64,000 nt of DNA from Thermosipho ferrireducens (lineage in GTDB: Bacteria; Thermotogota; Thermotogae; Thermotogales; Fervidobacteriaceae): contig NZ_CP071446.1 in NCBI RefSeq assembly GCF_017358165.1, forward strand, positions 868,001 to 932,000, given 5' to 3'. Made by a program: the position numbers and the translations under genes. Positions within the stretch are counted from its first letter, which is position 1. Every line of letters begins with the position of its first letter. Under the pieces are notes generated by a model. That model was not told where the DNA came from. It searched no databases and saw nothing but the letters and a program-made list of their open reading frames with translations. This document shows positions 1-64,000 of this stretch, piece by piece.

Positions 1-20
1 CGTTCAGCAGGGGGATAGGG

Positions 21-908
21 GTGATCAGATTGAAAAGAAAAACGCGTTACGGATTTGAAACTTTTCTCCTTCTATCTCCTTTTTTGATACTTTTTGTTGT
101 TTTTGGAATTTTTCCTATATTATACTCATTTTTTATGAGTTTTACAGATTATTCGGCATTGAGTCCGGAATATAACTTTGTAGGATTGAAAAATTATATA
201 AAAGCATTTAATGATGAAGTTTTTTTGATATCGCTTAAAAATACAACAATATTTGTAATAGGTACAATTCCGTTTACAACAGTTTTTTCCTTATTGCTTG
301 CTGTATTAATTAATAGTAAATTCTTGCCGTTAAAAGATTTGTTTAAAGCTGGTTTTTTCTTACCATCTGTTGTATCAATGGTGGTTATTGCAACAATGTG
401 GATGTATCTTTATAGTGCCGATGGTTTTTTTAACAAAATGATAGAATTCTTTGGGGGAAATGCACTTTCCACAAGCTGGTTAGCTCACACAAAAACAGCG
501 CTTTTATCCATTATGATAATGGATATCTGGGCGGCCATAGGATATTATACCATACTATTTTTGGCGGGGCTTCAAAGTATTCCTCAGCAATTATATGAAG
601 CCGCATCGATCGATGGAGCAAATAAAATAAAGACCTTTTTTAAAATAACACTTCCACTTTTAAAACCAACATTGTATTTTGTTATAGCTTTAAATACAAT
701 AAGATCTTTTCAGATCTTTTCAGAGATTTTTACAATGACAGGTGGAGGACCTATGAATTCTACACAAACGATTGTTCATTATCTTTACATAGTAGGATTT
801 AGAAACTTTGATATGGGCTACGCCTCTGCCATAGCATATATACTTGTTTTCATAATATTAACGGTAACTATAGTTCAAGGGAAACTTCTTAGGAGTGAAA
901 ATATATGA
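21..908 (+). CDS. ABC sugar transporter permease, MalF/UgpA type
   Basis: Inner-membrane permease of a carbohydrate importer. The 295-residue protein has about six hydrophobic segments (first near residues 14-38) and the EAA loop at residues 193-216 (YEAASIDGAN... LPLLKP), which docks the ATPase subunit. The GTG start at 21 follows a purine-rich stretch (bases 8-20); a TTG at 30 is an alternative. Bases 16-18 read TAG and may end an upstream gene, such as a solute-binding protein, outside the window. Its stop overlaps the start of the next permease by four bases, so the two are translationally coupled. The substrate cannot be read from sequence. Confidence 0.93.
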   Translation: MIRLKRKTRYGFETFLLLSPFLILFVVFGIFPILYSFFMSFTDYSALSPEYNFVGLKNYIKAFNDEVFLISLKNTTIFVIGTIPFTTVFSLLLAVLINSKFLPLKDLFKAGFFLPSVVSMVVIATMWMYLYSADGFFNKMIEFFGGNALSTSWLAHTKTALLSIMIMDIWAAIGYYTILFLAGLQSIPQQLYEAASIDGANKIKTFFKITLPLLKPTLYFVIALNTIRSFQIFSEIFTMTGGGPMNSTQTIVHYLYIVGFRNFDMGYASAIAYILVFIILTVTIVQGKLLRSENI

Positions 909-2089
909 AAAAAGTATTGTTTCTAACTATTATGTTTGCACTTTTACTTGTTTCACTTTTTCCAATGATAGCTATGTTTTACACAGCGGTTATTCCAAGT
1001 GGAAATTTAACAAGAGTAATAAAGGAAAGATATATAAATGATTTTGAAACAAAGTACATGATTTATTTGAGGAGAAAAGTAAAGTCCGGCGGGAAAATTT
1101 CTATTGTTAAAGAGTCGCCTGAGTCAACAAAGTCTATACTTGTAGAAAGAGATGTAACATTATTGGCGGATAAACTTGACATGAGAGTTGCAAAGTATGT
1201 AGAGTTCTGGGTTAAAGGTAAGGGTTCTTTTTCCGTAGAAATACTGGACGCCTTTGGAAAAAGTACAGTAAAAACTTTTTCCGGTAATGATGAGTGGAGA
1301 AAATATAGGATAAAATACAACGAAATGAAGTATATCAATTTAAAATATGTATCTAAAATTATCTTTCGTTTTGATGGGAAACATTACCTTGATGATGTAA
1401 AACTTGTTTATAAATTTCCAGCTTTTTTAAATTTTATAAGCGTATTAAAAGAAGATATGTTTGGAAGGTATATATTTAATAGTTTTCTTGTCTCAAGTGT
1501 TGTGGTTTTAGGGAATATGATTTTCTCGACAATGGTTGCATATGCGTTTGCGAGGAGAGAATTTTTTGGTAAAAATATTTTATTTTCAATAGTACTTATG
1601 ACTATGATGATTCCACCTCAGATTACAATTATTCCTATATTTATTCTTATGAAAAAAATTGGATGGATAGATACGTATTTTGCGCTAACTGTTCCTTTGC
1701 TTGTAACACCATTTAGCATTTTTTTGCTGAAGCAATACATAGAGCAATTGCCAGTTGAGCTTGAACAAGCCGCATATGTAGATGGAGCTAATACATTCCA
1801 GATATTGTTTAAAATAGTGTTTCCACTTACGAAACCAGCGCTCGCAGTTATGGGAATAAACACTTTTATTGCGGTGTGGAACGATCTTTTTTATCCGCTT
1901 GTAATGACAAATTCGCGTGAGATGAGAACAGTTCAGGTGGGACTTGCGCTTTATCAAAAATTAAATCAGGTAGACTGGCCAAGACTAATGGCCGCTTCTT
2001 CCATAATAGGAATACCTGTAATAATAGTATTTCTGGTGTTCCAAAAGCATATTATATCTGGAATTACGAAGGGGGCTTTAAAAGGATGA
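905..2089 (+). CDS. ABC sugar transporter permease, MalG/UgpE type, with extracytoplasmic insert
   Basis: Second permease of the importer. The EAA loop is at about residues 285-310 (EQAAYVDGAN... FPLTKP). Family members are usually about 275-300 residues; this one has 394. The extra sequence, residues about 45-170, sits between the first transmembrane helix (residues 4-28) and the second (about 190-210) and should face outside. It is rich in alternating hydrophobic residues and ends with DEWRKYRIKY ... ISKIIFRFDG-like and DDVKLVYK strands, a pattern seen in jelly-roll carbohydrate-binding domains. That domain assignment is inference. ATGA overlap with the following gene. Confidence 0.92.
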   Translation: MKKVLFLTIMFALLLVSLFPMIAMFYTAVIPSGNLTRVIKERYINDFETKYMIYLRRKVKSGGKISIVKESPESTKSILVERDVTLLADKLDMRVAKYVEFWVKGKGSFSVEILDAFGKSTVKTFSGNDEWRKYRIKYNEMKYINLKYVSKIIFRFDGKHYLDDVKLVYKFPAFLNFISVLKEDMFGRYIFNSFLVSSVVVLGNMIFSTMVAYAFARREFFGKNILFSIVLMTMMIPPQITIIPIFILMKKIGWIDTYFALTVPLLVTPFSIFLLKQYIEQLPVELEQAAYVDGANTFQILFKIVFPLTKPALAVMGINTFIAVWNDLFYPLVMTNSREMRTVQVGLALYQKLNQVDWPRLMAASSIIGIPVIIVFLVFQKHIISGITKGALKG

Positions 2090-3009
2090 AGAGTTATACA
2101 TACTCTGAAATTAAACGTATTCCTGAAATTTTAAAAGAGATGGAAAAGTATTCTTTTGGTTTTTTGCCGTCCAAAAAGTACTTTTTTGTGGGATGTGGTT
2201 CCTCTTACAATCTTTCTTTTACTGCATCAAAAGTTCTGGAAAATTTTGGTATAGATTCTGAAGTTATTACTGGTGGGAAAGTTATTGCTTTTGATTATGT
2301 TCCTAAATGTGATGTTGCTATTTTTATTTCCAGAACAGGTGAATCAACAGAAACTATTAAAGCAGCGGAGAAATTTAAAGAAAAAGGAATATATACAATA
2401 GGAATAACATGTGAAAAAAATACCTCGCTTGAAAAAGTGTGCGCGCAGACTTTTGTTTTTGAATTTCTTTACGAAAACAGTATAGTGATGACAGGTTCGT
2501 TCGTAGCTATTTTATACTTTTTGATAAAGATGCATGATGTTGATGGATATCTTCATGAGAAAAGTAAAAGACTCATATACGAAACGGAAATATTATTAGA
2601 AAATATGGATTTAAAAAAATTTAACCATTTTATTTTTCTTGGTTTTGATGAAGAATACGGGATATCTAAAGAAGGGGCTTTGAAAATGCAGGAGATGGCG
2701 AAACAGTTTGTCGAATTTCATGAGCCACTTGAGTACAGACACGGGCCTATATCAAATATAAGTGAAAATTCGCTTGTAGTAATTAATTCAAAAGACACAT
2801 CGTTTGAATATCAATTGAAAAAAGATCTGGAAAGGTATACAAAAGTAATATTTTTAGGAGAAAATGGGGATTTAGATCTCAAATATAATTATGGACTTGA
2901 AACTCCTTTAAAAGTGATATTTTCACAGATCTTATCATATAGAAAAGCCATTTGTGAGGGCTTTAATCCGGATGTTCCAGATAATCTGACCAAGAGTGTA
3001 AAAATTTAA
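2086..3009 (+). CDS. double SIS-domain sugar-phosphate isomerase/deaminase (AgaS/GlmS C-terminal type)
   Basis: Cytoplasmic enzyme of 307 residues with two SIS domains. It carries the phosphosugar-binding motifs GCGSSYN (37-42), SRTGES (82-87) and EPLEYRHGP (213-221), the last typical of GlmS isomerase domains and AgaS/NagB-II amino-sugar-6-phosphate deaminases. There is no N-terminal glutaminase domain, so it is not a full GlmS. Its ATG overlaps the permease stop (ATGA), so it most likely processes the imported amino sugar. The exact substrate is unknown. The gene is followed by a strong palindromic terminator. Confidence 0.85.
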   Translation: MKSYTYSEIKRIPEILKEMEKYSFGFLPSKKYFFVGCGSSYNLSFTASKVLENFGIDSEVITGGKVIAFDYVPKCDVAIFISRTGESTETIKAAEKFKEKGIYTIGITCEKNTSLEKVCAQTFVFEFLYENSIVMTGSFVAILYFLIKMHDVDGYLHEKSKRLIYETEILLENMDLKKFNHFIFLGFDEEYGISKEGALKMQEMAKQFVEFHEPLEYRHGPISNISENSLVVINSKDTSFEYQLKKDLERYTKVIFLGENGDLDLKYNYGLETPLKVIFSQILSYRKAICEGFNPDVPDNLTKSVKI

Positions 3010-3014
3010 AACAG

Positions 3015-3112
3015 AACTTTTTTGATTATTAATTTCTAATGAAAAACACGGCTTTTCAAAGCCGTGTTTTATGGTTTTATATTACATTAACTAACTTTTT
3101 TGATTATTAATT
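3015..3112. repeat. 20-bp exact direct repeat flanking the terminator
   Basis: AACTTTTTTGATTATTAATT occurs at 3015-3034 and again at 3093-3112. The second copy includes the last codons of the minus-strand permease gene. The two copies bracket the terminator hairpin; see findings. Confidence 0.85.
3043..3070. terminator. bidirectional rho-independent terminator
   Basis: Perfect 13-bp inverted repeat (AAAACACGGCTTT / AAAGCCGTGTTTT) with a minimal loop and A/T runs on both sides. It lies between two convergent transcription units, the sugar operon (+) and the ABC-2 exporter operon (-), and can serve both. Confidence 0.9.
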
Positions 3113-4589
3113 GTTTTAGTTTTCTCATAAATATCCACGAAATAATTATAGTTGTAATGATTGAACCAATCATTATTAATATCAGGAGTGGTTTGTATTT
3201 TTCAAAACCATTTGCAAGCAAACTTAATGGTAAAACACTTCCAATTGCGAGACCCATCGTAATTCCTTCGATTAGGAATGTGGCTGGAATACTGAAGATT
3301 CTATTCATATTGTTGGATTTTATGTTTGGCGAACGAATTGCGAAATATGCTCCCAGGATAGCACTCATGCAGAATAGAAATATAGAGAACAAAAGTGAGG
3401 TAAACATGATAGGTTTGATAGTATACAAAAATACTGATACAACAGAAACAGCAAAAAGGATTAAAAAATTCAATGATGTAGTTATGAATATTTTTGGAAA
3501 CATGAATGCTGAAAAACGAACAGGATAAATTGAAACAAGATCTATTTTTGAAAATTCAGAAATAGTTAATATTCCTGTTTCAAGAGCAATGTAGAATGTA
3601 AAAATGGGTATTGTATACATTATAGGGGCAAAAGTATTTTCTGTCATAAACATCATGAAAATGCTAAATCCTAATGGATAAAGTACAAAATATAAAAATC
3701 TTTCATATCTTGCAGCGGCTTTCAGATCTTTTTTTATTATGGCTTTCAGGATAGAGCCTGAGCCTTTTATTAAATATTTATTTTTTTGCTTTCGTTGAAC
3801 TGGTTCGAACGCTGTTTTATTGGAGATTAAAACAAACACTACGCTTAAGACAATTGTCGAAAGAAAAGCGAACAAAAATGTTTTTCTTGAAATAAAACTC
3901 CAGGCTAATAAATTATATTCTTTTGTAGAGAAAATAAAAAATTTGGTTATGTTTTGAAGGTTTGATGTAGAAACGTTGGTTAAAGATATTATCGAAAAAT
4001 AGAAGAATACAGATAACAGCATCATGATCATATAAAACCTTTTCGTGAAAGATTTTGTGGTTTTTCCACCAAACAACACACCTAAAATGGATGAAAAAAC
4101 AATAAGAAAGGTTATATGAAGAATAATTTTAAAAATTGAGAAAAATATATTTTCCCCTATAACAATCGCGTATGAAATAGTGATAAATATGAAAAATATC
4201 AGGATGAATATTTGAGAAACAGTAGCCATGAATATCTGGTAGGCAGTTAATACGCTTCTTGAAATCGGCATAGTTAGTAGTAATTCTATTTCATCGTTTC
4301 GTGAAAGCGAGTACATAGCAAGACCTACAAATCCTGCTATAAAAAAAAGAGAGAGCAGTGTTATCCAGAAAAGGAATAAAAGTTTAACTGTTACAGGATC
4401 TACCGCATAGAGGTTTTCAAAGATTTTCTTTGAGAAAATGTATACGAAAATGCCCATTGGTATTGCTCCAAAAATATAACTTATAATACGATTAAGAGAA
4501 TTTGATTTCATTCTGCGTCTTGTTTTTCTGGTATTTTGAACAATGTGCGGATTTGATAAATATTTTAAAAGTATCCAGAAATTTTTCAT
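3087..4589 (-). CDS. ABC-2 type transporter permease (large)
   Basis: Integral membrane protein of 500 residues with roughly ten to twelve hydrophobic segments and a basic N-terminal stretch (KTRRRMKSN near residue 20). It lies 13 bp downstream of an ABC ATPase gene of the DrrA/CcmA type, so the two should form an efflux or multidrug/lipid-type ABC transporter. No family-specific catalytic motif is expected or seen; the call rests on topology and neighbours. It is the last gene of a four-gene operon headed by a winged-helix regulator. Confidence 0.8.
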   Translation of the reverse strand: MKNFWILLKYLSNPHIVQNTRKTRRRMKSNSLNRIISYIFGAIPMGIFVYIFSKKIFENLYAVDPVTVKLLFLFWITLLSLFFIAGFVGLAMYSLSRNDEIELLLTMPISRSVLTAYQIFMATVSQIFILIFFIFITISYAIVIGENIFFSIFKIILHITFLIVFSSILGVLFGGKTTKSFTKRFYMIMMLLSVFFYFSIISLTNVSTSNLQNITKFFIFSTKEYNLLAWSFISRKTFLFAFLSTIVLSVVFVLISNKTAFEPVQRKQKNKYLIKGSGSILKAIIKKDLKAAARYERFLYFVLYPLGFSIFMMFMTENTFAPIMYTIPIFTFYIALETGILTISEFSKIDLVSIYPVRFSAFMFPKIFITTSLNFLILFAVSVVSVFLYTIKPIMFTSLLFSIFLFCMSAILGAYFAIRSPNIKSNNMNRIFSIPATFLIEGITMGLAIGSVLPLSLLANGFEKYKPLLILIMIGSIITTIIISWIFMRKLKQLIIKKVS

Positions 4590-4602
4590 ATTTTCACCTC
4601 AT

Positions 4603-5346
4603 TTAAAGTATATCTACGGCGTTTTTTATATTTTCTTCCTGAGCTGTCAATTCCAGGAATAAATCTTCAAGAGATTTATCTTTTCCTTTCTTTAACGTTT
4701 CTATATCTCCTTGGGCTATTATTTCACCCCTGTCAATTATTGCTATCACATCGCACATTTTTTCGGCAATTTCAAGGATATGGGTTGTTAGAAAGATTGT
4801 TATACCTTGATTTGCATATTTTTTTAATAATTCTTTTAGTATTCTGGCACTTCTTGCGTCTAAGCCAACAGTAGGTTCGTCTAAAAATATAACTTCCGGC
4901 TTTCTCATTAAAACACTAATGAGCATTAGTTTTTGTTTCATACCGTGAGACATATCTGAGACCTGTTTATCAAGATAGTCTACTCCAAAAGCATTTGAAA
5001 GTTCTTTTATTCTTTTTTTTACTTCATCGTTATTTACCCTGTAAATGTCCATTATAAATTCTAAGTATTCAAAACCTTTTAAATGATCATATATTTTTGG
5101 CTCATCCGGGACAACACCTATCCTTCGTTTTATTTCGAGTTCATTTTTCCTCATATCTAATCCCAGAATCTCTATCTTTCCGCTTGTGGGTTTTAAAGAA
5201 CCTGTTAGCATCCTGATAGTTGTGGTTTTCCCTGCGCCGTTTGGTCCAAGAAAACCAAAGATTTGTCCTCTGGGGATAAAGAGGTTTATTTTGCTTACGG
5301 CTGTAAAATCTCCAAACATTTTAGTTAGATTTTCCGCTTTTATCAT
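4603..5346 (-). CDS. ABC transporter ATP-binding protein (DrrA/CcmA-like)
   Basis: Nucleotide-binding subunit of 247 residues. Walker A GPNGAGKTT is at 34-42, the signature is the variant MSHGMKQ (132-138, in place of LSGGQ), Walker B VIFLDEP is at 152-158, and the switch histidine is in LTTHILE near 188. The variant signature is common in ABC-2 export ATPases. The ATG at 5346 follows GGAGGTGGTTAA; the first 26 nt overlap the upstream membrane-protein gene. Partner permease immediately downstream. Confidence 0.92.
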   Translation of the reverse strand: MIKAENLTKMFGDFTAVSKINLFIPRGQIFGFLGPNGAGKTTTIRMLTGSLKPTSGKIEILGLDMRKNELEIKRRIGVVPDEPKIYDHLKGFEYLEFIMDIYRVNNDEVKKRIKELSNAFGVDYLDKQVSDMSHGMKQKLMLISVLMRKPEVIFLDEPTVGLDARSARILKELLKKYANQGITIFLTTHILEIAEKMCDVIAIIDRGEIIAQGDIETLKKGKDKSLEDLFLELTAQEENIKNAVDIL

Positions 5347-5959
5347 TTAACCACCTCCTGATGTGTTCGGAAATTTTCTGGCAGAATTCATTTAAGTTTG
5401 GTTCACCAAGTATTTTGTGGGTTTTTTTCGATATTCTGAATATTGCTTTATCGTTTTTGATATTTATAATTATTCCCTTTCCGTGTACTATGGCATTTTT
5501 ATTGAATTTTGCTAAAATGACTATAGGTTTTTTTGTATAATTTCCTTTTTCGCAGCTTTCTGCAACTTTTTCTGAGAATTGCGTAATATAAACCCAGTTA
5601 TATATTGGAATTTTTTTCATTAACCAGATTTTATACACCACTAAAATTCCAGAAATCCATATGTACTCTGGAAAATACATAATGGAAAAAATTAAAATAT
5701 TCAAACAAAACATTTTGAGCGTTATTTTGTAATCCAGATAGTTCAAAAAGTTGAAAAACAGGCCAATGGAAATTACTCCGTAATAAATATAGATATTTTT
5801 TGAAAGAATTGATAATACTATTATCAGTAAAATTAACGCAACCGACCAAAAATCATCGTTTCTTAATAAGGTACTTTTTCCGGTGTAGCCCAGAAATTTT
5901 AATGTTAAATATCTTATTGTCAAAAAAATTATTAAAAAAACGAAAATTTCAACTAACAT
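5321..5959 (-). CDS. membrane protein of unknown function in ABC exporter operon
   Basis: 212 residues: an N-terminal half with about four hydrophobic helices (residues 1-115), then a soluble C-terminal half of mixed alpha/beta character that is probably cytoplasmic. I do not recognise a family. It is co-transcribed between a winged-helix regulator, whose stop shares bases with this start (TAATG), and the ABC ATPase, which overlaps its 3' end. A sensory or accessory role for the exporter is plausible but not shown. Confidence 0.7.
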   Translation of the reverse strand: MLVEIFVFLIIFLTIRYLTLKFLGYTGKSTLLRNDDFWSVALILLIIVLSILSKNIYIYYGVISIGLFFNFLNYLDYKITLKMFCLNILIFSIMYFPEYIWISGILVVYKIWLMKKIPIYNWVYITQFSEKVAESCEKGNYTKKPIVILAKFNKNAIVHGKGIIINIKNDKAIFRISKKTHKILGEPNLNEFCQKISEHIRRWLNDKSGKSN

Positions 5960-6492
5960 TAATCGATCACCTCTATCAAATCAAGATCTATAAGTTTTTT
6001 AATTATGCACAGAATGTCAAATTCGCTCATTTTTATTCTTTCGAAAATTTCTTTTGCTGAAATACCACTGCTATCAGAAGGGGGTATTAAAAACAGAATC
6101 TTTCCTTCTGATTCTGAAAATTCTATTTTTTTTCCCCTGTAAATTACTCCGTTTATAATCTCCTTTTTTAAGTTATAGCTATACTTTAAATCTTCCGTTT
6201 TCATTCTGAATTTTTTGGATTTTAATTCGAAGATTTTTAAAATGTCGTTTATATCTATCGTTATTGTTCCGCCGACGTAAGTATATTTCTTGGATGGTCG
6301 GCCTATCTTTTTTTCAATTTTAGAAGATACTATTCCAAACTTTTCTAATACTTCAAGATATCTTTGTACAGTAAAAGTGTGAAATCCAAGTTTTCTGGCT
6401 ATTGTACTTGGATTTTGGTTTGGATTGTTTTTCAAAAAATACAAAACTTCAAACAATTGAGGCGATGCTATTATCTTAAGAAGTTCATTCAT
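5959..6492 (-). CDS. winged-helix transcriptional regulator
   Basis: 177 residues. The N-terminal ~75 residues form an ArsR/MarR-like winged helix: FEVLYFLKNN, NPSTIARKLGF as the first helix pair, HTFTVQRYLEVLEKFGIV as the recognition part, and KKIGRPSKKYTY as the wing. The C-terminal ~100 residues hold a second helical segment (SAKEIFERIKMSEFDILCII), which may be another small DNA-binding or dimerisation module. As first gene of the exporter operon it probably autoregulates; a perfect 15-bp palindrome overlaps its promoter. Confidence 0.8.
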   Translation of the reverse strand: MNELLKIIASPQLFEVLYFLKNNPNQNPSTIARKLGFHTFTVQRYLEVLEKFGIVSSKIEKKIGRPSKKYTYVGGTITIDINDILKIFELKSKKFRMKTEDLKYSYNLKKEIINGVIYRGKKIEFSESEGKILFLIPPSDSSGISAKEIFERIKMSEFDILCIIKKLIDLDLIEVID

Positions 6493-6510
6493 TTTTTCTC
6501 TCCTTTTTTC

Positions 6511-6550
6511 AATTTCATTGAAATTATATCCTAATTGAAAATTCTGTCAA
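6511..6550 (-). promoter_or_regulatory. sigma-A promoter with overlapping palindromic operator
   Basis: On the minus strand, TTGACA (6550-6545), a 16-nt spacer and TATAAT (6528-6523) make a consensus promoter for the regulator-exporter operon. The perfect palindrome AATTTCATTGAAATT at 6511-6525 overlaps the -10 box and the start-site region. This is where a repressor would bind, and the first gene encodes a winged-helix protein. Confidence 0.85.
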
Positions 6551-6648
6551 GTCTTTAAAAGATGGTTTCAAAATGGAAGGAAATATGTTGACAGAAAAAG
6601 TTAATAAGGAATCATTTGCATTTTTGAAGGTAAGTGATCAAATAAACA

Positions 6649-6674
6649 AAATGGCAGGATTAAACCTGCCATTT
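6649..6674 (-). terminator. hairpin terminator downstream of tRNA-Pro
   Basis: 10-bp stem (AAATGGCAGG / CCTGCCATTT) with a 6-nt loop, about 55 bp 3' of the minus-strand tRNA gene. The T run on the minus side is interrupted (TTTTGTTTATTT), so it is a moderate terminator. Confidence 0.7.
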
Positions 6675-6728
6675 ATCGTATATTATCCTGTTTTATAAAT
6701 AATATTCTGGAATAGTGGTTTACAAGAA

Positions 6729-6805
6729 TGGTCTGGGCGGTGGGACTTGAACCCACGACCTCCAGATCCCGATTCTGGCGTTCTAGCCAACTGAACTACG
6801 CCCAG
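6729..6805 (-). tRNA. tRNA-Pro (anticodon CGG)
   Basis: 77 nt including an encoded 3' CCA. Acceptor stem CTGGGCG/CGCCCAG is perfect, with the C1-G72 pair typical of bacterial tRNA-Pro. D-arm GTTC...GAAC, anticodon stem CCAGA/TCTGG around loop ATCGGGA (anticodon CGG, reads CCG, G37), T-arm GTGGG/CCCAC with TTCAAGT. It is a single gene on the minus strand, flanked by REP-like repeats on its 5' side. Confidence 0.96.
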
Positions 6806-6857
6806 AGAGCACAAAATATTTTATCATATTGAAAGTGTGAAATCAAGGATTTGTAGA

Positions 6858-7167
6858 AGAGATTGGCGAGAGTTGGCGAGTGTTGGCAAGATTAGCGAGG
6901 ATTAGTAAAATAAGATCCCTCGTCATTACATTCCTCGGGATGACATCCCCCTCACATTCGTTCGGGATGACAATAAAGGAAAAGATCCTTCGTTGCTATG
7001 CTCCTCAGGATGACAAAAAACAGCGTGGTTGGATTTCACCTGTGTCATTCCGAACCCGAAGGGTGAGGAATCTTATGATTAGCGAGGTTGGCGAGAGTTA
7101 GTAAAAAAGATCCTTTGTCGTTGTGCTCCTCAGGATGACATCTCCCTCACATTCGCCTGGAATGACA
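6858..7167. repeat. REP-like and GGCGAG-type short repeat cluster
   Basis: Non-coding cluster between tRNA-Pro and rel. It has units of the form AGATCCYTCGT...CTCCTCAGGATGACA at about 6911-6945, 6990-7015 and 7105-7140, with one inverted unit (TGTCATTCCGAACCCGAAGG) at about 7042. These are flanked by short tandem variants of GATTGGCGAGAGTTAGCGAG at 6858-6906 and 7077-7101. The same two families recur near 59 kb. Short open frames here are not genes. The rest of 7168-7260 shows nothing recognisable. Confidence 0.85.
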
Positions 7168-7265
7168 GGAAAAGATGTTGTCATTAAACGTTGGATTGTC
7201 GATTTTATTGTTTTTCATTCTTTCTTTTCAAAAGTTCCTCATACTTTGTGAGAATTTTAGCAGAA

Positions 7266-7294
7266 TTTAAGGTTTAAAAATTTTGTGGTAAAAT
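7266..7294 (+). promoter_or_regulatory. probable rel promoter, extended -10
   Basis: TGGTAAAAT (7286-7294) is an extended -10 element; a weak -35 (TTTAAG, 7266-7271) lies 17 nt upstream. The rel start codon is 37 nt downstream. Confidence 0.5.
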
Positions 7295-7331
7295 AATAAA
7301 CAAAATTATTTTATTTTTAGGAAGTGGAAAT

Positions 7332-9458
7332 ATGATTATTACAGAGCAGTATATAGATGAATTGGAAAAGATTTCAGCGAAGAGTTTTTCTGAAAAAGAA
7401 AGAGTTTTATTAAAAAAGGCTTTAAATCTTGCAGAGTATGCCCATGAGGGGTTTTATCGTAAATCTGGAGAGCCTTTTATAACTCATCCTATGGAAGTTA
7501 CAAAAATACTTGCTACTTTAAAGCTCGATGTAATATCTTTGATAGCGGGTCTGCTTCATGATTCTGTAGAAGATAGCGAAGGAAAAGTAACTTTTGATGT
7601 GATACGTAAGGAATTTGGCGATACAGTTGCCATGATTGTTGATGGTGTAACAAAAGTAAGCAAGATCAATGCCCCTGTAGGATTTTCTGATCAAAAAAAG
7701 AAGAGTGAAACTATTCAAAAGATGCTATTTGCCATGGCAGAAGATGTTAGGGTTATATTTGTAAAACTTGCTGATAGATTGCATAATATGAGAACTCTTG
7801 GATTCGTTGAAGACGAAGAGAAAAGGAAATATAAGGCTTTAGAAACGCTGGAAGTGTACGCCCCTATAGCACATAAATTAGGAATTCACATTATAAAGTG
7901 GGAATTAGAAGACCTTTCTTTTAAAGTTTTACATCCAAAAGAATATTATGAGATTAAAGAGTTAGTTTCTGAAAAAAAGAAAGAAAGAGAAGAACGTACT
8001 AAAGAATATGTAAATCAGTTAAAACTCGCATTAAAAGAACACAATATTATTGCTGAAGTAGAAGGTCGTTATAAACATTACTACAGTATCTGGAGAAAAA
8101 TGGTGGAAAGAAAAAAAAGATTCGATGAAATTTACGACTTAATTGGAATTAGGGCTATTGTCAGGGATATAAGTTCGTGTTATACAGCAGTAGGTGTGGT
8201 TCACAATATGTGGGTACCACTTCCTGGAAGGTTTAAAGATTATATTGCAGCGCCAAAATCTAATGGTTACAAATCCATTCATACCACAGTGGTAACACAA
8301 TATGGAGAACCGTTAGAGGTGCAGATTCGCGATCACGAAATGCATAGAGAAGCTGAATATGGTCTAATTGCTCACTGGATTTATAAAGAAAAAAGTATTG
8401 ACGTTAAACAAAAGTGGCTTTTGCAGCTTCTTGATTGGAGAAGGGAACTGGTTTACGGGAGTACGAGTCTTAGTGATTTAAAAAAAGAGTTGCAGCTTGA
8501 GGAAGTCTTTGTATTAACACCCAAAGGTGAAATTATTCATATGCCGGTTGGTTCTACAGTGATAGATTTTGCCTATGCGATTCACACGGAAGTAGGGCAT
8601 CATTATGCAGGCGCAAAAGTCAATGGGAAGATAGTTTCAATAGATTATAAACTGAAAAACGGTGATGTTGTTGAAATATTAGTAAACAAAACCAGTAAAG
8701 GTCCGAGCCTGGATTGGTTGAAATATGCAAAGAGCTCAAGAACAAAGGCTAAAATAAGACGATTTTTTAGAGAAAAGGAAAAAGAGAGATTGGTAGAAGA
8801 AGGGAAAGACGTTATAAGAAGAATAGCTAAAAGGTTGGGGATTTCAATAGAAGCGTTATTGGAAAATGAGAAACTTTTAAAATTTATGGAATCGCATAAC
8901 CTGACCCGTGAAGAGTTTTTTATAAGAATAGGAGAAGGTATTTTTACTTTTAATGACCTTTTAAGTCTAATAGAGAAAAAGGAAGAGCAAAGGAAAAGAA
9001 TATCGAGCAGAAAAAGAAAGAAGCAGCGAAATCCTGTTGCAATAGATGGTGTGAAGACTATAGATGTTCATGTTGCGAAATGTTGTATGCCTGTGCCCGG
9101 TGATGAAATAGTTGGTGTTGCGAGCAGGCGGGGAATTACGATTCACAGGCTAGGATGTAAAAATATCAGAAACATTACCGAGGATAGAGTTTTTAAGGCT
9201 GATTGGGTTTCAGGAGAATCAGGATATTTTAGCACTACAATAGAAGTTGAAGTGGATAAGAATGAAAGACTTCCTGAACTTATGTCAATATTTATTTCAA
9301 AGGGTATATCTGTAAACAGCGTTAAAGTGTTTGAGCTTGAGAAATGGGATACAGTATACGTACGTTTTACAATTATGGTAAAATCTTTAAATGAACTTAC
9401 CAGTTTGATTAGAGAAATAGAAAAAAAGGCAGGGGTTGTGAAGGTGAGAAGAACATGA
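7332..9458 (+). CDS. rel: bifunctional (p)ppGpp synthetase/hydrolase, RelA/SpoT family
   Basis: Stringent-response enzyme of 708 residues with full domain order. The HD hydrolase has intact metal ligands (THP at 51-53, HDSVED at 76-81). The synthetase domain covers about 235-345 ([31 protein letters not shown]), TGS about 388-448, the conserved-cysteine region [10 protein letters not shown] follows, and a C-terminal ACT domain spans about 635-708. The position that reads RXKD in bifunctional Rel and EXDD in RelA reads RKKR (260-263), so the acidic residue is replaced by arginine. The intact HD motif supports a hydrolase-competent Rel. The gene overlaps dtd by four bases. Confidence 0.95.
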
Positions 9459-9904
9459 GAGCTGTTATCCAGAGAGTTAAGAAGGCTTCTGTAGAAATCG
9501 ATGGAAAGGTAGTTGGAAGTATCAATAAAGGATTGGTTGTACTTTTAGGTGTAGGAAAAGATGACACAGATTCTGATATGAATTACCTTGCTGAAAAAAT
9601 AGTTAATTTACGTATTTTTGATGATTCTGAAGGCAAAATGAATCTTTCTCTAAAAGACGTTGGAGGAGAAATGTTAATAGTTTCACAGTTTACGTTGTAC
9701 GGAGATTGTAGGCGTGGTAGAAGACCATCTTATTCAAACTCGGCGCCTCCAGATTATGCTAAGAAGATGTATGAAATGTTTATCGATAAGATCAGGAAAA
9801 TGGGATTAAAAGTTGAAACAGGGGTATTTGGTGAATATATGCAAGTTTCTCTTATAAACGATGGCCCGGTAACATTATTACTTGATTCTAAGAAGGTGTT
9901 TTAA
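9455..9904 (+). CDS. dtd: D-aminoacyl-tRNA deacylase
   Basis: 149 residues, the normal DTD length. It frees tRNAs charged with D-amino acids or glycine. Signature motifs SQFTLYGD (about 76-83) and NDGPVT (about 137-142) are present; together they form the cross-subunit active site. ATGA overlap with rel; rel-dtd adjacency is common in bacteria. The stop shares a base with the queH start (TAATG). Confidence 0.96.
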
Positions 9905-10701
9905 TGCTTTTGCACGTTTGTTGTGCGCCAGATCTTGTGCCTGCTTTTTTTCGTTTAAAAGCAAGTAACAGTTTAAAAGATGTTAAGTTATTTTTTTATA
10001 ATCCAAATATTCATCCAGAAAACGAATATGTAAAAAGATATAAAGAGGTGGAAAAATTAGCAACTCAATGGAATTTAGAAATTGTTGAAAGTGATTATGA
10101 ACCTGATGTTTTTTTTGACTGGGTTAGAGGTTATGAACATCTTGGAGAGAACAGCAGGCGATGTGAACTTTGTATATATTATAGACTTGTGAAAACCGCA
10201 GAGGTGGCTCAAAAAATATCTGAAGAATCTTTTGCCACGACTCTTACAGCGTCTCCTCGAAAGGTGTTGGAAAAAATAAATAAAATTGGTAAAATAGTAG
10301 AAGAGAAACAGGGGACAAAATATATATCGACGACTTTTAGAAAAGGCAGAGAATATAATTTGGCCTTAAGTTATGTTCGTGAAAATCATATTTACAGGCA
10401 GAAATATTGTGGATGTAGTTATTCATTAAATGAGGCCATTAAATTAAAAGAAACTTCTCAAAATAGGCGAAGAGAAAAGTTGAAAAATTATGGAATCAAT
10501 GGAATTGAATTAGATCCAGAGGAGTTTTATTTAGATGAAAAGTTTTACATGGAATTTTTAGAGAAATATTCTGAGATTATAGCCTTAATTCGCCCACGAG
10601 TGGTAATTGTAGATAGTAAATTAAGCAGAAAGTTAAATCTGAAGAAGGGCTGGAATAAGTTTAGTAAATTTAAAACAAAAGTCGTAATAAAAGAAAGGTG
10701 A
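9904..10701 (+). CDS. queH: epoxyqueuosine reductase QueH
   Basis: 265 residues of the DUF208/QueH family, which makes queuosine in tRNA wobble positions without QueG. It shows the N-terminal CC pair (HVCCAPD, Cys6-Cys7), RRCELCIYYR with two more cysteines near residue 90, YISTTFRKGREYN, and YCGCSYS near residue 167. These cysteines ligate the iron-sulfur cluster and metal site in the family. Coupled to dtd by TAATG. Confidence 0.93.
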   Translation: MLLHVCCAPDLVPAFFRLKASNSLKDVKLFFYNPNIHPENEYVKRYKEVEKLATQWNLEIVESDYEPDVFFDWVRGYEHLGENSRRCELCIYYRLVKTAEVAQKISEESFATTLTASPRKVLEKINKIGKIVEEKQGTKYISTTFRKGREYNLALSYVRENHIYRQKYCGCSYSLNEAIKLKETSQNRRREKLKNYGINGIELDPEEFYLDEKFYMEFLEKYSEIIALIRPRVVIVDSKLSRKLNLKKGWNKFSKFKTKVVIKER

Positions 10702-10705
10702 AGGT

Positions 10706-11107
10706 ATGGAAACTATAACTCTGTCATTTGTTGGAAAAAGTGAGAATATAAGAATCGCACGGAGTGTTATTCATAATTTTTTGAGTTTTAAGGGAATTAG
10801 TGAGCAAGATGTTTTTGACACAGAACTTGCAGTTAACGAAGCAATAGCCAATATAATTGAACATACTTACAAATTTGAGCCGAACTATATAGTTATGACT
10901 TGTAGATGGGAAGTTTCAGGTGTGTTTGAGGTTCTTCTCAGAGATTTTGGTCCTAAAGTTGATCCTACAAAAGTTAGATCAAGGAATCTTGAAGATGTGC
11001 GACCAGGAGGATTGGGAGTTTATATTATAAAAAAGATTTTTGATGTTATGGAATTTCGCGAAGTTGATAAAGGCAATCTTTTATATTTGAGAAAAAGTTT
11101 TAAATAA
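10706..11107 (+). CDS. RsbW-like GHKL ATPase (anti-sigma factor type kinase)
   Basis: 133 residues with HATPase_c motifs: N box ELAVNEAIANIIEHTY (about 36-51), G1 LLRDFGPKVDP (about 78-88), G2 PGGLGVYIIKKIFD (about 98-111). Such proteins phosphorylate STAS anti-anti-sigma partners or bind sigma factors. No partner is encoded next to it. It lies 4 bp after queH, within the rel operon. The target is unknown. Confidence 0.82.
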   Translation: METITLSFVGKSENIRIARSVIHNFLSFKGISEQDVFDTELAVNEAIANIIEHTYKFEPNYIVMTCRWEVSGVFEVLLRDFGPKVDPTKVRSRNLEDVRPGGLGVYIIKKIFDVMEFREVDKGNLLYLRKSFK

Positions 11108-11121
11108 GAGAGGTGTAGCTT

Positions 11122-11475
11122 TTGTTAGCATTGCTGAAAAATATGCCCTTGATTGCTGCTGCTCTGGCATTCTTTTTTGCTCAAATGATAAAAGTTGTTA
11201 TATACAGGGATTTGAGAGTTTTTGGAAGATATGGTGGAATGCCGAGTGCTCATGTAGCAACAGTTTCAGCGCTTGCGTGGGCTACGGGAAGAGTTACAGG
11301 TTTTGATTCTCCTATTACAGCTGTAGCAGGAATTCTTTTATCTGTTGTGGCAGCTGATGCTGTTGGTTTGAGAAGAAAAGTGGATCCAAATAGTGGCCAT
11401 ACATTGATGGAGGCTGTTGTTGGATTTGCTCTGGGAATGCTTGTAGCTTATTTGTTACCTGTTAAATCAAATTGA
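11122..11475 (+). CDS. divergent PAP2 family membrane protein (DUF212)
   Basis: 117 residues starting at a TTG. It has two or three hydrophobic helices and the family motifs GGMPSAHVATVSALAWATG (about 39-57), DAVGLRRK (about 79-86) and GHTLMEAVVGFALG (about 93-106). It is related to the C-terminal histidine region of PAP2 phosphatases. Typical YuiD-like members are about 150 residues; the loop between the last two motifs is shortened here. Phosphatase activity is not established for the family. Confidence 0.82.
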   Translation: MLALLKNMPLIAAALAFFFAQMIKVVIYRDLRVFGRYGGMPSAHVATVSALAWATGRVTGFDSPITAVAGILLSVVAADAVGLRRKVDPNSGHTLMEAVVGFALGMLVAYLLPVKSN

Positions 11476-11487
11476 GGAGGTTTTACA

Positions 11488-12021
11488 ATGCGCTATTTGA
11501 CGTTGTTGTTAGTAATAGTTATGGTTACGGTAAATTTCGCATTACCTGGTCAATGGTTTAGAGACATGGTAAAAGAATATAGAAGTGCTCACGGTCTTGA
11601 GACAGATGAAGATATGTTATACAAAATTGAAGAAGCTGTACTTGAGGCTTCAAAGAATACAGGTTTAGATCCCTTATTGATAATATCAGTAATAGTTGTT
11701 GAAAGTGAATTTAGAAATGTTATAGGTTTGTACGGAGAGCTTGGAATGATGCAGATAAAACCCCAAACAGCTGCTTTTGTTGCTAAAAAGTATGGAATAA
11801 AGGAACCAGAAGAGGGTTGGATAAGAATCATGTGGGATTTTAAGTTGAACATAAAAATAGGAACTTATTATTTAAAATATTTGTACGAAAAATATGGAAG
11901 TATTACAAAAGCTGTTGAGAATTATAATGGAGGGATTTATAAAGAGATTTATGCAAAAAGAATTCTTGAAAAATACAGCAGTATGTTGAAGTTGGCTTCT
12001 ACTTTCGAAACAGGTGGATAA
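11488..12021 (+). CDS. lytic transglycosylase, SLT domain, secreted
   Basis: 177 residues: signal peptide (about 1-19, ALPG region), then a goose-type SLT lysozyme-like domain with the catalytic glutamate in VVESEFRN (about 70-77), GELGMMQIKP (about 83-92) and VENYNGG (about 145-151). It cleaves peptidoglycan glycan strands in the envelope. SD GAGGAGG precedes the ATG. Confidence 0.9.
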   Translation: MRYLTLLLVIVMVTVNFALPGQWFRDMVKEYRSAHGLETDEDMLYKIEEAVLEASKNTGLDPLLIISVIVVESEFRNVIGLYGELGMMQIKPQTAAFVAKKYGIKEPEEGWIRIMWDFKLNIKIGTYYLKYLYEKYGSITKAVENYNGGIYKEIYAKRILEKYSSMLKLASTFETGG

Positions 12022-12034
12022 GGGAGTATGAATA

Positions 12035-12808
12035 ATGAGCTTGTCATCAGTTGTTTTAAAAACAAAAAATTTGAATTTTTCATATGGGACATTTTCAGTA
12101 AAAAATATTAATATTTCTGTTAAAAAGGGAAGTTTTGTGGGAATAATCGGTCCTAATGGAGCGGGAAAATCCACAATTTTAAAGCTTATTTCAAGGATAT
12201 TAAAATGTGACGATGGAACAATAGAAGTTTTTGGAAATGATATCAGCCATATATCACGTAGAAAGTTAGCAAGTTACATTTCTTTTGTAAGGCAGGAATT
12301 TTCTCCAGCTTTTGAATTTAAAGTCAGGGAAATAGTAGAGATGGGAGGACTTCATAGAAAAAGAAGTTTTTTTTCAGGCTATGAAAATAAGAATAAACTG
12401 GAAGAAGCTCTTGGGCTTGTGGAATTGTCAGATTTCAAAGAGCGGTATTTTTCGACTCTTAGCGGTGGGGAGCAAAGAAGAGTTTTAATTGCCAGAGCAC
12501 TATATCAAGGGTCGCCTATAATTATAGTCGATGAGCTTACTGCCCATCTTGATATATCTCAAGCGATTCACATAGCAGAAATATTAAAAAAACTTACAGA
12601 TTCTGGAAAAAGTGTTCTTGCAGCTTTTCATAATATCAATATTGCTGCAAAGTATTGTGATTACATCTATGGGTTAAAGGATGGCAAACTTTGTTTAGAG
12701 GGTGTCCCGCATAAGGTTATCACTTCAGAGAATTTTAAATTGCTCTATAATTCTAAGGTAGAAGTTATTTATCATCCGAAAAATAACTATCCAGTGGTTC
12801 TTTATTAA
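12035..12808 (+). CDS. ABC transporter ATP-binding protein (FepC/BtuD-like)
   Basis: 257 residues. Walker A GPNGAGKST (about 42-50), Q-loop SFVRQEFSP, signature LSGGEQRR (about 143-150), Walker B IIIVDE followed by LTAHLD, and switch His in AAFHNIN. The profile fits ATPases of iron-siderophore or cobalamin importers (type II). No permease or binding protein is adjacent, so the partners must be elsewhere. Its stop overlaps the stop of the convergent csaB-like gene by four bases. Confidence 0.88.
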   Translation: MSLSSVVLKTKNLNFSYGTFSVKNINISVKKGSFVGIIGPNGAGKSTILKLISRILKCDDGTIEVFGNDISHISRRKLASYISFVRQEFSPAFEFKVREIVEMGGLHRKRSFFSGYENKNKLEEALGLVELSDFKERYFSTLSGGEQRRVLIARALYQGSPIIIVDELTAHLDISQAIHIAEILKKLTDSGKSVLAAFHNINIAAKYCDYIYGLKDGKLCLEGVPHKVITSENFKLLYNSKVEVIYHPKNNYPVVLY

Positions 12809-13791
12809 ACCAGGTTATGTAAAAGCTCGCCGAACTTTGTATACATTCCTTCGCAGGCTTCTAAAAGGCTCCCTTTTAAGGAAAATGATTCATTTAGAAC
12901 GAGTTCTATTTTTTTCGCAGCATCTAAAATATCAAAAGCAAATCCAGGATAAACAGGCAAATATGGTGTAATGAATCTTCTAAATTTCTCATCCTTCACA
13001 GAAATAAATGGAATATCAAAATATGCCGCGGTTAGTGAACCATGAAACCTTTCACTGATTATAACTGAGGCTTTTGTAATTTTTTCTATAGCTTCTTCGG
13101 GCTTTGAGAAAGACATATTTAGTCCTTTTATGGAAAAATTGGCCAGCCTTTTCGCAAGAATTTCATCTTCCGGAGCAAATGGTAAGAATATTATATTTTT
13201 AAATCCCAGGTGTTTTAAATTAAGAAGAACGGGAATATAGCTTCTAAATTTTCTGGGAATGATAACAGCCGTATCAGTTCTTTTTGAAGGAGTAATATCT
13301 AACTTTGATAAAAATCTTATGGCTGGATCTGTTGCTAAAAAGGTATGTGAATTATGCTGTGAAGCATATTTAGAAGAAACTGGATCCCTGGCAAAAATAT
13401 AAAGTTTTTTTTGTTTTAAGAGTCTTTTTAATAGTAACATACTGAGTTTTTTTCTCACAGGTCCAAAACTGTTTCCAAAAAATATTACTGGTTTCCTCAT
13501 TAGAAGTGAAAACTCAAAAATGCTATAGTAGTAAAAAAAGCTTTTAAAACTGGTCTTATCCTGGAGCACACCTCCACCGCCGCAGATTATAGCGTCAGCT
13601 TTCAAAATATTTTCGAAAAGTTTTAATATATTAAAACGATTGAATTGCTTTTGATTCAATATTTTTTCTTTAGGTACTGGTATATTCACATTAAAACCCT
13701 GAGATAACAAAAAATCTTTTATTGTACTTACCATCATTTCGTCTCCGAGATTACCAAAGCCATAATATCCTATTAAGAGTAAATTCTTCAA
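12805..13791 (-). CDS. csaB: polysaccharide pyruvyl transferase family protein, CsaB-like
   Basis: 328 residues. N-terminal GYYGFGNLGDEMM and C-terminal SERFHGSLTAAYFDIPFISV are diagnostic of the pyruvyl-transferase/CsaB family, which adds ketal pyruvate to cell-wall polysaccharide and so anchors S-layer-homology proteins. That role fits an envelope with SLH-domain proteins but is inferred. The start is TTG at 13791 with GGGGTG upstream. It is transcribed divergently from the metallo-hydrolase gene. Confidence 0.85.
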   Translation of the reverse strand: MKNLLLIGYYGFGNLGDEMMVSTIKDFLLSQGFNVNIPVPKEKILNQKQFNRFNILKLFENILKADAIICGGGGVLQDKTSFKSFFYYYSIFEFSLLMRKPVIFFGNSFGPVRKKLSMLLLKRLLKQKKLYIFARDPVSSKYASQHNSHTFLATDPAIRFLSKLDITPSKRTDTAVIIPRKFRSYIPVLLNLKHLGFKNIIFLPFAPEDEILAKRLANFSIKGLNMSFSKPEEAIEKITKASVIISERFHGSLTAAYFDIPFISVKDEKFRRFITPYLPVYPGFAFDILDAAKKIELVLNESFSLKGSLLEACEGMYTKFGELLHNLV

Positions 13792-13854
13792 GGATTTGTC
13801 ACCCCTTCTGGAGAAATATTACAATGTAAAGTATAACACATTGGGGGAAAAGAT

Positions 13855-14589
13855 ATGATAAGAAATATTTCTGAACATGTGTATGTTATTGAAAATGAAA
13901 TAGCTTCAAACAGCACGCTGGTTATAGGAAAATCTGGATGTATTTTAATAGATACTACTCTTTTTCCTGAAAAGGCAAAAAAAATAAAAGATTTTGCAAA
14001 AGAGATTAGTGGGAAAAGGATAGAGTTAGTTATAAACACACATTATCATCCTGATCACACATTTGGGAATCATGTTTTTGAGTGTCCTATAGTTGCGCAC
14101 AAATTAACAAAAGAAGCTATGGAAAAGATGGATGATTCTTATCTGGAAAATATTGGAATGAAAAATTTTGAGGTAAAATTCCCGGACGTTGTGTTTGAAG
14201 AAGACTGGACATATGAAGATGGAATAAAGATTTACATATATCATGGTCCTGGCCATACACCGGATTCTTCTTACGTTTTTATTCCATCGGAAAATGTAGT
14301 TGTTGCAGGAGATACCATTGTTTCTGGAATTCATGCTGAGATAGTGTTTGATAGCAATATAGACTTGTGGTTGAAAACACTGGAAAAAATTCCAAAAGCT
14401 AAGTATATAGTACCTGGTCACGGGTTGATTGCTAAAGATGATGAAGTGATAAAAATGAAAGAGTATATATTAAAGCTCAGACAGCTTATTCGTGGAGAGT
14501 TGCTACCTTCCTCCCTGGAAAATGATCAAAATTTCAGCATGAGAACACATCCAGAACTTCTGGAGTGGGGATTAGAAAACTTTTTTTAA
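13855..14589 (+). CDS. metallo-beta-lactamase fold hydrolase
   Basis: 244 residues with the HxHxDH zinc motif THYHPDH (His63, His65, Asp67, His68), a further ligand histidine in GPGHTPDSS (about 140), GDTIV (about 158) and VPGHG (about 189). It is a class B MBL-fold hydrolase of unknown substrate. The ATG follows GGGGGAAAAG. It is a single gene between divergent csaB and the metF-like gene. Confidence 0.85.
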   Translation: MIRNISEHVYVIENEIASNSTLVIGKSGCILIDTTLFPEKAKKIKDFAKEISGKRIELVINTHYHPDHTFGNHVFECPIVAHKLTKEAMEKMDDSYLENIGMKNFEVKFPDVVFEEDWTYEDGIKIYIYHGPGHTPDSSYVFIPSENVVVAGDTIVSGIHAEIVFDSNIDLWLKTLEKIPKAKYIVPGHGLIAKDDEVIKMKEYILKLRQLIRGELLPSSLENDQNFSMRTHPELLEWGLENFF

Positions 14590-14750
14590 ATTTTCAATGA
14601 AATATACCATCAATAAATGTTATAATAAAAACAGGTGAAAAGTATTTTTATTTTGACGAATAGGATTGGAGAAATGGATTAAATAATGAAAAATTCAGGG
14701 AAGTACTTGTAGAAAGATGTTATAGATTTTTGTGGATTGTGAGCGAGAAG

Positions 14751-15623
14751 ATGAAAGAAAAGTTTGAAAAACATAAACTTCTTATTTTAGAAACCATACC
14801 ACCTCGATCAGTCACTGTAAAAAAATATATCAGATTTTGTGAGATGGCAATTAATAGAGGAGTAGATGTTATAGCTATAACAGATCTTCCTATGGGGAAA
14901 GTGAAAATCTCTCCAATTGCTCCAGCCCATGTTTTATGTGAAAATAATATTGATATTTTAATGCATTTTACACGAACTACAAGGAATATTATAAGAATCG
15001 AAGGAGACCTCCTTGCCGCTCATATGCTTGGGGTTAATAATATTTTAATACTTTCTGGAGATGACCCCTCTTTTGGTACTTATCCATTTGCGACTCGTGT
15101 GGATGACCTCAGCATTTATGAACTATTTAAGCTTGTCAAATTGCTTAATGAGGGGAAAGATCTTGCTGGGAATAGAATATGTGGTAATGCAAATTTTTAT
15201 TTTGGAGGCGTGTTTAGTCTATATGAAAAAGCTGCGGAAGTTACAATAGAAAGAATGAATAAAAAAATAAAGAATGGCTCTTCCTTTTTTGTATCACAGC
15301 CTATCATGGAACCAGAGATATTTTTAAGATTCTGGGATATTGCAAGAAAAACTCTTTTGCCAACCAAACTTGTACTTTCTTTAATAGTTCTTGAAAGTGT
15401 TGAGCGAATGATGTATTTTTCGACAGTTCCAGGAATTTTTATCCCTTCTTTTTATAAAAATATAAACGATGATAACATTTTATATGAATTGTCTTTAGAA
15501 GCTATTTTTAATACTATAAAGCTTACTTATGAGATAGTGTCAGGATATTACATTACAGCAACAACAAAAAATTTAGATACAATTGAGAAAATTGCGCGAT
15601 ATATTAAGAATTTTTGTTCTTAA
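14751..15623 (+). CDS. metF: methylenetetrahydrofolate reductase family protein
   Basis: TIM-barrel protein of about 290 residues. It shows LETIPPRS near the N-terminus (glutamate of the MTHFR active site), VDVIAITDLPMG, LLAAHMLGVNNILILSGDDPS (flavin-binding barrel region) and FFVSQPI (substrate-binding glutamine strand). It interconverts methylene- and methyl-tetrahydrofolate, and so may connect with the glycine cleavage genes at 41-45 kb. I prefer the ATG at 14751; a TTG at 14730 is possible. No MetV-type partner is adjacent. A TGTTATAAT extended -10 lies near 14620. I see nothing else in 14590-14729. Confidence 0.85.
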   Translation: MKEKFEKHKLLILETIPPRSVTVKKYIRFCEMAINRGVDVIAITDLPMGKVKISPIAPAHVLCENNIDILMHFTRTTRNIIRIEGDLLAAHMLGVNNILILSGDDPSFGTYPFATRVDDLSIYELFKLVKLLNEGKDLAGNRICGNANFYFGGVFSLYEKAAEVTIERMNKKIKNGSSFFVSQPIMEPEIFLRFWDIARKTLLPTKLVLSLIVLESVERMMYFSTVPGIFIPSFYKNINDDNILYELSLEAIFNTIKLTYEIVSGYYITATTKNLDTIEKIARYIKNFCS

Positions 15624-15643
15624 TTAATATGCTATGGTAAAAT
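15614..15643 (+). promoter_or_regulatory. probable panB-coaBC promoter, extended -10
   Basis: TTGTTC (15614-15619), 18-nt spacer, TATGGTAAAAT (15633-15643). It overlaps the end of the upstream gene and lies about 50 nt before the panB start. Confidence 0.55.
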
Positions 15644-15694
15644 GACTTTGAAAGGAAACATAAATTGGTTTGGTAAAGGTATGGAGGGATTATT

Positions 15695-16477
15695 ATGAAT
15701 GTACCTAAAATAGTTAAAATGAAAGGTAAAGAAAAAATAGTAATGGCTACTGCTTATGATGCACCTACCGCCCGTATTTTACAGGATGCTGGTATTGATA
15801 TTATACTTGTAGGTGATTCTCTTGGAAATAATGTTTTGGGGTATGATAGTACGATTCCAGTTACAATGGAAGAAATGTTGATACATGTAAAAGCGGTAAG
15901 AAGAGGGGCAGATAACGCATTTATAGTAGCGGATATGCCTTTTTTGTCTTATGGTGTTAGCGTAGAAGAAGGAATAAAAAATGCAGGGTTATTTATGAAA
16001 GCAGGTGCAAATGCAGTTAAACTGGAAGGTGGGCGTGAATTTTCTGAACTTATAGGGAAATTGATATCCATAGGTATTCCTGTTATGGGGCATCTTGGTT
16101 TTACTCCTCAATCTCTAAATGTTGTAGGAGGTTATAAGGTTCGGGGTAAAGCAACAGAAGAAAAAGAAAGATTACTGGAAGATGCATCTATTCTGGAAGA
16201 AACTGGTGTATTCAGTATAGTTCTGGAGATGGTAATTGAAAATGTTGCAAAAGAGGTAACGGAAACTATTTCTATTCCAACAATAGGCATTGGCTCAGGT
16301 CGTTATTGTGATGGACAGGTTCTAGTTTTTCACGATATTGTTGGATTAAATCCTGATTTTAAACCAAAGTTTGCAAAAAGATATATGAACGCGTATGAGG
16401 AAATGCTAAAGGCGGTGTCACAGTTTAAAGATGAAGTAAAAAACAGAACTTTTCCCGCTGAAGAGCACAAATTTTAA
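15695..16477 (+). CDS. panB: 3-methyl-2-oxobutanoate hydroxymethyltransferase
   Basis: First committed step to pantothenate and coenzyme A: ketopantoate from ketoisovalerate and methylene-THF. 260 residues, normal length. Motifs MATAYDAPTARIL (about 16-28), DSLGNNVLGY (about 42-51), ADMPF (about 82-86), KLEGG (about 109-113), MGHLGFTPQS (about 127-136) and IGIGSG (about 192-197) are all present. SD GGAGGGA. It is followed after 16 bp by coaBC, the downstream step. Confidence 0.97.
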   Translation: MNVPKIVKMKGKEKIVMATAYDAPTARILQDAGIDIILVGDSLGNNVLGYDSTIPVTMEEMLIHVKAVRRGADNAFIVADMPFLSYGVSVEEGIKNAGLFMKAGANAVKLEGGREFSELIGKLISIGIPVMGHLGFTPQSLNVVGGYKVRGKATEEKERLLEDASILEETGVFSIVLEMVIENVAKEVTETISIPTIGIGSGRYCDGQVLVFHDIVGLNPDFKPKFAKRYMNAYEEMLKAVSQFKDEVKNRTFPAEEHKF

Positions 16478-16493
16478 TCTGGAGGAAGAGAGC

Positions 16494-17648
16494 ATGCATG
16501 TTTTGTTGGGAGTTTCAAGTGGCATAGCCATTTATAAAGCGGTGGATCTTGTTAGCAAATTCAGGAAAGAAGGTTATGAAACAAATGTTATTATGACTAA
16601 AAATGCAAAAAATTTAATAGCACCGGCTGTTTTTTCAGCGGTTGGGAATTGTAATGTGTATACAGATACTTTTGATGTAGATTCTGGATGGATAACTCAT
16701 ACAGAGCTATCAAGAAAAGCAAGTGTGTTTGTCGTTGCACCTGCAACAGCGAATATAATTGGTAAAATAGCAAATGGAATAGCAGACGATCTTTTATCAA
16801 CAATAGCAATTGCTGTTCCAGATAAGACTCCTAAGGTTATTGTACCAACCATGAATACAAGAATGTATGAAAACAACATTGTTCAGGAAAATTTAGAAAA
16901 GCTTAGAAAGATAGGATGGTATGTAGTAGAGCCGGAGGTAGGTCATTTAGCATGTGGTGAAATAGGAAAAGGAAGGTATCCTGAAAATGAAAAAATATTG
17001 GAGGTTGTAAAGTTTTTAACTTCGAAAAAAAAATTGAAAGATAAAAAAGTACTGATTACAGCAGGTCCAACTGTGGAAAGTATAGATCCTGTAAGGTTTA
17101 TTTCAAATCATTCAAGTGGAAAGATGGGATACGCGATAGCTACTGTTGCTAAGAGGTTGGGAGGAAATGTAACATTGATTTCTGGCCCAACTTCTTTAAA
17201 AAAACCGTACCTTGTCGATGAGTTTATAGAGGTTGTTAGTGCAGAAGAGATGTTTAATGAAACGATAATGAGATTCGAGAAAACAGATATTGTTATTATG
17301 GTAGCTGCAGTAGCTGATTACAAACCAAAAGAAGTAAGAAAACATAAGATAAAAAAGCAGGGAGATATGGTATTAGAACTTGTTAGAACAAAAGATATTC
17401 TCAAAGAAATAGGCAGAAGAAAAAGTCATCAATTAATTGTTGGATTTGCAGCAGAAACAGAAAACATTGTGGAAAATGCTCGAAAAAAACTTGAAGAGAA
17501 AAAAGTTGACATGATAATAGCAAATAATGCAACGAAAGTTATGGGAAGTGACAATAGTCATGCTTTTATAATTACTCGTAATCAAGTTGTTGAAGTAGAA
17601 GGGAGTAAAGAAGAAGTTGCGGAAAAGATATTTGAGTTTATCTATTAG
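16494..17648 (+). CDS. coaBC: bifunctional phosphopantothenoylcysteine decarboxylase / phosphopantothenate-cysteine ligase
   Basis: 384 residues. The N-terminal CoaC flavoprotein half has GVSSGIAIYKAVDL, APATANIIGKIANGIADDLL and TMNTRMYEN. The C-terminal CoaB half has ITAGPTVESIDPVRFISNHSSGKMG and AAVADYKP. Together they convert 4'-phosphopantothenate and cysteine to 4'-phosphopantetheine. Immediately follows panB, so this is a CoA operon. Its 3' end overlaps the following secreted protein if the TTG start of that gene is used. Confidence 0.97.
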   Translation: MHVLLGVSSGIAIYKAVDLVSKFRKEGYETNVIMTKNAKNLIAPAVFSAVGNCNVYTDTFDVDSGWITHTELSRKASVFVVAPATANIIGKIANGIADDLLSTIAIAVPDKTPKVIVPTMNTRMYENNIVQENLEKLRKIGWYVVEPEVGHLACGEIGKGRYPENEKILEVVKFLTSKKKLKDKKVLITAGPTVESIDPVRFISNHSSGKMGYAIATVAKRLGGNVTLISGPTSLKKPYLVDEFIEVVSAEEMFNETIMRFEKTDIVIMVAAVADYKPKEVRKHKIKKQGDMVLELVRTKDILKEIGRRKSHQLIVGFAAETENIVENARKKLEEKKVDMIIANNATKVMGSDNSHAFIITRNQVVEVEGSKEEVAEKIFEFIY

Positions 17649-18597
17649 AGTTAGCATAATGTTTTTTTTGTTTATTTCTTTTTCCGCTTTTTCTGTCTCA
17701 GTTGAAAAAGTGATCTACACGGGAACGGCGTATACTTTCCGCAATACAGTATGGGATAATTATTTAGTTTTAACAAGTTCACTTGAAAGAAAAGTTGTTA
17801 TAGTTGATCTTGAAAGTAGAGAAATTTATAAAGTAAAATCAAATGTGGGAATTTATCCTGTAATTTCATATATTTATAAAGAGTTTCTTATGGTTATTGA
17901 TGGGGTGGGAAAACAGTTACTTCTTTACAATGTGAAGAATATGAGTCTAATAAAGAATTATGAATTAAAAGCAAAGCCAATATTTAGTGAGAGAGTAGGC
18001 AATTATGTTTATATACTCGATATTAAAGGTAATATCTTTGGATTTGATTTTAACTTGAATATTATTTATTCCTATAATTTTATAGACAGTCCCACTTACT
18101 TTTATTTTTACAAAGGAAAGCCCATAGGATTAATTTTATGGGACAAAACGAAAGATTTTGAGCTGGATAGAAAGTTTTTCAATTATGACTTAATTACACC
18201 TTCTATAGTTGTTAATTCTTATTTGGTTGATACAAGGGGCGGTAAAATCCTGAATCTGGAGGGCGGGAAGATAAACAAGATTTCATCGTATCTCTCTTTT
18301 GCAACAATGTGGGATTCCTATTTAGTTGTCGGATCGTTATATACCAGGAAAATATATTTTTTAAAAAGTGATAAAATATATAAAGAAATAGAGTTGAAGT
18401 ATCAACCTACTTTAGGTTTAGTAAGTGAAAAATACCTGGTTGCTTTATCTGCATCAGACAATAAATTAATGTTGTACGATGGTCAAAAAGTGTTATATTA
18501 TGATACTGGAAAATATCCAATCTCAGTTTTTAAAATATCCAATGGAATAGTAGTTGTATGTGCTGATTTTGGTGAGGTATGGTTCTACAAATTTTAG
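17617..18597 (+). CDS. secreted protein, probable beta-propeller, unknown function
   Basis: 326 residues if started at TTG 17617, which supplies a basic n-region (RKR) before the hydrophobic segment SIMFFLFISFSAFS; an ATG at 17659 would leave almost no n-region. The rest is repeated short beta-strands (for example SYLVDTRGGKILNL, SEKYLVALSASDNKLMLYDG), resembling WD/PQQ-like propeller blades. I do not recognise a specific family. A larger protein of similar style lies at 37315-38991. Confidence 0.7.
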   Translation: MRKRYLSLSIRVSIMFFLFISFSAFSVSVEKVIYTGTAYTFRNTVWDNYLVLTSSLERKVVIVDLESREIYKVKSNVGIYPVISYIYKEFLMVIDGVGKQLLLYNVKNMSLIKNYELKAKPIFSERVGNYVYILDIKGNIFGFDFNLNIIYSYNFIDSPTYFYFYKGKPIGLILWDKTKDFELDRKFFNYDLITPSIVVNSYLVDTRGGKILNLEGGKINKISSYLSFATMWDSYLVVGSLYTRKIYFLKSDKIYKEIELKYQPTLGLVSEKYLVALSASDNKLMLYDGQKVLYYDTGKYPISVFKISNGIVVVCADFGEVWFYKF

Positions 18598-18623
18598 TGC
18601 TGTAGGAAGAAGGAGGTTGTGTT

Positions 18624-19229
18624 ATGAATGTAAAGAAATGGGTTGTTACACATTTTCCAACTATTAAGAAGGGTGCATCTGTTGGAGATGCTCTTCATAC
18701 GATGAGAGAGTATGCCTGCGATTATTGTATTGCGTTGGATGAGGAAGAAAAATTCGACGGAGTATTATACAAAAGTAGTATCTGGGAAGCAAATATGGAT
18801 GAAAAAATAGACGATTATATAACTTTTCCGGATTTTTACGTTGTTGAAGATTCAAATGTAGAAGAAGCCGCATTAATGATGATAGAAAATCGAGATCAAA
18901 TATTGCCTGTAGTAAACAACAACGCAGAAGTAATAGGAGTTCTTGGAGTCCAGGAGATTTTGGAAGCATTTACAGAACTTTCCGCTATGGATGAGCCCGG
19001 GATAAGAATAATTCTTGAACTTGCTGATAGGCCTGGAGAGTTAAAGAGAATAATAGATGTTCTGGCAAATAACCAGGTAAATATACTTTCAATTTTAACT
19101 CTTAAAGATGAGAATAGTAAACGTCAAATCTCCATAAAAGTCGATAGTGATGATCCGGAAAGCATCGCGAGCCTTCTGGAGATATACGAAATAAAATATC
19201 TTTCTATAATCGAGGAGGAAGGCTTTTAA
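18624..19229 (+). CDS. CBS-pair and ACT domain protein
   Basis: 201 residues. Two CBS motifs (about 1-55 and 60-120; VIGVLGVQEILEAF is the end of the second) are followed by an ACT domain (about 127-195, IRIILELADRPGELKRIIDVLANNQVNILSI). The AcuB-like layout suggests a small regulator binding a nucleotide and an amino acid. Its partner is not evident. SD GGAGG before the ATG. It lies upstream of scpA and probably in the same transcript. Confidence 0.85.
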   Translation: MNVKKWVVTHFPTIKKGASVGDALHTMREYACDYCIALDEEEKFDGVLYKSSIWEANMDEKIDDYITFPDFYVVEDSNVEEAALMMIENRDQILPVVNNNAEVIGVLGVQEILEAFTELSAMDEPGIRIILELADRPGELKRIIDVLANNQVNILSILTLKDENSKRQISIKVDSDDPESIASLLEIYEIKYLSIIEEEGF

Positions 19230-19243
19230 AGGGGTTTTAAAAA

Positions 19244-19930
19244 TTGGAAGTAATTTTCAGATTTGAAAAATTTGAAGGGCCACTCGATTTGATACTTTTT
19301 CTTGTTAAAAAAAAGCAAATTAGTATAAGGGAAATACCTATTTCCCAGCTTGCTGATGAATTTTTAAGCTATATAGAAAGAATGAAACGGATGAATCTGT
19401 CCATAGCTTCTGAATTTATTGTTACAGCATCATATTTGATGGAATTAAAATCCAGAAGTTTGTTACCGAGAAGCAATGTCGATCCTGAACTTCAAGCAAA
19501 GAAAGAACGATTCTATACTCAGGTGGAGCAATATGCTAAACTTAAAGAGTACGTTGAAAAAGTTAAAAATGTTGATCCATCAACTATTAAAAGGTTCCCG
19601 GTAAATGTTCAGGTGATATTTCCTAAAATAAATGAGAAGCGTTTAAAAAAAATCATTTCGAGTGTGGTTCATGAAATAGAAATTAAGAAAAAAGTTTATG
19701 AAATAAAACGAGAAGAACTTCTTGTAGAAAATGTGATGGATGAAATTCTTGAAAATTGGCTGGACAATGATATTTATAGTATTTTGAAAGTTTCTCAAAG
19801 TAAATATGAACTTATAGTTAGATTTTTAGCGGTATTAGAACTTATTCGTCTGGGGTATGCTTTGCTTGATGAAGAATTTATTTTAAAGCGAGTGGTGAAA
19901 AATGGACAAAAAGCTAATAGCAATGGTTGA
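19244..19930 (+). CDS. scpA: segregation and condensation protein A
   Basis: Kleisin subunit of the bacterial SMC condensin. 228 residues with the conserved start FEGPLDLILFLVKKKQISIREIPI and the helix SEFIVTASYLMELKSRSLLP. The C-terminal winged helix (RFLAVLELIRLGYALL) binds SMC. Start is TTG with AAGGGG upstream. It overlaps scpB by 29 nt. SMC itself is not in the window. Confidence 0.95.
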   Translation: MEVIFRFEKFEGPLDLILFLVKKKQISIREIPISQLADEFLSYIERMKRMNLSIASEFIVTASYLMELKSRSLLPRSNVDPELQAKKERFYTQVEQYAKLKEYVEKVKNVDPSTIKRFPVNVQVIFPKINEKRLKKIISSVVHEIEIKKKVYEIKREELLVENVMDEILENWLDNDIYSILKVSQSKYELIVRFLAVLELIRLGYALLDEEFILKRVVKNGQKANSNG

Positions 19931-20444
19931 AGCAATAATATTTGCATCACGTGGGATAGAAATGGAGAAAGTGAGACAGCTAGTAGATTGTGATTTTGAC
20001 ACATTAGACCGTGTAATAAGAATCATTCAAGAGAAGTATAAAGACGAGGCTCACGGGATTGAACTCAAAATAATAGACGGGTTTCTAAGGTTCTATGCAA
20101 AAAAAGATTATGCAAAAATATTAAGTAAAGTGGTCAAGAGACGTTCTTTACACAGCCTTACAGAGTCTCAACTGGAAATAGTCTTATTGTTAGCAAGCAA
20201 TAAGAAGATGACTAAATCAGAATTAGATAATTTTCGTGGGAAGGATTCTTACGCGATTCTAAAACAGTTGTTATCAAATGGTGTTGTTAAAAGGCGAAAA
20301 AAGGGGAGAAGTTATATCTATTCTTTAACTGAAACTTTTAGAGATGAAACAATGATAGATGATATTTTATCTGATATCGGAGGTGTTGTTTTTGACAGTT
20401 CAGGAAGCAAAGTATCTTTCCAAAAAAATAATGGAGAGCGGTGA
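19902..20444 (+). CDS. scpB: segregation and condensation protein B
   Basis: 180 residues with two winged-helix domains (MVEAIIFASRGIEMEKVRQLV at the N-terminus; SLTESQLEIVLLLASNKKMTKSEL near 80). It dimerises on ScpA to modulate the condensin. It overlaps scpA upstream and the MoxR-like ATPase downstream. The usual GxDP-type segment in the second domain is diverged (NFRGKDSYAILKQLLSNG). Confidence 0.92.
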   Translation: MDKKLIAMVEAIIFASRGIEMEKVRQLVDCDFDTLDRVIRIIQEKYKDEAHGIELKIIDGFLRFYAKKDYAKILSKVVKRRSLHSLTESQLEIVLLLASNKKMTKSELDNFRGKDSYAILKQLLSNGVVKRRKKGRSYIYSLTETFRDETMIDDILSDIGGVVFDSSGSKVSFQKNNGER

Positions 20445-21426
20445 AGTACCATTATTGGTTGGACATTTCGGTGTTGGTAAGACTGACATAGCACGTGAAA
20501 TTGCGGAAGAATCTGGAAGAGAATTAATAATTCTTGTATTATCGCAAATGGAACCAGGAGATTTAATAGGTCTTCCCTCCAGATCTGAAGGAAAAACGAT
20601 CTTTTTAGCTCCAGATTGGTGGCCTGAAAATGATAATTGCATAATTTTCCTTGATGAAATAAATCGTTCTCATAGGAGCATTAGAAATGCTATTATGCAG
20701 CTTCTTATTGACAGACGAATTCATAATCATGTATTGCCGGATGGGGTATGGATAATCGCTTCGATGAATCCTCCAGATGAAGATTACGATCAGGTTGATT
20801 TAATAACTGATCCTGCATTTCTCTCGAGGTTTTTTATACTTGAGATATCGCCTCATGTAGATGAGTGGCTTAAGTGGGCGGACAAGTATGATGTTCCTGA
20901 AGAAATAAAAGAATTTATAAAAGGAAATCCCGAATTTCTTGCTACATCTTCGCCGGTATCTTTAAAGGCAAATATAAAACCCAGTCCAAGGAGTTGGTTT
21001 AAGCTTGGGAAAGTGCTAAAAAACATGAGCGACGAGGAAAAAGAGAAATACGCTTATTTCATAGCATCTGGTATTCTTGGGCCTGAAGTAGCAAAGACAT
21101 TTTATGATAATACATTTTCCTCTGTTCCAACAGCACGCGAAATATTATTGGCTGGAAAAATTCCTTCTAATAATAACAAAATTCATATAACAAATTCCAT
21201 GATAATAAGGATTGTTGATTTCTTTTCCTCTATTGACGAAAGCACAGGAAAGGAAATGTTTGCTCAGGTCGATACAATAGCGCATAATTTACTAAAACTT
21301 TCGCGACAGGTTCCAAAAGACAGCTTTTTCAGTCTTGTCAGACTGTTGAACGAGCTTTCTAATGAACCAGGGATAAAAGGTGAACTATGTGATAAACTAC
21401 TTGAAAAAATAAGCTATGATGCTTGA
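20392..21426 (+). CDS. MoxR-type AAA+ ATPase
   Basis: Walker A GHFGVGKT, Walker B CIIFLDEINR, sensor IIASMNPP and LSRFF arginine-finger region identify a MoxR-like AAA+ chaperone, usually paired with a VWA-domain protein. No such partner is adjacent. A longer frame opens at ATG 20359, but TTG at 20392 is preceded by GGAGGTG at a good distance (6 nt), giving 344 residues and still overlapping scpB by 53 nt. It is the last gene of the plus-strand run and meets convergent fliY after 7 bp. Confidence 0.85.
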   Translation: MTVQEAKYLSKKIMESGEVPLLVGHFGVGKTDIAREIAEESGRELIILVLSQMEPGDLIGLPSRSEGKTIFLAPDWWPENDNCIIFLDEINRSHRSIRNAIMQLLIDRRIHNHVLPDGVWIIASMNPPDEDYDQVDLITDPAFLSRFFILEISPHVDEWLKWADKYDVPEEIKEFIKGNPEFLATSSPVSLKANIKPSPRSWFKLGKVLKNMSDEEKEKYAYFIASGILGPEVAKTFYDNTFSSVPTAREILLAGKIPSNNNKIHITNSMIIRIVDFFSSIDESTGKEMFAQVDTIAHNLLKLSRQVPKDSFFSLVRLLNELSNEPGIKGELCDKLLEKISYDA

Positions 21427-21433
21427 TAGATTT

Positions 21434-22525
21434 TTATTCAAGAGTATAGAATCTTTCCTGTGGACTTACAATTTCAGTAATTCTTACTCCAAAGTTTTCA
21501 TCGATTACCACGACTTCGCCACGGGCGATTAATTTACCATTTACAATTATGTCTACAGGTTCTCCTGTGAGTTTATCAAGTTCTATTAAGGAACCTATTG
21601 AGAGTTCCATTACCTGTTTTAACGTTAATTTTGTTTTTCCAAGTTCTACCACAACGTTTAAAGGAATATCAAGAAGTGCTTGAAGCCTCTCGGGAATTTC
21701 TACTCCGGCCTTTGAAGTTCCTTCAGATTCGAAAGTTTGGAATTTAACAGGAGAAACTGAAACAGTTTGTTTTTGCACATTTGAAGTTTTGGCGGCAATA
21801 GCTTGTTCAGCAGGTTGTCCTGGAGCCTGGACTTGTTGAGCCTGAGTTTCTTGAGGCTCGCCTGGTTTGAAAATTAAGTCGTACAGTTTTTTAACAAATT
21901 TTGGAGGCATGGTCAGGAAAAAATCAGCTGGTGGAAGACCGTCGATTTTCAATGTAAAATTAACTTTTGCTACAATTTCATCATCCTGAGCTACTGGTGG
22001 AAATTTGACTTCCGAGGAGTTAAAATCTATTAATTCTACTGTGGGAGGAGTTATATCTATTTTTGCATTTACCATATCAGAAAGAGCAGTAGAAGCTGCT
22101 CCCATCATTTGATTCATAGCCTCTGAAACAGCGCTTAATGCTAATTCATTGACTTCAGGAGATTCTATTTCCCCTGTGCCTCCCATCATTATATCGGCGA
22201 TTTGTGCAACTGCATTCTGGGGGAGTACCAGTGCATTTAATCCCTCAACAACTCCCTGGAAATTTATTGATACTACAGCATTAACGCCGTTTATTTCTTT
22301 TTTTAATTCTGAAACTTTTTTTAAATCGACAGTTGGGACTGTTATCTCTACCTTTCTTCCAAGAAGCGTGGAAAGAGCGGTAGCGCCACTTCCCATTATT
22401 ATATTTCCTATTTCTCCGAACATGTCTTTTTCAATGTCTGTGAGCTCCTGGCTTTCCTGGGAGTCATTTATTTGATTTAACAAAGCATCAAGTTCTTCTT
22501 GAGAAAGGAATTCTTCTCCACCCAT
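21434..22525 (-). CDS. fliY: flagellar motor switch protein FliY (CheC-FliN fusion)
   Basis: About 363 residues: an N-terminal FliM-like CheY-binding peptide (EEFLSQEELDALLNQ), two CheC phosphatase-type repeats (DMFGEIGNIIMGSGATALSTLL; LALSAVSEAMNQMMGAASTALS), a Gln/Pro-rich linker, and a C-terminal FliN/SpoA domain (LLDIPLNVVVELGKTKLTLKQVMELSIGSLIELD). It sits in the C-ring and can dephosphorylate CheY-P. The ATG at 22525 follows GGAGGAGATATAAA, which is better than the TTG-type start 18 nt upstream. Last gene of the flagellar operon here. Confidence 0.95.
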   Translation of the reverse strand: MGGEEFLSQEELDALLNQINDSQESQELTDIEKDMFGEIGNIIMGSGATALSTLLGRKVEITVPTVDLKKVSELKKEINGVNAVVSINFQGVVEGLNALVLPQNAVAQIADIMMGGTGEIESPEVNELALSAVSEAMNQMMGAASTALSDMVNAKIDITPPTVELIDFNSSEVKFPPVAQDDEIVAKVNFTLKIDGLPPADFFLTMPPKFVKKLYDLIFKPGEPQETQAQQVQAPGQPAEQAIAAKTSNVQKQTVSVSPVKFQTFESEGTSKAGVEIPERLQALLDIPLNVVVELGKTKLTLKQVMELSIGSLIELDKLTGEPVDIIVNGKLIARGEVVVIDENFGVRITEIVSPQERFYTLE

Positions 22526-22526
22526 T

Positions 22527-23516
22527 TTATATCTCCTCCTCATTGATAACTTCCGTTATTTTTACTGCGTATCTTCCTTTAAAAGTTCCTGGCAATCCTT
22601 TAAACTTAGTTTTCCCATTTAGTGTAATCTTGAAAGGTTCGTTTTTATGTGTGTTTAATCTTATTACATCGCCTTTTTCCAGATTCAAAATTTCCCACAA
22701 GCTCAATTGTGTTTTTCCAATAACCGCTGATAGTTCTACAATGGTCCTTGCGAGATTTTCACGAAGAGATTTAATATCTTCTTCTGTAGCCAGTGTTTGT
22801 TTGGTTTTAAACCAGCTTTGGGTTGTAAGTTTTTCTGCAAAAGGTTCTATAAGTGATGACGGCCAACAAAGATTTATATATCCTTCTATTCTGCCTATGT
22901 TTATGAAAAAAGTAATTACCAGAACCATTTCATTTGAGGCAACAATTTGAACAAATTGAGGATTAGTTTCAATAGCCTCTATTACAGGAACAAATGGGTG
23001 AACATTTGACCATGCTTGAGAGAGAGTAGTTAATATATTAACGACTTCTTTTCTCATTATAGCTGTTTCCGTGTCTGTTGGAGGTCTGGAAATTTCAGAA
23101 ACATTTGCACCTGGACCACCAAGAAGAATTTCAAGCATTCCATAAAATATTTCAAGTCCTATATCCATTATAGCACTTCCTGTGAACTCCCTTGCAGAGA
23201 ATATGACAATATACGAAGGATTTTTTATTGACTTTAAAAATTCATCATAGGTCATTTGATCTATTCCAACAAGATTAACTGCCACAAAACTTCTCAATCT
23301 ACCGGAAAGGTAGGTGGACAATCCACGAGAAAAGTTTTCGTGGATCATCTGCAATGTTCTTTCCTGTTCTTTTGAAAATTTTCTTGGTCTTAGAAAATCA
23401 TATGTTCTTATTTTCTTTGCTTCTTCTTCCTTTTTTACTTCTTCTAAACTTACTTCTCCTTCGCTTACCGCTTGAAGCAATCGATCTATTTCTTCCTGAC
23501 TGAGTACATCAGACAA
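22527..23516 (-). CDS. fliM: flagellar motor switch protein FliM
   Basis: 329 residues. It has the N-terminal CheY-binding motif VLSQEEIDRLL, the central CheC-like domain (KFSKEQERTLQMIHENFSRG... LSGRL-type segment) and a C-terminal SpoA domain (GKTQLSLWEILNLEKGDVIRL). C-ring protein that switches rotation. Start is TTG at 23516 with AGAGGTG upstream. Confidence 0.96.
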   Translation of the reverse strand: MSDVLSQEEIDRLLQAVSEGEVSLEEVKKEEEAKKIRTYDFLRPRKFSKEQERTLQMIHENFSRGLSTYLSGRLRSFVAVNLVGIDQMTYDEFLKSIKNPSYIVIFSAREFTGSAIMDIGLEIFYGMLEILLGGPGANVSEISRPPTDTETAIMRKEVVNILTTLSQAWSNVHPFVPVIEAIETNPQFVQIVASNEMVLVITFFINIGRIEGYINLCWPSSLIEPFAEKLTTQSWFKTKQTLATEEDIKSLRENLARTIVELSAVIGKTQLSLWEILNLEKGDVIRLNTHKNEPFKITLNGKTKFKGLPGTFKGRYAVKITEVINEEEI

Positions 23517-23534
23517 GGGAGTTCACCTCTTTTC

Positions 23535-24059
23535 TTATTGTACAGAGCTAATAGCCTTTATGTAAAGATACACATCTATTACTCCATATTTCTCTTTTTC
23601 CCCAACAAATCCTGTTATTTCATTAACTGCATTTTTTATTTGTTTCTTTATTAACTCAATTCCTGCAGGTGTATTTAGTTCTGTTCTTTCTTTACTCAGG
23701 AAAATTAACATAAGAGCATCCATAATTTCATCATTTTTTTCTGCAACTGCTGCTCTACATTGTTCGCTTCCGACTTTAAATGATAAGGAGTCTATCACAG
23801 CTACCTCTTTGGCGCCTTTTAACATGAAAGTCTGATATGTGCCAGGTCTAATAACAACCGCTTTGATTTCAACTGGAGCTGTTTGTTGAGCCTGTTGTTG
23901 AGCTTGAGAAACTGTAGTATTGTTTCCAAGAAACATAATAACGCCAAGACTTACTCCCAATGAGACAACAAGAGGTATCAAAATAGGGCCTAATAATCCC
24001 ATTATTCCCTTTTTCTTTTTTTGCTCCCCTGCTTGTTCTTGAATTTCTTCTTCTGGCAT
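23535..24059 (-). CDS. fliL: flagellar basal body-associated protein FliL
   Basis: 174 residues: a short Lys/Glu/Gln-rich cytoplasmic N-terminus, one transmembrane helix (about 19-43, GLLGPILIPLVVSLGVSLGVIMF), a Gln-rich linker, and the periplasmic FliL domain (VVIRPGTYQTFMLKGAKEVAVIDSLSF... LLIFLSKERTEL-like). It stabilises stators around the motor. Lies between motB and fliM, the usual place. Confidence 0.92.
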   Translation of the reverse strand: MPEEEIQEQAGEQKKKKGIMGLLGPILIPLVVSLGVSLGVIMFLGNNTTVSQAQQQAQQTAPVEIKAVVIRPGTYQTFMLKGAKEVAVIDSLSFKVGSEQCRAAVAEKNDEIMDALMLIFLSKERTELNTPAGIELIKKQIKNAVNEITGFVGEKEKYGVIDVYLYIKAISSVQ

Positions 24060-24084
24060 TCTGGCACCTCCTCAAAGTTAAAAA

Positions 24085-24954
24085 TCACATGGCTTTTTCT
24101 CTTTTTATTAATATATCTATCCTTCTATACTTTTTTCTAAGATTTACTATTTTATTATCTGTTTCTGTTGTTAGTTTTGCTACTAATGTGTTCCATTGCT
24201 CTCTTGTTATTTTACCTGCTACCAGATCTTTTCTCATATTTTCCAGTTTATATTCGTATTCTGCGCGAAGCGCTTTGATTTCTTTTTGAATTTCAACGTC
24301 ACCTTTTCCTATAGGGATGAATCTACCAGGGTTATAATAATAATCTGGATCAAATCTTCCGAGTTGAATATCTGCAATTCTTTCAAGAGATCTTTTTTGT
24401 TTTAGTTCTGTAGTGAAAAAAAGAACCACGCTTGCAGCTCTTGCAGAGCTAAGGTGCCAATTTGATTGATAAATTGAACTTTCAGGAAGTGGTAGTTCAT
24501 TAGCATATCCAAATATTTCAAGTGTGTTATTGGTATGTTCTATTATCACTGCTCCTAATTTTTCTAAAAGCTTTTTAGCTTCCGCAGTTAATCTGGCACT
24601 TCCAGATTCAAATATGTCAAGATTGCTTATAATTATTAAAGTCCCTTCATCACGTTCTTCGATTGTCACTTTGCCTTTATATTCTTCTGAGATTCTTAGT
24701 ATTTCCTCATAAACACCGGGTCTTTGTGAGATAAGAGGTTCTTCCTGTAAACTTCGTCCACCCATTAATACACTTGGAGGACTTCCAGAAAGAGCACTTG
24801 CAAGCCCTACAGCGACCTGTTGAAATTTTCCAGGACTTATGCTTGAAAATGCAAACAATAACACAAAAAATGTAAGTAGCAACGTCACCATATCTCCATA
24901 TGTAGTCATCCAGGCTGGTGCACCTTTTGGACATTCACACTTTTTATTTGCCAT
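24085..24954 (-). CDS. motB: flagellar motor stator protein MotB
   Basis: 289 residues. The N-terminal PAWMTTYGDMVTLLLTFFVLL holds the proton- or sodium-accepting aspartate (Asp21) in the single transmembrane helix. The OmpA-like peptidoglycan-binding domain is at about 105-230 (LDIFESGSARLTAEAKKLLEKL, FGYANELPLP, LSSARAASVVLFF). The C-terminus adds a charged helical segment of about 60 residues. Directly follows motA. Confidence 0.95.
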   Translation of the reverse strand: MANKKCECPKGAPAWMTTYGDMVTLLLTFFVLLFAFSSISPGKFQQVAVGLASALSGSPPSVLMGGRSLQEEPLISQRPGVYEEILRISEEYKGKVTIEERDEGTLIIISNLDIFESGSARLTAEAKKLLEKLGAVIIEHTNNTLEIFGYANELPLPESSIYQSNWHLSSARAASVVLFFTTELKQKRSLERIADIQLGRFDPDYYYNPGRFIPIGKGDVEIQKEIKALRAEYEYKLENMRKDLVAGKITREQWNTLVAKLTTETDNKIVNLRKKYRRIDILIKREKAM

Positions 24955-25743
24955 TTACGCAGTAGCCTCCTGAGTAGCTGCTTCATATTGTTCTCTGAGA
25001 TTTGCCGGTAAAAATGCCTTTAGCTTTTCCTCAAGAATTCTTGGGTTTTCTCCTGCCTGAATCGAGAGAACTCCTTCAACTATCATCGTTTTTTCCATTT
25101 CAAGATTTATCATTCTTTTACCTATTTTTTCAGCTAATGGAAGAGCCGCGGCGTTAGCTATTATTGAACCATACATGGTTGTAATAAGAGCAACGGCCAT
25201 TGATGGTCCAAGTGAATTAGGATCATTAAGACTTTTAAGCATTTGAATAAGCCCTATTAACGTTCCAATCATACCAAAAGCCGGTGCGTATGCTCCTAAT
25301 GATTCAAATAGGCCACGTTTTAGACTCATCTCGCTATTCATAACATCTATTTCTATTTGAAGCATAGATTTCAAAAGTTCCGGTTCTGTTCCATCAACAA
25401 CCAGTTGTATAGCTTTTTTCATGAATGGATCGTCAATTTGTTCTATATTTTCTTCCAGAGATAGAAGACCTTCCCTTCTTGCTTTTTCAGAAAGCGAAAC
25501 AAGCGTTCTTAACAAATTAATGTAATCTATTTTTGGCTCTTTAAGAGCTTCAAGACTTATCTGGACTATCTTAAATCCTATGTCTTTTGGGTTCGCTGCG
25601 ATGGTAGCACCTATTGAACCTCCTATGACGATAAAAAGAGAAGGTATATTTATAAAAGCAGCAAAATCCCCTCCTCCTGAGATTATGCCAAAAAGTACCA
25701 TAAACAAAGCCAGACCCACACCTGCAAGTACAGCTATGTCCAT
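24955..25743 (-). CDS. motA: flagellar motor stator protein MotA
   Basis: 262 residues, four transmembrane helices (about 4-22, 30-50, 147-170, 180-200). The conserved SLGAYAPAFGMIGTLIGLIQML and MAVALITTMYGSIIANAAALPLAEK cover the ion-path helices, and the charged cytoplasmic loop (about 70-140) contacts FliG. The start codon shares a base with the flbD stop (TAATG). With MotB it forms the stator. Confidence 0.96.
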   Translation of the reverse strand: MDIAVLAGVGLALFMVLFGIISGGGDFAAFINIPSLFIVIGGSIGATIAANPKDIGFKIVQISLEALKEPKIDYINLLRTLVSLSEKARREGLLSLEENIEQIDDPFMKKAIQLVVDGTEPELLKSMLQIEIDVMNSEMSLKRGLFESLGAYAPAFGMIGTLIGLIQMLKSLNDPNSLGPSMAVALITTMYGSIIANAAALPLAEKIGKRMINLEMEKTMIVEGVLSIQAGENPRILEEKLKAFLPANLREQYEAATQEATA

Positions 25744-25964
25744 TATCCATCACCTTCCTCAATCAAAGGTGGAATATTTAAGATCTGCTTTTTATATTCT
25801 ATTATTTTTTTAATTACTTCTTCTGCAGATTCATTTACAATATATTTTTTTCCATTATAGAGTGTGATAGTTGTATCAGGAAGCTCTTCAACTTTTTCAA
25901 TAAAATCTGCATTCAAATAAAATGTTGAACCACTCAAAGTAGTTAACAGTATAATAGCTATCAA
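25743..25964 (-). CDS. flbD: flagellar protein FlbD
   Basis: Small protein (70-73 residues) of the FlbD family: LTTLSGSTFYLNADFIEKVEELPDTTITLYNGKKYIVNESAEEV. Function is unclear, but it is conserved between flgE and motA in many flagellar operons. The TTG at 25964 directly abuts the SD AGGAG, which is too close. An ATT at 25955, nine bases after the SD, would give MILLT, matching the family start MIxLT, so the true start may be ATT. Confidence 0.85.
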   Translation of the reverse strand: MIAIILLTTLSGSTFYLNADFIEKVEELPDTTITLYNGKKYIVNESAEEVIKKIIEYKKQILNIPPLIEEGDG

Positions 25965-25985
25965 CTCCTAAATGTTACATTATAA

Positions 25986-28109
25986 TTATCGTCTCAAATT
26001 GACAACTTCTTGAAGAATCTGATCTGCAGTTGTAACTACTCTTGCGTTAGCCTGAAATCCTCTCTGAGCAATTATTAATTTAGTAAATTCTTCAGAAAGA
26101 TCCACATTTGACATTTCAAGAGCACCTGCGACTAAAGAGCCAGCCCCACCTGATGCAGGTTGTCTTATGATCATAGAACCACTGTTAGCACTTTCTACGT
26201 AAAGAGAATTTCCTGCTTCAAGTAAACCAGCTGGATTATTGAAGATTGCCAGTGCTACTTTCCCCAGTTTGTCTGTTAATCCATTACTGAAAGTACCTAT
26301 AATATCTCCGTTTTCCGCTATTGAGAATGACTCAAGTGTACCCTGAGCGTTTCCATTTTGTTCATTTACATATGCATCGGAAATGGCGGCAAATTGTGTT
26401 AAATCACTTAATCTCAGTTTTATTTTGACTTCACCATCTCCATTTTCACTTGCGTTGAACTTTATGGCGTCTATTATTTCTCCCCTATTTACTCTTCCTG
26501 TATCTGGATTGAAAGAGAATAAGCCTGTGAATCTTCCGCTTTCGTCGAATGTTAATACTCCTGCAGTACCAGAAGAGATTTCCTGCCCTGTGTCAAAATT
26601 TGTTAAGTATTTTATGGCTTCACCTGTGGCGTTTCTGATTCTAAAGGCCCATGCATTTTTGTAAGTATCATTACCGTCGTAATAATTTGCCGATAGTTTT
26701 ACAAAATCTATATAAAGTGTGTATGCGTTACCAAGTGTGTCGTAAACCTGTACAGAAGTTGTATAGAATGGAGAATTGAAATCTGTGACAACAAAATTAG
26801 TCGGATTATCAGCTTCGTAAAATCTTGGCTCTCCGCTTCCAGATACTACAAGCTGATTCACTTTGTCTGTTTCATAAATTTCTATTGAGTACGTATCAGA
26901 TGTGGTTATGTTACTATCATAAATACTGTATGAACTTCCATTGGAAAGTCCACCTTCTATTAAATAACTTCCTATAACCTTTCCAGAGGAATCGCGTACA
27001 AATATTCTTACATCAGAAGATGTGGTTGAACCATTATATGTAAAATCCAATTGTCCATCACTTACAGGAGTAAGAGATGATTGGGTATCAAGCTCATAAC
27101 CAGTGGTTGCTACGTCAGCGGTATCAGTGGCAATTTCTATGGTGTAACTGCTCCCATTCTGTATAACCGAGGACTGAACAGTTGTAGATCCTGAAACGAC
27201 GTTTTCGGTTTGAACATCTAAAATTTTCCCGTTGCTGTCTCTGATTATAAAGGTGTAGTTTCCATCTGATTGTAAAATGTTGTTTAATGTAACAGAACCG
27301 TCTGCTGAAGCTGTGACAGATAAAGTTTGTTTTATAGCACCAGATTGAACAACGTTTCCAAATTTATCGAATTTTATATAAATTTCACCGTCGGGAGTAT
27401 CGTCTGAGCCATTATATATTTTAGCACGGTATATCTGGTAATCACTAAAAGGTTCTTGAAGTCCACCTATATCTCTGTCGTAAAGAATTTTTACGTCGAC
27501 ATTTTTACCAGCATAACCTGATAAAGTAATAACGGTTTTTTCCGGACCAACTCTTGCGTCTAAATTGTTTGATAAGCTCATAAAAGTTGTTTTTTTAGCA
27601 GCCATTGAGAGACCTGCGGAAATCTGGATATCGGAAATAGGTTTGTTTGTGTCGACAAATCTCTTTCCCGATTCTGGATCAGGTTCTGCGATCCATCCCT
27701 GAAGTTTTAAACCTGAAGTTGGTTGTATAATTGTTCCGTTAACGTCAAGATCAAAATTTCCGGCTCTTGTAAAATAAGTTTTTCCTGTACCATCCCTTAA
27801 TATAAAGAATCCATCTCCCTGGATTGCCAGATCAGTCTTTTTTCCGGTGTTCTGGAAACTTCCCTGAGACATTATTTTGTCTATAGATGCGACTTTTACA
27901 CCGTATCCTATTTGTTTTGGGTTGGTTCCTCCAGTTAAAGAGGAAGCTCTTTTTGAGAGTTCCAGGATTTGAGAGAATGTAGTTGCATAAGTTACCCTTG
28001 AAGCTTTAAAGCCTATGGTGTTAACATTAGCAATGTTGTTCCCTACAACGTCAATAGCCTGTTGAAATCCCTGGAGACCGGTAACACCACTGTAGATAGA
28101 CCTTATCAT
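25986..28109 (-). CDS. flgE: flagellar hook protein FlgE, enlarged
   Basis: 707 residues; the family is usually about 400-450. It has the N-terminal rod/hook helix (MIRSIYSGVTGLQGFQQAID), the family motif NNIANVNTIGFKASR, the FlgE-type hook core (LAIQGDGFFIL at 94-104) and the C-terminal SNVDLSEEFTKLIIAQRGFQANARVV. The extra length lies in the outer D2/D3 part (about 200-430), where two Ser/Thr/Asn-rich segments (270-330 and 351-416) look like duplicated beta domains. Hook subunit exported through the flagellar type III pathway. Confidence 0.93.
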   Translation of the reverse strand: MIRSIYSGVTGLQGFQQAIDVVGNNIANVNTIGFKASRVTYATTFSQILELSKRASSLTGGTNPKQIGYGVKVASIDKIMSQGSFQNTGKKTDLAIQGDGFFILRDGTGKTYFTRAGNFDLDVNGTIIQPTSGLKLQGWIAEPDPESGKRFVDTNKPISDIQISAGLSMAAKKTTFMSLSNNLDARVGPEKTVITLSGYAGKNVDVKILYDRDIGGLQEPFSDYQIYRAKIYNGSDDTPDGEIYIKFDKFGNVVQSGAIKQTLSVTASADGSVTLNNILQSDGNYTFIIRDSNGKILDVQTENVVSGSTTVQSSVIQNGSSYTIEIATDTADVATTGYELDTQSSLTPVSDGQLDFTYNGSTTSSDVRIFVRDSSGKVIGSYLIEGGLSNGSSYSIYDSNITTSDTYSIEIYETDKVNQLVVSGSGEPRFYEADNPTNFVVTDFNSPFYTTSVQVYDTLGNAYTLYIDFVKLSANYYDGNDTYKNAWAFRIRNATGEAIKYLTNFDTGQEISSGTAGVLTFDESGRFTGLFSFNPDTGRVNRGEIIDAIKFNASENGDGEVKIKLRLSDLTQFAAISDAYVNEQNGNAQGTLESFSIAENGDIIGTFSNGLTDKLGKVALAIFNNPAGLLEAGNSLYVESANSGSMIIRQPASGGAGSLVAGALEMSNVDLSEEFTKLIIAQRGFQANARVVTTADQILQEVVNLRR

Positions 28110-28114
28110 TTATT

Positions 28115-28780
28115 TCACCCCTCTTCGGAAATTTCTATTATTGATGACATAGGATATAAGTTTCCATTTATAGAAACGAATATTTTCCCATCTCTAAACT
28201 GTACTGCATCAACTTTTCCACCATCCATTGCAGATACTTCTTCTAAGGTTCCATCAGGATTGACGGCGTATAAAGAGAAAGTATAGGTTCCGTCTGGAAG
28301 GCTTACTCCTTCGTTATTTCTTCCATCCCACACGAAAGATTGAAGGCCGGCATCAAGTTTTCCCAGATCTTCTTCGCGAACAACTTTTCCTGACTCATCG
28401 TATATTTTTAGTATTACGTGAGAAGGAGATTCCAGCTTGAAGATTTGTGTATCACTTGTACCATTTTTAAGTTCCAGTACATTAGATTTTACAACTGCAT
28501 ATTTCCCGACCATCGATGCAGCTTGAGCCTGATAAAGATATGTACTGGCTTCTACAAACTTTTGAACAGATTCACTCATGTTTGTAATTTGTTCAAGAGT
28601 GGATAACTGAGTCATTTGAGCGATAAATTCTTTATCTTTCAAAGGTTCCAGGGGATCCTGGTTTTTAAGTTGTGTTATAAGAAGCTGGAGGAATGCCTCT
28701 TTGTCAAGATCTTTAGTTACTTTCCTATCCTGGTTGTTTCCAGTTGGATAAATATTATTTATTTGTATCCAGTTCATCAT
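28115..28780 (-). CDS. flgD: flagellar hook assembly scaffold FlgD
   Basis: 221 residues. The N-terminal signature KEAFLQLLITQLKNQDPLEPLKDKEFIAQMTQLSTLEQ-type segment is at about 27-62, followed by the FlgD Ig-like/tudor region (IYDESGKVVREEDLGKLDAG... FVWDGRNNEGVSLPDGTYTFSLYA). It caps the growing hook. It overlaps the fliK 3' end by 26 nt and lies 5 bp upstream of flgE. Confidence 0.95.
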   Translation of the reverse strand: MMNWIQINNIYPTGNNQDRKVTKDLDKEAFLQLLITQLKNQDPLEPLKDKEFIAQMTQLSTLEQITNMSESVQKFVEASTYLYQAQAASMVGKYAVVKSNVLELKNGTSDTQIFKLESPSHVILKIYDESGKVVREEDLGKLDAGLQSFVWDGRNNEGVSLPDGTYTFSLYAVNPDGTLEEVSAMDGGKVDAVQFRDGKIFVSINGNLYPMSSIIEISEEG

Positions 28781-31199
28781 CGTCTATCACCCACCTTTGT
28801 TTTTGACGTTTTTGATTTTGTTGATTATTTCTTTGTTCTTCTTGTTTTTCTTTTTGTTCTTCATACCATTCCTGTTCTTCCTTTGTTTCAATAACAAAGT
28901 CTTTTATTTCAAAGCCTAAATTCCCGAGTCTTTCTCTTAAAATATAACTTCCTTTGTCTAATAGCTCTTTTGCTTCTTTATTTTCTACCAGAAATTTGAT
29001 AAGAATTTCGTTGCCTTCTTTTTCAACCTCTATTTCAATGTTTCCAAGTTCTGGGGGAGCCAGATTTATATTAGCTTTTTCTATAATTTTTGGTTGATTG
29101 AGCATTTCCTGAATTTTGTTGTAGATGTTCTCAATGTTTTTACTTTCATGAGTTAATAGTATTTGTGAAAGCTTATCAGTAAAATTTTTTCCTGTTTCGT
29201 TAAAATTAATTGTTTTATCAAAATTGGGTATCTCTTGTTGGTGGTTGTCTATAGGTTTATATGCTTTTTTAGCTGTTAGTGCTTTGAAAGTATCGCTTAT
29301 ATTTGGCTTTATTGAATTAGTATTTTTTGATAAATATGAAAAAGTCTTATTTGAGCGTTTTATTTCAGTTGAAAAGGTTATTTGAACTTTTCCATTATTA
29401 TTTTTCTGCGTTTCTACTTTAAAACTCCTAAATTTTTTAATGATATTAGTTAATTCCTTAATTTTCGTTATTACTTTTCGTGTTTCAAATGCATAATTCT
29501 TAACGACTTTTTCATCCTTACTGGAAAATGATTTGCTTTTTATTGTTACATTCAAGTTTTGGGAAGTATTTACAATTTTTGTTATTTCTAAAGTGTTTTG
29601 AATTACTTCTAAGTCATTTTTTATGTAATTATTCGTTGCCATTGTATAACTGGAATTAACGCTATAGATTTTTGAAGAGGTTTTGTTATCTGTGCTTTTT
29701 GGACTATTTTCATTAACACCAACATTAAGAGCCTCAACGATGTTTTGGCTTTTCAAAGGTTTATTTTGAATAACCACATTATTCAGAATAACTATATTTT
29801 TAGATGTTTCTGGAATAGATGCTATTTTAGAAACATTATTTTCGAGGGATTTTACCACTTCAGAAACTTCCGGGATATTTGTAACACTTGATTTATTCAT
29901 CTTCGTTTTTTTAACGGATAATTTTTCCAGATTGTCTGGTGTTAAAGCAATGTTTTGCTCTTTTTTCGTGGAAGATTTTTCTAACAAAATAGCACTTTTG
30001 GGTGTAAATCCATCTTTGATTGGTGTTTGAGCTCTTTTTTCATTAGAGAGTTTTTTTGAGGGATTTTGTTTTGAAATCTGTTGTGAACCTGCAGTTTTTT
30101 TAGAAAATAGAGATTTATAGTTTTCCTTTGTTGATTTTGGTTTATCTTCTTTTTTGTTAGGTAGAAGGGGTAGATTATTTATAGGATTATTTTGTTTGTT
30201 TTCTGGCATATGAGATGTAGTTTTGAGTTTTCTTATGATGTTTTCTGGAATGGAATCTATATTATGTGGTATAGAAAACTCGTTTGTTTTTGTTTCTTGC
30301 CTGATGTTTTTGCTGGTTGTCATAGATGTTGGGACTGACTGTTTCAGTGGGGTGTTATTTTGCACATTGTTCTTTTTAAGAGAAACTGGATATCTATTTT
30401 GATTATTTTTCAAAGTTTTTTTGCTATTTTTGATAGAATTGTTAATTTGTCCAAAATTATCATTTTTTTGATTGTTTTTTTGAGTATTTCTATAAAGTGC
30501 TTTATTTTTCTCTGCAACATCATTTTTACTTTTTTCTACTTTTTTGCCATGAAATAGCCTGCGAGCATTTTCAGTTTCTTCGATTTCTTTTAAAGCCAGA
30601 TGTGATGTTATATTTTTCTCGGCGCTTTTTTTGCTATTTATATTATTTTTTTTCGATTTCAGTGTTTGATCAGTTTTACTTTCTTCAGGTTTCTTTGTAA
30701 TAACAATTTCTTTGTTTTCTTTATGTATCTCGGGTAATTGTTTGTTATTTTGATTTACTTTAGAAGAAATGTTTACTTCTTTTAAAGGCAGGAGTATAGT
30801 TTTTGCGTCAAAGTTTTTATTTTTAACATCATTCTTTTTTGTAGATTCACTACTATTAAAACTTTTTTTGTTAGTATTTTCATCAGACTCTTTTTGAAAA
30901 GTTTCATGAGGCGCTTTAGTTCCCTTATTTAGTGATTTTATTGTACTTTCAATAACTTTTTTAATACTTTTAGAATCTTTTACCGTAATGTTTTTATTGG
31001 ATTCAGATATGTTATTCTCATCTTTAAAAGAATGCTGGATAATCCGGGATAATTTTACTTTGTTTACTTTACTTTTAATGTCTTTTAAAATATCAGAAAA
31101 AAGGACCTTTTCCTCAGCCTTTTGAGGAGTTTGACTGGAATTAGTATTCAAATTTTTCTGGTTTTTTATTAATGCGATAGTTTTCAAAAGATCTGTCAT
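28755..31199 (-). CDS. fliK: flagellar hook-length control protein FliK, very long
   Basis: 814 residues, about twice a typical FliK. The C-terminal ~110 residues form the Flg_hook domain (INLAPPELGNIEIEVEKEGN, then FLVENKEAKELLDKG, LRERLGNLGFEIKDFVIE), which triggers the export specificity switch. The preceding ~650 residues are a low-complexity Asn/Lys/Ser/Thr-rich ruler-like region with poor conservation. Position between the motE-like gene and flgD supports the call. The extreme C-terminus is Glu/Gln/Lys-rich. Confidence 0.88.
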   Translation of the reverse strand: MTDLLKTIALIKNQKNLNTNSSQTPQKAEEKVLFSDILKDIKSKVNKVKLSRIIQHSFKDENNISESNKNITVKDSKSIKKVIESTIKSLNKGTKAPHETFQKESDENTNKKSFNSSESTKKNDVKNKNFDAKTILLPLKEVNISSKVNQNNKQLPEIHKENKEIVITKKPEESKTDQTLKSKKNNINSKKSAEKNITSHLALKEIEETENARRLFHGKKVEKSKNDVAEKNKALYRNTQKNNQKNDNFGQINNSIKNSKKTLKNNQNRYPVSLKKNNVQNNTPLKQSVPTSMTTSKNIRQETKTNEFSIPHNIDSIPENIIRKLKTTSHMPENKQNNPINNLPLLPNKKEDKPKSTKENYKSLFSKKTAGSQQISKQNPSKKLSNEKRAQTPIKDGFTPKSAILLEKSSTKKEQNIALTPDNLEKLSVKKTKMNKSSVTNIPEVSEVVKSLENNVSKIASIPETSKNIVILNNVVIQNKPLKSQNIVEALNVGVNENSPKSTDNKTSSKIYSVNSSYTMATNNYIKNDLEVIQNTLEITKIVNTSQNLNVTIKSKSFSSKDEKVVKNYAFETRKVITKIKELTNIIKKFRSFKVETQKNNNGKVQITFSTEIKRSNKTFSYLSKNTNSIKPNISDTFKALTAKKAYKPIDNHQQEIPNFDKTINFNETGKNFTDKLSQILLTHESKNIENIYNKIQEMLNQPKIIEKANINLAPPELGNIEIEVEKEGNEILIKFLVENKEAKELLDKGSYILRERLGNLGFEIKDFVIETKEEQEWYEEQKEKQEEQRNNQQNQKRQKQRWVIDDDELDTNK

Positions 31200-32137
31200 T
31201 GGTTACCACTCCTGCTTATTATTTCTGCAAATAACTTTTCATCTTTTTCTTTTATAATTTGAAGAATCCTGGAACCTGTTTGTGGAGAAGTTTTAGATAT
31301 TATATAGTAAGCTATATATGGTTTGTCTTTAAAGAAAAATATTAAATCAATAAGTTCATTTTCGCTTAGATTAGAGATAAAATATCTTATACTTTTATCA
31401 AAGCCTTCGAGCGATACAATAGATTTTTCAAGCTCGTATAAATTGCGTATCCTTTCTTCTAATTGAGAAATTTTGTCGTCAAGTTCTTTTTTTATTTCAG
31501 TGATACTACCCATTAGATTAGCAGTTTGGGCTGCTTTTGTTGGGTTTACACTTGCCAGTGCCTGAAGCATGTCACTGCGTAATTCCGGGGAAAGTTTATC
31601 AAATACTACTGCCAGAGTTTCTGGCGTTATTTCATTGCTGTTCATTAAAGGAATGAGTTTTTGAGCATCACCATTGGAAAAAACTTCTACAAGAGAATCT
31701 ATTTTGTTGGGTTGTGTTAATTTTTGAACTTTTTGGAGTTCTTCCTGAATCTTTTTGTCTTTCCATTCATCTTCTATTGCTTTTAAAAGCGAATACATTT
31801 TTTGATTTTTTTCTTCCTGTATTTTAGCTTCATTTAGAGTGTTTCTGGCTTCTTCCAATATTTTCTGGAAATTTTCTTTATATTGAGACAGAGTAGTTGA
31901 AAAATAATCCTGTGGTTTTAACACCTTAAGAGGTTCGTACTTTATAAACTTATTTAAAAGAGGAATCTTTGAGAAAATATACGAGACATAGCTCCTCCAG
32001 TACTGAAAAATTTTTGCATCGCTATTGTAAACCCTCTTTATTTCGAAATTAAAATAAGAAATAGAAAACAGATTTAAGAATATAAGGATTACTATTATAA
32101 AGGCAATAATTTTTCCTATTATAGGTTTTTTTGCCAT
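31196..32137 (-). CDS. MotE-like flagellar protein (MgtE N-domain, coiled coil)
   Basis: 313 residues: transmembrane helix (about 9-28), coiled-coil segments (about 80-135 and 215-245, rich in Glu/Lys/Gln), and a MgtE_N/FliG-like helical domain (about 150-210, PETLAVVFDKLSPELRSDMLQALASVNPTKAAQ). A second similar repeat follows near the C-terminus. Such proteins act as stator or FlgE/FliK-operon chaperones (MotE/YlxF-like). First gene of the flagellar operon and ATGA-coupled to fliK. SD GGAGG. Confidence 0.75.
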   Translation of the reverse strand: MAKKPIIGKIIAFIIVILIFLNLFSISYFNFEIKRVYNSDAKIFQYWRSYVSYIFSKIPLLNKFIKYEPLKVLKPQDYFSTTLSQYKENFQKILEEARNTLNEAKIQEEKNQKMYSLLKAIEDEWKDKKIQEELQKVQKLTQPNKIDSLVEVFSNGDAQKLIPLMNSNEITPETLAVVFDKLSPELRSDMLQALASVNPTKAAQTANLMGSITEIKKELDDKISQLEERIRNLYELEKSIVSLEGFDKSIRYFISNLSENELIDLIFFFKDKPYIAYYIISKTSPQTGSRILQIIKEKDEKLFAEIISRSGNQ

Positions 32138-32210
32138 GAAATACCTCCATTTATGTTTCTATTTATCCTATGATATTTTTCTATTTCAGGGTTTTAAAAT
32201 CCTTAAAAAT

Positions 32211-32241
32211 AAAAAAAGCGCTGCTGTGCAGCAGCGCTTTT
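32211..32241 (-). terminator. strong hairpin terminator of the EF-G-like gene
   Basis: Long GC-rich palindrome GCGCTGCTG/CAGCAGCGC flanked by A and T runs. It lies 20 bp after the stop of the EF-G-like gene on the minus strand and just ahead of the flagellar operon, isolating the two units. Confidence 0.92.
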
Positions 32242-32260
32242 GGGATAATTGTGTTTTTTA

Positions 32261-34318
32261 TTATTCTTGTTCTAATTCTCTTTTTCTTTCCTGTATAATT
32301 TTTTCCTGGACATTTGGTGGTACAATGTCGTATTTAAGAAACTTCATAGTAAAGTATCCTCTACCACTTGTTATGGAGGAGAGTCTACCTGAAAAATCAA
32401 GCATTTCTGCGAGTGGAACCTCTGCCATAACCTTTGTGGTTCCTTTTCCAGCAGGTTCCATTCCCAGAGGTCTACCGCGTCTTGAGCTGATTTCTCCCAT
32501 AATATCACCGGCGTTTTCATCTGGAGCAAACACTTCTACTTCCATTATAGGTTCAAGTATTACAGGACGTGCTTGTTCTGTAGCTTTTCTGAATGCCTGA
32601 ATGGCGGCTATCTGGAAAGAGATATCTGAAGAATCTACTTCATGGTATGAACCGTCAAAAAGTGTTACACGAACATCAACCACTGGATATCCAGCAAGTG
32701 ATCCTTTTTTCATGGCTTCGCGTATACCTTTTTCTACAGATGGGATAAAGTTCTTGGGTATAACTCCACCAACTATTTTATCTACAAATTCAAAACCGCT
32801 TCCTCTTTCTATTGGTTCAATTTCAATCTTAACATGCCCGTATTGTCCGTGACCACCAGTTTGTTTTTTATGTTTGTGTTCTCCTATGGCTTTTGTTGTT
32901 ATTGTTTCTCTGTAAGCTATTTTTGGTTTTCCAATTTCTACGTCTACTCCAAAGATACTTTTTAGTTTTTCTACCATTGCTTCTAAATGAATACTTCCTA
33001 CTCCAGATATAACAGTTTCAGAAGTTTCTGGATCAAATTCCCATTTAAATGTTGGATCAGAATCTGCTAACCTTGCCAGTCCGTTGCTTATTTTATCGAT
33101 ATCGGATTTGGATTTTGGAGTAATACTCTTTGAAATCATTGGTTCAGGAAATGCCGGGGAAATTATTTTTAACTTTCTATCTTTATGAGTTAGTGTGTCT
33201 CCTACGGAACTTTCTTTAAGCTTTGGAATAACAATTATGTCACCGCAGGATGCTTCTGAAACTTCATTTGTCTCTTTCAGTTTTGCAAAGTAAATATGTC
33301 CGATTTTTTCTGTTGTACCTTTATTAACGTTTATTAGAGAATCTCCAGGAGTGAGTTTACCGCTGATTATTTTTATGAAACTCAATTTTCCTACAAATGG
33401 GTCAACTATTGCTTTAAAAGTATAACCAACTATTGGTTCTTCTTCAACAGGTGCTACTTCTACTTCGTCGCCAGATTCTAAGGCTGCTTTGTAGGGGAAC
33501 CCTTCAGCAGGGCTTACGCCAAGAATTGCAACTGTTTTCAGGAAGATGTCAACTCCTATGTTTTTTTCTCCAGAACCGCAGAATACCGGGACAATTTCTC
33601 CAGATTTATAACCGAGTTTAAGTGTTTTAAGAAGTTCTTCGGCACTTATTTCTTCATCTGCAAAATACCTTTCCATCAGTTCTTCGTCTAATGATACAAT
33701 ATCTTCAATCATTGACGATTTTAATTCTTCTACTTTATCTGCTATGTCTGACGGGATGTCCGTTTCCTTAGCTTTTCCATTTTCATATATATAGGCTTTT
33801 CCAGAGAATATATCTACAATTCCTTTAAATTCGTTTTCGCTGCCTATTGGGAAAAATATTGGGACGAACTTTCTTTCAAATTTTTCTTTTAAACTTTCAA
33901 GAGTAGTTTCAAAGTTTGCTCTTTCTTTGTCCATCTGATTGATAAATACCATTATTGGTTTTTTCATACTGTTTGCAATCTGCCAGGTGCGTTCTGTTTG
34001 AATTTCAACACCTGCCGTTGCATTTACCACAGATATTATGTTTTCAGAAACAAAAAGCGCATTTATGACTTCTCCTACAAAGTCACTAAAACCAGGCGTA
34101 TCAATGGCAGTGTATGTTGCATTGTTATAATCAAACGTTGCAATATGGGAAGATATACTGGCACCTTTTTCACCTTCAATAGGATCATAATCTACTTCTT
34201 TATTACCGATTTTGTCCAATTTTCCAGCTGTATATAACATAGCCGAAAGGAGGACACTCTTTCCAGAACCGTTGTGTCCAATTAGTGCAAGCGTTCTTTT
34301 CTTCTCAACAGAAGACAT
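32261..34318 (-). CDS. elongation factor G-like GTPase
   Basis: 685-residue translational GTPase with EF-G domain order: G domain (G1 GHNGSGKS at about 14-21, G3 DTPGFSDF at about 73-80, G4 NQMD near 127), domain II, then the EF-G III-V region including GGHGQYGHVKIEIEP. G1 is GHNGSGKS instead of the AHIDAGKT of canonical FusA, so this is the EF-G-like (FusA2/YaaF-type) paralogue and not the main elongation factor. Role uncertain. Monocistronic, with its own promoter and terminator. Confidence 0.9.
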   Translation of the reverse strand: MSSVEKKRTLALIGHNGSGKSVLLSAMLYTAGKLDKIGNKEVDYDPIEGEKGASISSHIATFDYNNATYTAIDTPGFSDFVGEVINALFVSENIISVVNATAGVEIQTERTWQIANSMKKPIMVFINQMDKERANFETTLESLKEKFERKFVPIFFPIGSENEFKGIVDIFSGKAYIYENGKAKETDIPSDIADKVEELKSSMIEDIVSLDEELMERYFADEEISAEELLKTLKLGYKSGEIVPVFCGSGEKNIGVDIFLKTVAILGVSPAEGFPYKAALESGDEVEVAPVEEEPIVGYTFKAIVDPFVGKLSFIKIISGKLTPGDSLINVNKGTTEKIGHIYFAKLKETNEVSEASCGDIIVIPKLKESSVGDTLTHKDRKLKIISPAFPEPMISKSITPKSKSDIDKISNGLARLADSDPTFKWEFDPETSETVISGVGSIHLEAMVEKLKSIFGVDVEIGKPKIAYRETITTKAIGEHKHKKQTGGHGQYGHVKIEIEPIERGSGFEFVDKIVGGVIPKNFIPSVEKGIREAMKKGSLAGYPVVDVRVTLFDGSYHEVDSSDISFQIAAIQAFRKATEQARPVILEPIMEVEVFAPDENAGDIMGEISSRRGRPLGMEPAGKGTTKVMAEVPLAEMLDFSGRLSSITSGRGYFTMKFLKYDIVPPNVQEKIIQERKRELEQE

Positions 34319-34354
34319 TGCCCCACCTCCGTTTTTTAATTTACACTGTTCATT

Positions 34355-34383
34355 ATTATACCATAATCATTGTGTTTAATTAA
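34355..34383 (-). promoter_or_regulatory. promoter of the EF-G-like gene
   Basis: Minus strand: TTAATT (34383-34378), 17-nt spacer, TGGTATAAT with TATAAT at 34360-34355. Consensus extended -10; the gene starts 37 nt downstream with SD GGAGGTGGGG. Confidence 0.8.
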
Positions 34384-34390
34384 GTTAGGT

Positions 34391-36040
34391 TTATTCAAGC
34401 ATCGGGATATTGAGATTATGTTTTTTTGCAGTTTCAATAGCAATTTTGTATCCAGCATCTGCATGTCTTACTACGCCAAGACCAACATCGTTTGTTAATA
34501 CTCTTTCTAATTTCTTTTGAGCAAGTTCAGTTCCGTCGGCGACTATCACCATACCAGCGTGTAACGAGTAGCCTATTCCTACTCCTCCACCATGATGGAA
34601 TGAAACCCATGTAGCACCACTTGCAGTGTTTAAAAGAGCGTTTAGTATTGGCCAATCTGCTATAGCGTCGCTACCATCCTTCATGGCTTCTGTCTCTCGA
34701 TAAGGGCTAGCGACTGATCCTGTATCGTGATGGTCTCTACCAATTACTATAGGTGCTTCTATTTCGCCTTTTCTTACCATTTCATTTATTGCAAGTCCAA
34801 ACTCTGCTCTTTCTCCCTGACCCAACCAGCATATTCTTGCAGGTAATCCTTGCCATTTTACTTTTTTCTGAGCGAGTTCTATCCATTTTCTCAAATGATC
34901 ATCATACGGGAACAATTCTAATACTTTTTTATCTGTTTTGTATATATCTTCTGGATTTCCTGAAAGTGCAACCCATCTAAATGGTCCCTTCCCTTCTGAG
35001 AATAAGTCTCTAATATACTCTGGAACGTATCCAGGAATATCGAAAGCATTTTTTACGCCATGATCGTATGCAAGCCTTCTTATGTTGTTACCGTATTCAA
35101 ATACCTTTGCACCCTGCTTTTGCATATCGAGTATGGCTTCTATGTGTTTTGCAACACTTTCATATACCAGTTCAAGGTACCTTTCAGGATCTTCTTTTCT
35201 AAGCTTTATAGCATCCTCGTAACTCATACCTCCTGGTATGTATCCTATTAAAGGATCATGTGCGGCTGTCTGGTCAGTTACTATGTCAGGAATTATTCCT
35301 CTTTTTACAAGTTCAGGGTGAACATCTGCTGCATTTGCTAAAAGTCCAATAGACAATGGTTTTCCATTTTTGACATGTTCTTGTACCATTTTTAACGCTT
35401 CGTCTAAATTGTCTGTCCACGTATCTAAATAACCTGTTTTTAACCTTCGCTCAATCATGCGTTTGTCTATTTCTACTGCTAAAACAACCCCGTCATTCAA
35501 AGTTACAGCCAGTGGTTGAGCTCCGCCCATTTCACCTAAGCCGGCTGTTAAAACCCATTTTCCTTTTAAACTACCACCGAAATATTTTTTTGCGACAGCA
35601 TAAAATGTTTCGTAGGTTCCCTGTAAAATTCCCTGAGTTCCAATGTATATCCAGCTTCCTGCTGTCATTTGCCCGTACATGATTAATCCTCGAGATTCCA
35701 GTTCTCTAAAATATTCCCAGTTTGCCCATTTTGGAACGAGGTTGGAATTTGCTATTAAAACTCTTGGAGCCCATTCGTGTGTTTTAAAAACAGCTACAGG
35801 TTTACCACTTTGAATGAGAAGTGTTTCGTCCATTTCTAATTCTTTTAAAGTTTCAATTATTTTATCAAAGCATTGCCAGTTTCGAGCAGCTCTCCCTGTT
35901 CCACCGTAAACAACTAAATTTGCCGGATCTCTGGCCACTTCTGGATCCAGATTATTCATTATCATTCTCATAGGCGCTTCTGTTTGCCAGCTTTTACAGG
36001 TTAATTTGGTTCCCCTTGGGGCTTTTATTGTTCTGCCCAT
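34391..36040 (-). CDS. hutU: urocanate hydratase
   Basis: 549 residues, normal length. Converts urocanate to imidazolone propionate in histidine breakdown. Motifs [50 protein letters not shown] (NAD+ binding) and [15 protein letters not shown] are intact. The other hut genes (hutH, hutI, hutG) are absent from the window. It is the last gene of the gcv-led minus-strand run, 20 bp after the M20 peptidase. Confidence 0.96.
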
Positions 36041-36060
36041 TTCAATCCCTCCCTCTGAAT

Positions 36061-37290
36061 TTAAAAATTAGCTCCAACATAAGCGAAAATTTTTGTATCT
36101 TCTATCAAATTATTTATTTTTACATACTCATTTGGCTGGTGAGCTGTTTCATCAATAGAAGCCCACACAGCGGCATGATATCCTGCCCTTCTTACAATAG
36201 CTGCACAGGTTCCGCCGCCTATACCTCCAACTTTTGGTTCTATGCCTCGAATATCTTTTAAAGCTTTACATAATTTTTCAACTATTTCAGAATTTTCTGG
36301 AGTTGGGGGTGCTGCCTGTTCGAACTGTTCTTTTGAAATTTCAATCTTTACATTGTGGTTTTTGGAGAATTCTTCCGCTTTTATCATTATCTCATCGTAT
36401 ATTTCCGCTATATTATAGTGTGGAAGTACCCTGCAGTCAAAATAAATAATATCTGTACCAGGTATTGTATTTACGTTATCTACATTATTTAATTTTTTGG
36501 TGGGTTCAAAGGAACTATAAGGATAATCAAATAGTTCATTTTTGGCGTCGTATTTTTTATGTAAGAATTCATCGAGCTCAATTGCAAATTTCATTCCTAA
36601 ACGATGGGCGTTGATACCTTTTTGTGGGCGTGACGCGTGCGTTTGAATACCATAAGTTGTGATTTTCAGCCACATTATTGACTTTTCAGCAACTTCAATA
36701 AAACTTCCATCAGATTCTCCAGCATCAGGAACTATGAATATATCATCTTTGGAGAATATATTTTGCCTTAAAAGGTGCTTTATACCGTATTCAGAACCAG
36801 TTTCTTCGTCGGAAACGAAGGCTAACGCTACATTGTCCTTTGGCCTTATTCCAAGTTCTATAAGTGTTTTTATTCCATATAAGGAGGCTATTAAAGAAGC
36901 TCCGTTATCTTCAGCGCCACGTCCAAAAATTTTTCCATCCTTTACAGTTGGTGTAAACGGGTCTGTTTCCCACAACGAAAGGTCTCCTGCAGGCACTTTA
37001 TCCATATGAGTTATTATCCACAGAGTTCGTTTTGCTTCAGTGCCTTTATAAAGTGCTACAATGTTTGGTCTAAATCCATATTCAACAGCGTTATCCGGGG
37101 CATCGTATCTTTTAATTTCATCAAATCCCCAGTTACTTATAAGGGATTCCAGCCATTCGGCAACCTCTTTTTCTCCGGGACCATCAGTTCTTGGATTTAC
37201 AGAATTTATCGAGATAAATGTTTTCATAGATTCCACTATTTCATCGTATAAATTTTCCACTTTTTTTGCGATTAAATTTTTAAGTTCCAT
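36061..37290 (-). CDS. M20 family metallopeptidase / amidohydrolase
   Basis: 409 residues of the PepV/DapE/ArgE family: metal-site motifs [11 protein letters not shown] (about 95-105), GAEDNGAS (about 124-131) and [12 protein letters not shown] (about 160-171), the dimerisation insert, and a C-terminal [10 protein letters not shown] with ligand histidine AHQP. It releases acyl or peptidyl groups from amino acids. The substrate is not determinable; roles from dipeptidase to deacylase of acyl-diaminopimelate or acyl-amino acid fit. Co-transcribed with hutU. Confidence 0.88.
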
Positions 37291-37314
37291 ATTTTCCCTC
37301 CTTTGATTGTCTAA

Positions 37315-38991
37315 TTAAAAAAGAATTGCCGAAGAGTTCCAGGAGTTTCCGTAAATACTTGACCAGGAGTTTAAAGGATTATCATTGACAAGAACAGCTG
37401 TTATTTTTTTTCCTATCAGGAAAAGTGTACCACCTTCAAGTATTATAAATTTTGTTTCAGGAAATGTTTTTTTATTAATTATTTTGTATTCTTTTTTATT
37501 AAGAATAAGTAAGGTTCCTGAACCGGTGAGTATATAAATGTTTTTCTTTCCCAGAACAAAATCAACGAGTTCTTCATCTGTTTCGAAAATTTTTTTGTCG
37601 TTTCTATAGAGAATATTTTTCATTATGTAAAATTTGTTGCCGAAATCATCAAGAAGCACAAAAGTGTTTTCTTCGGGAATAATTGCGTTTTCAGAAATAA
37701 ACGCCACATTTTTTATCTTTCCTACGAAGCGGTCTTTTTTATCGTTTATCCACAAATAGCCCATTCCATCTATTACGTAAATTTTTCCGGAAAGAGAGAT
37801 AAAAGGCCCTGCAAGAGGCCATTTACCAGTTTTAAGAATTTTTAATACCTTTCCATCTTTTATCTCATAAAGTGTTCCATTGTCACTTAAAGCGTATAAC
37901 ATCATGCCATCCCATGCTAAACCAAGAGTCACATCAGAATCAAGTTTGGTTTTCCATAGTAACTTTCCTGATAGACTGAGGGAATATATATTATCATCCC
38001 ATGATGCGACATATACGTTATTCCCATCTACTGTTACATGACCTGTTACTATGAAAGGCAGTCTATACCTCCACAGTTCTTTTCCATTTTCAACAGCAAA
38101 AACAATTCCATTGGTGGTGGCAAAATAAACAGTTCCATTGTAAACAGCGGGTCGTCCAGTAATATCTGAATCAATTGAGAAAGACCAGAGTTCATTGAAT
38201 GCAGGGATTTCAAGATGAGTTTCGTTTAATACAACAGCACCAAGCACTTTAAAGGGATAATTTGTTATGTTAAAATCTTTTGTAATTATAATTTTTCCAA
38301 TATAAACATTCTCACCGTCAGTAAGAAGTTTTCCGTCAACAGGCACTGTTGTGGAAAAAATGAGCTTTTTTTCACTATCGTAAAAATAGACCTTTTTTTG
38401 GTGGTAAAGAACATGAGAGCCGTTAAAGACATAATCGTCGGATTTTCTAAACGTTTGCACATACTTTGGATACCTTGGGTCAGACAAATCAAAAATAGTT
38501 GTGTCAATATTTGAGAATATGGCCATATAATTCTTACTCAGTCTTATTTTTTCTATTTTTCCAGTTTCAGGAGACATAGACCATATAATTTTCCCATTTT
38601 CATATGCGACGATATTTCCTAACTGGATACCAAAAATGACATCTTTGAAGGCAAAAACATCTTTTAAATCATCTGGTAAAATTCTTATAAAATCCAGCTG
38701 ATTTTCTTTTAGCCGATAAAGTCTGTTTTGTGAAAGAATGAACCCACTTCCAATATATTCTGGATTCTCAAGATACAGTTCTTTTCCAGTTGTTAAGTTT
38801 ACAACACCATCATTTTTTAAAAGATATACGAAGTTATCGTAAATAAACATTCCGTTAAAGTTTCCGGTTTTAATCATTTCAAACGATTTATAAACGCCTT
38901 CTGGAGTGAGCAGGAAAACCTGTGAAAACCCTATTGAAGCTACTGTTAAAATCAAAAAGACAAGTTTGATGATTTTCAAATTTTTCACCAA
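37315..38991 (-). CDS. secreted PQQ-like beta-propeller protein
   Basis: 558 residues with signal peptide (about 1-22, LVFLILTVASIGFSQ). Repeated propeller blades are visible in GRPAVYNGTVYFATTNG, VENGKELWRYRLP, GNNVYVASWDDNIYSL and GKLLWKTKLDSDVTLG, matching the PQQ/YWTD outer-membrane-assembly style repeat (as in BamB) but with no cofactor evidence. TTG at 38991 or GTG at 38988 starts. Function unknown; it sits inside a metabolic operon. Confidence 0.8.
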   Translation of the reverse strand: MVKNLKIIKLVFLILTVASIGFSQVFLLTPEGVYKSFEMIKTGNFNGMFIYDNFVYLLKNDGVVNLTTGKELYLENPEYIGSGFILSQNRLYRLKENQLDFIRILPDDLKDVFAFKDVIFGIQLGNIVAYENGKIIWSMSPETGKIEKIRLSKNYMAIFSNIDTTIFDLSDPRYPKYVQTFRKSDDYVFNGSHVLYHQKKVYFYDSEKKLIFSTTVPVDGKLLTDGENVYIGKIIITKDFNITNYPFKVLGAVVLNETHLEIPAFNELWSFSIDSDITGRPAVYNGTVYFATTNGIVFAVENGKELWRYRLPFIVTGHVTVDGNNVYVASWDDNIYSLSLSGKLLWKTKLDSDVTLGLAWDGMMLYALSDNGTLYEIKDGKVLKILKTGKWPLAGPFISLSGKIYVIDGMGYLWINDKKDRFVGKIKNVAFISENAIIPEENTFVLLDDFGNKFYIMKNILYRNDKKIFETDEELVDFVLGKKNIYILTGSGTLLILNKKEYKIINKKTFPETKFIILEGGTLFLIGKKITAVLVNDNPLNSWSSIYGNSWNSSAILF

Positions 38992-39007
38992 CCTTATTCC
39001 TCTTATT

Positions 39008-40174
39008 TTAATACCTGATTTTTTCTATTTCTAACAAAAAGAATTTCAAGTAATTTGTTTCAAAAATATTTAGAACTATCGGGTGATCGAAAGGTTGACC
39101 TCCCCTGTATAACGTTCTTGCAATTTTACCAGAATCGTTGGTAGCTGCGATTATTGTTGAGATAAACTCCTGTTCAGATACCACCTGCGTGCATGAAGAA
39201 GTTGCAAGAATACCTCCGTCTTTAAGGAGCCTCATTGCTCTTAAATTTATTTCTTTGTATCCTTTTAATGCAGAAAGTTTATTTGAAGCACTTTTTGCAA
39301 AAGAAGGCGGATCAACAGAAATTACATCGAACATTTTTGAACTTTTATCCAGGTTTTTAAGAAAATCAAAGGCATTTGCGTTGATAAGTTCATAATTTTC
39401 AAATTTGTTTAGTTTCATAATCTCATCCGCAATTTCTAATGCACGTTTTGAATAATCAATTAGAATAACATTTTTAGCTCCAGCCCGAAGCATATGTACC
39501 GCGAAGTTTCCGGTGTAAGAAAAACAATCTAAACAGATTTTGTTTTTACTGAAATTCCCCAGTATCATGGCGTTATACCTTTGATCCAGAAAAGCTCCTG
39601 TTTTTTGTCCTTTTGTATCTGCCAAAAACTTTATATCGTTTATCTGAAATGGGATAAGTTCTGGCCCTCTACCATAAACCCATTCTGAAATTTTTTCTAA
39701 TCCTTCTTTAATACGTGAGGAGCTTTCTGATTTCTCATAAATACCAAGAGGATTAAATATTTCTATTAAGCTTTCCAGTATATACGGTTTAAGTTTTTCC
39801 ATGCCAAGGGTTGTAATGTCTATCACAATATAACTTTCAAATTTGTCTACAATCAATCCAGGAAGATTATCTGCTTCAGAAAAAACGACTCTAAATGTTT
39901 TTTCTGATGTATTTCTTCTTTTTATTGCAGCTAAAATTCTTTTTTTTATAAAATCTTTGTTTATACTTTCATTTTTTCTTGTTAATAACCGAACCCTTAT
40001 TTTGGAATTTGTATTTAAGTATCCCTTACCAATAAAATATTTTTCGTGGTTAAACACATTTACTATGGAACCATTTTCAACATTACCTTCTATTTTTTCA
40101 ATTTCATTGTCGTATATCCAGGGATGTCCATTTTTAATTCTTGGTTTTATATTTTTTTTCAGGAAAACTTTCAT
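39008..40174 (-). CDS. rlmI: class I SAM-dependent rRNA (cytosine-C5) methyltransferase, RlmI-like
   Basis: 388 residues: N-terminal PUA domain (KKNIKPRIKNGHPWIYDNEIEKI), EEHEC-like middle (VVFSEADNLPGLIVDKF), and a Rossmann methyltransferase domain with CLDCFSYTGNFAVHMLRAGA (SAM site) and SVDPPSFAKS (catalytic loop), ending with the family segment TSSCTQVVSEQEF, which includes the cysteine. Methylates a cytosine in 23S rRNA in the family. SD GGAGGATAATAA. Confidence 0.9.
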   Translation of the reverse strand: MKVFLKKNIKPRIKNGHPWIYDNEIEKIEGNVENGSIVNVFNHEKYFIGKGYLNTNSKIRVRLLTRKNESINKDFIKKRILAAIKRRNTSEKTFRVVFSEADNLPGLIVDKFESYIVIDITTLGMEKLKPYILESLIEIFNPLGIYEKSESSSRIKEGLEKISEWVYGRGPELIPFQINDIKFLADTKGQKTGAFLDQRYNAMILGNFSKNKICLDCFSYTGNFAVHMLRAGAKNVILIDYSKRALEIADEIMKLNKFENYELINANAFDFLKNLDKSSKMFDVISVDPPSFAKSASNKLSALKGYKEINLRAMRLLKDGGILATSSCTQVVSEQEFISTIIAATNDSGKIARTLYRGGQPFDHPIVLNIFETNYLKFFLLEIEKIRY

Positions 40175-40177
40175 TTA

Positions 40178-41257
40178 TTATCCTCCATATAATCCGGATT
40201 TTTCAATTAACCATAAATAAGCTTCATATATCTTTTCCCTGTTGTAGTTTCCTGGGGTTATTGCTACATGAGAAGCTTTTGATACCCGTTCAGTCCAGGT
40301 TTCTAATTCTTTATCACTTACAGGGAAGCTAATTTTCACCCCTATATTTTTGAAATAGTTTAACAAACTTCCATCGAACATTTCAAGAATTTTTTTGGCA
40401 GTTTGCGTATTAGCCTGCTGGAGTTCGAATGGCAAAAATACAGCGGTAGCTAACCCATGGCGAATACCTTTTTCGGTTGTTATTGAATAACCAAGGGCAT
40501 GAGCTATTGTTGTTCCTGTGATGCTTATAGATATACCTGCAAGAGTTGAAGCGAACATTATCTTTTTGCGTAATTCGTAATTTGATAGATCCTTTAAAAG
40601 TTCAGGTAATGTATCTTTTATAATTTCTATGGCCTTGAAAGAATAGAGTTCTGACATAGGGTTAGAGCGTTTTGAGACGGCAGATTCAATAGCGTGAGAA
40701 AGAGCATCAAGTCCCGTAGAAAGAGTTAATTCTTCTGGCATAGTTAAAGTGTATACTGGATCTATAAAAGATAATTTTGGGAATATAGTTTCGTGTTTGA
40801 ATCCTTTTTTTTGACCATTTACTGTTAATACAGAGTATTGAGTTACTTCACTTCCCGTTCCAGAAGTTGTTGGAATACAAACTATTGGGAGGGCTGCGGA
40901 ATATTTTTCGGGGTTGTACAAATCCTCTATTTCTATTTCGTTTTTGCAAAGCACGGCAACAGCTTTGGCTGCGTCCATAGGACTTCCGCCACCTAATCCA
41001 ACGACTACGTCCCAGTTTTTTCCGTAAGTTTCTATTATTTTTTTAACCATTTGTTCAGAAGGGTTTTCTTCTGTTTGGTCAAATATTTCAAAATATTTTT
41101 GATTATCTTTAAATACTTTAATAACGGCTTCTAAACTTCCATTCTTTCTGGAACTTTGCCCTGTTATTATAAGAAAGCGTGTTCCGAGAGCTACCAATTC
41201 ACCTTTTCCTTTTTCTATGGCATTTTCGAAATAGAATTTTGTTGGCATGTAATACAA
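40178..41257 (-). CDS. iron-containing alcohol dehydrogenase
   Basis: 359 residues, group III ADH. NAD(P)-binding GLGGGSPMDAAKAVAVL (about 91-107), PTTSGTGSEVT (about 133-143), and the metal region DALSHAIESAVSKRSNP and RHGLATAVFLP supply the Fe ligands. Physiological substrate not clear (alcohol/aldehyde or a polyol). The TTG start at 41257 is well spaced from GGGGAGGG; an ATG three codons on is too far from it. Four bases after gcvPB. Confidence 0.92.
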   Translation of the reverse strand: MYYMPTKFYFENAIEKGKGELVALGTRFLIITGQSSRKNGSLEAVIKVFKDNQKYFEIFDQTEENPSEQMVKKIIETYGKNWDVVVGLGGGSPMDAAKAVAVLCKNEIEIEDLYNPEKYSAALPIVCIPTTSGTGSEVTQYSVLTVNGQKKGFKHETIFPKLSFIDPVYTLTMPEELTLSTGLDALSHAIESAVSKRSNPMSELYSFKAIEIIKDTLPELLKDLSNYELRKKIMFASTLAGISISITGTTIAHALGYSITTEKGIRHGLATAVFLPFELQQANTQTAKKILEMFDGSLLNYFKNIGVKISFPVSDKELETWTERVSKASHVAITPGNYNREKIYEAYLWLIEKSGLYGG

Positions 41258-41260
41258 TTT

Positions 41261-42709
41261 TTATCCCTCCCCAAACTTAAAACGAAAGATAGGTTTTCTG
41301 GAAGCAGTAACATCATCTAATCTTTTAACTGGCGTAGTATATGGTGCATTTTTTACTAACTCTGATTTTTCACGGGCTTCTTTGAATATTGTTTCAAGAA
41401 CTTCAGCAAATTTATCGAGAGTGTCTTTGCTTTCCGTTTCAGTGGGTTCTATCATAAAATCTTCATGGACAATGAGAGGGAAATACATAGTTGGGGCATG
41501 GAATCCATAATCGAGAAGTCGTTTAGCAATGTCTAATGCTTTTACACCAGTTTCTTTAGTCAATTGTTCGCATGTAGCCACAAATTCGTGCATACAGACA
41601 TCAGGATATGCAATTGGCATAATTTTTTCTATTTTCTTTCTTAAATAGTTTGCATTTAAAACTGCCATTTCGCCAACCTGCTTTAAACCATCTTTCCCCA
41701 TGCTTTTTATATAGGCGTATGCACGTACCATTACATTGAAATTCCCATAGTAACTTCGCATTGTTCCTATAGAATTTTTTCTTGAATAATCAAGCTTATA
41801 ATTGTTTTTGGAGTCTTTTGTAAGAATTGGAACTGGTAGAAATTCTGAGAGGAATTTTTTGACTCCAACAGGTCCACTGCCAGGTCCCCCCATACCATGT
41901 GGGGTACTGAATGTTTTGTGCAGGTTGAGGTGAACAATATCAAACCCCATATCACCAGGTCTTGTTCTTCCAAGCAGAGCGTTTAAATTAGCTCCATCGT
42001 AATATAGTAGTGCTCCAGCATTATGTACCATTTCAGCTATTTTTAAAATATCTTTTTCAAAAAGGCCAAGGGTGTTAGGATTTGTTAGCATCAATACCGC
42101 TACTTCATCGTCCAGAGCTTCTTCTAAAGCTTTTAAATCTATTCTCCCGTCAGGTCCGGATTTGATTTCAATTACATCGTAACCTGCCATAGCTGCTGAA
42201 GCTGGATTTGTTCCGTGAGCACTGTCTGGAACAATAGCTTTTTTTCGTTTGTGATCTCCTCTGCTCAAATGATAGGCGCGGGTTATTAAAATTCCGGTTA
42301 ATTCTCCATGTGCTCCAGCAGAAGGCTGTAATGTCATTTCATCCATTCCAGTTATTTCGCACAGCATTTCCTTTAATTCAAACATAAGTTTTAACGCGCC
42401 TTGAACTGTTTCTTGTGGTTGGTGGGGATGGATCATTGTAAAACCTTCGAAATTTGAGACATCTTCGTTGATTTTCGGATTATATTTCATTGTGCATGAA
42501 CCAAGCGGATAAAATCCAACATCTACTGCGTAATTTTTAGTTGCAAGGTTTGTATAGTGTCTTACTACATCAATTTCTGTAACTTCTGGAATTTTTGGTT
42601 TTTCTTTTCTCAAAAGGTGCCCGGGAATATTAATTTCCTGAGTTTCTATATTATAATGTGGCAATTTATACCCTTTTCTATGTTCTTTTGAAAGTTCAAA
42701 TATTGTCAT
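41261..42709 (-). CDS. gcvPB: glycine dehydrogenase (decarboxylating) subunit 2
   Basis: P-protein subunit, 482 residues. The PLP lysine lies in [34 protein letters not shown] and [13 protein letters not shown] are family motifs. Decarboxylates glycine and passes aminomethyl to H-protein. It pairs with gcvPA just upstream; gcvT heads the operon. No gcvH is present in the window. Confidence 0.97.
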
Positions 42710-42731
42710 GCTTCTTCCCTCCTATAAAATA

Positions 42732-44051
42732 TTAAAGATGAGTTAATAACTTTTCTATAGATTCTTTTGTATTAACCTCTGTGGTGCAGCCAAGTGCCAT
42801 GTTAGATAAATCAGGGAAAATTTTCTCTACAGGAAGTGGCCCTAAAATACCTTTGTTTATCATGTTTTCCCATTTTTCTGCATAATTTTCATCTACATGG
42901 AATAAAAACTCGTTAAAGAATGGAGCACTGAAAACCAGTTTGTAGCCTTTCTCTTCCAATTTTTTTGCAAGATAATGTGCACTGTTATAAGATCTCATAG
43001 CTACTTCTTTTAATCCTTCAGGCCCCATTATTGACATGTAAATAGCATTTACAAGTGCCATTAATGCATGGTTTGAACATATATTGGAAGTAGCTTTTCC
43101 TCTTCGAATATGCTGTTCTCTTGTTTGAAGAATCATTACATAACCTTTTTTTCCATCGATATCTTTTGTTTCTCCAATAATTCTTCCTGGCATTTTTCTT
43201 ACATATTTTTCACGCGTGGTGAAGAAACCGATACCAGGTCCTCCAAAGTTTGGAGTTATTCCAAGCGATTGCCCTTCCCCTACTACAATATCGGCTCCAA
43301 GGTTGCCGGGAGCTTCAAGAATAGATAAAGCCACAGGTTCTGCCACAACAATAAGCAGAACTTTTTCTGGAATAGCTTCTCTGATTTTTTGCAAATCTTC
43401 TATTATTCCGAAAAAGTTTGGATACCCGACAACTACTGCCGATGTGTTTTGATCTATTTTTTCTTTTAGAGTTTCAATATTGATTTGCCCACTTTTTTCC
43501 CAGCCTATTTCTTCTATCTTTATGTTTTGTGAGCTACAATAGGTTTTACTTACCTGTTTGTACTCAGGATTTATAGCTCTTGATAAAAGTATTTTTTCTT
43601 TTCTGTTCACCCTTACGGCCGTTAATATGGCTTCTGCAAGCGCAGTTGCTCCATCGTACATTGAAGAATTAGCTACCTCCATCCCGGTTAGTTCACACAT
43701 CATTGTTTGGTATTCAAAAAGCGCCTGTAATGTGCCCTGGGAAACTTCAGCTTGATATGGAGTATAAGCTGTGACAAATTTTTGATCATTAGCCAGATGA
43801 TTTACAACAGTGGGTATATAATGATAATAAATTCCAGCACCTGCAAATACATTTTCAGGCTCAAAAGTCACGTTTTCCTTACTAAGCTTTAATAATTCTC
43901 TACGAATCGTAAATTCATCTTTTCCATCTGGAAGATTATATTCATTTATTGTTTTTGGAACATTTATGTAAAGTTTTTCTATTGAATCAACTCCAATTTC
44001 CTCAAGCATTTCTTTTATTTCTTCTTCAGTATGTGGGATGTATCTGTGCAT
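42732..44051 (-). CDS. gcvPA: glycine dehydrogenase (decarboxylating) subunit 1
   Basis: About 439 residues. Starts MHRYIPHTEEEIKEMLEEIG, as in the family, and contains GAGIYYHYIPTVV, ANSSMYDGATALAEA and the C-terminal GPLPVEKIFPDLSNMALGCTTE. The ATG at 44051 is preferred; a GTG at 44060 sits only 2 nt from AAGGA. Forms the P-protein with GcvPB. Confidence 0.95.
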   Translation of the reverse strand: MHRYIPHTEEEIKEMLEEIGVDSIEKLYINVPKTINEYNLPDGKDEFTIRRELLKLSKENVTFEPENVFAGAGIYYHYIPTVVNHLANDQKFVTAYTPYQAEVSQGTLQALFEYQTMMCELTGMEVANSSMYDGATALAEAILTAVRVNRKEKILLSRAINPEYKQVSKTYCSSQNIKIEEIGWEKSGQINIETLKEKIDQNTSAVVVGYPNFFGIIEDLQKIREAIPEKVLLIVVAEPVALSILEAPGNLGADIVVGEGQSLGITPNFGGPGIGFFTTREKYVRKMPGRIIGETKDIDGKKGYVMILQTREQHIRRGKATSNICSNHALMALVNAIYMSIMGPEGLKEVAMRSYNSAHYLAKKLEEKGYKLVFSAPFFNEFLFHVDENYAEKWENMINKGILGPLPVEKIFPDLSNMALGCTTEVNTKESIEKLLTHL

Positions 44052-44070
44052 TGGTATCACCGTCCTTTTT

Positions 44071-45384
44071 TTAAGATTTTTTTCGACTTTTTACACTGCC
44101 TCTGTAAAAAGGCATTTTGACCAGTTCAGCTTTTACCAGTTTATTTCTAATTTCTATCTCTATAATTTCTCCTTTTTTTAAGCCGCTCTTAATCAATCCC
44201 ATACCTATTGCTTTGTTGAGTGTTGGAGAAAATGTACCGCTTGTTACATAACCGATCTCTTCTCCGTCTTTAAAAATTTTATATCCATGTCGAGCAATTC
44301 CCTTTTCTGTTAGCACAAATCCTTTTAAGCGCCTTTTTAATCCCTCTTCTTTTTGTTTTAACAGTGCTTCTTTCCCCATAAAGTCTTTTTCAAAATCTAC
44401 AGCCCACTTTATCCCAGCTTCAAGCGGCGATATTGTTTCATCCATATCATTTCCGTAAAGAAGAAGGGAGGCTTCAAGTCTTAACACATCTCTTGCTCCT
44501 AAGCCTGCAGGGGAGACTCCAAGATCTAACAATTTATTCCAGATTTTTACAATACCGTCTGAATCAGTTGAGTAGATTTCAAAACCGTCTTCTCCAGTAT
44601 AACCAGTTCTTGAAATAATGCATTCAGCGTTTTCTATAAGGGTATTTTTAAAGCTGTAATAATTAATACTTTCCAGGTCTATATTTACAATTTTCTGGAG
44701 GACTTCCTGAGCCTTTGGACCCTGTACGGCAATAAGACTATATTTGTCGGAGTGGTTTTCAAGATTAACGTTGAATTTTTCCGAAACTTTTTTCATCCAG
44801 TTAAAATCTTTTTCTATATTTGCAGCATTGACAACAAACATAACTTTGTCTTTTGAAATTTTGTAAACCAGTAAATCGTCTACAAATCCACCATTTTCAT
44901 TACACATGGCTGTGTAAATTATGTCTCCATAGTCTATGTTTTCAAAGTCGTTTGTAACAAGGTAATTCGCATATTTTACGGCGTCTTCACCTGTAGCTAT
45001 AAATTCACCCATATGTGATACATCAAACATGCCAACATTTTCTCGAACGCTCATGACTTCGTCTTTTATTCCTTTGTACTGGAGTGGCATATGATACCCG
45101 GCAAATTCAACCATTTTTGCACCTAATTTAATATGTTCATCGTGTAAAGCTGTATGCTTCATATAAGATTCCTCCTTATCTGGAATATATTCTAAAATTT
45201 CTTTTGCGGCATTTAAATCTTCTTTTAAAACAAAAATGCCGTAAAATGTAGATGTTCCAAAATAGGCTTTGGGTAATGGCCCCTCTAAAATTTTAGAAAC
45301 AGCCGGTATCCCATGATTTTTTAAAAGATTTTCAACTAATTTTGCCTGTAATTCGCCTTCAATTTCAATTAATTTTATCCACAA
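44071..45384 (-). CDS. gcvT: aminomethyltransferase (glycine cleavage T-protein) with N-terminal DUF2007-like domain
   Basis: T-protein transferring the aminomethyl carbon to THF. The open frame gives 437 residues, but GcvT proper begins at Met75 (MKHTALHDEHIKLGAKMVEFAG) and is then 363 residues, the normal family length. Motifs MFDVSHMGEF, NENGGFVDDLLVYK and ARDVLRLEASLLLYGNDMDE are intact. Residues 1-73 resemble DUF2007 (signal-transducing, IEGELQAKLVENLLKNHGIPAV). A TTG start at 45384 has AGGAGG upstream. The internal ATG at 45162 has its own GGAGG at 45175-45171, so both long and short products are possible. Confidence 0.93.
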   Translation of the reverse strand: MWIKLIEIEGELQAKLVENLLKNHGIPAVSKILEGPLPKAYFGTSTFYGIFVLKEDLNAAKEILEYIPDKEESYMKHTALHDEHIKLGAKMVEFAGYHMPLQYKGIKDEVMSVRENVGMFDVSHMGEFIATGEDAVKYANYLVTNDFENIDYGDIIYTAMCNENGGFVDDLLVYKISKDKVMFVVNAANIEKDFNWMKKVSEKFNVNLENHSDKYSLIAVQGPKAQEVLQKIVNIDLESINYYSFKNTLIENAECIISRTGYTGEDGFEIYSTDSDGIVKIWNKLLDLGVSPAGLGARDVLRLEASLLLYGNDMDETISPLEAGIKWAVDFEKDFMGKEALLKQKEEGLKRRLKGFVLTEKGIARHGYKIFKDGEEIGYVTSGTFSPTLNKAIGMGLIKSGLKKGEIIEIEIRNKLVKAELVKMPFYRGSVKSRKKS

Positions 45385-45414
45385 TGTAATAACCTCCTGG
45401 ACTTTTCTAAAAAA

Positions 45415-45449
45415 ATTTTACCACTACTGATTTTATATCTAAAGTGGTA
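45415..45449 (-). promoter_or_regulatory. gcv operon promoter inside an inverted repeat (operator)
   Basis: Minus strand: TACCACT (45449-45443) and AGTGGTA (45425-45419) are perfect inverted arms separated by 17 nt. They enclose TTTAGA (-35, 45443-45438) and run into the extended -10 TGGTAAAAT (TAAAAT 45420-45415), 17-nt spacer. The start would fall near 45408, about 24 nt before the gcvT TTG. A repressor binding these arms would control the gcv operon. A hairpin with a T run is an alternative reading. Confidence 0.55.
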
Positions 45450-45522
45450 TTTTTTTTCAGTACAGTTGACTAATTACAGAGTATATTACCAAGCTTTTTT
45501 TTACATTATTTTGCTTAAAATT

Positions 45523-45546
45523 AAAAAAAGCCCAGAGGGCTTTTTT
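45523..45546 (-). terminator. rho-independent terminator after pncB
   Basis: Stem AAAAAAGCCC / GGGCTTTTTT with a 3-nt loop, overlapping the pncB stop codon. It has a T tract on the minus strand and closes the long lysine-riboswitch operon. Confidence 0.9.
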
Positions 45547-46834
45547 AGATCCAGTATTTTTCCGGTACTTCTTTTAAGTGGGAAGCATCTTTTTTCTGTC
45601 TTCCCACTTTTGCACATGGTTTCCCATCAACCTCTACAATATCTGCTGTGATATCTATTTTACTTTTCAATAATTTCGAACCAACACCGTAAACATCTAC
45701 AGGTACCTCCAATTTTTCAAAAAGTTCTATTTTTTTCTCGTCAAATCCTCCAGACACGACAATTTTCAAATTATGTAGTCCAACCTTATCAAATTCCTGT
45801 CTTGCTCGCCAGACAAGTTCTGGACAAACTCCAAAAGAGCTTTCATCTTTTGGGATTACTGATCTGTCGCGTAAGCTGCCGGATGTGTCGAATCTAACGC
45901 CCCATATTTTATTTTTTCCATTTCCTATTATTGGCGATGGGTCTGTTTTTCCTAATATAAACTCTTTTTTCATATGGTATTCGTAAAATTTTTTGATTAC
46001 TCGAAAAGTGGTATTGATAACATCGTTATCCCAATCTACAAGAAAGATTCTATTTACGTGTTCTGGCATATAATTATCAAAAGCTATAGATGCATCTTCT
46101 GTACTTCCGTTGTAAGCGGCTATCAGAGCGTGAGGAATAGTCCCCATTGATTCAATTCCCCAATAATCTGCGTTAGCATCCGTAGAAACTCCGAATGCAC
46201 CTGCTTTTAAAGCGGCATAACCATCTGTTGCTTGGACCCAATAGTGATCAAATCGTGCGCTAAAAAACAAAACAGGTTTTCCTCGCGCTGCTTTAACAAC
46301 TTTTTTTACTGCTGTTGCAGTACTTGTGGCACGGGCTATAACTCCCAATAAAACAGTTTCAAGATATCCAAAATAGGTGGGATCGCCTTCAATAGTTAAT
46401 ATGGGTTCTCCTTCTGAAATTTCCTGACCATCGTAAGCGGCATGAACTTTAATTTCGTTCCATTTATCTTTCCACAGCTTGTTGAGTTCCATTCTAATTT
46501 CCCATTTTTTTCTCGTAAGATTTACTATTTCATTTATATTTCCTTCTACGGAAAAGCTTTGCATAGCTTTGTCTATTTTGATTATTTCCTCAAAAAGGCT
46601 ACTCGCTCTTTCTTCGTTTTCATAATAACCTGTGCAGTATTTAAGTATTGCCAATGCTTCGTCTATTCCACAAATGGTAGCATTTTGTCGTGGAAAAAAC
46701 TGATAATATACTCTTGGATGGCGATTATCTTTTTTTAGTATTTCCACATACCGTGTGAAATATTTATCAGAGTAATAACCCATTCTTATTCTATCAATCG
46801 GTACTTTGAAAACTTTTGGGTGAAGGCGTGTCAT
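45545..46834 (-). CDS. pncB: nicotinate phosphoribosyltransferase
   Basis: 429 residues, NAPRTase family. It shows the N-terminal YFTRYVEILKKDNRHPRVYYQFFPR, catalytic-fold segments FFSARFDHYWVQATDGYAALKAGAFGVSTDA and WGVRFDTSGSLRD, and VSGGFDEKKIELFEKL near the C-terminus. Makes NAMN from nicotinate in NAD salvage. Lies downstream of lnt in the lysine operon, with no promoter visible in the short gap. Confidence 0.93.
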   Translation of the reverse strand: MTRLHPKVFKVPIDRIRMGYYSDKYFTRYVEILKKDNRHPRVYYQFFPRQNATICGIDEALAILKYCTGYYENEERASSLFEEIIKIDKAMQSFSVEGNINEIVNLTRKKWEIRMELNKLWKDKWNEIKVHAAYDGQEISEGEPILTIEGDPTYFGYLETVLLGVIARATSTATAVKKVVKAARGKPVLFFSARFDHYWVQATDGYAALKAGAFGVSTDANADYWGIESMGTIPHALIAAYNGSTEDASIAFDNYMPEHVNRIFLVDWDNDVINTTFRVIKKFYEYHMKKEFILGKTDPSPIIGNGKNKIWGVRFDTSGSLRDRSVIPKDESSFGVCPELVWRARQEFDKVGLHNLKIVVSGGFDEKKIELFEKLEVPVDVYGVGSKLLKSKIDITADIVEVDGKPCAKVGRQKKDASHLKEVPEKYWI

Positions 46835-46847
46835 GAATGACCCTCCT

Positions 46848-48317
46848 TTATTTAAAAGTTGGTTTTCTTTTTCTAAAGGAAACTGGTATGACCAATGCGA
46901 AAAAACCCGCTACTAATATAAACCAATCACCAAATTTTGTATAAATAGTTTCATTTTTCGAAGAACTTATGTAAAGAATTTTCCATTTTTCTTCTCGTAT
47001 TGGTAGTATGCTTGTTATTCTTCCATATTTATCTATGACGCCGCTAATGCCTTTGTTTGATACCTGTACCACATATCGTCTTGTCTCAACGGCTCTAAAT
47101 ACGCTCTTTGCAAAGTGCTGCCATAAAGCAGTGTTAAAATCATACCAGCCATCATTTGTTATTGTTACAATAGCTTTTGCTCCATTCTTAACCAATTTTC
47201 TCGATATTTCTGAAAAGTAACTTTCGAAACATATCTGGACTCCAATTTCTGGATAACCATCAGGAGCAAATGGCTTAAAAGATTTTCCTGGAGAAAAATA
47301 GGAAACACCTTTTAAAAATTTGAATTTTTTAAATATTTTTGGATATGGGAGAGTTTCGACAAATGGAAAAAGTTTTATTTTATCGTATCGGTTTTTGATT
47401 TTTCCTTTTTCAAATAAGTAGGCACTGTTATATGAAGCACCATTAAAAGATGGGAATCCCAGGATTAATGGTTTGTTTAAGCTTAGTTTTTCTATAGCAA
47501 GACCTATTTTTGAATGACGAATATCTTCCTGCGGGAAAACTGCTTCGGGAAATATATGAAGATACTCTGGTGTAGTTGAAATAAGAGTTTGAATGTCTTT
47601 AAGAGTCTCTTCAGAACTGATATTATATTTTACGTTTTGATCTACATTTGTTTGAACAACAACAATGGGAATATTGCCCATTTCGGTGGGGAGTAGATTT
47701 GAAATAACATTATTTATCATGTATATTGCTCCAATAGTAATAAAAAAAGAAACAACGAATTTTTTGCCTGATTTAAGAGAACTGTAGAGGAAATAATTTA
47801 CTAACACTATAACAAATGTCAGGCCGAGTGTTCCGAAAAATGGTAATAATTGTAAGAGTCCAATATCTTTGAATAACGCATCAGATAACCTTCCACCGGT
47901 AAATCCAATATCTCCCAGACTTCTAATGTATTCGGAAATTACATAAATTGAAGCGGTAAACAAAGCAGAAAGCGTACCTTTTCTAAATCTTTTGTAAAAG
48001 AAGCCGTACATGAAACCAAAAAATAAGAAAGGAGAAGCCTCTAATATACAAAGAAGGAGGAATATAAAAAAGCCTGTTTGGCTACTGAATCTTCCGAAAA
48101 ATTCTGGAAGATTTTTAGTTAGTACAGGAATTACCCAGTATAATGTTATAAATGTTTGAACAAAAAAGTATAAAAAAGCGTATAGAGTAGTTACCCATAC
48201 CTTTTTGTTTTCCATGGCTTTGAATAGTGGAATCAGTGAAAACCAGATTATTCCTCCCCATAAGAATCCAGGCATTGAAAGAGAAGTTAACAGCGAAGAA
48301 AGAATAACAAGCAACAT
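46848..48317 (-). CDS. lnt: apolipoprotein N-acyltransferase
   Basis: About 489 residues: N-terminal bundle of about six to seven membrane helices, then a nitrilase-fold domain with the E-K-C triad (Glu in HIFPEAVFP, Lys in RYDKIKLFPF, Cys in GVQICFESYF). N-acylates lipoproteins at the inner membrane, which implies a didermic envelope. The ATG at 48317 has AGGGGAG at 5 nt; a TTG at 48335 is less likely. It starts 10 bp after the DegT-family gene. Confidence 0.93.
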   Translation of the reverse strand: MLLVILSSLLTSLSMPGFLWGGIIWFSLIPLFKAMENKKVWVTTLYAFLYFFVQTFITLYWVIPVLTKNLPEFFGRFSSQTGFFIFLLLCILEASPFLFFGFMYGFFYKRFRKGTLSALFTASIYVISEYIRSLGDIGFTGGRLSDALFKDIGLLQLLPFFGTLGLTFVIVLVNYFLYSSLKSGKKFVVSFFITIGAIYMINNVISNLLPTEMGNIPIVVVQTNVDQNVKYNISSEETLKDIQTLISTTPEYLHIFPEAVFPQEDIRHSKIGLAIEKLSLNKPLILGFPSFNGASYNSAYLFEKGKIKNRYDKIKLFPFVETLPYPKIFKKFKFLKGVSYFSPGKSFKPFAPDGYPEIGVQICFESYFSEISRKLVKNGAKAIVTITNDGWYDFNTALWQHFAKSVFRAVETRRYVVQVSNKGISGVIDKYGRITSILPIREEKWKILYISSSKNETIYTKFGDWFILVAGFFALVIPVSFRKRKPTFK

Positions 48318-48327
48318 ATAATCTCCC

Positions 48328-49464
48328 CTAACCAAAAATTTCTATTGCTTTTGCTAAATGATACGCTACGTATTCCTGTTCTTCTTTACTTATATTACTG
48401 TGAAATGGTATTGCGAGCGTTCTTAATGATAATTGTTCTGTAACAGGTAGCATCCCTTCTTTCCATCCCATTTTTTTGTACAGTGGTTGTAAATGAACTG
48501 GTGCAAAATAATTTCGAACCTGAATTCCATGTTCTTCCATATATGACATAACTGAATTTCTATTTGTATTTTCTGGTAGTTTTACAACGTAGACAAACCA
48601 TGACATATTGGTAGTGTATTCTTTCACTGTAGGGGTTTCTACATACTTCAGAATTTTGCTATAGTATTTAGCAGCTTTTTGTCTTTTCTTTATTATAGTT
48701 TCTATTCTTTTCATTTGAGAATAGCCCAGAGCAGCTGAAAGTTCATCAATTCTATAATTATATCCAAGAATTTTATGTTCAAGCCATGTGGAACTTTTGC
48801 TTCTTCCCTGATTTCTCATGGCATGGCATAACTCTACAATGGTATTGTCATTTGTGACTATAATGCCACCTTCGCCTGTAGTGATTTGCTTATTTGGATA
48901 AAAAGCAAACGCTCCTGCTTTTCCAAATGTTCCACATTTTTTACCTTTATATTCACTTCCAAGAGCTTCGCAGGAATCTTCTATTATTGTTAATCCATAC
49001 TTTTCTGAAATTGATATTATGCGTTCCCAATCTAAAGGATGTCCAAATATATCGACAGCCATTAGAAATTTTACCTTTTTGGGGTTGTAGTTTGTTTTTC
49101 CAGAAAAAGTATCAGCTAAAAAGTTTTCTAAAGCATCTGGGTCCATGTTGCCAGTATCTTCTTCAATATCAATGAAAACAGGTAGTCCATTTTCGTATAA
49201 TGCTACATTTGCAGAAGAGATAAATGTAAAAGAAGGAACTAACAGCACATCATCTTTTTGAAAATTAAGTGCTCTAAGGATTAAGTGGAGAGCAGAAGTC
49301 CCACTGCTTACAGCTACAGAATACTTTGCTCCAACATAATTGGATATTGAGTTTTCGAAAAGTTCAGTATATGGTCCAAGACTAAGTCTTCCACTTTTTA
49401 AAACTTTGATTACTTCATCAATATCTTCTTTGATTATATCCGCTCCTGAAAGAGAAACTTTCAT
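48328..49464 (-). CDS. DegT/DnrJ/EryC1/StrS sugar aminotransferase
   Basis: 378 residues, PLP-dependent nucleotide-sugar aminotransferase. SSGTSALHLILRAL (about 54-67), IEDSCEALGSEYKGKKCGTFG (about 158-178) and FYPNKQITTGEGG with the PLP lysine (about 187-199) are intact. Likely makes an amino-sugar for surface polysaccharide. Located inside the lysine operon, so its expression may follow lysine. Confidence 0.93.
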   Translation of the reverse strand: MKVSLSGADIIKEDIDEVIKVLKSGRLSLGPYTELFENSISNYVGAKYSVAVSSGTSALHLILRALNFQKDDVLLVPSFTFISSANVALYENGLPVFIDIEEDTGNMDPDALENFLADTFSGKTNYNPKKVKFLMAVDIFGHPLDWERIISISEKYGLTIIEDSCEALGSEYKGKKCGTFGKAGAFAFYPNKQITTGEGGIIVTNDNTIVELCHAMRNQGRSKSSTWLEHKILGYNYRIDELSAALGYSQMKRIETIIKKRQKAAKYYSKILKYVETPTVKEYTTNMSWFVYVVKLPENTNRNSVMSYMEEHGIQVRNYFAPVHLQPLYKKMGWKEGMLPVTEQLSLRTLAIPFHSNISKEEQEYVAYHLAKAIEIFG

Positions 49465-49495
49465 ATAAAACCCCCGAATATGTTAGTTTTTCTAA

Positions 49496-50656
49496 TTATA
49501 AGTATAACATATTTAGAGTATCATCTAACTTACTTATTATTTCATCTATTTCTTCTTTTGTAATATTCAAAGGGGGTAATAATCTTACAATTTTTTCTTT
49601 TAAAACATTTATCAATAATCCATTATTCAAGGCGGTGAAAAGAAGTTTATTTGAATCAATGTTCTTTAATTCAAAAGCAGCCATTAATCCTTTTCCCCTA
49701 ACATCTACTATGGAATTATATTTTTTCATAAGTTTTATGAGGGAATGTTTTAAATATTCGCCATTTTCTCTAACCTTTTTAAGAAGATCTGGTGTTATTC
49801 TATTCAGAATCACTTTACTTGCCGCAAGAGCCAATGGATTTGGAGCAAAAGTGGAACCGTGCTCTCCCGGACGGAAAACGTTAGAAAGATTTTCTAAAAA
49901 TATAGTTGCAGAAAGTGGGAGTCCTCCGCCTAATGCTTTTGAAACAGTAATTATATCTGGTTTTAGATTGAAATGTTGAAATGAGTAAAATTTCCCTGTT
50001 CTCCCAATACCTGATTGTACTTCATCTGTAATAAGTAGAAAGTTATATTTTTCCTTAAGGTTCATTAGAACATTTGAAAATTCCTCAGATATAAGTTTTA
50101 TTCCACCGCTTCCGTGGATGGTTTCCAGAAACACAGCAGCAACTTTTTCACCGTTGTTTTTGAAAAATTTTTCCAGATAATCCGAATCATTGAACGGGAG
50201 AAACATAATGTCTTTGAGAAGTGGTTCAAAAGGTTTTCTAATACCTGGAAAACCAGTTATAGACAATGCGCCTAAGGTTCGTCCATGAAAGTTTTCTTCA
50301 AAAGAGATAATTATTCCTTCTTTTACTTTTTTAATGGCTTTTAGAGCAGCTTCATTGGCTTCTGCTCCAGAGTTTCCAAAGTAAACTTTCCCGGGTGAAT
50401 GAGTTTGCTGGACAAGAAATTGTGAAACAAATTCGGCATCCTCATCGAGAAAAAAATTTGAGACATGCAGAAATTTTTCCATTTTTTCTCTAATTGCTTT
50501 TTTAGTAAAAGAGTCTCCATGTCCGAAAGCAAGAACACCTATTCCTGAAAAAGTATCTATATATTTTCTACCTTCATCATCGTATATATATATACCTTTT
50601 GCTTTAGTTATTTTAATTGGCAGTCGATTATATGTATTTATAATAAAACTCACCAT
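49496..50656 (-). CDS. class III aminotransferase (acetylornithine / N-acetyl-diaminopimelate aminotransferase-like)
   Basis: About 386 residues, ArgD family. YFGNSGAEANEAALKA (about 92-107), ITDEVQSGIGRTGKFYSFQHF (about 207-227) and TVSKALGGGLPLSA with the PLP lysine (about 236-249) are present. In this operon it most probably makes N-acetyl-LL-2,6-diaminopimelate (PatA role) from the DapH product. Ornithine synthesis is an alternative. ATG 50656 has GGAGG 5 nt upstream; the TTG 18 nt upstream is not needed. Confidence 0.88.
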   Translation of the reverse strand: MVSFIINTYNRLPIKITKAKGIYIYDDEGRKYIDTFSGIGVLAFGHGDSFTKKAIREKMEKFLHVSNFFLDEDAEFVSQFLVQQTHSPGKVYFGNSGAEANEAALKAIKKVKEGIIISFEENFHGRTLGALSITGFPGIRKPFEPLLKDIMFLPFNDSDYLEKFFKNNGEKVAAVFLETIHGSGGIKLISEEFSNVLMNLKEKYNFLLITDEVQSGIGRTGKFYSFQHFNLKPDIITVSKALGGGLPLSATIFLENLSNVFRPGEHGSTFAPNPLALAASKVILNRITPDLLKKVRENGEYLKHSLIKLMKKYNSIVDVRGKGLMAAFELKNIDSNKLLFTALNNGLLINVLKEKIVRLLPPLNITKEEIDEIISKLDDTLNMLYL

Positions 50657-50657
50657 A

Positions 50658-51860
50658 TCAGCCTCCAAGTTCAAATGTTTCCGCTATTTTTTTCAAGAGT
50701 TTTTTTGAAACATCGCTGGGAACAAGTACTGAGATTTTTATTTCCGAAGTAGTGACAAGTACAGGTTTAATGGAACTTTCAGCGAGTATGCCGAAAAATT
50801 TGCCAGCTACCCCCGGGCTTGATTTCATACCTACTCCGACTATCGAAAGTTTATCGTATATTCCGTCGAAAGAAATTTTTGTTTTTGGCAGCACATTTCT
50901 TAATGCATTTTCAATTATTTCTTTGTGATCTTCAAGTACAGTAAATGATAAATGGAACTTACCACCATAAGAAAACATAGAAATCATGTCGACATTTATG
51001 TTGAAATCTGCTAATTTTTTGAATATATTGGAAATCACCTGATTCTCTTCTGGAAGCTCGTAAAGTGTTATTTTCATTTGATTTTCTTCGATTGTCACAC
51101 CTGTTACCACAGGTTCTTCAAGCCATTCAGGCAATCTATTTACCACCCAGGTTCCCTCCTCTTCGGTAAAAGATGAAGCACAATATAATGGGACGTCATA
51201 TTTTTTGGCAATTTCCACTGCTCTTGAGTGTAATACCTTTGCGCCAAGAGATGAGAGTTCTAACATTTCATCATACGTGATATAAGATAGTTTGCGAGCA
51301 TCCGGAAATATTTTTGGATCACACGTATAAATTCCTGAAACATCACTGAAAATTTCGCAATTGATTCCCAGTTTCGCAGCTATAGCGACAGCACTTGTAT
51401 CTGACCCACCTCTTCCAAGTGTTGTTAAATCACCTTCCTCTGTAATTCCTTGAAAACCTGCCACGATAATGACAGGATATTTTTTTAGTTCGCTCAATAT
51501 TTTTGTTGAATCTATATCTTTTATTCGAGCTTTTGTATGATCTTTAGTAGTGATAATATTGAGCTGATAAGCGGTAAATGATTTTGCAGGGATGTCCATT
51601 TCATTTAGTGTAATTGAGAGCAATGCTATAGAAATTTGTTCTCCTGTAGTGAGAAGCATATCCATTTCACGAGGATGGGGTTTAGAACTTATGTTTTTTG
51701 CCATATTAATAAGCTTGTCTGTGGTTTTTCCCATAGCAGATACAACAACAACTACTTTATCACCTTTTTCGATTCTTTTTCTTATTTTTTCAGCAACAAT
51801 TTTTATCCTTTCCTCATTGGCAACAGATGAGCCTCCGTATTTTTGTACGACTATTGCCAC
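50658..51860 (-). CDS. lysC: aspartokinase
   Basis: 400 residues. The kinase domain begins IVVQKYGGSSVANEERI and includes TTLGRGGSDTSAVAIAAKLG. Two ACT domains at the C-terminus (about 260-400) should bind lysine or threonine for feedback control. First step of the aspartate pathway, placed after dapH in the lysine-riboswitch operon. Confidence 0.96.
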   Translation of the reverse strand: MAIVVQKYGGSSVANEERIKIVAEKIRKRIEKGDKVVVVVSAMGKTTDKLINMAKNISSKPHPREMDMLLTTGEQISIALLSITLNEMDIPAKSFTAYQLNIITTKDHTKARIKDIDSTKILSELKKYPVIIVAGFQGITEEGDLTTLGRGGSDTSAVAIAAKLGINCEIFSDVSGIYTCDPKIFPDARKLSYITYDEMLELSSLGAKVLHSRAVEIAKKYDVPLYCASSFTEEEGTWVVNRLPEWLEEPVVTGVTIEENQMKITLYELPEENQVISNIFKKLADFNINVDMISMFSYGGKFHLSFTVLEDHKEIIENALRNVLPKTKISFDGIYDKLSIVGVGMKSSPGVAGKFFGILAESSIKPVLVTTSEIKISVLVPSDVSKKLLKKIAETFELGG

Positions 51861-51864
51861 TAAA

Positions 51865-52569
51865 TCACCCTCTTAAATTTCTTAAACTTTCTACTATTTG
51901 AGTTTTTTGTTTGGTTCTTCTATCAACTTTTTTTATAATCTTTGCAGGTACACCTGCTGCAACACTATATTCCGGTACATTGTCAATAACAACGGCACCC
52001 GCCGCAATAACACTACCTTTTCCTACTCTGACACCTTCTAATATTACGGCGTTTGCTCCAATTAATACATCATCTTCGATAATAACAGGTGTTGCACTTG
52101 GAGGCTCAATTACTCCTGCTATTACAGCTCCTGCTCCTATATGGCAATTTCTACCTATTATTGCTCTTCCGCCGATTACTGCGTTCATGTCGATCATTGT
52201 TCCAGAACCAATTACTGCCCCTATATTAATTACTGCTCCCATCATAATGACAGCCCCATCACCTATTTCCACCATATCTCGAATAACTGCACCGGGTTCA
52301 ATTCTGGCATTATATTTAGTTAAATCTGCAAGAGGAATGGCTGAATTTCTCATATTTATTTCTAATCTACTTTTCTCTATCTTATCTTTGAATTCTTCAA
52401 GTAGGGTCTTCACTGTGTCGTATTCACCAAATACTATTCCGAATTTTTCGTTTCCAAAAAACTCAACATTTTCAAAATTGATCTCATTTAGTTTTCCAAC
52501 AAGATAAACTCGAACAGGGGTTCTTTTTTTTGAAGTTGCTATTAAGTTTATGATTTTTTCAGTATTCAT
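51865..52569 (-). CDS. dapH: tetrahydrodipicolinate N-acetyltransferase
   Basis: 234 residues: N-terminal DapH domain (residues 1-80) followed by a left-handed beta-helix of hexapeptide repeats ([27 protein letters not shown]... [40 protein letters not shown]). The PPSATPV insertion is typical of the acetyl-type enzyme, DapH. So this operon uses the N-acetyl route to diaminopimelate. Confidence 0.95.
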
Positions 52570-52572
52570 AAT

Positions 52573-53220
52573 TTATTCCTCCTTCAATACATCGCTAAAT
52601 GTATAAAAACCACTTTTTCTGGTTAGTACCCATTCTGCCGCTTTTAACGCACCTAATGCGAAAGCTTTTCTTGAGATGGCTCTGTGAGAAATAGTTATTG
52701 TTTCCCCTTCATTTGCAAAAATTACAAGATGTTCTCCAGGAATACCTCCTATTCGTAAAGAATGTTTTTGGATTTCTCTTTTCAGTGCTTTTTCAAGTAA
52801 AATGGCTGTCCCGGAAGGTTTGTCTTTCTTTTGTGAATGATGGATTTCTACAAGTTCTACATCCCATTCTTCAAAGTTCTTTGAAAATTCAGCTAAAATT
52901 TTTGCTATTAAGTTTATTCCTATAGAAAAATTGTAAGATTGAACTACAGGTTGTTTTTTGCTAAAATCTTTCAGCGTTTTAAAATGATTTTTTGCTAAAG
53001 CTGTTGTACCAAGCACAAGAGGTACGTTATATTTTTCACACAATGATAACGTTAATTCCAGCGCCTCAGGTTGGGAAAAATCTACTATTACTTCCGGTCT
53101 ATCTTTTTCTAATAAAACTTCTTTATCGACTAACAGAACAGGATTGTGTTTATGTTCTTTGAAAGTTTGAACAATTAAAGTTCCCATCCTTCCTTTATAT
53201 CCAACTACTCCAAAATTCAT
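52573..53220 (-). CDS. dapB: 4-hydroxy-tetrahydrodipicolinate reductase
   Basis: 215 residues, the short form like Thermotoga DapB; most bacterial DapB are 250-270. NAD(P)-binding GVVGYKGRMG (about 3-12), VIVDFSQPEA, VLGTT, and the catalytic EIHHSQKKDKPSGTA with substrate-binding HH and K. ATGA overlap with dapA. Confidence 0.95.
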   Translation of the reverse strand: MNFGVVGYKGRMGTLIVQTFKEHKHNPVLLVDKEVLLEKDRPEVIVDFSQPEALELTLSLCEKYNVPLVLGTTALAKNHFKTLKDFSKKQPVVQSYNFSIGINLIAKILAEFSKNFEEWDVELVEIHHSQKKDKPSGTAILLEKALKREIQKHSLRIGGIPGEHLVIFANEGETITISHRAISRKAFALGALKAAEWVLTRKSGFYTFSDVLKEE

Positions 53221-54101
53221 ATTACGTCACATCCTTTAAGAGTTTTTTTAAGGATATCAATAGTATTTTCAGAAGCAGGAACCAGAGGTAATCGTAATTC
53301 ATTATCGATAAGTCCCATTAAAGACAACGCTGCTTTTACAGGAATAGGGTTAGTTTCTATAAATAAGTTTTTAAACAACGGTAAATATTTCATATGAATT
53401 TCTAAAGCTCTCTTAATATTTCCTTCTTTAATTTCATTGAACATCTTTACCATCGCGGCTGGTATTACGTTTGAAGCTACTGAAATAACCCCATCGCCGC
53501 CTGTACACAATAGTTGAAATGCGCTATCATCGTTTCCAGAATATACTTTGAAATTTTCTAGATTTTCTTTTAAAAGTTTAATATCTTCATTAATTTGATT
53601 GATGTTTGAATTTGCTTCTTTTAAAGCTTTTACATTTTTGCATTCTGAAGCTATCTGGTAAACTGTTTCAGGAAGTATGTTAACTCCCGTTCTCCCTGGA
53701 ACGTTGTAAACGATAATATCTAAATCTGTGTGTTGGGAAATATATTTATAGTATTCATACAAACCTCTTTGAGTGGGTTTATTATAATACGGGGTTACTA
53801 TTAGTAATCCATTAACTCCCATTTTTTCAGCATTTTTAACAAGTTCCATGGTGTGATTTAAACTATTTGTTCCAGCTCCGACTATAACATCAGCCTTTCC
53901 TTCACATATTTCTATAGCTTTTTCTATGAGCTTGATTCTTTCAAACATTTCTATATTTGGAGCTTCGCCTGTTGTTCCAAGAACTATTATTGCTTTTATT
54001 CCATTTTCTATTTGAAATTTTAGAAGGTTTTCATAGCTTTTCATGTCAAGTTCTCCATTTTTAAAAGGTGTTACAATAGCCGTTCCAATTCCTCTAAACA
54101 T
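53217..54101 (-). CDS. dapA: 4-hydroxy-tetrahydrodipicolinate synthase
   Basis: 294 residues. TIM-barrel class I aldolase: GTTGEAPN (about 43-50), YYNKPTQRGLYEYY (about 107-120), YNVPGRTGVN (catalytic tyrosine about 133) and ALKEANSN with the Schiff-base lysine (about 161). Condenses pyruvate with aspartate semialdehyde. Overlaps dapF by 8 nt and dapB by 4 nt. Confidence 0.97.
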   Translation of the reverse strand: MFRGIGTAIVTPFKNGELDMKSYENLLKFQIENGIKAIIVLGTTGEAPNIEMFERIKLIEKAIEICEGKADVIVGAGTNSLNHTMELVKNAEKMGVNGLLIVTPYYNKPTQRGLYEYYKYISQHTDLDIIVYNVPGRTGVNILPETVYQIASECKNVKALKEANSNINQINEDIKLLKENLENFKVYSGNDDSAFQLLCTGGDGVISVASNVIPAAMVKMFNEIKEGNIKRALEIHMKYLPLFKNLFIETNPIPVKAALSLMGLIDNELRLPLVPASENTIDILKKTLKGCDVI

Positions 54102-54822
54102 TTTCTACACCTCCCTCTAAAAAAATAGAATTTCCGGAAAAAGCCACGTAAAGTATCCCGCCTTTTGTTAATACTTCAATTTCGTTGGATTTCCATTTGT
54201 ACAGGTGTTTTGTTACATACGCGCTTGCTGTAGCGCCAGTTCCGCAGGCGAGAGTTTCTTTTTCCACTCCTCTTTCAAATGTTCTGATTCTAATCTGGTC
54301 TGATTTCAAAATCTGAACAAAGTTTACGTTACTGTTGAGTTTTTTTCTAATGCTTTTTCCCAGATCATTTACGTCCACTTCATTCACGTTGTTGACAAAA
54401 ACAACAAAATGCGGGACTCCTACTTTTAATGAAAAACCGGAAATCCCATCCACATTTTCTTGTTTGAATTCTGTTATTTCTGGCATCTTTATCTGAATAC
54501 CACGGGGAGTAATTTTTCCTGTGATTTTTCCTGCGTGCGTTTCAAAACAGATTTCTTCCAGGTCTTTTTTGATATAATCAGTTTTTTTAACATAGGCTAA
54601 AAAAGTTCGAGCTCCATTTCCACAGAAGGCAGCTCTTTTACCATCTCTGTTAAAATAATCCATAAATAATCCTTTTTCAGTTAATTCCACAAAAATAACA
54701 CCGTCTCTATCTTTAACATATTTTATTACAAAATCTGTTTTCTCATCATCAGTAAGTTTTGTGTTTTTTGTATCACAAATTATAAAAGAATTCCCAGTAG
54801 CAGTGTACTTTTCAATTTTCAT
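54094..54822 (-). CDS. dapF: diaminopimelate epimerase
   Basis: 242 residues, a little short for DapF (about 275). The two catalytic cysteines are in FCGNGARTF (about 66-74) and LACGTGATASAYV (about 190-202). Epimerises LL-DAP to meso-DAP for lysine and cell wall. Starts at ATGA shared with the asd stop. Confidence 0.95.
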   Translation of the reverse strand: MKIEKYTATGNSFIICDTKNTKLTDDEKTDFVIKYVKDRDGVIFVELTEKGLFMDYFNRDGKRAAFCGNGARTFLAYVKKTDYIKKDLEEICFETHAGKITGKITPRGIQIKMPEITEFKQENVDGISGFSLKVGVPHFVVFVNNVNEVDVNDLGKSIRKKLNSNVNFVQILKSDQIRIRTFERGVEKETLACGTGATASAYVTKHLYKWKSNEIEVLTKGGILYVAFSGNSIFLEGGVENV

Positions 54823-55787
54823 AATATCCCCGCCATTGTCATTAATATCTTCACAGCATTTGTTGCAGCTCCTACCCTTATATTGTCAGCAACATTCCAG
54901 AAGGCAAATCTGCTATTATCTATTGTTCTAAGACGTGAAACATACACAAGATCGCTTCCGGCAACTTCTATAGGTGTTATTATTTCATCGGTTACAATTA
55001 CATTTTCTGAGATTTTGAGTGTTTTTATGATGTTAGAGAGAGAGTCAAACTCTTTTTTAGTTTTTACAACTATGCTTTCCGAATGACCGTAATACACGGG
55101 AACTCTAACAGTTGTTGGATAGATTTGAATGGATTGGTCGTCTAAAATTTTTCTGGTTTCATTAATCATTTTATGTTCTTCTTCCGAAAATCCATCTTCA
55201 TTGATTGTCCCCACTAATGGTATAACATTATATGCTATTTGTTTTGGAAATACATTATTGATTTTTTCACCACGAAATTGTTTTTCCATTTCAATAATTG
55301 CTTTATGACCCGCTCCTGAAACTGCCTGGTAAGTTGATACAAAAATTTCTTCTATTCCAAATTTTTCATGGATTTTATACAAAGAAAGTACCATTTGTAT
55401 AGTTGAGCAGTTAGGGTTAGCAACGATACCTTTATAATTTTTAAGCAGGTAACCATTTATTTCAGGAACTATCAAAGGGATTTCTGGATTCATTCTAAAA
55501 GCAGACGAGTTATCTATAACTATATTTCCATGTTTTGCAGCAATTGGAGCGAAATGTTCCGATACAGAAGCTCCGGCAGAAAATAGAAGAAAGTCAAACT
55601 TTTCTTTCATAGCTTCCTCTGTTAATGTTTCTGTTTCTATTGGAATATCCTTGTAAGTGAGAATTCTACCTGTAGACTTTTTTGAAGTAAATAATCTTAA
55701 TTCATCAATTTGAAGCTTGAAATCTTCCAGCACTTTTATCATTGCACGTCCAACTTCACCAGTTGCTCCTACAATACCTATTTTCAC
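54819..55787 (-). CDS. asd: aspartate-semialdehyde dehydrogenase
   Basis: 323 residues from GTG 55787 with GGAGGTGG just upstream. The frame stays open farther upstream but runs into the riboswitch terminator, so longer starts are artefacts. Motifs GATGEVGR (7-14), SAGASVS, IDNSSAFRM, IVANPNCSTIQM with the catalytic cysteine, and QAVSGAGHKAI. First gene of the lysine operon. Confidence 0.97.
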   Translation of the reverse strand: MKIGIVGATGEVGRAMIKVLEDFKLQIDELRLFTSKKSTGRILTYKDIPIETETLTEEAMKEKFDFLLFSAGASVSEHFAPIAAKHGNIVIDNSSAFRMNPEIPLIVPEINGYLLKNYKGIVANPNCSTIQMVLSLYKIHEKFGIEEIFVSTYQAVSGAGHKAIIEMEKQFRGEKINNVFPKQIAYNVIPLVGTINEDGFSEEEHKMINETRKILDDQSIQIYPTTVRVPVYYGHSESIVVKTKKEFDSLSNIIKTLKISENVIVTDEIITPIEVAGSDLVYVSRLRTIDNSRFAFWNVADNIRVGAATNAVKILMTMAGIL

Positions 55788-55805
55788 TCTACCACCTCCT
55801 GGTAA

Positions 55806-55833
55806 TAAAAAAATCGCCTCCTGGAGAGGCGAT
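55806..55833 (-). terminator. riboswitch-controlled terminator upstream of asd
   Basis: Minus strand: stem ATCGCCTC / GAGGCGAT, 5-nt loop, then a run of eight T. It forms the OFF state of the lysine riboswitch. Its 5' arm (CGATCGCCTCTCC) can pair almost perfectly, with one mismatch, to the 3' P1 strand GGAGAGCCGATCG, at + coordinates 55870-55882. Confidence 0.92.
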
Positions 55834-55869
55834 CGTTGCGGTGATAATATAGTTGTAGATACTCCGCTC

Positions 55870-56040
55870 CGATCGGCTCTCCACGGAAAAATCCGTGACA
55901 GTGACACAGGTATTCCCTGTGCCCCCAGGCATGTAAGGTAGGGGAAACCTTACACCCTTCGGCGTCTTCGCCTTTCAGGCTTTCCCTATATCCCCCATTG
56001 ATGGAAAGCCTTACTCATCTCAGACGCGCCTCCGATCGTT
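55870..56040 (-). promoter_or_regulatory. lysine riboswitch (L box) aptamer
   Basis: Minus-strand RNA contains the hallmark blocks GGAGGCGCG, GAGATGAGTA, GAAAGCCTGAAAGGCG, AAGACGCCGAAGGG, GCCTGGGGGCAC and CACTGTCACGGA, in the order and spacing of the T. maritima asd lysine riboswitch. P1 pairs CGATCGG (about 56038-56032) with CCGATCG (about 55876-55870). Lysine binding stabilises P1 and frees the terminator; without lysine the P1 3' strand acts as antiterminator. It controls asd and the genes behind it. Confidence 0.96.
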
Positions 56041-56050
56041 CATAAAGCAA

Positions 56051-56079
56051 ATTATTAACTTTGGTTTAATTGTACACAA
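56051..56079 (-). promoter_or_regulatory. promoter of the lysine operon
   Basis: Minus strand TTGTGT (56079-56074), 17-nt spacer, AATAAT (56056-56051), about 10 nt before the riboswitch 5' end. It is back-to-back with the SDR gene promoter region; I see nothing else in 56080-56200. Confidence 0.65.
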
Positions 56080-56212
56080 AATTCTATATTTATGTGTTAC
56101 AAAAAAGTTAACAAACACGACGGAAGATGTGAGAAGTTTTAACATATGAATATTAATTGTTGCGACCAATTTTCGTGTGTATTTGTGTCGAGAGTTAAAT
56201 ATTATAAAATAT

Positions 56213-56220
56213 GGTAAAAT
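56213..56220 (+). promoter_or_regulatory. extended -10 element upstream of the SDR gene
   Basis: TATGGTAAAAT ends at 56220, 36 nt before the ATG. No convincing -35 is visible at 16-18 nt spacing, so the promoter relies on the extended -10. Confidence 0.45.
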
Positions 56221-56255
56221 AAAGTATTAAAAATTGTTCAAGGAGAGATTATGAA

Positions 56256-57497
56256 ATGCTAATAGAGAAATTAGGTTTAGATCGAAAAACTTTTACAGGT
56301 AAAACTGCTGTAGTAACAGGAGCTGGTCAGGGAATAGGAAAAGAATTAGCAAGGGCTCTTGCATGGCTTGGAGCAAGAGTTATTATTGCAGAAATAAACG
56401 AAAAAACAGGAGTGGAAACCGAAAAACAAATACGTTCTGAAGATGGGACAGTACTGTTTGTTCGAGCCGATGTGGGGGACAGGAAAAGTATTTACAACTT
56501 AAAGAAAATAGTCGCTAAAAAATTTGGTAAAGTTGATATATTGGTTAACAACGCGATTATATACCGACCTGGTTCTATACTTGAGCTTCCCATCGAAACA
56601 TGGGATGAGGTCTACAGAGTTAACATTCGTGGAGCTGTAATGGGAATTAAAGCCTTCCTCCCGGATATGCTTCAGCAGGGACATGGTGTGATCGTAACTG
56701 TTACTTCCAGTGAAGGGATGCCGTACATGGCGTCATACTTTGCATCAAAAGCTGCTTTGAGATCCATAGGTCTTTCCCTTGCTCAGGAACTTAAAAACAC
56801 TGGTGTGTACGCATTTGTCTTTGCCCCGGGAATGGTCGATACACCTGGTGGAAATGCGGCATTTGAGGCGTTAGCTCCAAAGTACGGAATGACATATCAG
56901 GAATTCGTAGCTATGAGTCCAAATCCAGGATTTGATGGTTTAATGCCGCCTGAGGCATGTGCAGCAGGTCTGGCATATCTTATCGCTTACGCCAACGAAT
57001 ACCATGGACAGGTTGTCGATCCTTTCCAGCCACTTATCAGGACAGGTATCTTAAAATTCTCATGTTCAGGAAAAAGAAGCGAAATCGATTCACAAGAATT
57101 GAAATTGATATTGGAACTTACCACAAAAGTTAAGAAAGTACTTGGGGATGTTGAAAGAGAAACTAACGAGCTTGATTTATTCAGGCGAATGTGGGTTAAT
57201 CGAGCATTTCAGCAAAGAACAGGAATGAGCATAAAAAACTGGATTGAAAATATTGCAAAGCTGATTGAACAGCTCGAAAACTTGAAAAAAGAAACGGGTA
57301 AAGTTAATGAATTTCTTAACACCGTATCCTGGTTGAAACCTTATCTTGAAAGACTTGCGGAATATTTCAAGAAAAATAAGCAGGATGCACGAGGATATTT
57401 CAAAGATTCAGGAAAGCTTGAATACGCGCTAAAAATTCTCAATGAAAGGCAGGATATTGTACAGAAACTTATACTTGAACTGGAAAAAATCAGTTAA
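56256..57497 (+). CDS. short-chain dehydrogenase/reductase with long helical C-terminal extension
   Basis: 413 residues. Residues 1-255 are a classical SDR: cofactor motif TGAGQGIGKE (about 22-31), NNA-type segment LVNNAI (about 94-99), and catalytic YFASK preceded by SS. Residues about 265-413 are an extra, strongly helical, charged region with heptad-like stretches (LELTTKVKKVLGDVERETNEL; LERLAEYFKKNKQDARGYF) that ordinary 250-residue SDRs lack; I do not recognise it. The DNA appears richer in G and C than neighbouring genes (by eye). SD GGAGAG at good spacing. Convergent with a decayed remnant. Confidence 0.85.
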   Translation: MLIEKLGLDRKTFTGKTAVVTGAGQGIGKELARALAWLGARVIIAEINEKTGVETEKQIRSEDGTVLFVRADVGDRKSIYNLKKIVAKKFGKVDILVNNAIIYRPGSILELPIETWDEVYRVNIRGAVMGIKAFLPDMLQQGHGVIVTVTSSEGMPYMASYFASKAALRSIGLSLAQELKNTGVYAFVFAPGMVDTPGGNAAFEALAPKYGMTYQEFVAMSPNPGFDGLMPPEACAAGLAYLIAYANEYHGQVVDPFQPLIRTGILKFSCSGKRSEIDSQELKLILELTTKVKKVLGDVERETNELDLFRRMWVNRAFQQRTGMSIKNWIENIAKLIEQLENLKKETGKVNEFLNTVSWLKPYLERLAEYFKKNKQDARGYFKDSGKLEYALKILNERQDIVQKLILELEKIS

Positions 57498-57780
57498 GCC
57501 ACAAAAATTTCAGAACTCTGTACATGAAGACGGCATCAAGTCCTATCGCTGATTTATCAGGGGGCAATGCCCTCGGATCATGTATCATACATGGTTCAAA
57601 TTCCGTTACTGGTAAATCCCACCACATCTGAGGTTTCTTATCAAAAACAACTCTGATATTTTTCGCGTATCTTCTTCTGTCTTCCCGGAAACAATAACAT
57701 CTCTACATTTATTTTACCTGGATGTTGGAACAGGAATACCTGTTGGTATTTTTATCATTGCAAAATCCCTGGATAATCTG
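57490..57780 (-). pseudogene. decayed gene remnant
   Basis: Three adjacent protein-like stretches in different frames on the minus strand: IPTGIPVPTSR then stop (about 57775-57722), DVIVSGKTEEDTRK (about 57700-57655), and a 70-codon frame ending at 57490 that includes MWWDLPVTEFEPCMIHDPRA and DKSAIGLDAVF. No start codon or ribosome site serves them as a unit, so frameshifts and a stop have broken one ancestral gene. I cannot name the family. It fills the gap between the SDR gene and the CRISPR array. Confidence 0.5.
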
Positions 57781-57796
57781 AATAGATGTAATTCAA

Positions 57797-58726
57797 AAAT
57801 TCATTCCTTATAGGTAGAAGCTAAACATTTTATAAAGGATTTAGAAAAAAAGTGGAGCAAGTAAGCTCGTTTTCATTCCTTATAGGTAGAAGCTAAACCG
57901 AAATTTATGTTTAAAAAAATAATGATTATTATTGGTGTTTTCATTCCTTATAGGTAGAAGCTAAACCGTACGAACGAAAGCACTATTATTTTGTGGATGT
58001 TGTTTTCATGTTTTCATTCCTTATAGGTAGAAGCTAAACCGATAGTAGAAGAATAATGTTACCCCCCGCAGGCAAAAGTTTTCATTCCTTATAGGTAGAA
58101 GCTAAACCATACATAGTTTGCATTCTTAGTAATTAATCCATCTATGTTTTCATTCCTTATAGGTAGAAGCTAAACCTCTTTGAAAAGTGAATAGCCAGGA
58201 AACCCGAATAGGGGTTTTCATTCCTTATAGGTAGAAGCTAAACCTGAAATAATACAAGAATTGAAGGACTGGGGATGGCTTGTTTTCATTCCTTATAGGT
58301 AGAAGCTAAACCAGGCCCTTGATAGTAGAGGAGTAGTATGGAGGTGGTTTTGTTTTCATTCCTTATAGGTAGAAGCTAAACCGATATTATAAAAGAAGCT
58401 TTAGACAATGCACAAGCCAAATGTTTTCATTCCTTATAGGTAGAAGCTAAACAACAAATGAAGAGGTTATATAATGATTTAAAGAAGTTTGTTTTCATTC
58501 CTTATAGGTAGAAGCTAAACGTTCATACTGATAAGCTTGACTAAAAGCCGATATATGTTTTCATTCCTTATAGGTAGAAGCTAAACCCTCAATGTACGAA
58601 CATAATACCATTGGCAGGTTCATACTGTTTTCATTCCTTATAGGTAGAAGCTAAACTTATGGATAAATTGGCGTTGTTTAAGGAATTTAAATCAGGGTTT
58701 TCATTCCTTATAGGTAGAAGCTAAAC
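57797..58726 (-). CRISPR. CRISPR array, 14 repeats and 13 spacers
   Basis: Repeat is 30 nt. In minus-strand orientation it begins GTTTAGCTTCTACC and ends AAGGAATGAAAAC, giving an 8-nt tag ATGAAAAC of the kind that type I-B/III handles carry. Thirteen copies are identical (e.g. 57869-57898, 58697-58726); the leftmost (57797-57826) has lost its last bases in this orientation, as leader-distal copies often do. Spacers are 36-43 nt, mostly 38. I infer minus-strand transcription, with the leader to the right of 58726 next to the csm/cas6 operon. Confidence 0.97.
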
Positions 58727-58990
58727 CCGTAAGAAATTATATAATATAAGGCTTTGCGAAAAGTTACATTCCGATTAGAAAGAAGTTAATTAAAAGTAAA
58801 GTCGTTTATTTATGCGCCTTTACATGCGTTTTTTGTCCCGATAAAATTGGCTGTTTTTCACCATTTTTCACTCGTTTACTTAAACTTTACAATGTTAAGA
58901 AAGCGTGGTTGTTTATTCACGCTGGTTTAGATATAAAATGTTAACGGATGGTGAACGAGGGTGATATAGAGATATTTTGTTAATTTTATT
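58727..58990 (-). promoter_or_regulatory. putative CRISPR leader with a decayed repeat-like copy
   Basis: AT-rich non-coding stretch between the array and the REP cluster. At 58762-58791 a sequence matches the repeat at 19 of 30 positions (blocks CATTCC, TAG, AGAAG, TAA), 35 nt beyond the last full repeat, i.e. about one spacer length. TATAAT-like bases lie just before the first repeat on the minus strand, but a clear -35 is not seen. Confidence 0.5.
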
Positions 58991-58994
58991 ATTT

Positions 58995-59310
58995 AAGATT
59001 CCCCGCCCTTCGGATTCGGAATGACATGGAGAAGGGGGAGCCTCGCCAGTTATAAGATTCCTCGTCGCTGAGCTCCTCGGAATGACAGGGATGGGTTAAA
59101 TTCCTCGTCACATACGCTCCTCGGAATGACGGGGGAGGGGGGTTCCTTGCCTTTTACGCTCCTTGGAATGTCAACCTTTTTTGTCATCCTGAGCGTAGCG
59201 AAGGATCTTGTTTTTTTACCAACCTTGTTAACTCTCGCCAACCTCGCTAACTTCGCTAAACTCGCCAATCTCGCTAACCTAAGCGTATGTAAGAGATCTT
59301 GTTTTTTACT
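58995..59310. repeat. second REP-like and CTCGCCAAC-type repeat cluster
   Basis: Units like AGATTCCTCGTCGCTGAGCTCCTCGGAATGACA at about 58995, 59054, 59097 and 59142, one inverted unit TGTCATCCTGAGCGTAGCGAAGG at 59183, then short tandem variants of AACCTCGCTAACTCTCGCC at 59217-59280, and a final AAGAGATCTTGTTTTTTACTAAA. Same families as at 6858-7167, with the tandem part in the opposite orientation. Open frames across it are not genes. It separates cas6 from the leader. Confidence 0.85.
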
Positions 59311-59366
59311 AAATCTCTATAGCCTTGCTAAATACGCAATTTACATTAATAATAGAAAAACATATA

Positions 59367-60101
59367 TTATTTTTTTATAGTTTCAATCAAGCCAAATCCT
59401 AATGAATTTTTAGCACCAAGTCCTGTTTCATAAGCTATTTTCAAAAGCATAGGATCACCATATAAATCAAACGCAGTCATCCACCCTGTTATTTTAAATC
59501 CTTTGTATATAACTTGAACTTTTTTTGGTTTTTTTCCTGCATGAATTACTGAAATTCTACCCTCAGGTAGTTTTGAATGTATTGTTTGATATTTTTTAAT
59601 CAAATTCTTCTCCAATAACTCCTGGAACTTTTTATCATCTGGATGATAAAACAAAGTCTTTTTCCTTCCAAAATTATCTAAATATGTTGAGTATACAGTT
59701 ACCGGTGATCTGGTAACTACTTTTAATTCATCAGCTGGCTCGAAATTTTTTGCTATAACAGTATCTATTTGTAATATATTCCTTCCTAATCTTATTTCTC
59801 CAAATTTCAATAAAGTTTGCATTAAATAATTGCAGAAATTATCGTCCATGGAAGATATTATCAACTTTACTTTGTTAAAAAACATTATACTATTTTTTTC
59901 TTTATTTATTTCAAAATTTCCTAAAAGTCGAGAAAATGTGTATAATTTAAATTTTCTTTTTTCAAAAGCAAATCCCTCATCGTGAATAAATTTTCTATAT
60001 TCGTCACTATTTATTAGATTCAAAATAGCAGCTTGTAACATATGGTTGTAATCAATGGGAAGTTCAACAGTATCAAGGGAGAAATTAACGTATAACCTCA
60101 G
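59367..60101 (-). CDS. cas6: CRISPR pre-crRNA endoribonuclease Cas6, CTG start
   Basis: 244 residues when started at CTG 60101, giving MRLYVNFSLDTVELPIDYNH, the normal Cas6 N-terminus. The first ATG (60041) would cut off the first RAMP strand. CTG overlaps the upstream stop as CTGA, with GGAGGG six bases before it. His40 (FIHDEGF) aligns with the general-base histidine of Cas6; FKLYTFSRLLG follows, and the C-terminus has the glycine-rich loop GLGAKNSLGFG. It should cut the array transcript in each repeat. Confidence 0.9.
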   Translation of the reverse strand: MRLYVNFSLDTVELPIDYNHMLQAAILNLINSDEYRKFIHDEGFAFEKRKFKLYTFSRLLGNFEINKEKNSIMFFNKVKLIISSMDDNFCNYLMQTLLKFGEIRLGRNILQIDTVIAKNFEPADELKVVTRSPVTVYSTYLDNFGRKKTLFYHPDDKKFQELLEKNLIKKYQTIHSKLPEGRISVIHAGKKPKKVQVIYKGFKITGWMTAFDLYGDPMLLKIAYETGLGAKNSLGFGLIETIKK

Positions 60102-60718
60102 AAAAATCCCTCCATAATATATCTATTATTTTTTCTAAAATCTTGATTACCCATAATATAACCTGAAAAACCTGAATCACTGTCTAAACCTAATATATTT
60201 GCCAAATAAATTAATTCAGATGATCCATATAAATAAATTTTTTTAAATTTTTCTTTCTTTGATTCTCTAAAAATAATTAAAAAAGAATTGTTATCTGGTT
60301 CTTTATTGAAAATTCTTCTATATTTTTCAATAAGTTTTTTCCTTATTGATTCGCTCATAATTATTTGATTTCCACTATACTGTTTCACTTGTGAAATTAA
60401 GTATCCTTCATAAAATTGCTCGATTTTTTTAACGAAAACATTTTGTGGCCTTTCTTTACCAAAAAAGTTATAATTCAACAATCTAGGAATAGTAGACGAT
60501 AATTTTTCACAATATAAAGTTTTAATTGAAATGAAAGACTTTCCTAATATATAGCACCCATTCTCGGAACGAAATTTCTTTTTAGCAAAAAAACCAAAAA
60601 AGTTGTAATATTCAAATCCTATCTTATCAAAAGTAAATTTTAAATTTTGTAATCTTCTAGAGTCTAACAAAAATGGGAATTTGAAATAAAATTCAATATT
60701 TATATTCACGCCAAACAT
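60098..60718 (-). CDS. unrecognised RAMP-like protein between csm5 and cas6
   Basis: 206 residues, not a family I recognise. The N-terminus VNINIEFYFKFPFLLDSRR looks like the first strand of a RAMP ferredoxin fold, and GLDSDSGFSGYIMG (177-190) near the C-terminus resembles a weakened glycine-rich loop of Cas6 or Cas5. No Cas6-type histidine motif, HEPN or CARF motif is visible. SD GGAG five bases before the ATG; 9 bp after csm5 and CTGA-coupled to cas6, so it belongs to the Csm operon. It could be a second inactive Cas6-like subunit or a new accessory protein. Confidence 0.75.
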   Translation of the reverse strand: MFGVNINIEFYFKFPFLLDSRRLQNLKFTFDKIGFEYYNFFGFFAKKKFRSENGCYILGKSFISIKTLYCEKLSSTIPRLLNYNFFGKERPQNVFVKKIEQFYEGYLISQVKQYSGNQIIMSESIRKKLIEKYRRIFNKEPDNNSFLIIFRESKKEKFKKIYLYGSSELIYLANILGLDSDSGFSGYIMGNQDFRKNNRYIMEGFF

Positions 60719-60727
60719 AATTGCTCC

Positions 60728-61768
60728 TTAATTTAAAGTAATTTTAGCCCAACCTAAAGGAATCCAATAATTTCCCTCTTTTATTACTCTTCTAGTTTTA
60801 GGAAAAAGCTTAACACTAATTTTCCTCCCTCTATTTCCTAAAATTTTTTTCAAATTCCCTATACTTTTAGAATCCATACTTTTCACAAGTGTTTTAGAAT
60901 AAAAACCTGTTGAAGCACCCAACTGTACTAAAAATTGATTTTCAGACAATTTTATTGAGCTTAAATATTTGTAAAACTTAAGTAAAGGTAAAACTTTATA
61001 ACGTTCCAAGATACTTAATTCATGATCAACATAATCTTCATATCCTTTTTTTAATCTTTCGACGAAGTTATCAAGTATTTCTGAATTTTTTATAAAATTA
61101 CTATTCATAAATCTATAATCTATTACAATTTCTCCACGTAGTTTTATACCTTTATCCAAAACTTCATAGTACAAAGGGATAGATTTCTTATTTTCATTCA
61201 ACTTTACAACTTCTATCATCTTAACCTTTAGATTTTTAACATCAATTGTTTCACTATCAAAAATTTTTAACATCCTAAAAGGTGATTCATTAGGAGTTCC
61301 AAATAACTCTCTATCAACAGTATCATCAAAAAATTTTGATTTTCCATATGAAGTTTTGAATAATTTCACAGAATATTTTTCTGTATACTTTGTACCTTTA
61401 ATCAAAAAAGTCCTTATAGCTCCTTTTAAAGAAGAACCTGGTATGTAAGGCCTCCCAGCCGTTTTTACAAATTCATTTATTCTAAGGTTTCTTGGCAAAT
61501 ATCCTTTCAAACTATGTTTTATGTATTTTGAATAATCCACATTAAAAAACCTTAATACTTTTTTTATTTCTTCAGAACTTTCTAATATTTCTGGATATTC
61601 AATTAAATAATTAAGGAAATTTTCTTCTTGAGACATTAACTTCTGAAAATCTAAAACATATGCACTATTCCCATCTTTAATTACTTCGAAACTCTGAATA
61701 ACTTCTCCTGAACAAATTGCCAATGGGGTAATTATTTCAAGTTCATACTTATATTTTTTTATTTTCAT
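60728..61768 (-). CDS. csm5: type III-A CRISPR RAMP protein Csm5
   Basis: 346 residues. IITPLAICSGE at the start, IPGSSLKGAIRTFLIKGT (RAMP glycine loop near 110) and VQLGASTGFYSKTLV near 285 are Csm5 features. It caps the 3' end of the crRNA backbone in the Csm complex and takes part in crRNA maturation. ATGA overlap with csm4, SD GGAGG. Confidence 0.92.
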   Translation of the reverse strand: MKIKKYKYELEIITPLAICSGEVIQSFEVIKDGNSAYVLDFQKLMSQEENFLNYLIEYPEILESSEEIKKVLRFFNVDYSKYIKHSLKGYLPRNLRINEFVKTAGRPYIPGSSLKGAIRTFLIKGTKYTEKYSVKLFKTSYGKSKFFDDTVDRELFGTPNESPFRMLKIFDSETIDVKNLKVKMIEVVKLNENKKSIPLYYEVLDKGIKLRGEIVIDYRFMNSNFIKNSEILDNFVERLKKGYEDYVDHELSILERYKVLPLLKFYKYLSSIKLSENQFLVQLGASTGFYSKTLVKSMDSKSIGNLKKILGNRGRKISVKLFPKTRRVIKEGNYWIPLGWAKITLN

Positions 61769-62694
61769 ATTGTGCCTCCTTTATTAATTGGGATTAAATA
61801 GGCACGGCCAAATTTTAATACCTTATGTTTAAATAAATCCGGAGTTGTATCTAAAATTTTTCCAACTATTCTTCCTTCCAAAACACTTCCTTCTTCAAAG
61901 AATCTTATTAAAGGCTGTCTTTTGGTAGAATCGTAAAGTGAATAAATAAATCCAGTTTTTTCTGCTAATTTATAATACTTAAACTTCGAAACTTCTTCCG
62001 AATTTTTTGGAAAGCACAAAGAAAGTAACAAATAATTTGAATCATCTTTTTGTTCAAATTTTATTTCCTCCAATTCAAAATCAAAATTTCCCAGTCCATA
62101 GGTTCTTTCGCCCCCTAATCCCTCATCACTTAACAACTTTAATGATGCTAGTATTTCTTTCTCCAAAGATTCATCAACATCAAGTACAAACCAAAGTCCC
62201 GCATTTTCTTTAAACCTAACAGAAGAAAAATAATAAATATTGGTTTCATTAGTGATTCTGTCAACTGCTATCCGAGGCCTTTCTTCAATGTTGAAAGGAA
62301 AAATAACCTCATCATCTGAAGCAAATATTCCATCAACAATTAATTTGTCATATTTTCCTATTAAAATTTCCTCACTAACGTACTTAACTTTTTTTAATTT
62401 TTTAAAATCATAACCTTGACCTTTTACAAACCTATAACCCAGAGGTTTTGGATAAAAATACTTACCGTCTATATAATAAAAAGCAGAAGATAACGAAAAA
62501 ACTTCAGGGTTTTTCAATAATTTATTTACAAATTTCTCAGTTTTTTCCTTACCATATAACAAATTATATGCATTAGTTATTCCAGAAAACAAAGTATCTG
62601 AATGAATAATAGAATCTGTTAAATTGTAAACTCCCTCTTTAATCCCTATATGAAAAGGAGATTTAAATTTTAATTTCACCCTATAACTTTTCAT
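61765..62694 (-). CDS. csm4: type III-A CRISPR RAMP protein Csm4
   Basis: About 309 residues from ATG 62694 (MKSYRVKLKFKSPFHIG); a GTG at 62709 would add five residues and overlap csm3. SIIHSDTLFSGITNAY (about 25-40) and SDEGLGGERTYGLGNF (about 193-208) are Csm4 motifs. Binds the crRNA 5' tag and Cas10 in the complex. Placed between csm3 and csm5 as usual. Confidence 0.93.
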   Translation of the reverse strand: MKSYRVKLKFKSPFHIGIKEGVYNLTDSIIHSDTLFSGITNAYNLLYGKEKTEKFVNKLLKNPEVFSLSSAFYYIDGKYFYPKPLGYRFVKGQGYDFKKLKKVKYVSEEILIGKYDKLIVDGIFASDDEVIFPFNIEERPRIAVDRITNETNIYYFSSVRFKENAGLWFVLDVDESLEKEILASLKLLSDEGLGGERTYGLGNFDFELEEIKFEQKDDSNYLLLSLCFPKNSEEVSKFKYYKLAEKTGFIYSLYDSTKRQPLIRFFEEGSVLEGRIVGKILDTTPDLFKHKVLKFGRAYLIPINKGGTI

Positions 62695-62698
62695 ATTA

Positions 62699-63523
62699 TC
62701 ATTCCCCACTTAATAATTTATTTTCTAATTCCTCCCAATTAACCTCTTCAAGATTAACTTCCACACATTTTTCACCAATTTTTGGATTTTCATAAAAGTT
62801 TTTATTCCTGAACTTTATCTTTACATCTTTAAACTTTATCTTTCCATATCCCCTTGAACCACTACCACCTAAATAATCATCCTCAAGTAGCATCATTGCC
62901 CTTAAAAACTCTTTTAAATATTTAATTCCATCCCCTTCATATACATTAATCACAAATTCAGATGAAAATCTTGCACCAGCTGGAACTCTTTCGGTTTTCC
63001 TTGGATGTGCAATTGCTGTAATTCTATCCAGATTATTTTCATTTTTAACTTCTGTATATTTAGTTTCCAAATACTCCATCATTTCAGGTGTAATACTATC
63101 TTCAATTAGCAAAGAATCCCTTACAATTAATCTTGTTGGCATTAAGTTTTTAAATTCTTCTTCTTTTTTTTCTTTGTCACTAACAAATTTATGTTTTCCG
63201 TGGTTTCGTCCAAACAAATTGCATACTGGACAATCCTCTTCATCGCACATATGAATTTTTATACTTTGGCTTTCACTATCTTTTTTTACTGTGTAAACTA
63301 ACAAATCAGGTTTTATCTTCTCATGATAATATTCCATCAAAGTTCTTAATTTCCCCTTTAAACTTGAACCAGGAATATACGGTCTTCCCAATGAATCTTT
63401 AATTACAGGATTATCTATACCACCAATTTCCATATTATTTTCTTCTGTGCCAATATGTAAACCTGTTTCTAATTCGATCTCACTCTCAATTATAAATTTT
63501 CCAACAAACTTTATCTCTTTCAT
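62699..63523 (-). CDS. csm3: type III-A CRISPR backbone RNase Csm3
   Basis: 274 residues from ATG 63523 with GGGGG seven bases upstream; the longer start at 63556 overlaps csm2. Starts MKEIKFVGKFIIESEIELET. GLHIG precedes GGIDNP, whose Asp37 aligns with the catalytic Asp33 of Streptococcus thermophilus Csm3; then YIPGSSLKGKLR, a cysteine-rich insert MCDEEDCPVCNLFGRN that may bind zinc, and GGSGSRGYGKI. It cuts target RNA at 6-nt steps. Confidence 0.95.
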   Translation of the reverse strand: MKEIKFVGKFIIESEIELETGLHIGTEENNMEIGGIDNPVIKDSLGRPYIPGSSLKGKLRTLMEYYHEKIKPDLLVYTVKKDSESQSIKIHMCDEEDCPVCNLFGRNHGKHKFVSDKEKKEEEFKNLMPTRLIVRDSLLIEDSITPEMMEYLETKYTEVKNENNLDRITAIAHPRKTERVPAGARFSSEFVINVYEGDGIKYLKEFLRAMMLLEDDYLGGSGSRGYGKIKFKDVKIKFRNKNFYENPKIGEKCVEVNLEEVNWEELENKLLSGE

Positions 63524-63539
63524 ATTTTTACCCCCTTTA

Positions 63540-64000
63540 TTATTCTTTCCCACCATAATATTTATGATAAGCTATAAGAGCTTCGAAAAAATCTTTAAAT
63601 CTTTTAAAAGCTTCCTCATCTTTTTCAGATACTTTCAATACAAGAGTTTTTATTGAATCTACAAATTCCTTATTGCTAAACCCCTTCTTTTTAATGCTAT
63701 ACAAGAATACAGCCATAAATCTTTTTAATTCATATTTGTAATTTTCTGTGCTAATTCGTTTTACAAAACTAAAATATTTTCTTAATTGTGTAGAAGATAG
63801 TTCTTTTTTTTCATTTTCTTTTTTATCTTTCTTTGATTTTTCACCATTTTTAGAGTCCTTTTTTGGCGCGATTAGCTTTGCCAAGCTTTTAGAATATTCA
63901 AACAAAAGTTGACCATCTGGATCTTTTTTGTCATCTAAAATTTTATCTGCAAGTTCTTCATTAATTATAAATCTGTCGTTTTGTTTAACATATTCACCAT
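63540..64000 (-). CDS. csm2: type III-A CRISPR small subunit Csm2 (5' end outside window)
   Basis: The frame is open to the right edge, so at least 152 residues. Upstream of a possible TTG at 63905 it still reads as protein (GEYVKQNDRFIINEELADKI), as expected in Csm2. STQLRKYFSFVKRIS is the signature helix. It lines the inner filament of the Csm complex. Cas10/csm1 is expected just beyond the window. No cas1/cas2 in the visible part. Confidence 0.88.
   Translation of the reverse strand, partial: GEYVKQNDRFIINEELADKILDDKKDPDGQLLFEYSKSLAKLIAPKKDSKNGEKSKKDKKENEKKELSSTQLRKYFSFVKRISTENYKYELKRFMAVFLYSIKKKGFSNKEFVDSIKTLVLKVSEKDEEAFKRFKDFFEALIAYHKYYGGKE

Follow-up and report, generated by a model that had tools for sequence, protein, structure and literature searches.

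The question raised by this locus was what protein is encoded by a small gene lying between csm5 and cas6 in a type III-A csm operon, and what it might do there. The gene, here called X, was found in a 64,000-nucleotide stretch of Thermosipho ferrireducens DNA (referred to as the window) as an open reading frame of 206 codons with an ATG start (coordinates 60098 to 60718, minus strand), directly 3' of csm5 (60728 to 61768, minus strand; TIGR01899, 1.9e-34). The original prediction had placed a 206-residue gene between csm5 and cas6, bounded by a 9-bp gap and a CTGA overlap, and this description proved accurate. The gap (60719 to 60727, minus strand) follows the csm5 stop codon (60728 to 60730). 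Read 5' to 3' on the minus strand, the csm5 end TTAAATTAA is followed by GGAGCAATT and then by the ATG of the X frame, and an AAGGAG sequence spanning the csm5 stop codon and the gap is, as judged from the sequence, a good candidate Shine-Dalgarno site for X. Upstream of csm5 on the same strand are csm4 (61765 to 62709; TIGR01903, 5.2e-90), csm3 (62699 to 63556; TIGR02582, 2.1e-67) and csm2 (63540 to 63998; TIGR01870, 1.5e-13), the 5' end of which lies outside the window (complete ORF at L013, 13540 to 14040). Genes for Cas10, a CARF-HEPN Csx1 and a SAVED-Lon protease are located past the window edge, upstream of the csm genes.

The gene that follows X is a canonical cas6 (59367 to 60101, minus strand; TIGR01877, 2.1e-40), with Tyr18, His40, Lys48 and Lys52 all present in the alignment. 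The TGA of X (60098 to 60100) overlaps a CTG (60099 to 60101), with the X frame ending in TTTTTCTGA and CTGAGG beginning a Cas6 reading LRLYVNF. As the starts of Cas6 orthologues, whether ATG, TTG or GTG, fall at this same residue and a GGAGG motif lies ~7 nt ahead of the CTG, the cas6 gene in the window very probably uses this rare start codon. ORF callers limited to ATG, GTG and TTG place the cas6 start 60 bp downstream, at 60041. A non-standard start codon may likewise be used by X in one other genome (G015; L076, coordinates 7468 to 8100), where the frame includes no ATG, GTG or TTG until codon 40. A CRISPR array of 14 copies of the 30-bp repeat GTTTTCATTCCTTATAGGTAGAAGCTAAAC, the first of them degenerate, was found ~640 bp downstream of cas6 (57797 to 58726, no strand assigned), and the 30-nt repeat RNA on the putative strand is GTTTAGCTTCTACCTATAAGGAATGAAAAC.

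The window X protein had no significant match in Pfam or NCBIfam, and neither X alone nor an X profile found anything significant in Pfam, NCBIfam or the PDB sequences. Matches to DUF3452 (0.083) and to PDB entry 4npx (0.0056) were judged to be due to chance. When PADLOC was included with Pfam and NCBIfam, the only profiles to score significantly on X were those for Cas6. PADLOC Cas6 profile PDLC01556 matched window X at 7.4e-16 over residues 4-179, nearly its whole length, and a second Cas6 profile, PDLC01473, matched at 2.2e-9. Across the 103 Thermotogota genomes searched, X orthologues in other genera matched PDLC01556 at up to 7.5e-100, and the orthologue in G030 matched PDLC01473 at 4.4e-90, values at which both profiles appear to have been built from the X family or near relatives, already named Cas6. 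One profile library already files the family under the name Cas6. At family level, X thus matches a named Cas family with confidence, which weakens the earlier view of it as an unknown gene and a new accessory component.

Further evidence connects X to Cas6. The X orthologue in G020 acts as a bridge, matching the Cas6 equivalog TIGR01877 at 5.5e-13, under the curated cut-off of that model, and exceeding the cut-off of 23 bits for Pfam Cas_Cas6_C (PF01881) with a score of 48.5 bits. The X family aligned colinearly with the adjacent Cas6 family in hhalign (E 8e-7), and a profile built from 14 X proteins retrieved ordinary cas6 genes from Thermotogota genomes at 7e-6 to 6e-4. The AlphaFold2 model of X (pLDDT 89.7, pTM 0.86) has two tandem ferredoxin-like (RAMP) domains, and the best 14 matches to it in a Foldseek search of the PDB were all Cas6 proteins, including 5yi6 at 1.3e-9; the TM score against Pyrococcus furiosus Cas6 (3i4h) was 0.70. 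Taken together, the profile matches, the G020 bridge, the hhalign and X-profile results and the predicted structure establish the relationship, and X is almost certainly a homologue with the Cas6 fold. The profile-profile and structural comparisons with Cas folds that the original prediction had suggested both led to Cas6. An identity as Csm5, Csm4 or Csm3 (Cas7, Cas5) was not indicated, as no Csm profile matched X and the best Foldseek matches were to Cas6 only. No CARF or HEPN domain was detected in X by Pfam, NCBIfam or PADLOC.

The residues associated with cleavage were compared in a joint alignment of X and Cas6. In the adjacent Cas6 family, Tyr18, His40, Lys48, Arg49 and Lys52 are invariant. 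The His40 column is gapped in all 14 X orthologues and the surrounding segment is missing; the Tyr18 position is aliphatic or Phe in 13 of the 14 proteins and Tyr in one, and the positions of Lys48 and Lys52 are unconserved, with K, S, Q, N, E, D, R and others. The window X protein includes no histidine at all, which agrees with the original observation that a Cas6 histidine is lacking, along with HEPN and CARF motifs. In the C-terminal glycine-rich loop (GxGxKxxxGFG), only the first Gly is kept (13/14), most X proteins lack K231 and G237, and the G020 orthologue alone has a near-complete loop. Among the polar residues, conservation is highest at S41, K46 (13/14), K47 (11/14) and Y56, with R/K66 a further conserved basic position, and S41 is replaced by Phe in window X.

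Loss of the histidine by itself does not prove inactivity, as some Sulfolobus Cas6 proteins cut without one; two S. solfataricus paralogues cleave without a general acid/base, via conserved basic residues (PMC3727216). As the whole catalytic segment has been lost from X without a conserved substitute, cleavage is nonetheless unlikely, and with a high degree of confidence X is not a Cas6-type nuclease. A canonical Cas6 is present in every genome that carries X.

The search of the 103 Thermotogota genomes with the 14-protein profile identified X in 15, belonging to several genera, with weaker matches, which were cas6 genes or chance, excluded from this count. X was located immediately after csm5 in 14 of these genomes. 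In the fifteenth, G005, it is found beside SAVED-Lon genes on a contig apart from csm, and lies there (contig C13; L104, coordinates 6829 to 7479) between two helicase-like genes, adjoining a split SAVED-Lon gene. The gene following X is cas6 in 10 of the 15 genomes. At least three loci (L018, L075 and L076) have X without an adjacent cas6, and in L019 cas6 is upstream of cas10, where a masked stretch downstream might conceal something. csm5 is the constant neighbour of X, and the coupling of X to csm5 is stronger than that to cas6. The csm loci of G001 and G019 have no X. No X homologues were found in viral contigs, plasmids or phages, and the context in the genomes searched was exclusively CRISPR. 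A scan of GTDB contigs with the four closest X sequences recovered one Thermosipho locus (L088), whose contig is as long as C20 of G013 (32,715 bp) and probably identical with it, using short, exact patterns that distant homologues in other phyla may escape.

The X frame is open in all 15 genomes, with no internal stop in any copy. In the closest pair of orthologues (G017 and G002), pN was 0.027 and pS 0.171, giving a dN/dS of ~0.14, which indicates purifying selection. X is nevertheless the fastest-evolving of the cas genes compared, retaining ~37% identity where Cas6 keeps 66%, and for the G000/G013 pair dN was 0.56 for X against 0.24 for Cas6. The open frames, the synteny in 14 loci and the low dN/dS bear out the claim that X is a real gene beyond chance.

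A tree of Csm4 separated the loci carrying X from a second csm clade with support of 99/99. In the second clade, the gene after csm5 was found to encode Csx22 in nine loci and another protein of ~206 aa, Z, in three. Csx22 (PADLOC PDLC01475) is a type III-A family that also occurs in Thermotoga maritima, and examples directly after csm5 include those at L080 (8891 to 9511), L081 (10799 to 11464), L084 (12290 to 13009) and L085 (6996 to 7574). In the portion of the 2025 classification that lists the family, no function is stated for it (PMC12669027). The top 17 PDB matches to the AlphaFold2 model of Csx22 (pLDDT 91.5) were all Cas6 proteins or domains, although the title of the seventeenth reads only CRISPR-associated protein, and the TM score against T. 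thermophilus TTHA0078 was 0.73. Weak matches to Cas6 profiles were also present in the C-terminal part of one Csx22 protein. Z (L083, coordinates 6591 to 7211; also in G090 and G092) matched none of the profiles in PADLOC, Pfam or NCBIfam, and is apparently Cas6-like on inspection of its glycine-rich loop, GLGNKIENGFGEL.

Among the 30 csm loci that could be assessed (31 in total, one of which is cut by a contig end and was left out), the position after csm5 is taken by X, Csx22 or Z in 26; these are small Cas6-like genes, apparently without the histidine. The slot is occupied by an ordinary Cas6 in two loci (G019 and the second locus of G014), and neither one of the three families nor Cas6 follows csm5 in the csm loci of G001 and G005. 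The Csx22 profile gave no match to window X and none in G000. Grouping X and Csx22 as one profile family was rejected (hhalign E 0.47), and they are linked by slot and fold only. Given its slot and its model, Csx22 is assumed to play the part of X in the sister clade; however, the lack of profile similarity counts against a shared role, and the two may have been recruited independently, for different functions.

The explanation preferred here, though its chances are put at slightly below even, is that X belongs to the Cas6 family, no longer has catalytic activity and is dedicated to the III-A (Csm) effector as an adaptor at the Csm5 end. The placement as an adaptor at that end, taken by itself, is rated a little less probable. 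X would bind the repeat-derived 3' part of the Cas6-cut crRNA, or the Cas6-crRNA product, dock on the Csm backbone at its Csm5 (3' crRNA) end and, without cutting, help to load and seat the crRNA before or during 3' trimming. Type III complexes take Cas6-cut crRNA and trim its 3' end, with Cas6 generally not stably bound (PMC3807668, PMC4041471). Such an adaptor would best explain a protein with a Cas6 fold that does not cut, is made beside Csm5 and occurs in genomes that have an active Cas6. However, the fast divergence of X speaks against it, as a core subunit in tight packing would not usually evolve so quickly. RNA binding is also uncertain, as most members have a degenerate version of the glycine-rich loop that contacts RNA, and the sole hint of it in the sequences comes from K46, K47 and R/K66. 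That III-A loci elsewhere function without X or Csx22 is a further point against an adaptor.

The main rival is that X is the non-catalytic partner of Cas6 suggested originally, with a Cas6-X heterodimer shaping repeat recognition or product release outside the Csm complex. Homology to Cas6, the position of cas6 next after X in most genomes, translational coupling in the window and the existence of dimeric Cas6 enzymes (PMC3652601) are all consistent with this. However, X still follows csm5 in the three loci without an adjacent cas6 and in L019/L086, where cas6 is upstream of cas10, and Csx22 follows csm5 with cas6 far off (L080, L083). The relationship to Cas6 claimed for the partner is supported by sequence, profile and fold, but pairing specifically with Cas6 is not, and the heterodimer is considered unlikely. 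Next in rank is a nuclease with unusual chemistry, in which X is a second active crRNA-processing enzyme with a histidine-free site, perhaps for a second repeat type. The S. solfataricus paralogues offer a precedent and K46 and K47 are largely kept, but the entire catalytic helix-loop segment is deleted, the lysine and last glycine of the glycine-rich loop have gone from most X proteins, and the polar residues surviving across the 14 sequences are only the near-conserved S41, K46 and Y56, the first being Phe in the window. With a canonical Cas6 always present as well, this explanation is quite improbable.

Two other explanations carry less weight. X could be a decaying cas6 duplicate, or a functionless selfish remnant held by operon position alone, which would fit its fast evolution, its absence from the G001 and G019 csm loci and its detachment from csm in G005. 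This is disfavoured and thought very improbable, as the frame is intact throughout several genera and under constraint, a compact fold is predicted confidently, and the slot has repeatedly been occupied by a second family with a predicted Cas6 fold. The least probable proposal, with only a slim chance of being correct, is that X serves the cA-signalling arm, of which Csx1 and SAVED-Lon share these operons, as an accessory regulator or sensor and is not a crRNA factor. SAVED-Lon is found in most X operons and is near X in G005; however, X has neither a CARF nor a SAVED fold, its fold and homology being those of Cas6, and L075 and L018 carry X without SAVED-Lon nearby.

Compared with Cas6 (PDLC01556 and PDLC01473, annotated 'crRNA maturation'), X shares profile membership, the two-domain RAMP fold and a solely CRISPR context in the genomes searched, but lacks the catalytic segment, the Tyr and Lys residues and most of the glycine-rich loop, and is shorter (~205 aa against ~245 aa) and found alongside a canonical Cas6. 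Cas6 paralogues without catalytic activity are already on record, in P. furiosus. The 'Cas6 paralogous protein' of that species (PDB 3ufc) is that of Park et al. 2012, a study cited in PMC3727216. The protein is reportedly inactive. It resembles X as a Cas6-fold paralogue found alongside an active Cas6 (structural match 1e-6), but it is archaeal, and the comparison covers the fold. Csx22 (~190-205 aa) shares with X a position immediately 3' of csm5 in the III-A loci of Thermotogota and best structural matches to Cas6, but has a clearer glycine-rich loop and is confined to the sister csm clade. An analogy can also be drawn with Cas6e and Cas6f, where a Cas6-fold protein is held at the crRNA 3' end of Cascade, though these are catalytic type I subunits and X is known here from its gene and predicted fold.

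What had been an unknown gene is now a Cas6 paralogue that has kept the fold and the place by csm5 and lost the cutting machinery, and is tied to the III-A family Csx22 through slot and predicted fold. The X lineage seems to be a Cas6 without catalysis, dedicated to the slot after csm5, which Csx22 fills with the same predicted fold, and a label of 'Cas6' given to X by automatic annotation would wrongly imply a nuclease. If X and Csx22 are bound to Csm, Thermotogota type III complexes would have a Cas6-like subunit at the 3' end, and the handover of Cas6 products to Csm complexes would become directly testable. A more speculative extension, and an unlikely one at present, is that an extra subunit is a standing part of Thermotogota III-A effectors, a dead Cas6-fold protein by Csm5 at the crRNA 3' end, supplied by X or Csx22 according to clade and forming a Cas6-type 3' cap as in Cascade.

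The Csx1 and SAVED-Lon genes just upstream of the window csm operon (L013, coordinates 16347 to 18998; L105, coordinates 169 to 2100) place two cA-activated effectors of the CalpL/CalpT kind in one operon, and in relatives a CRISPR-T gene was found next to these effectors (L014, coordinates 17869 to 18723).
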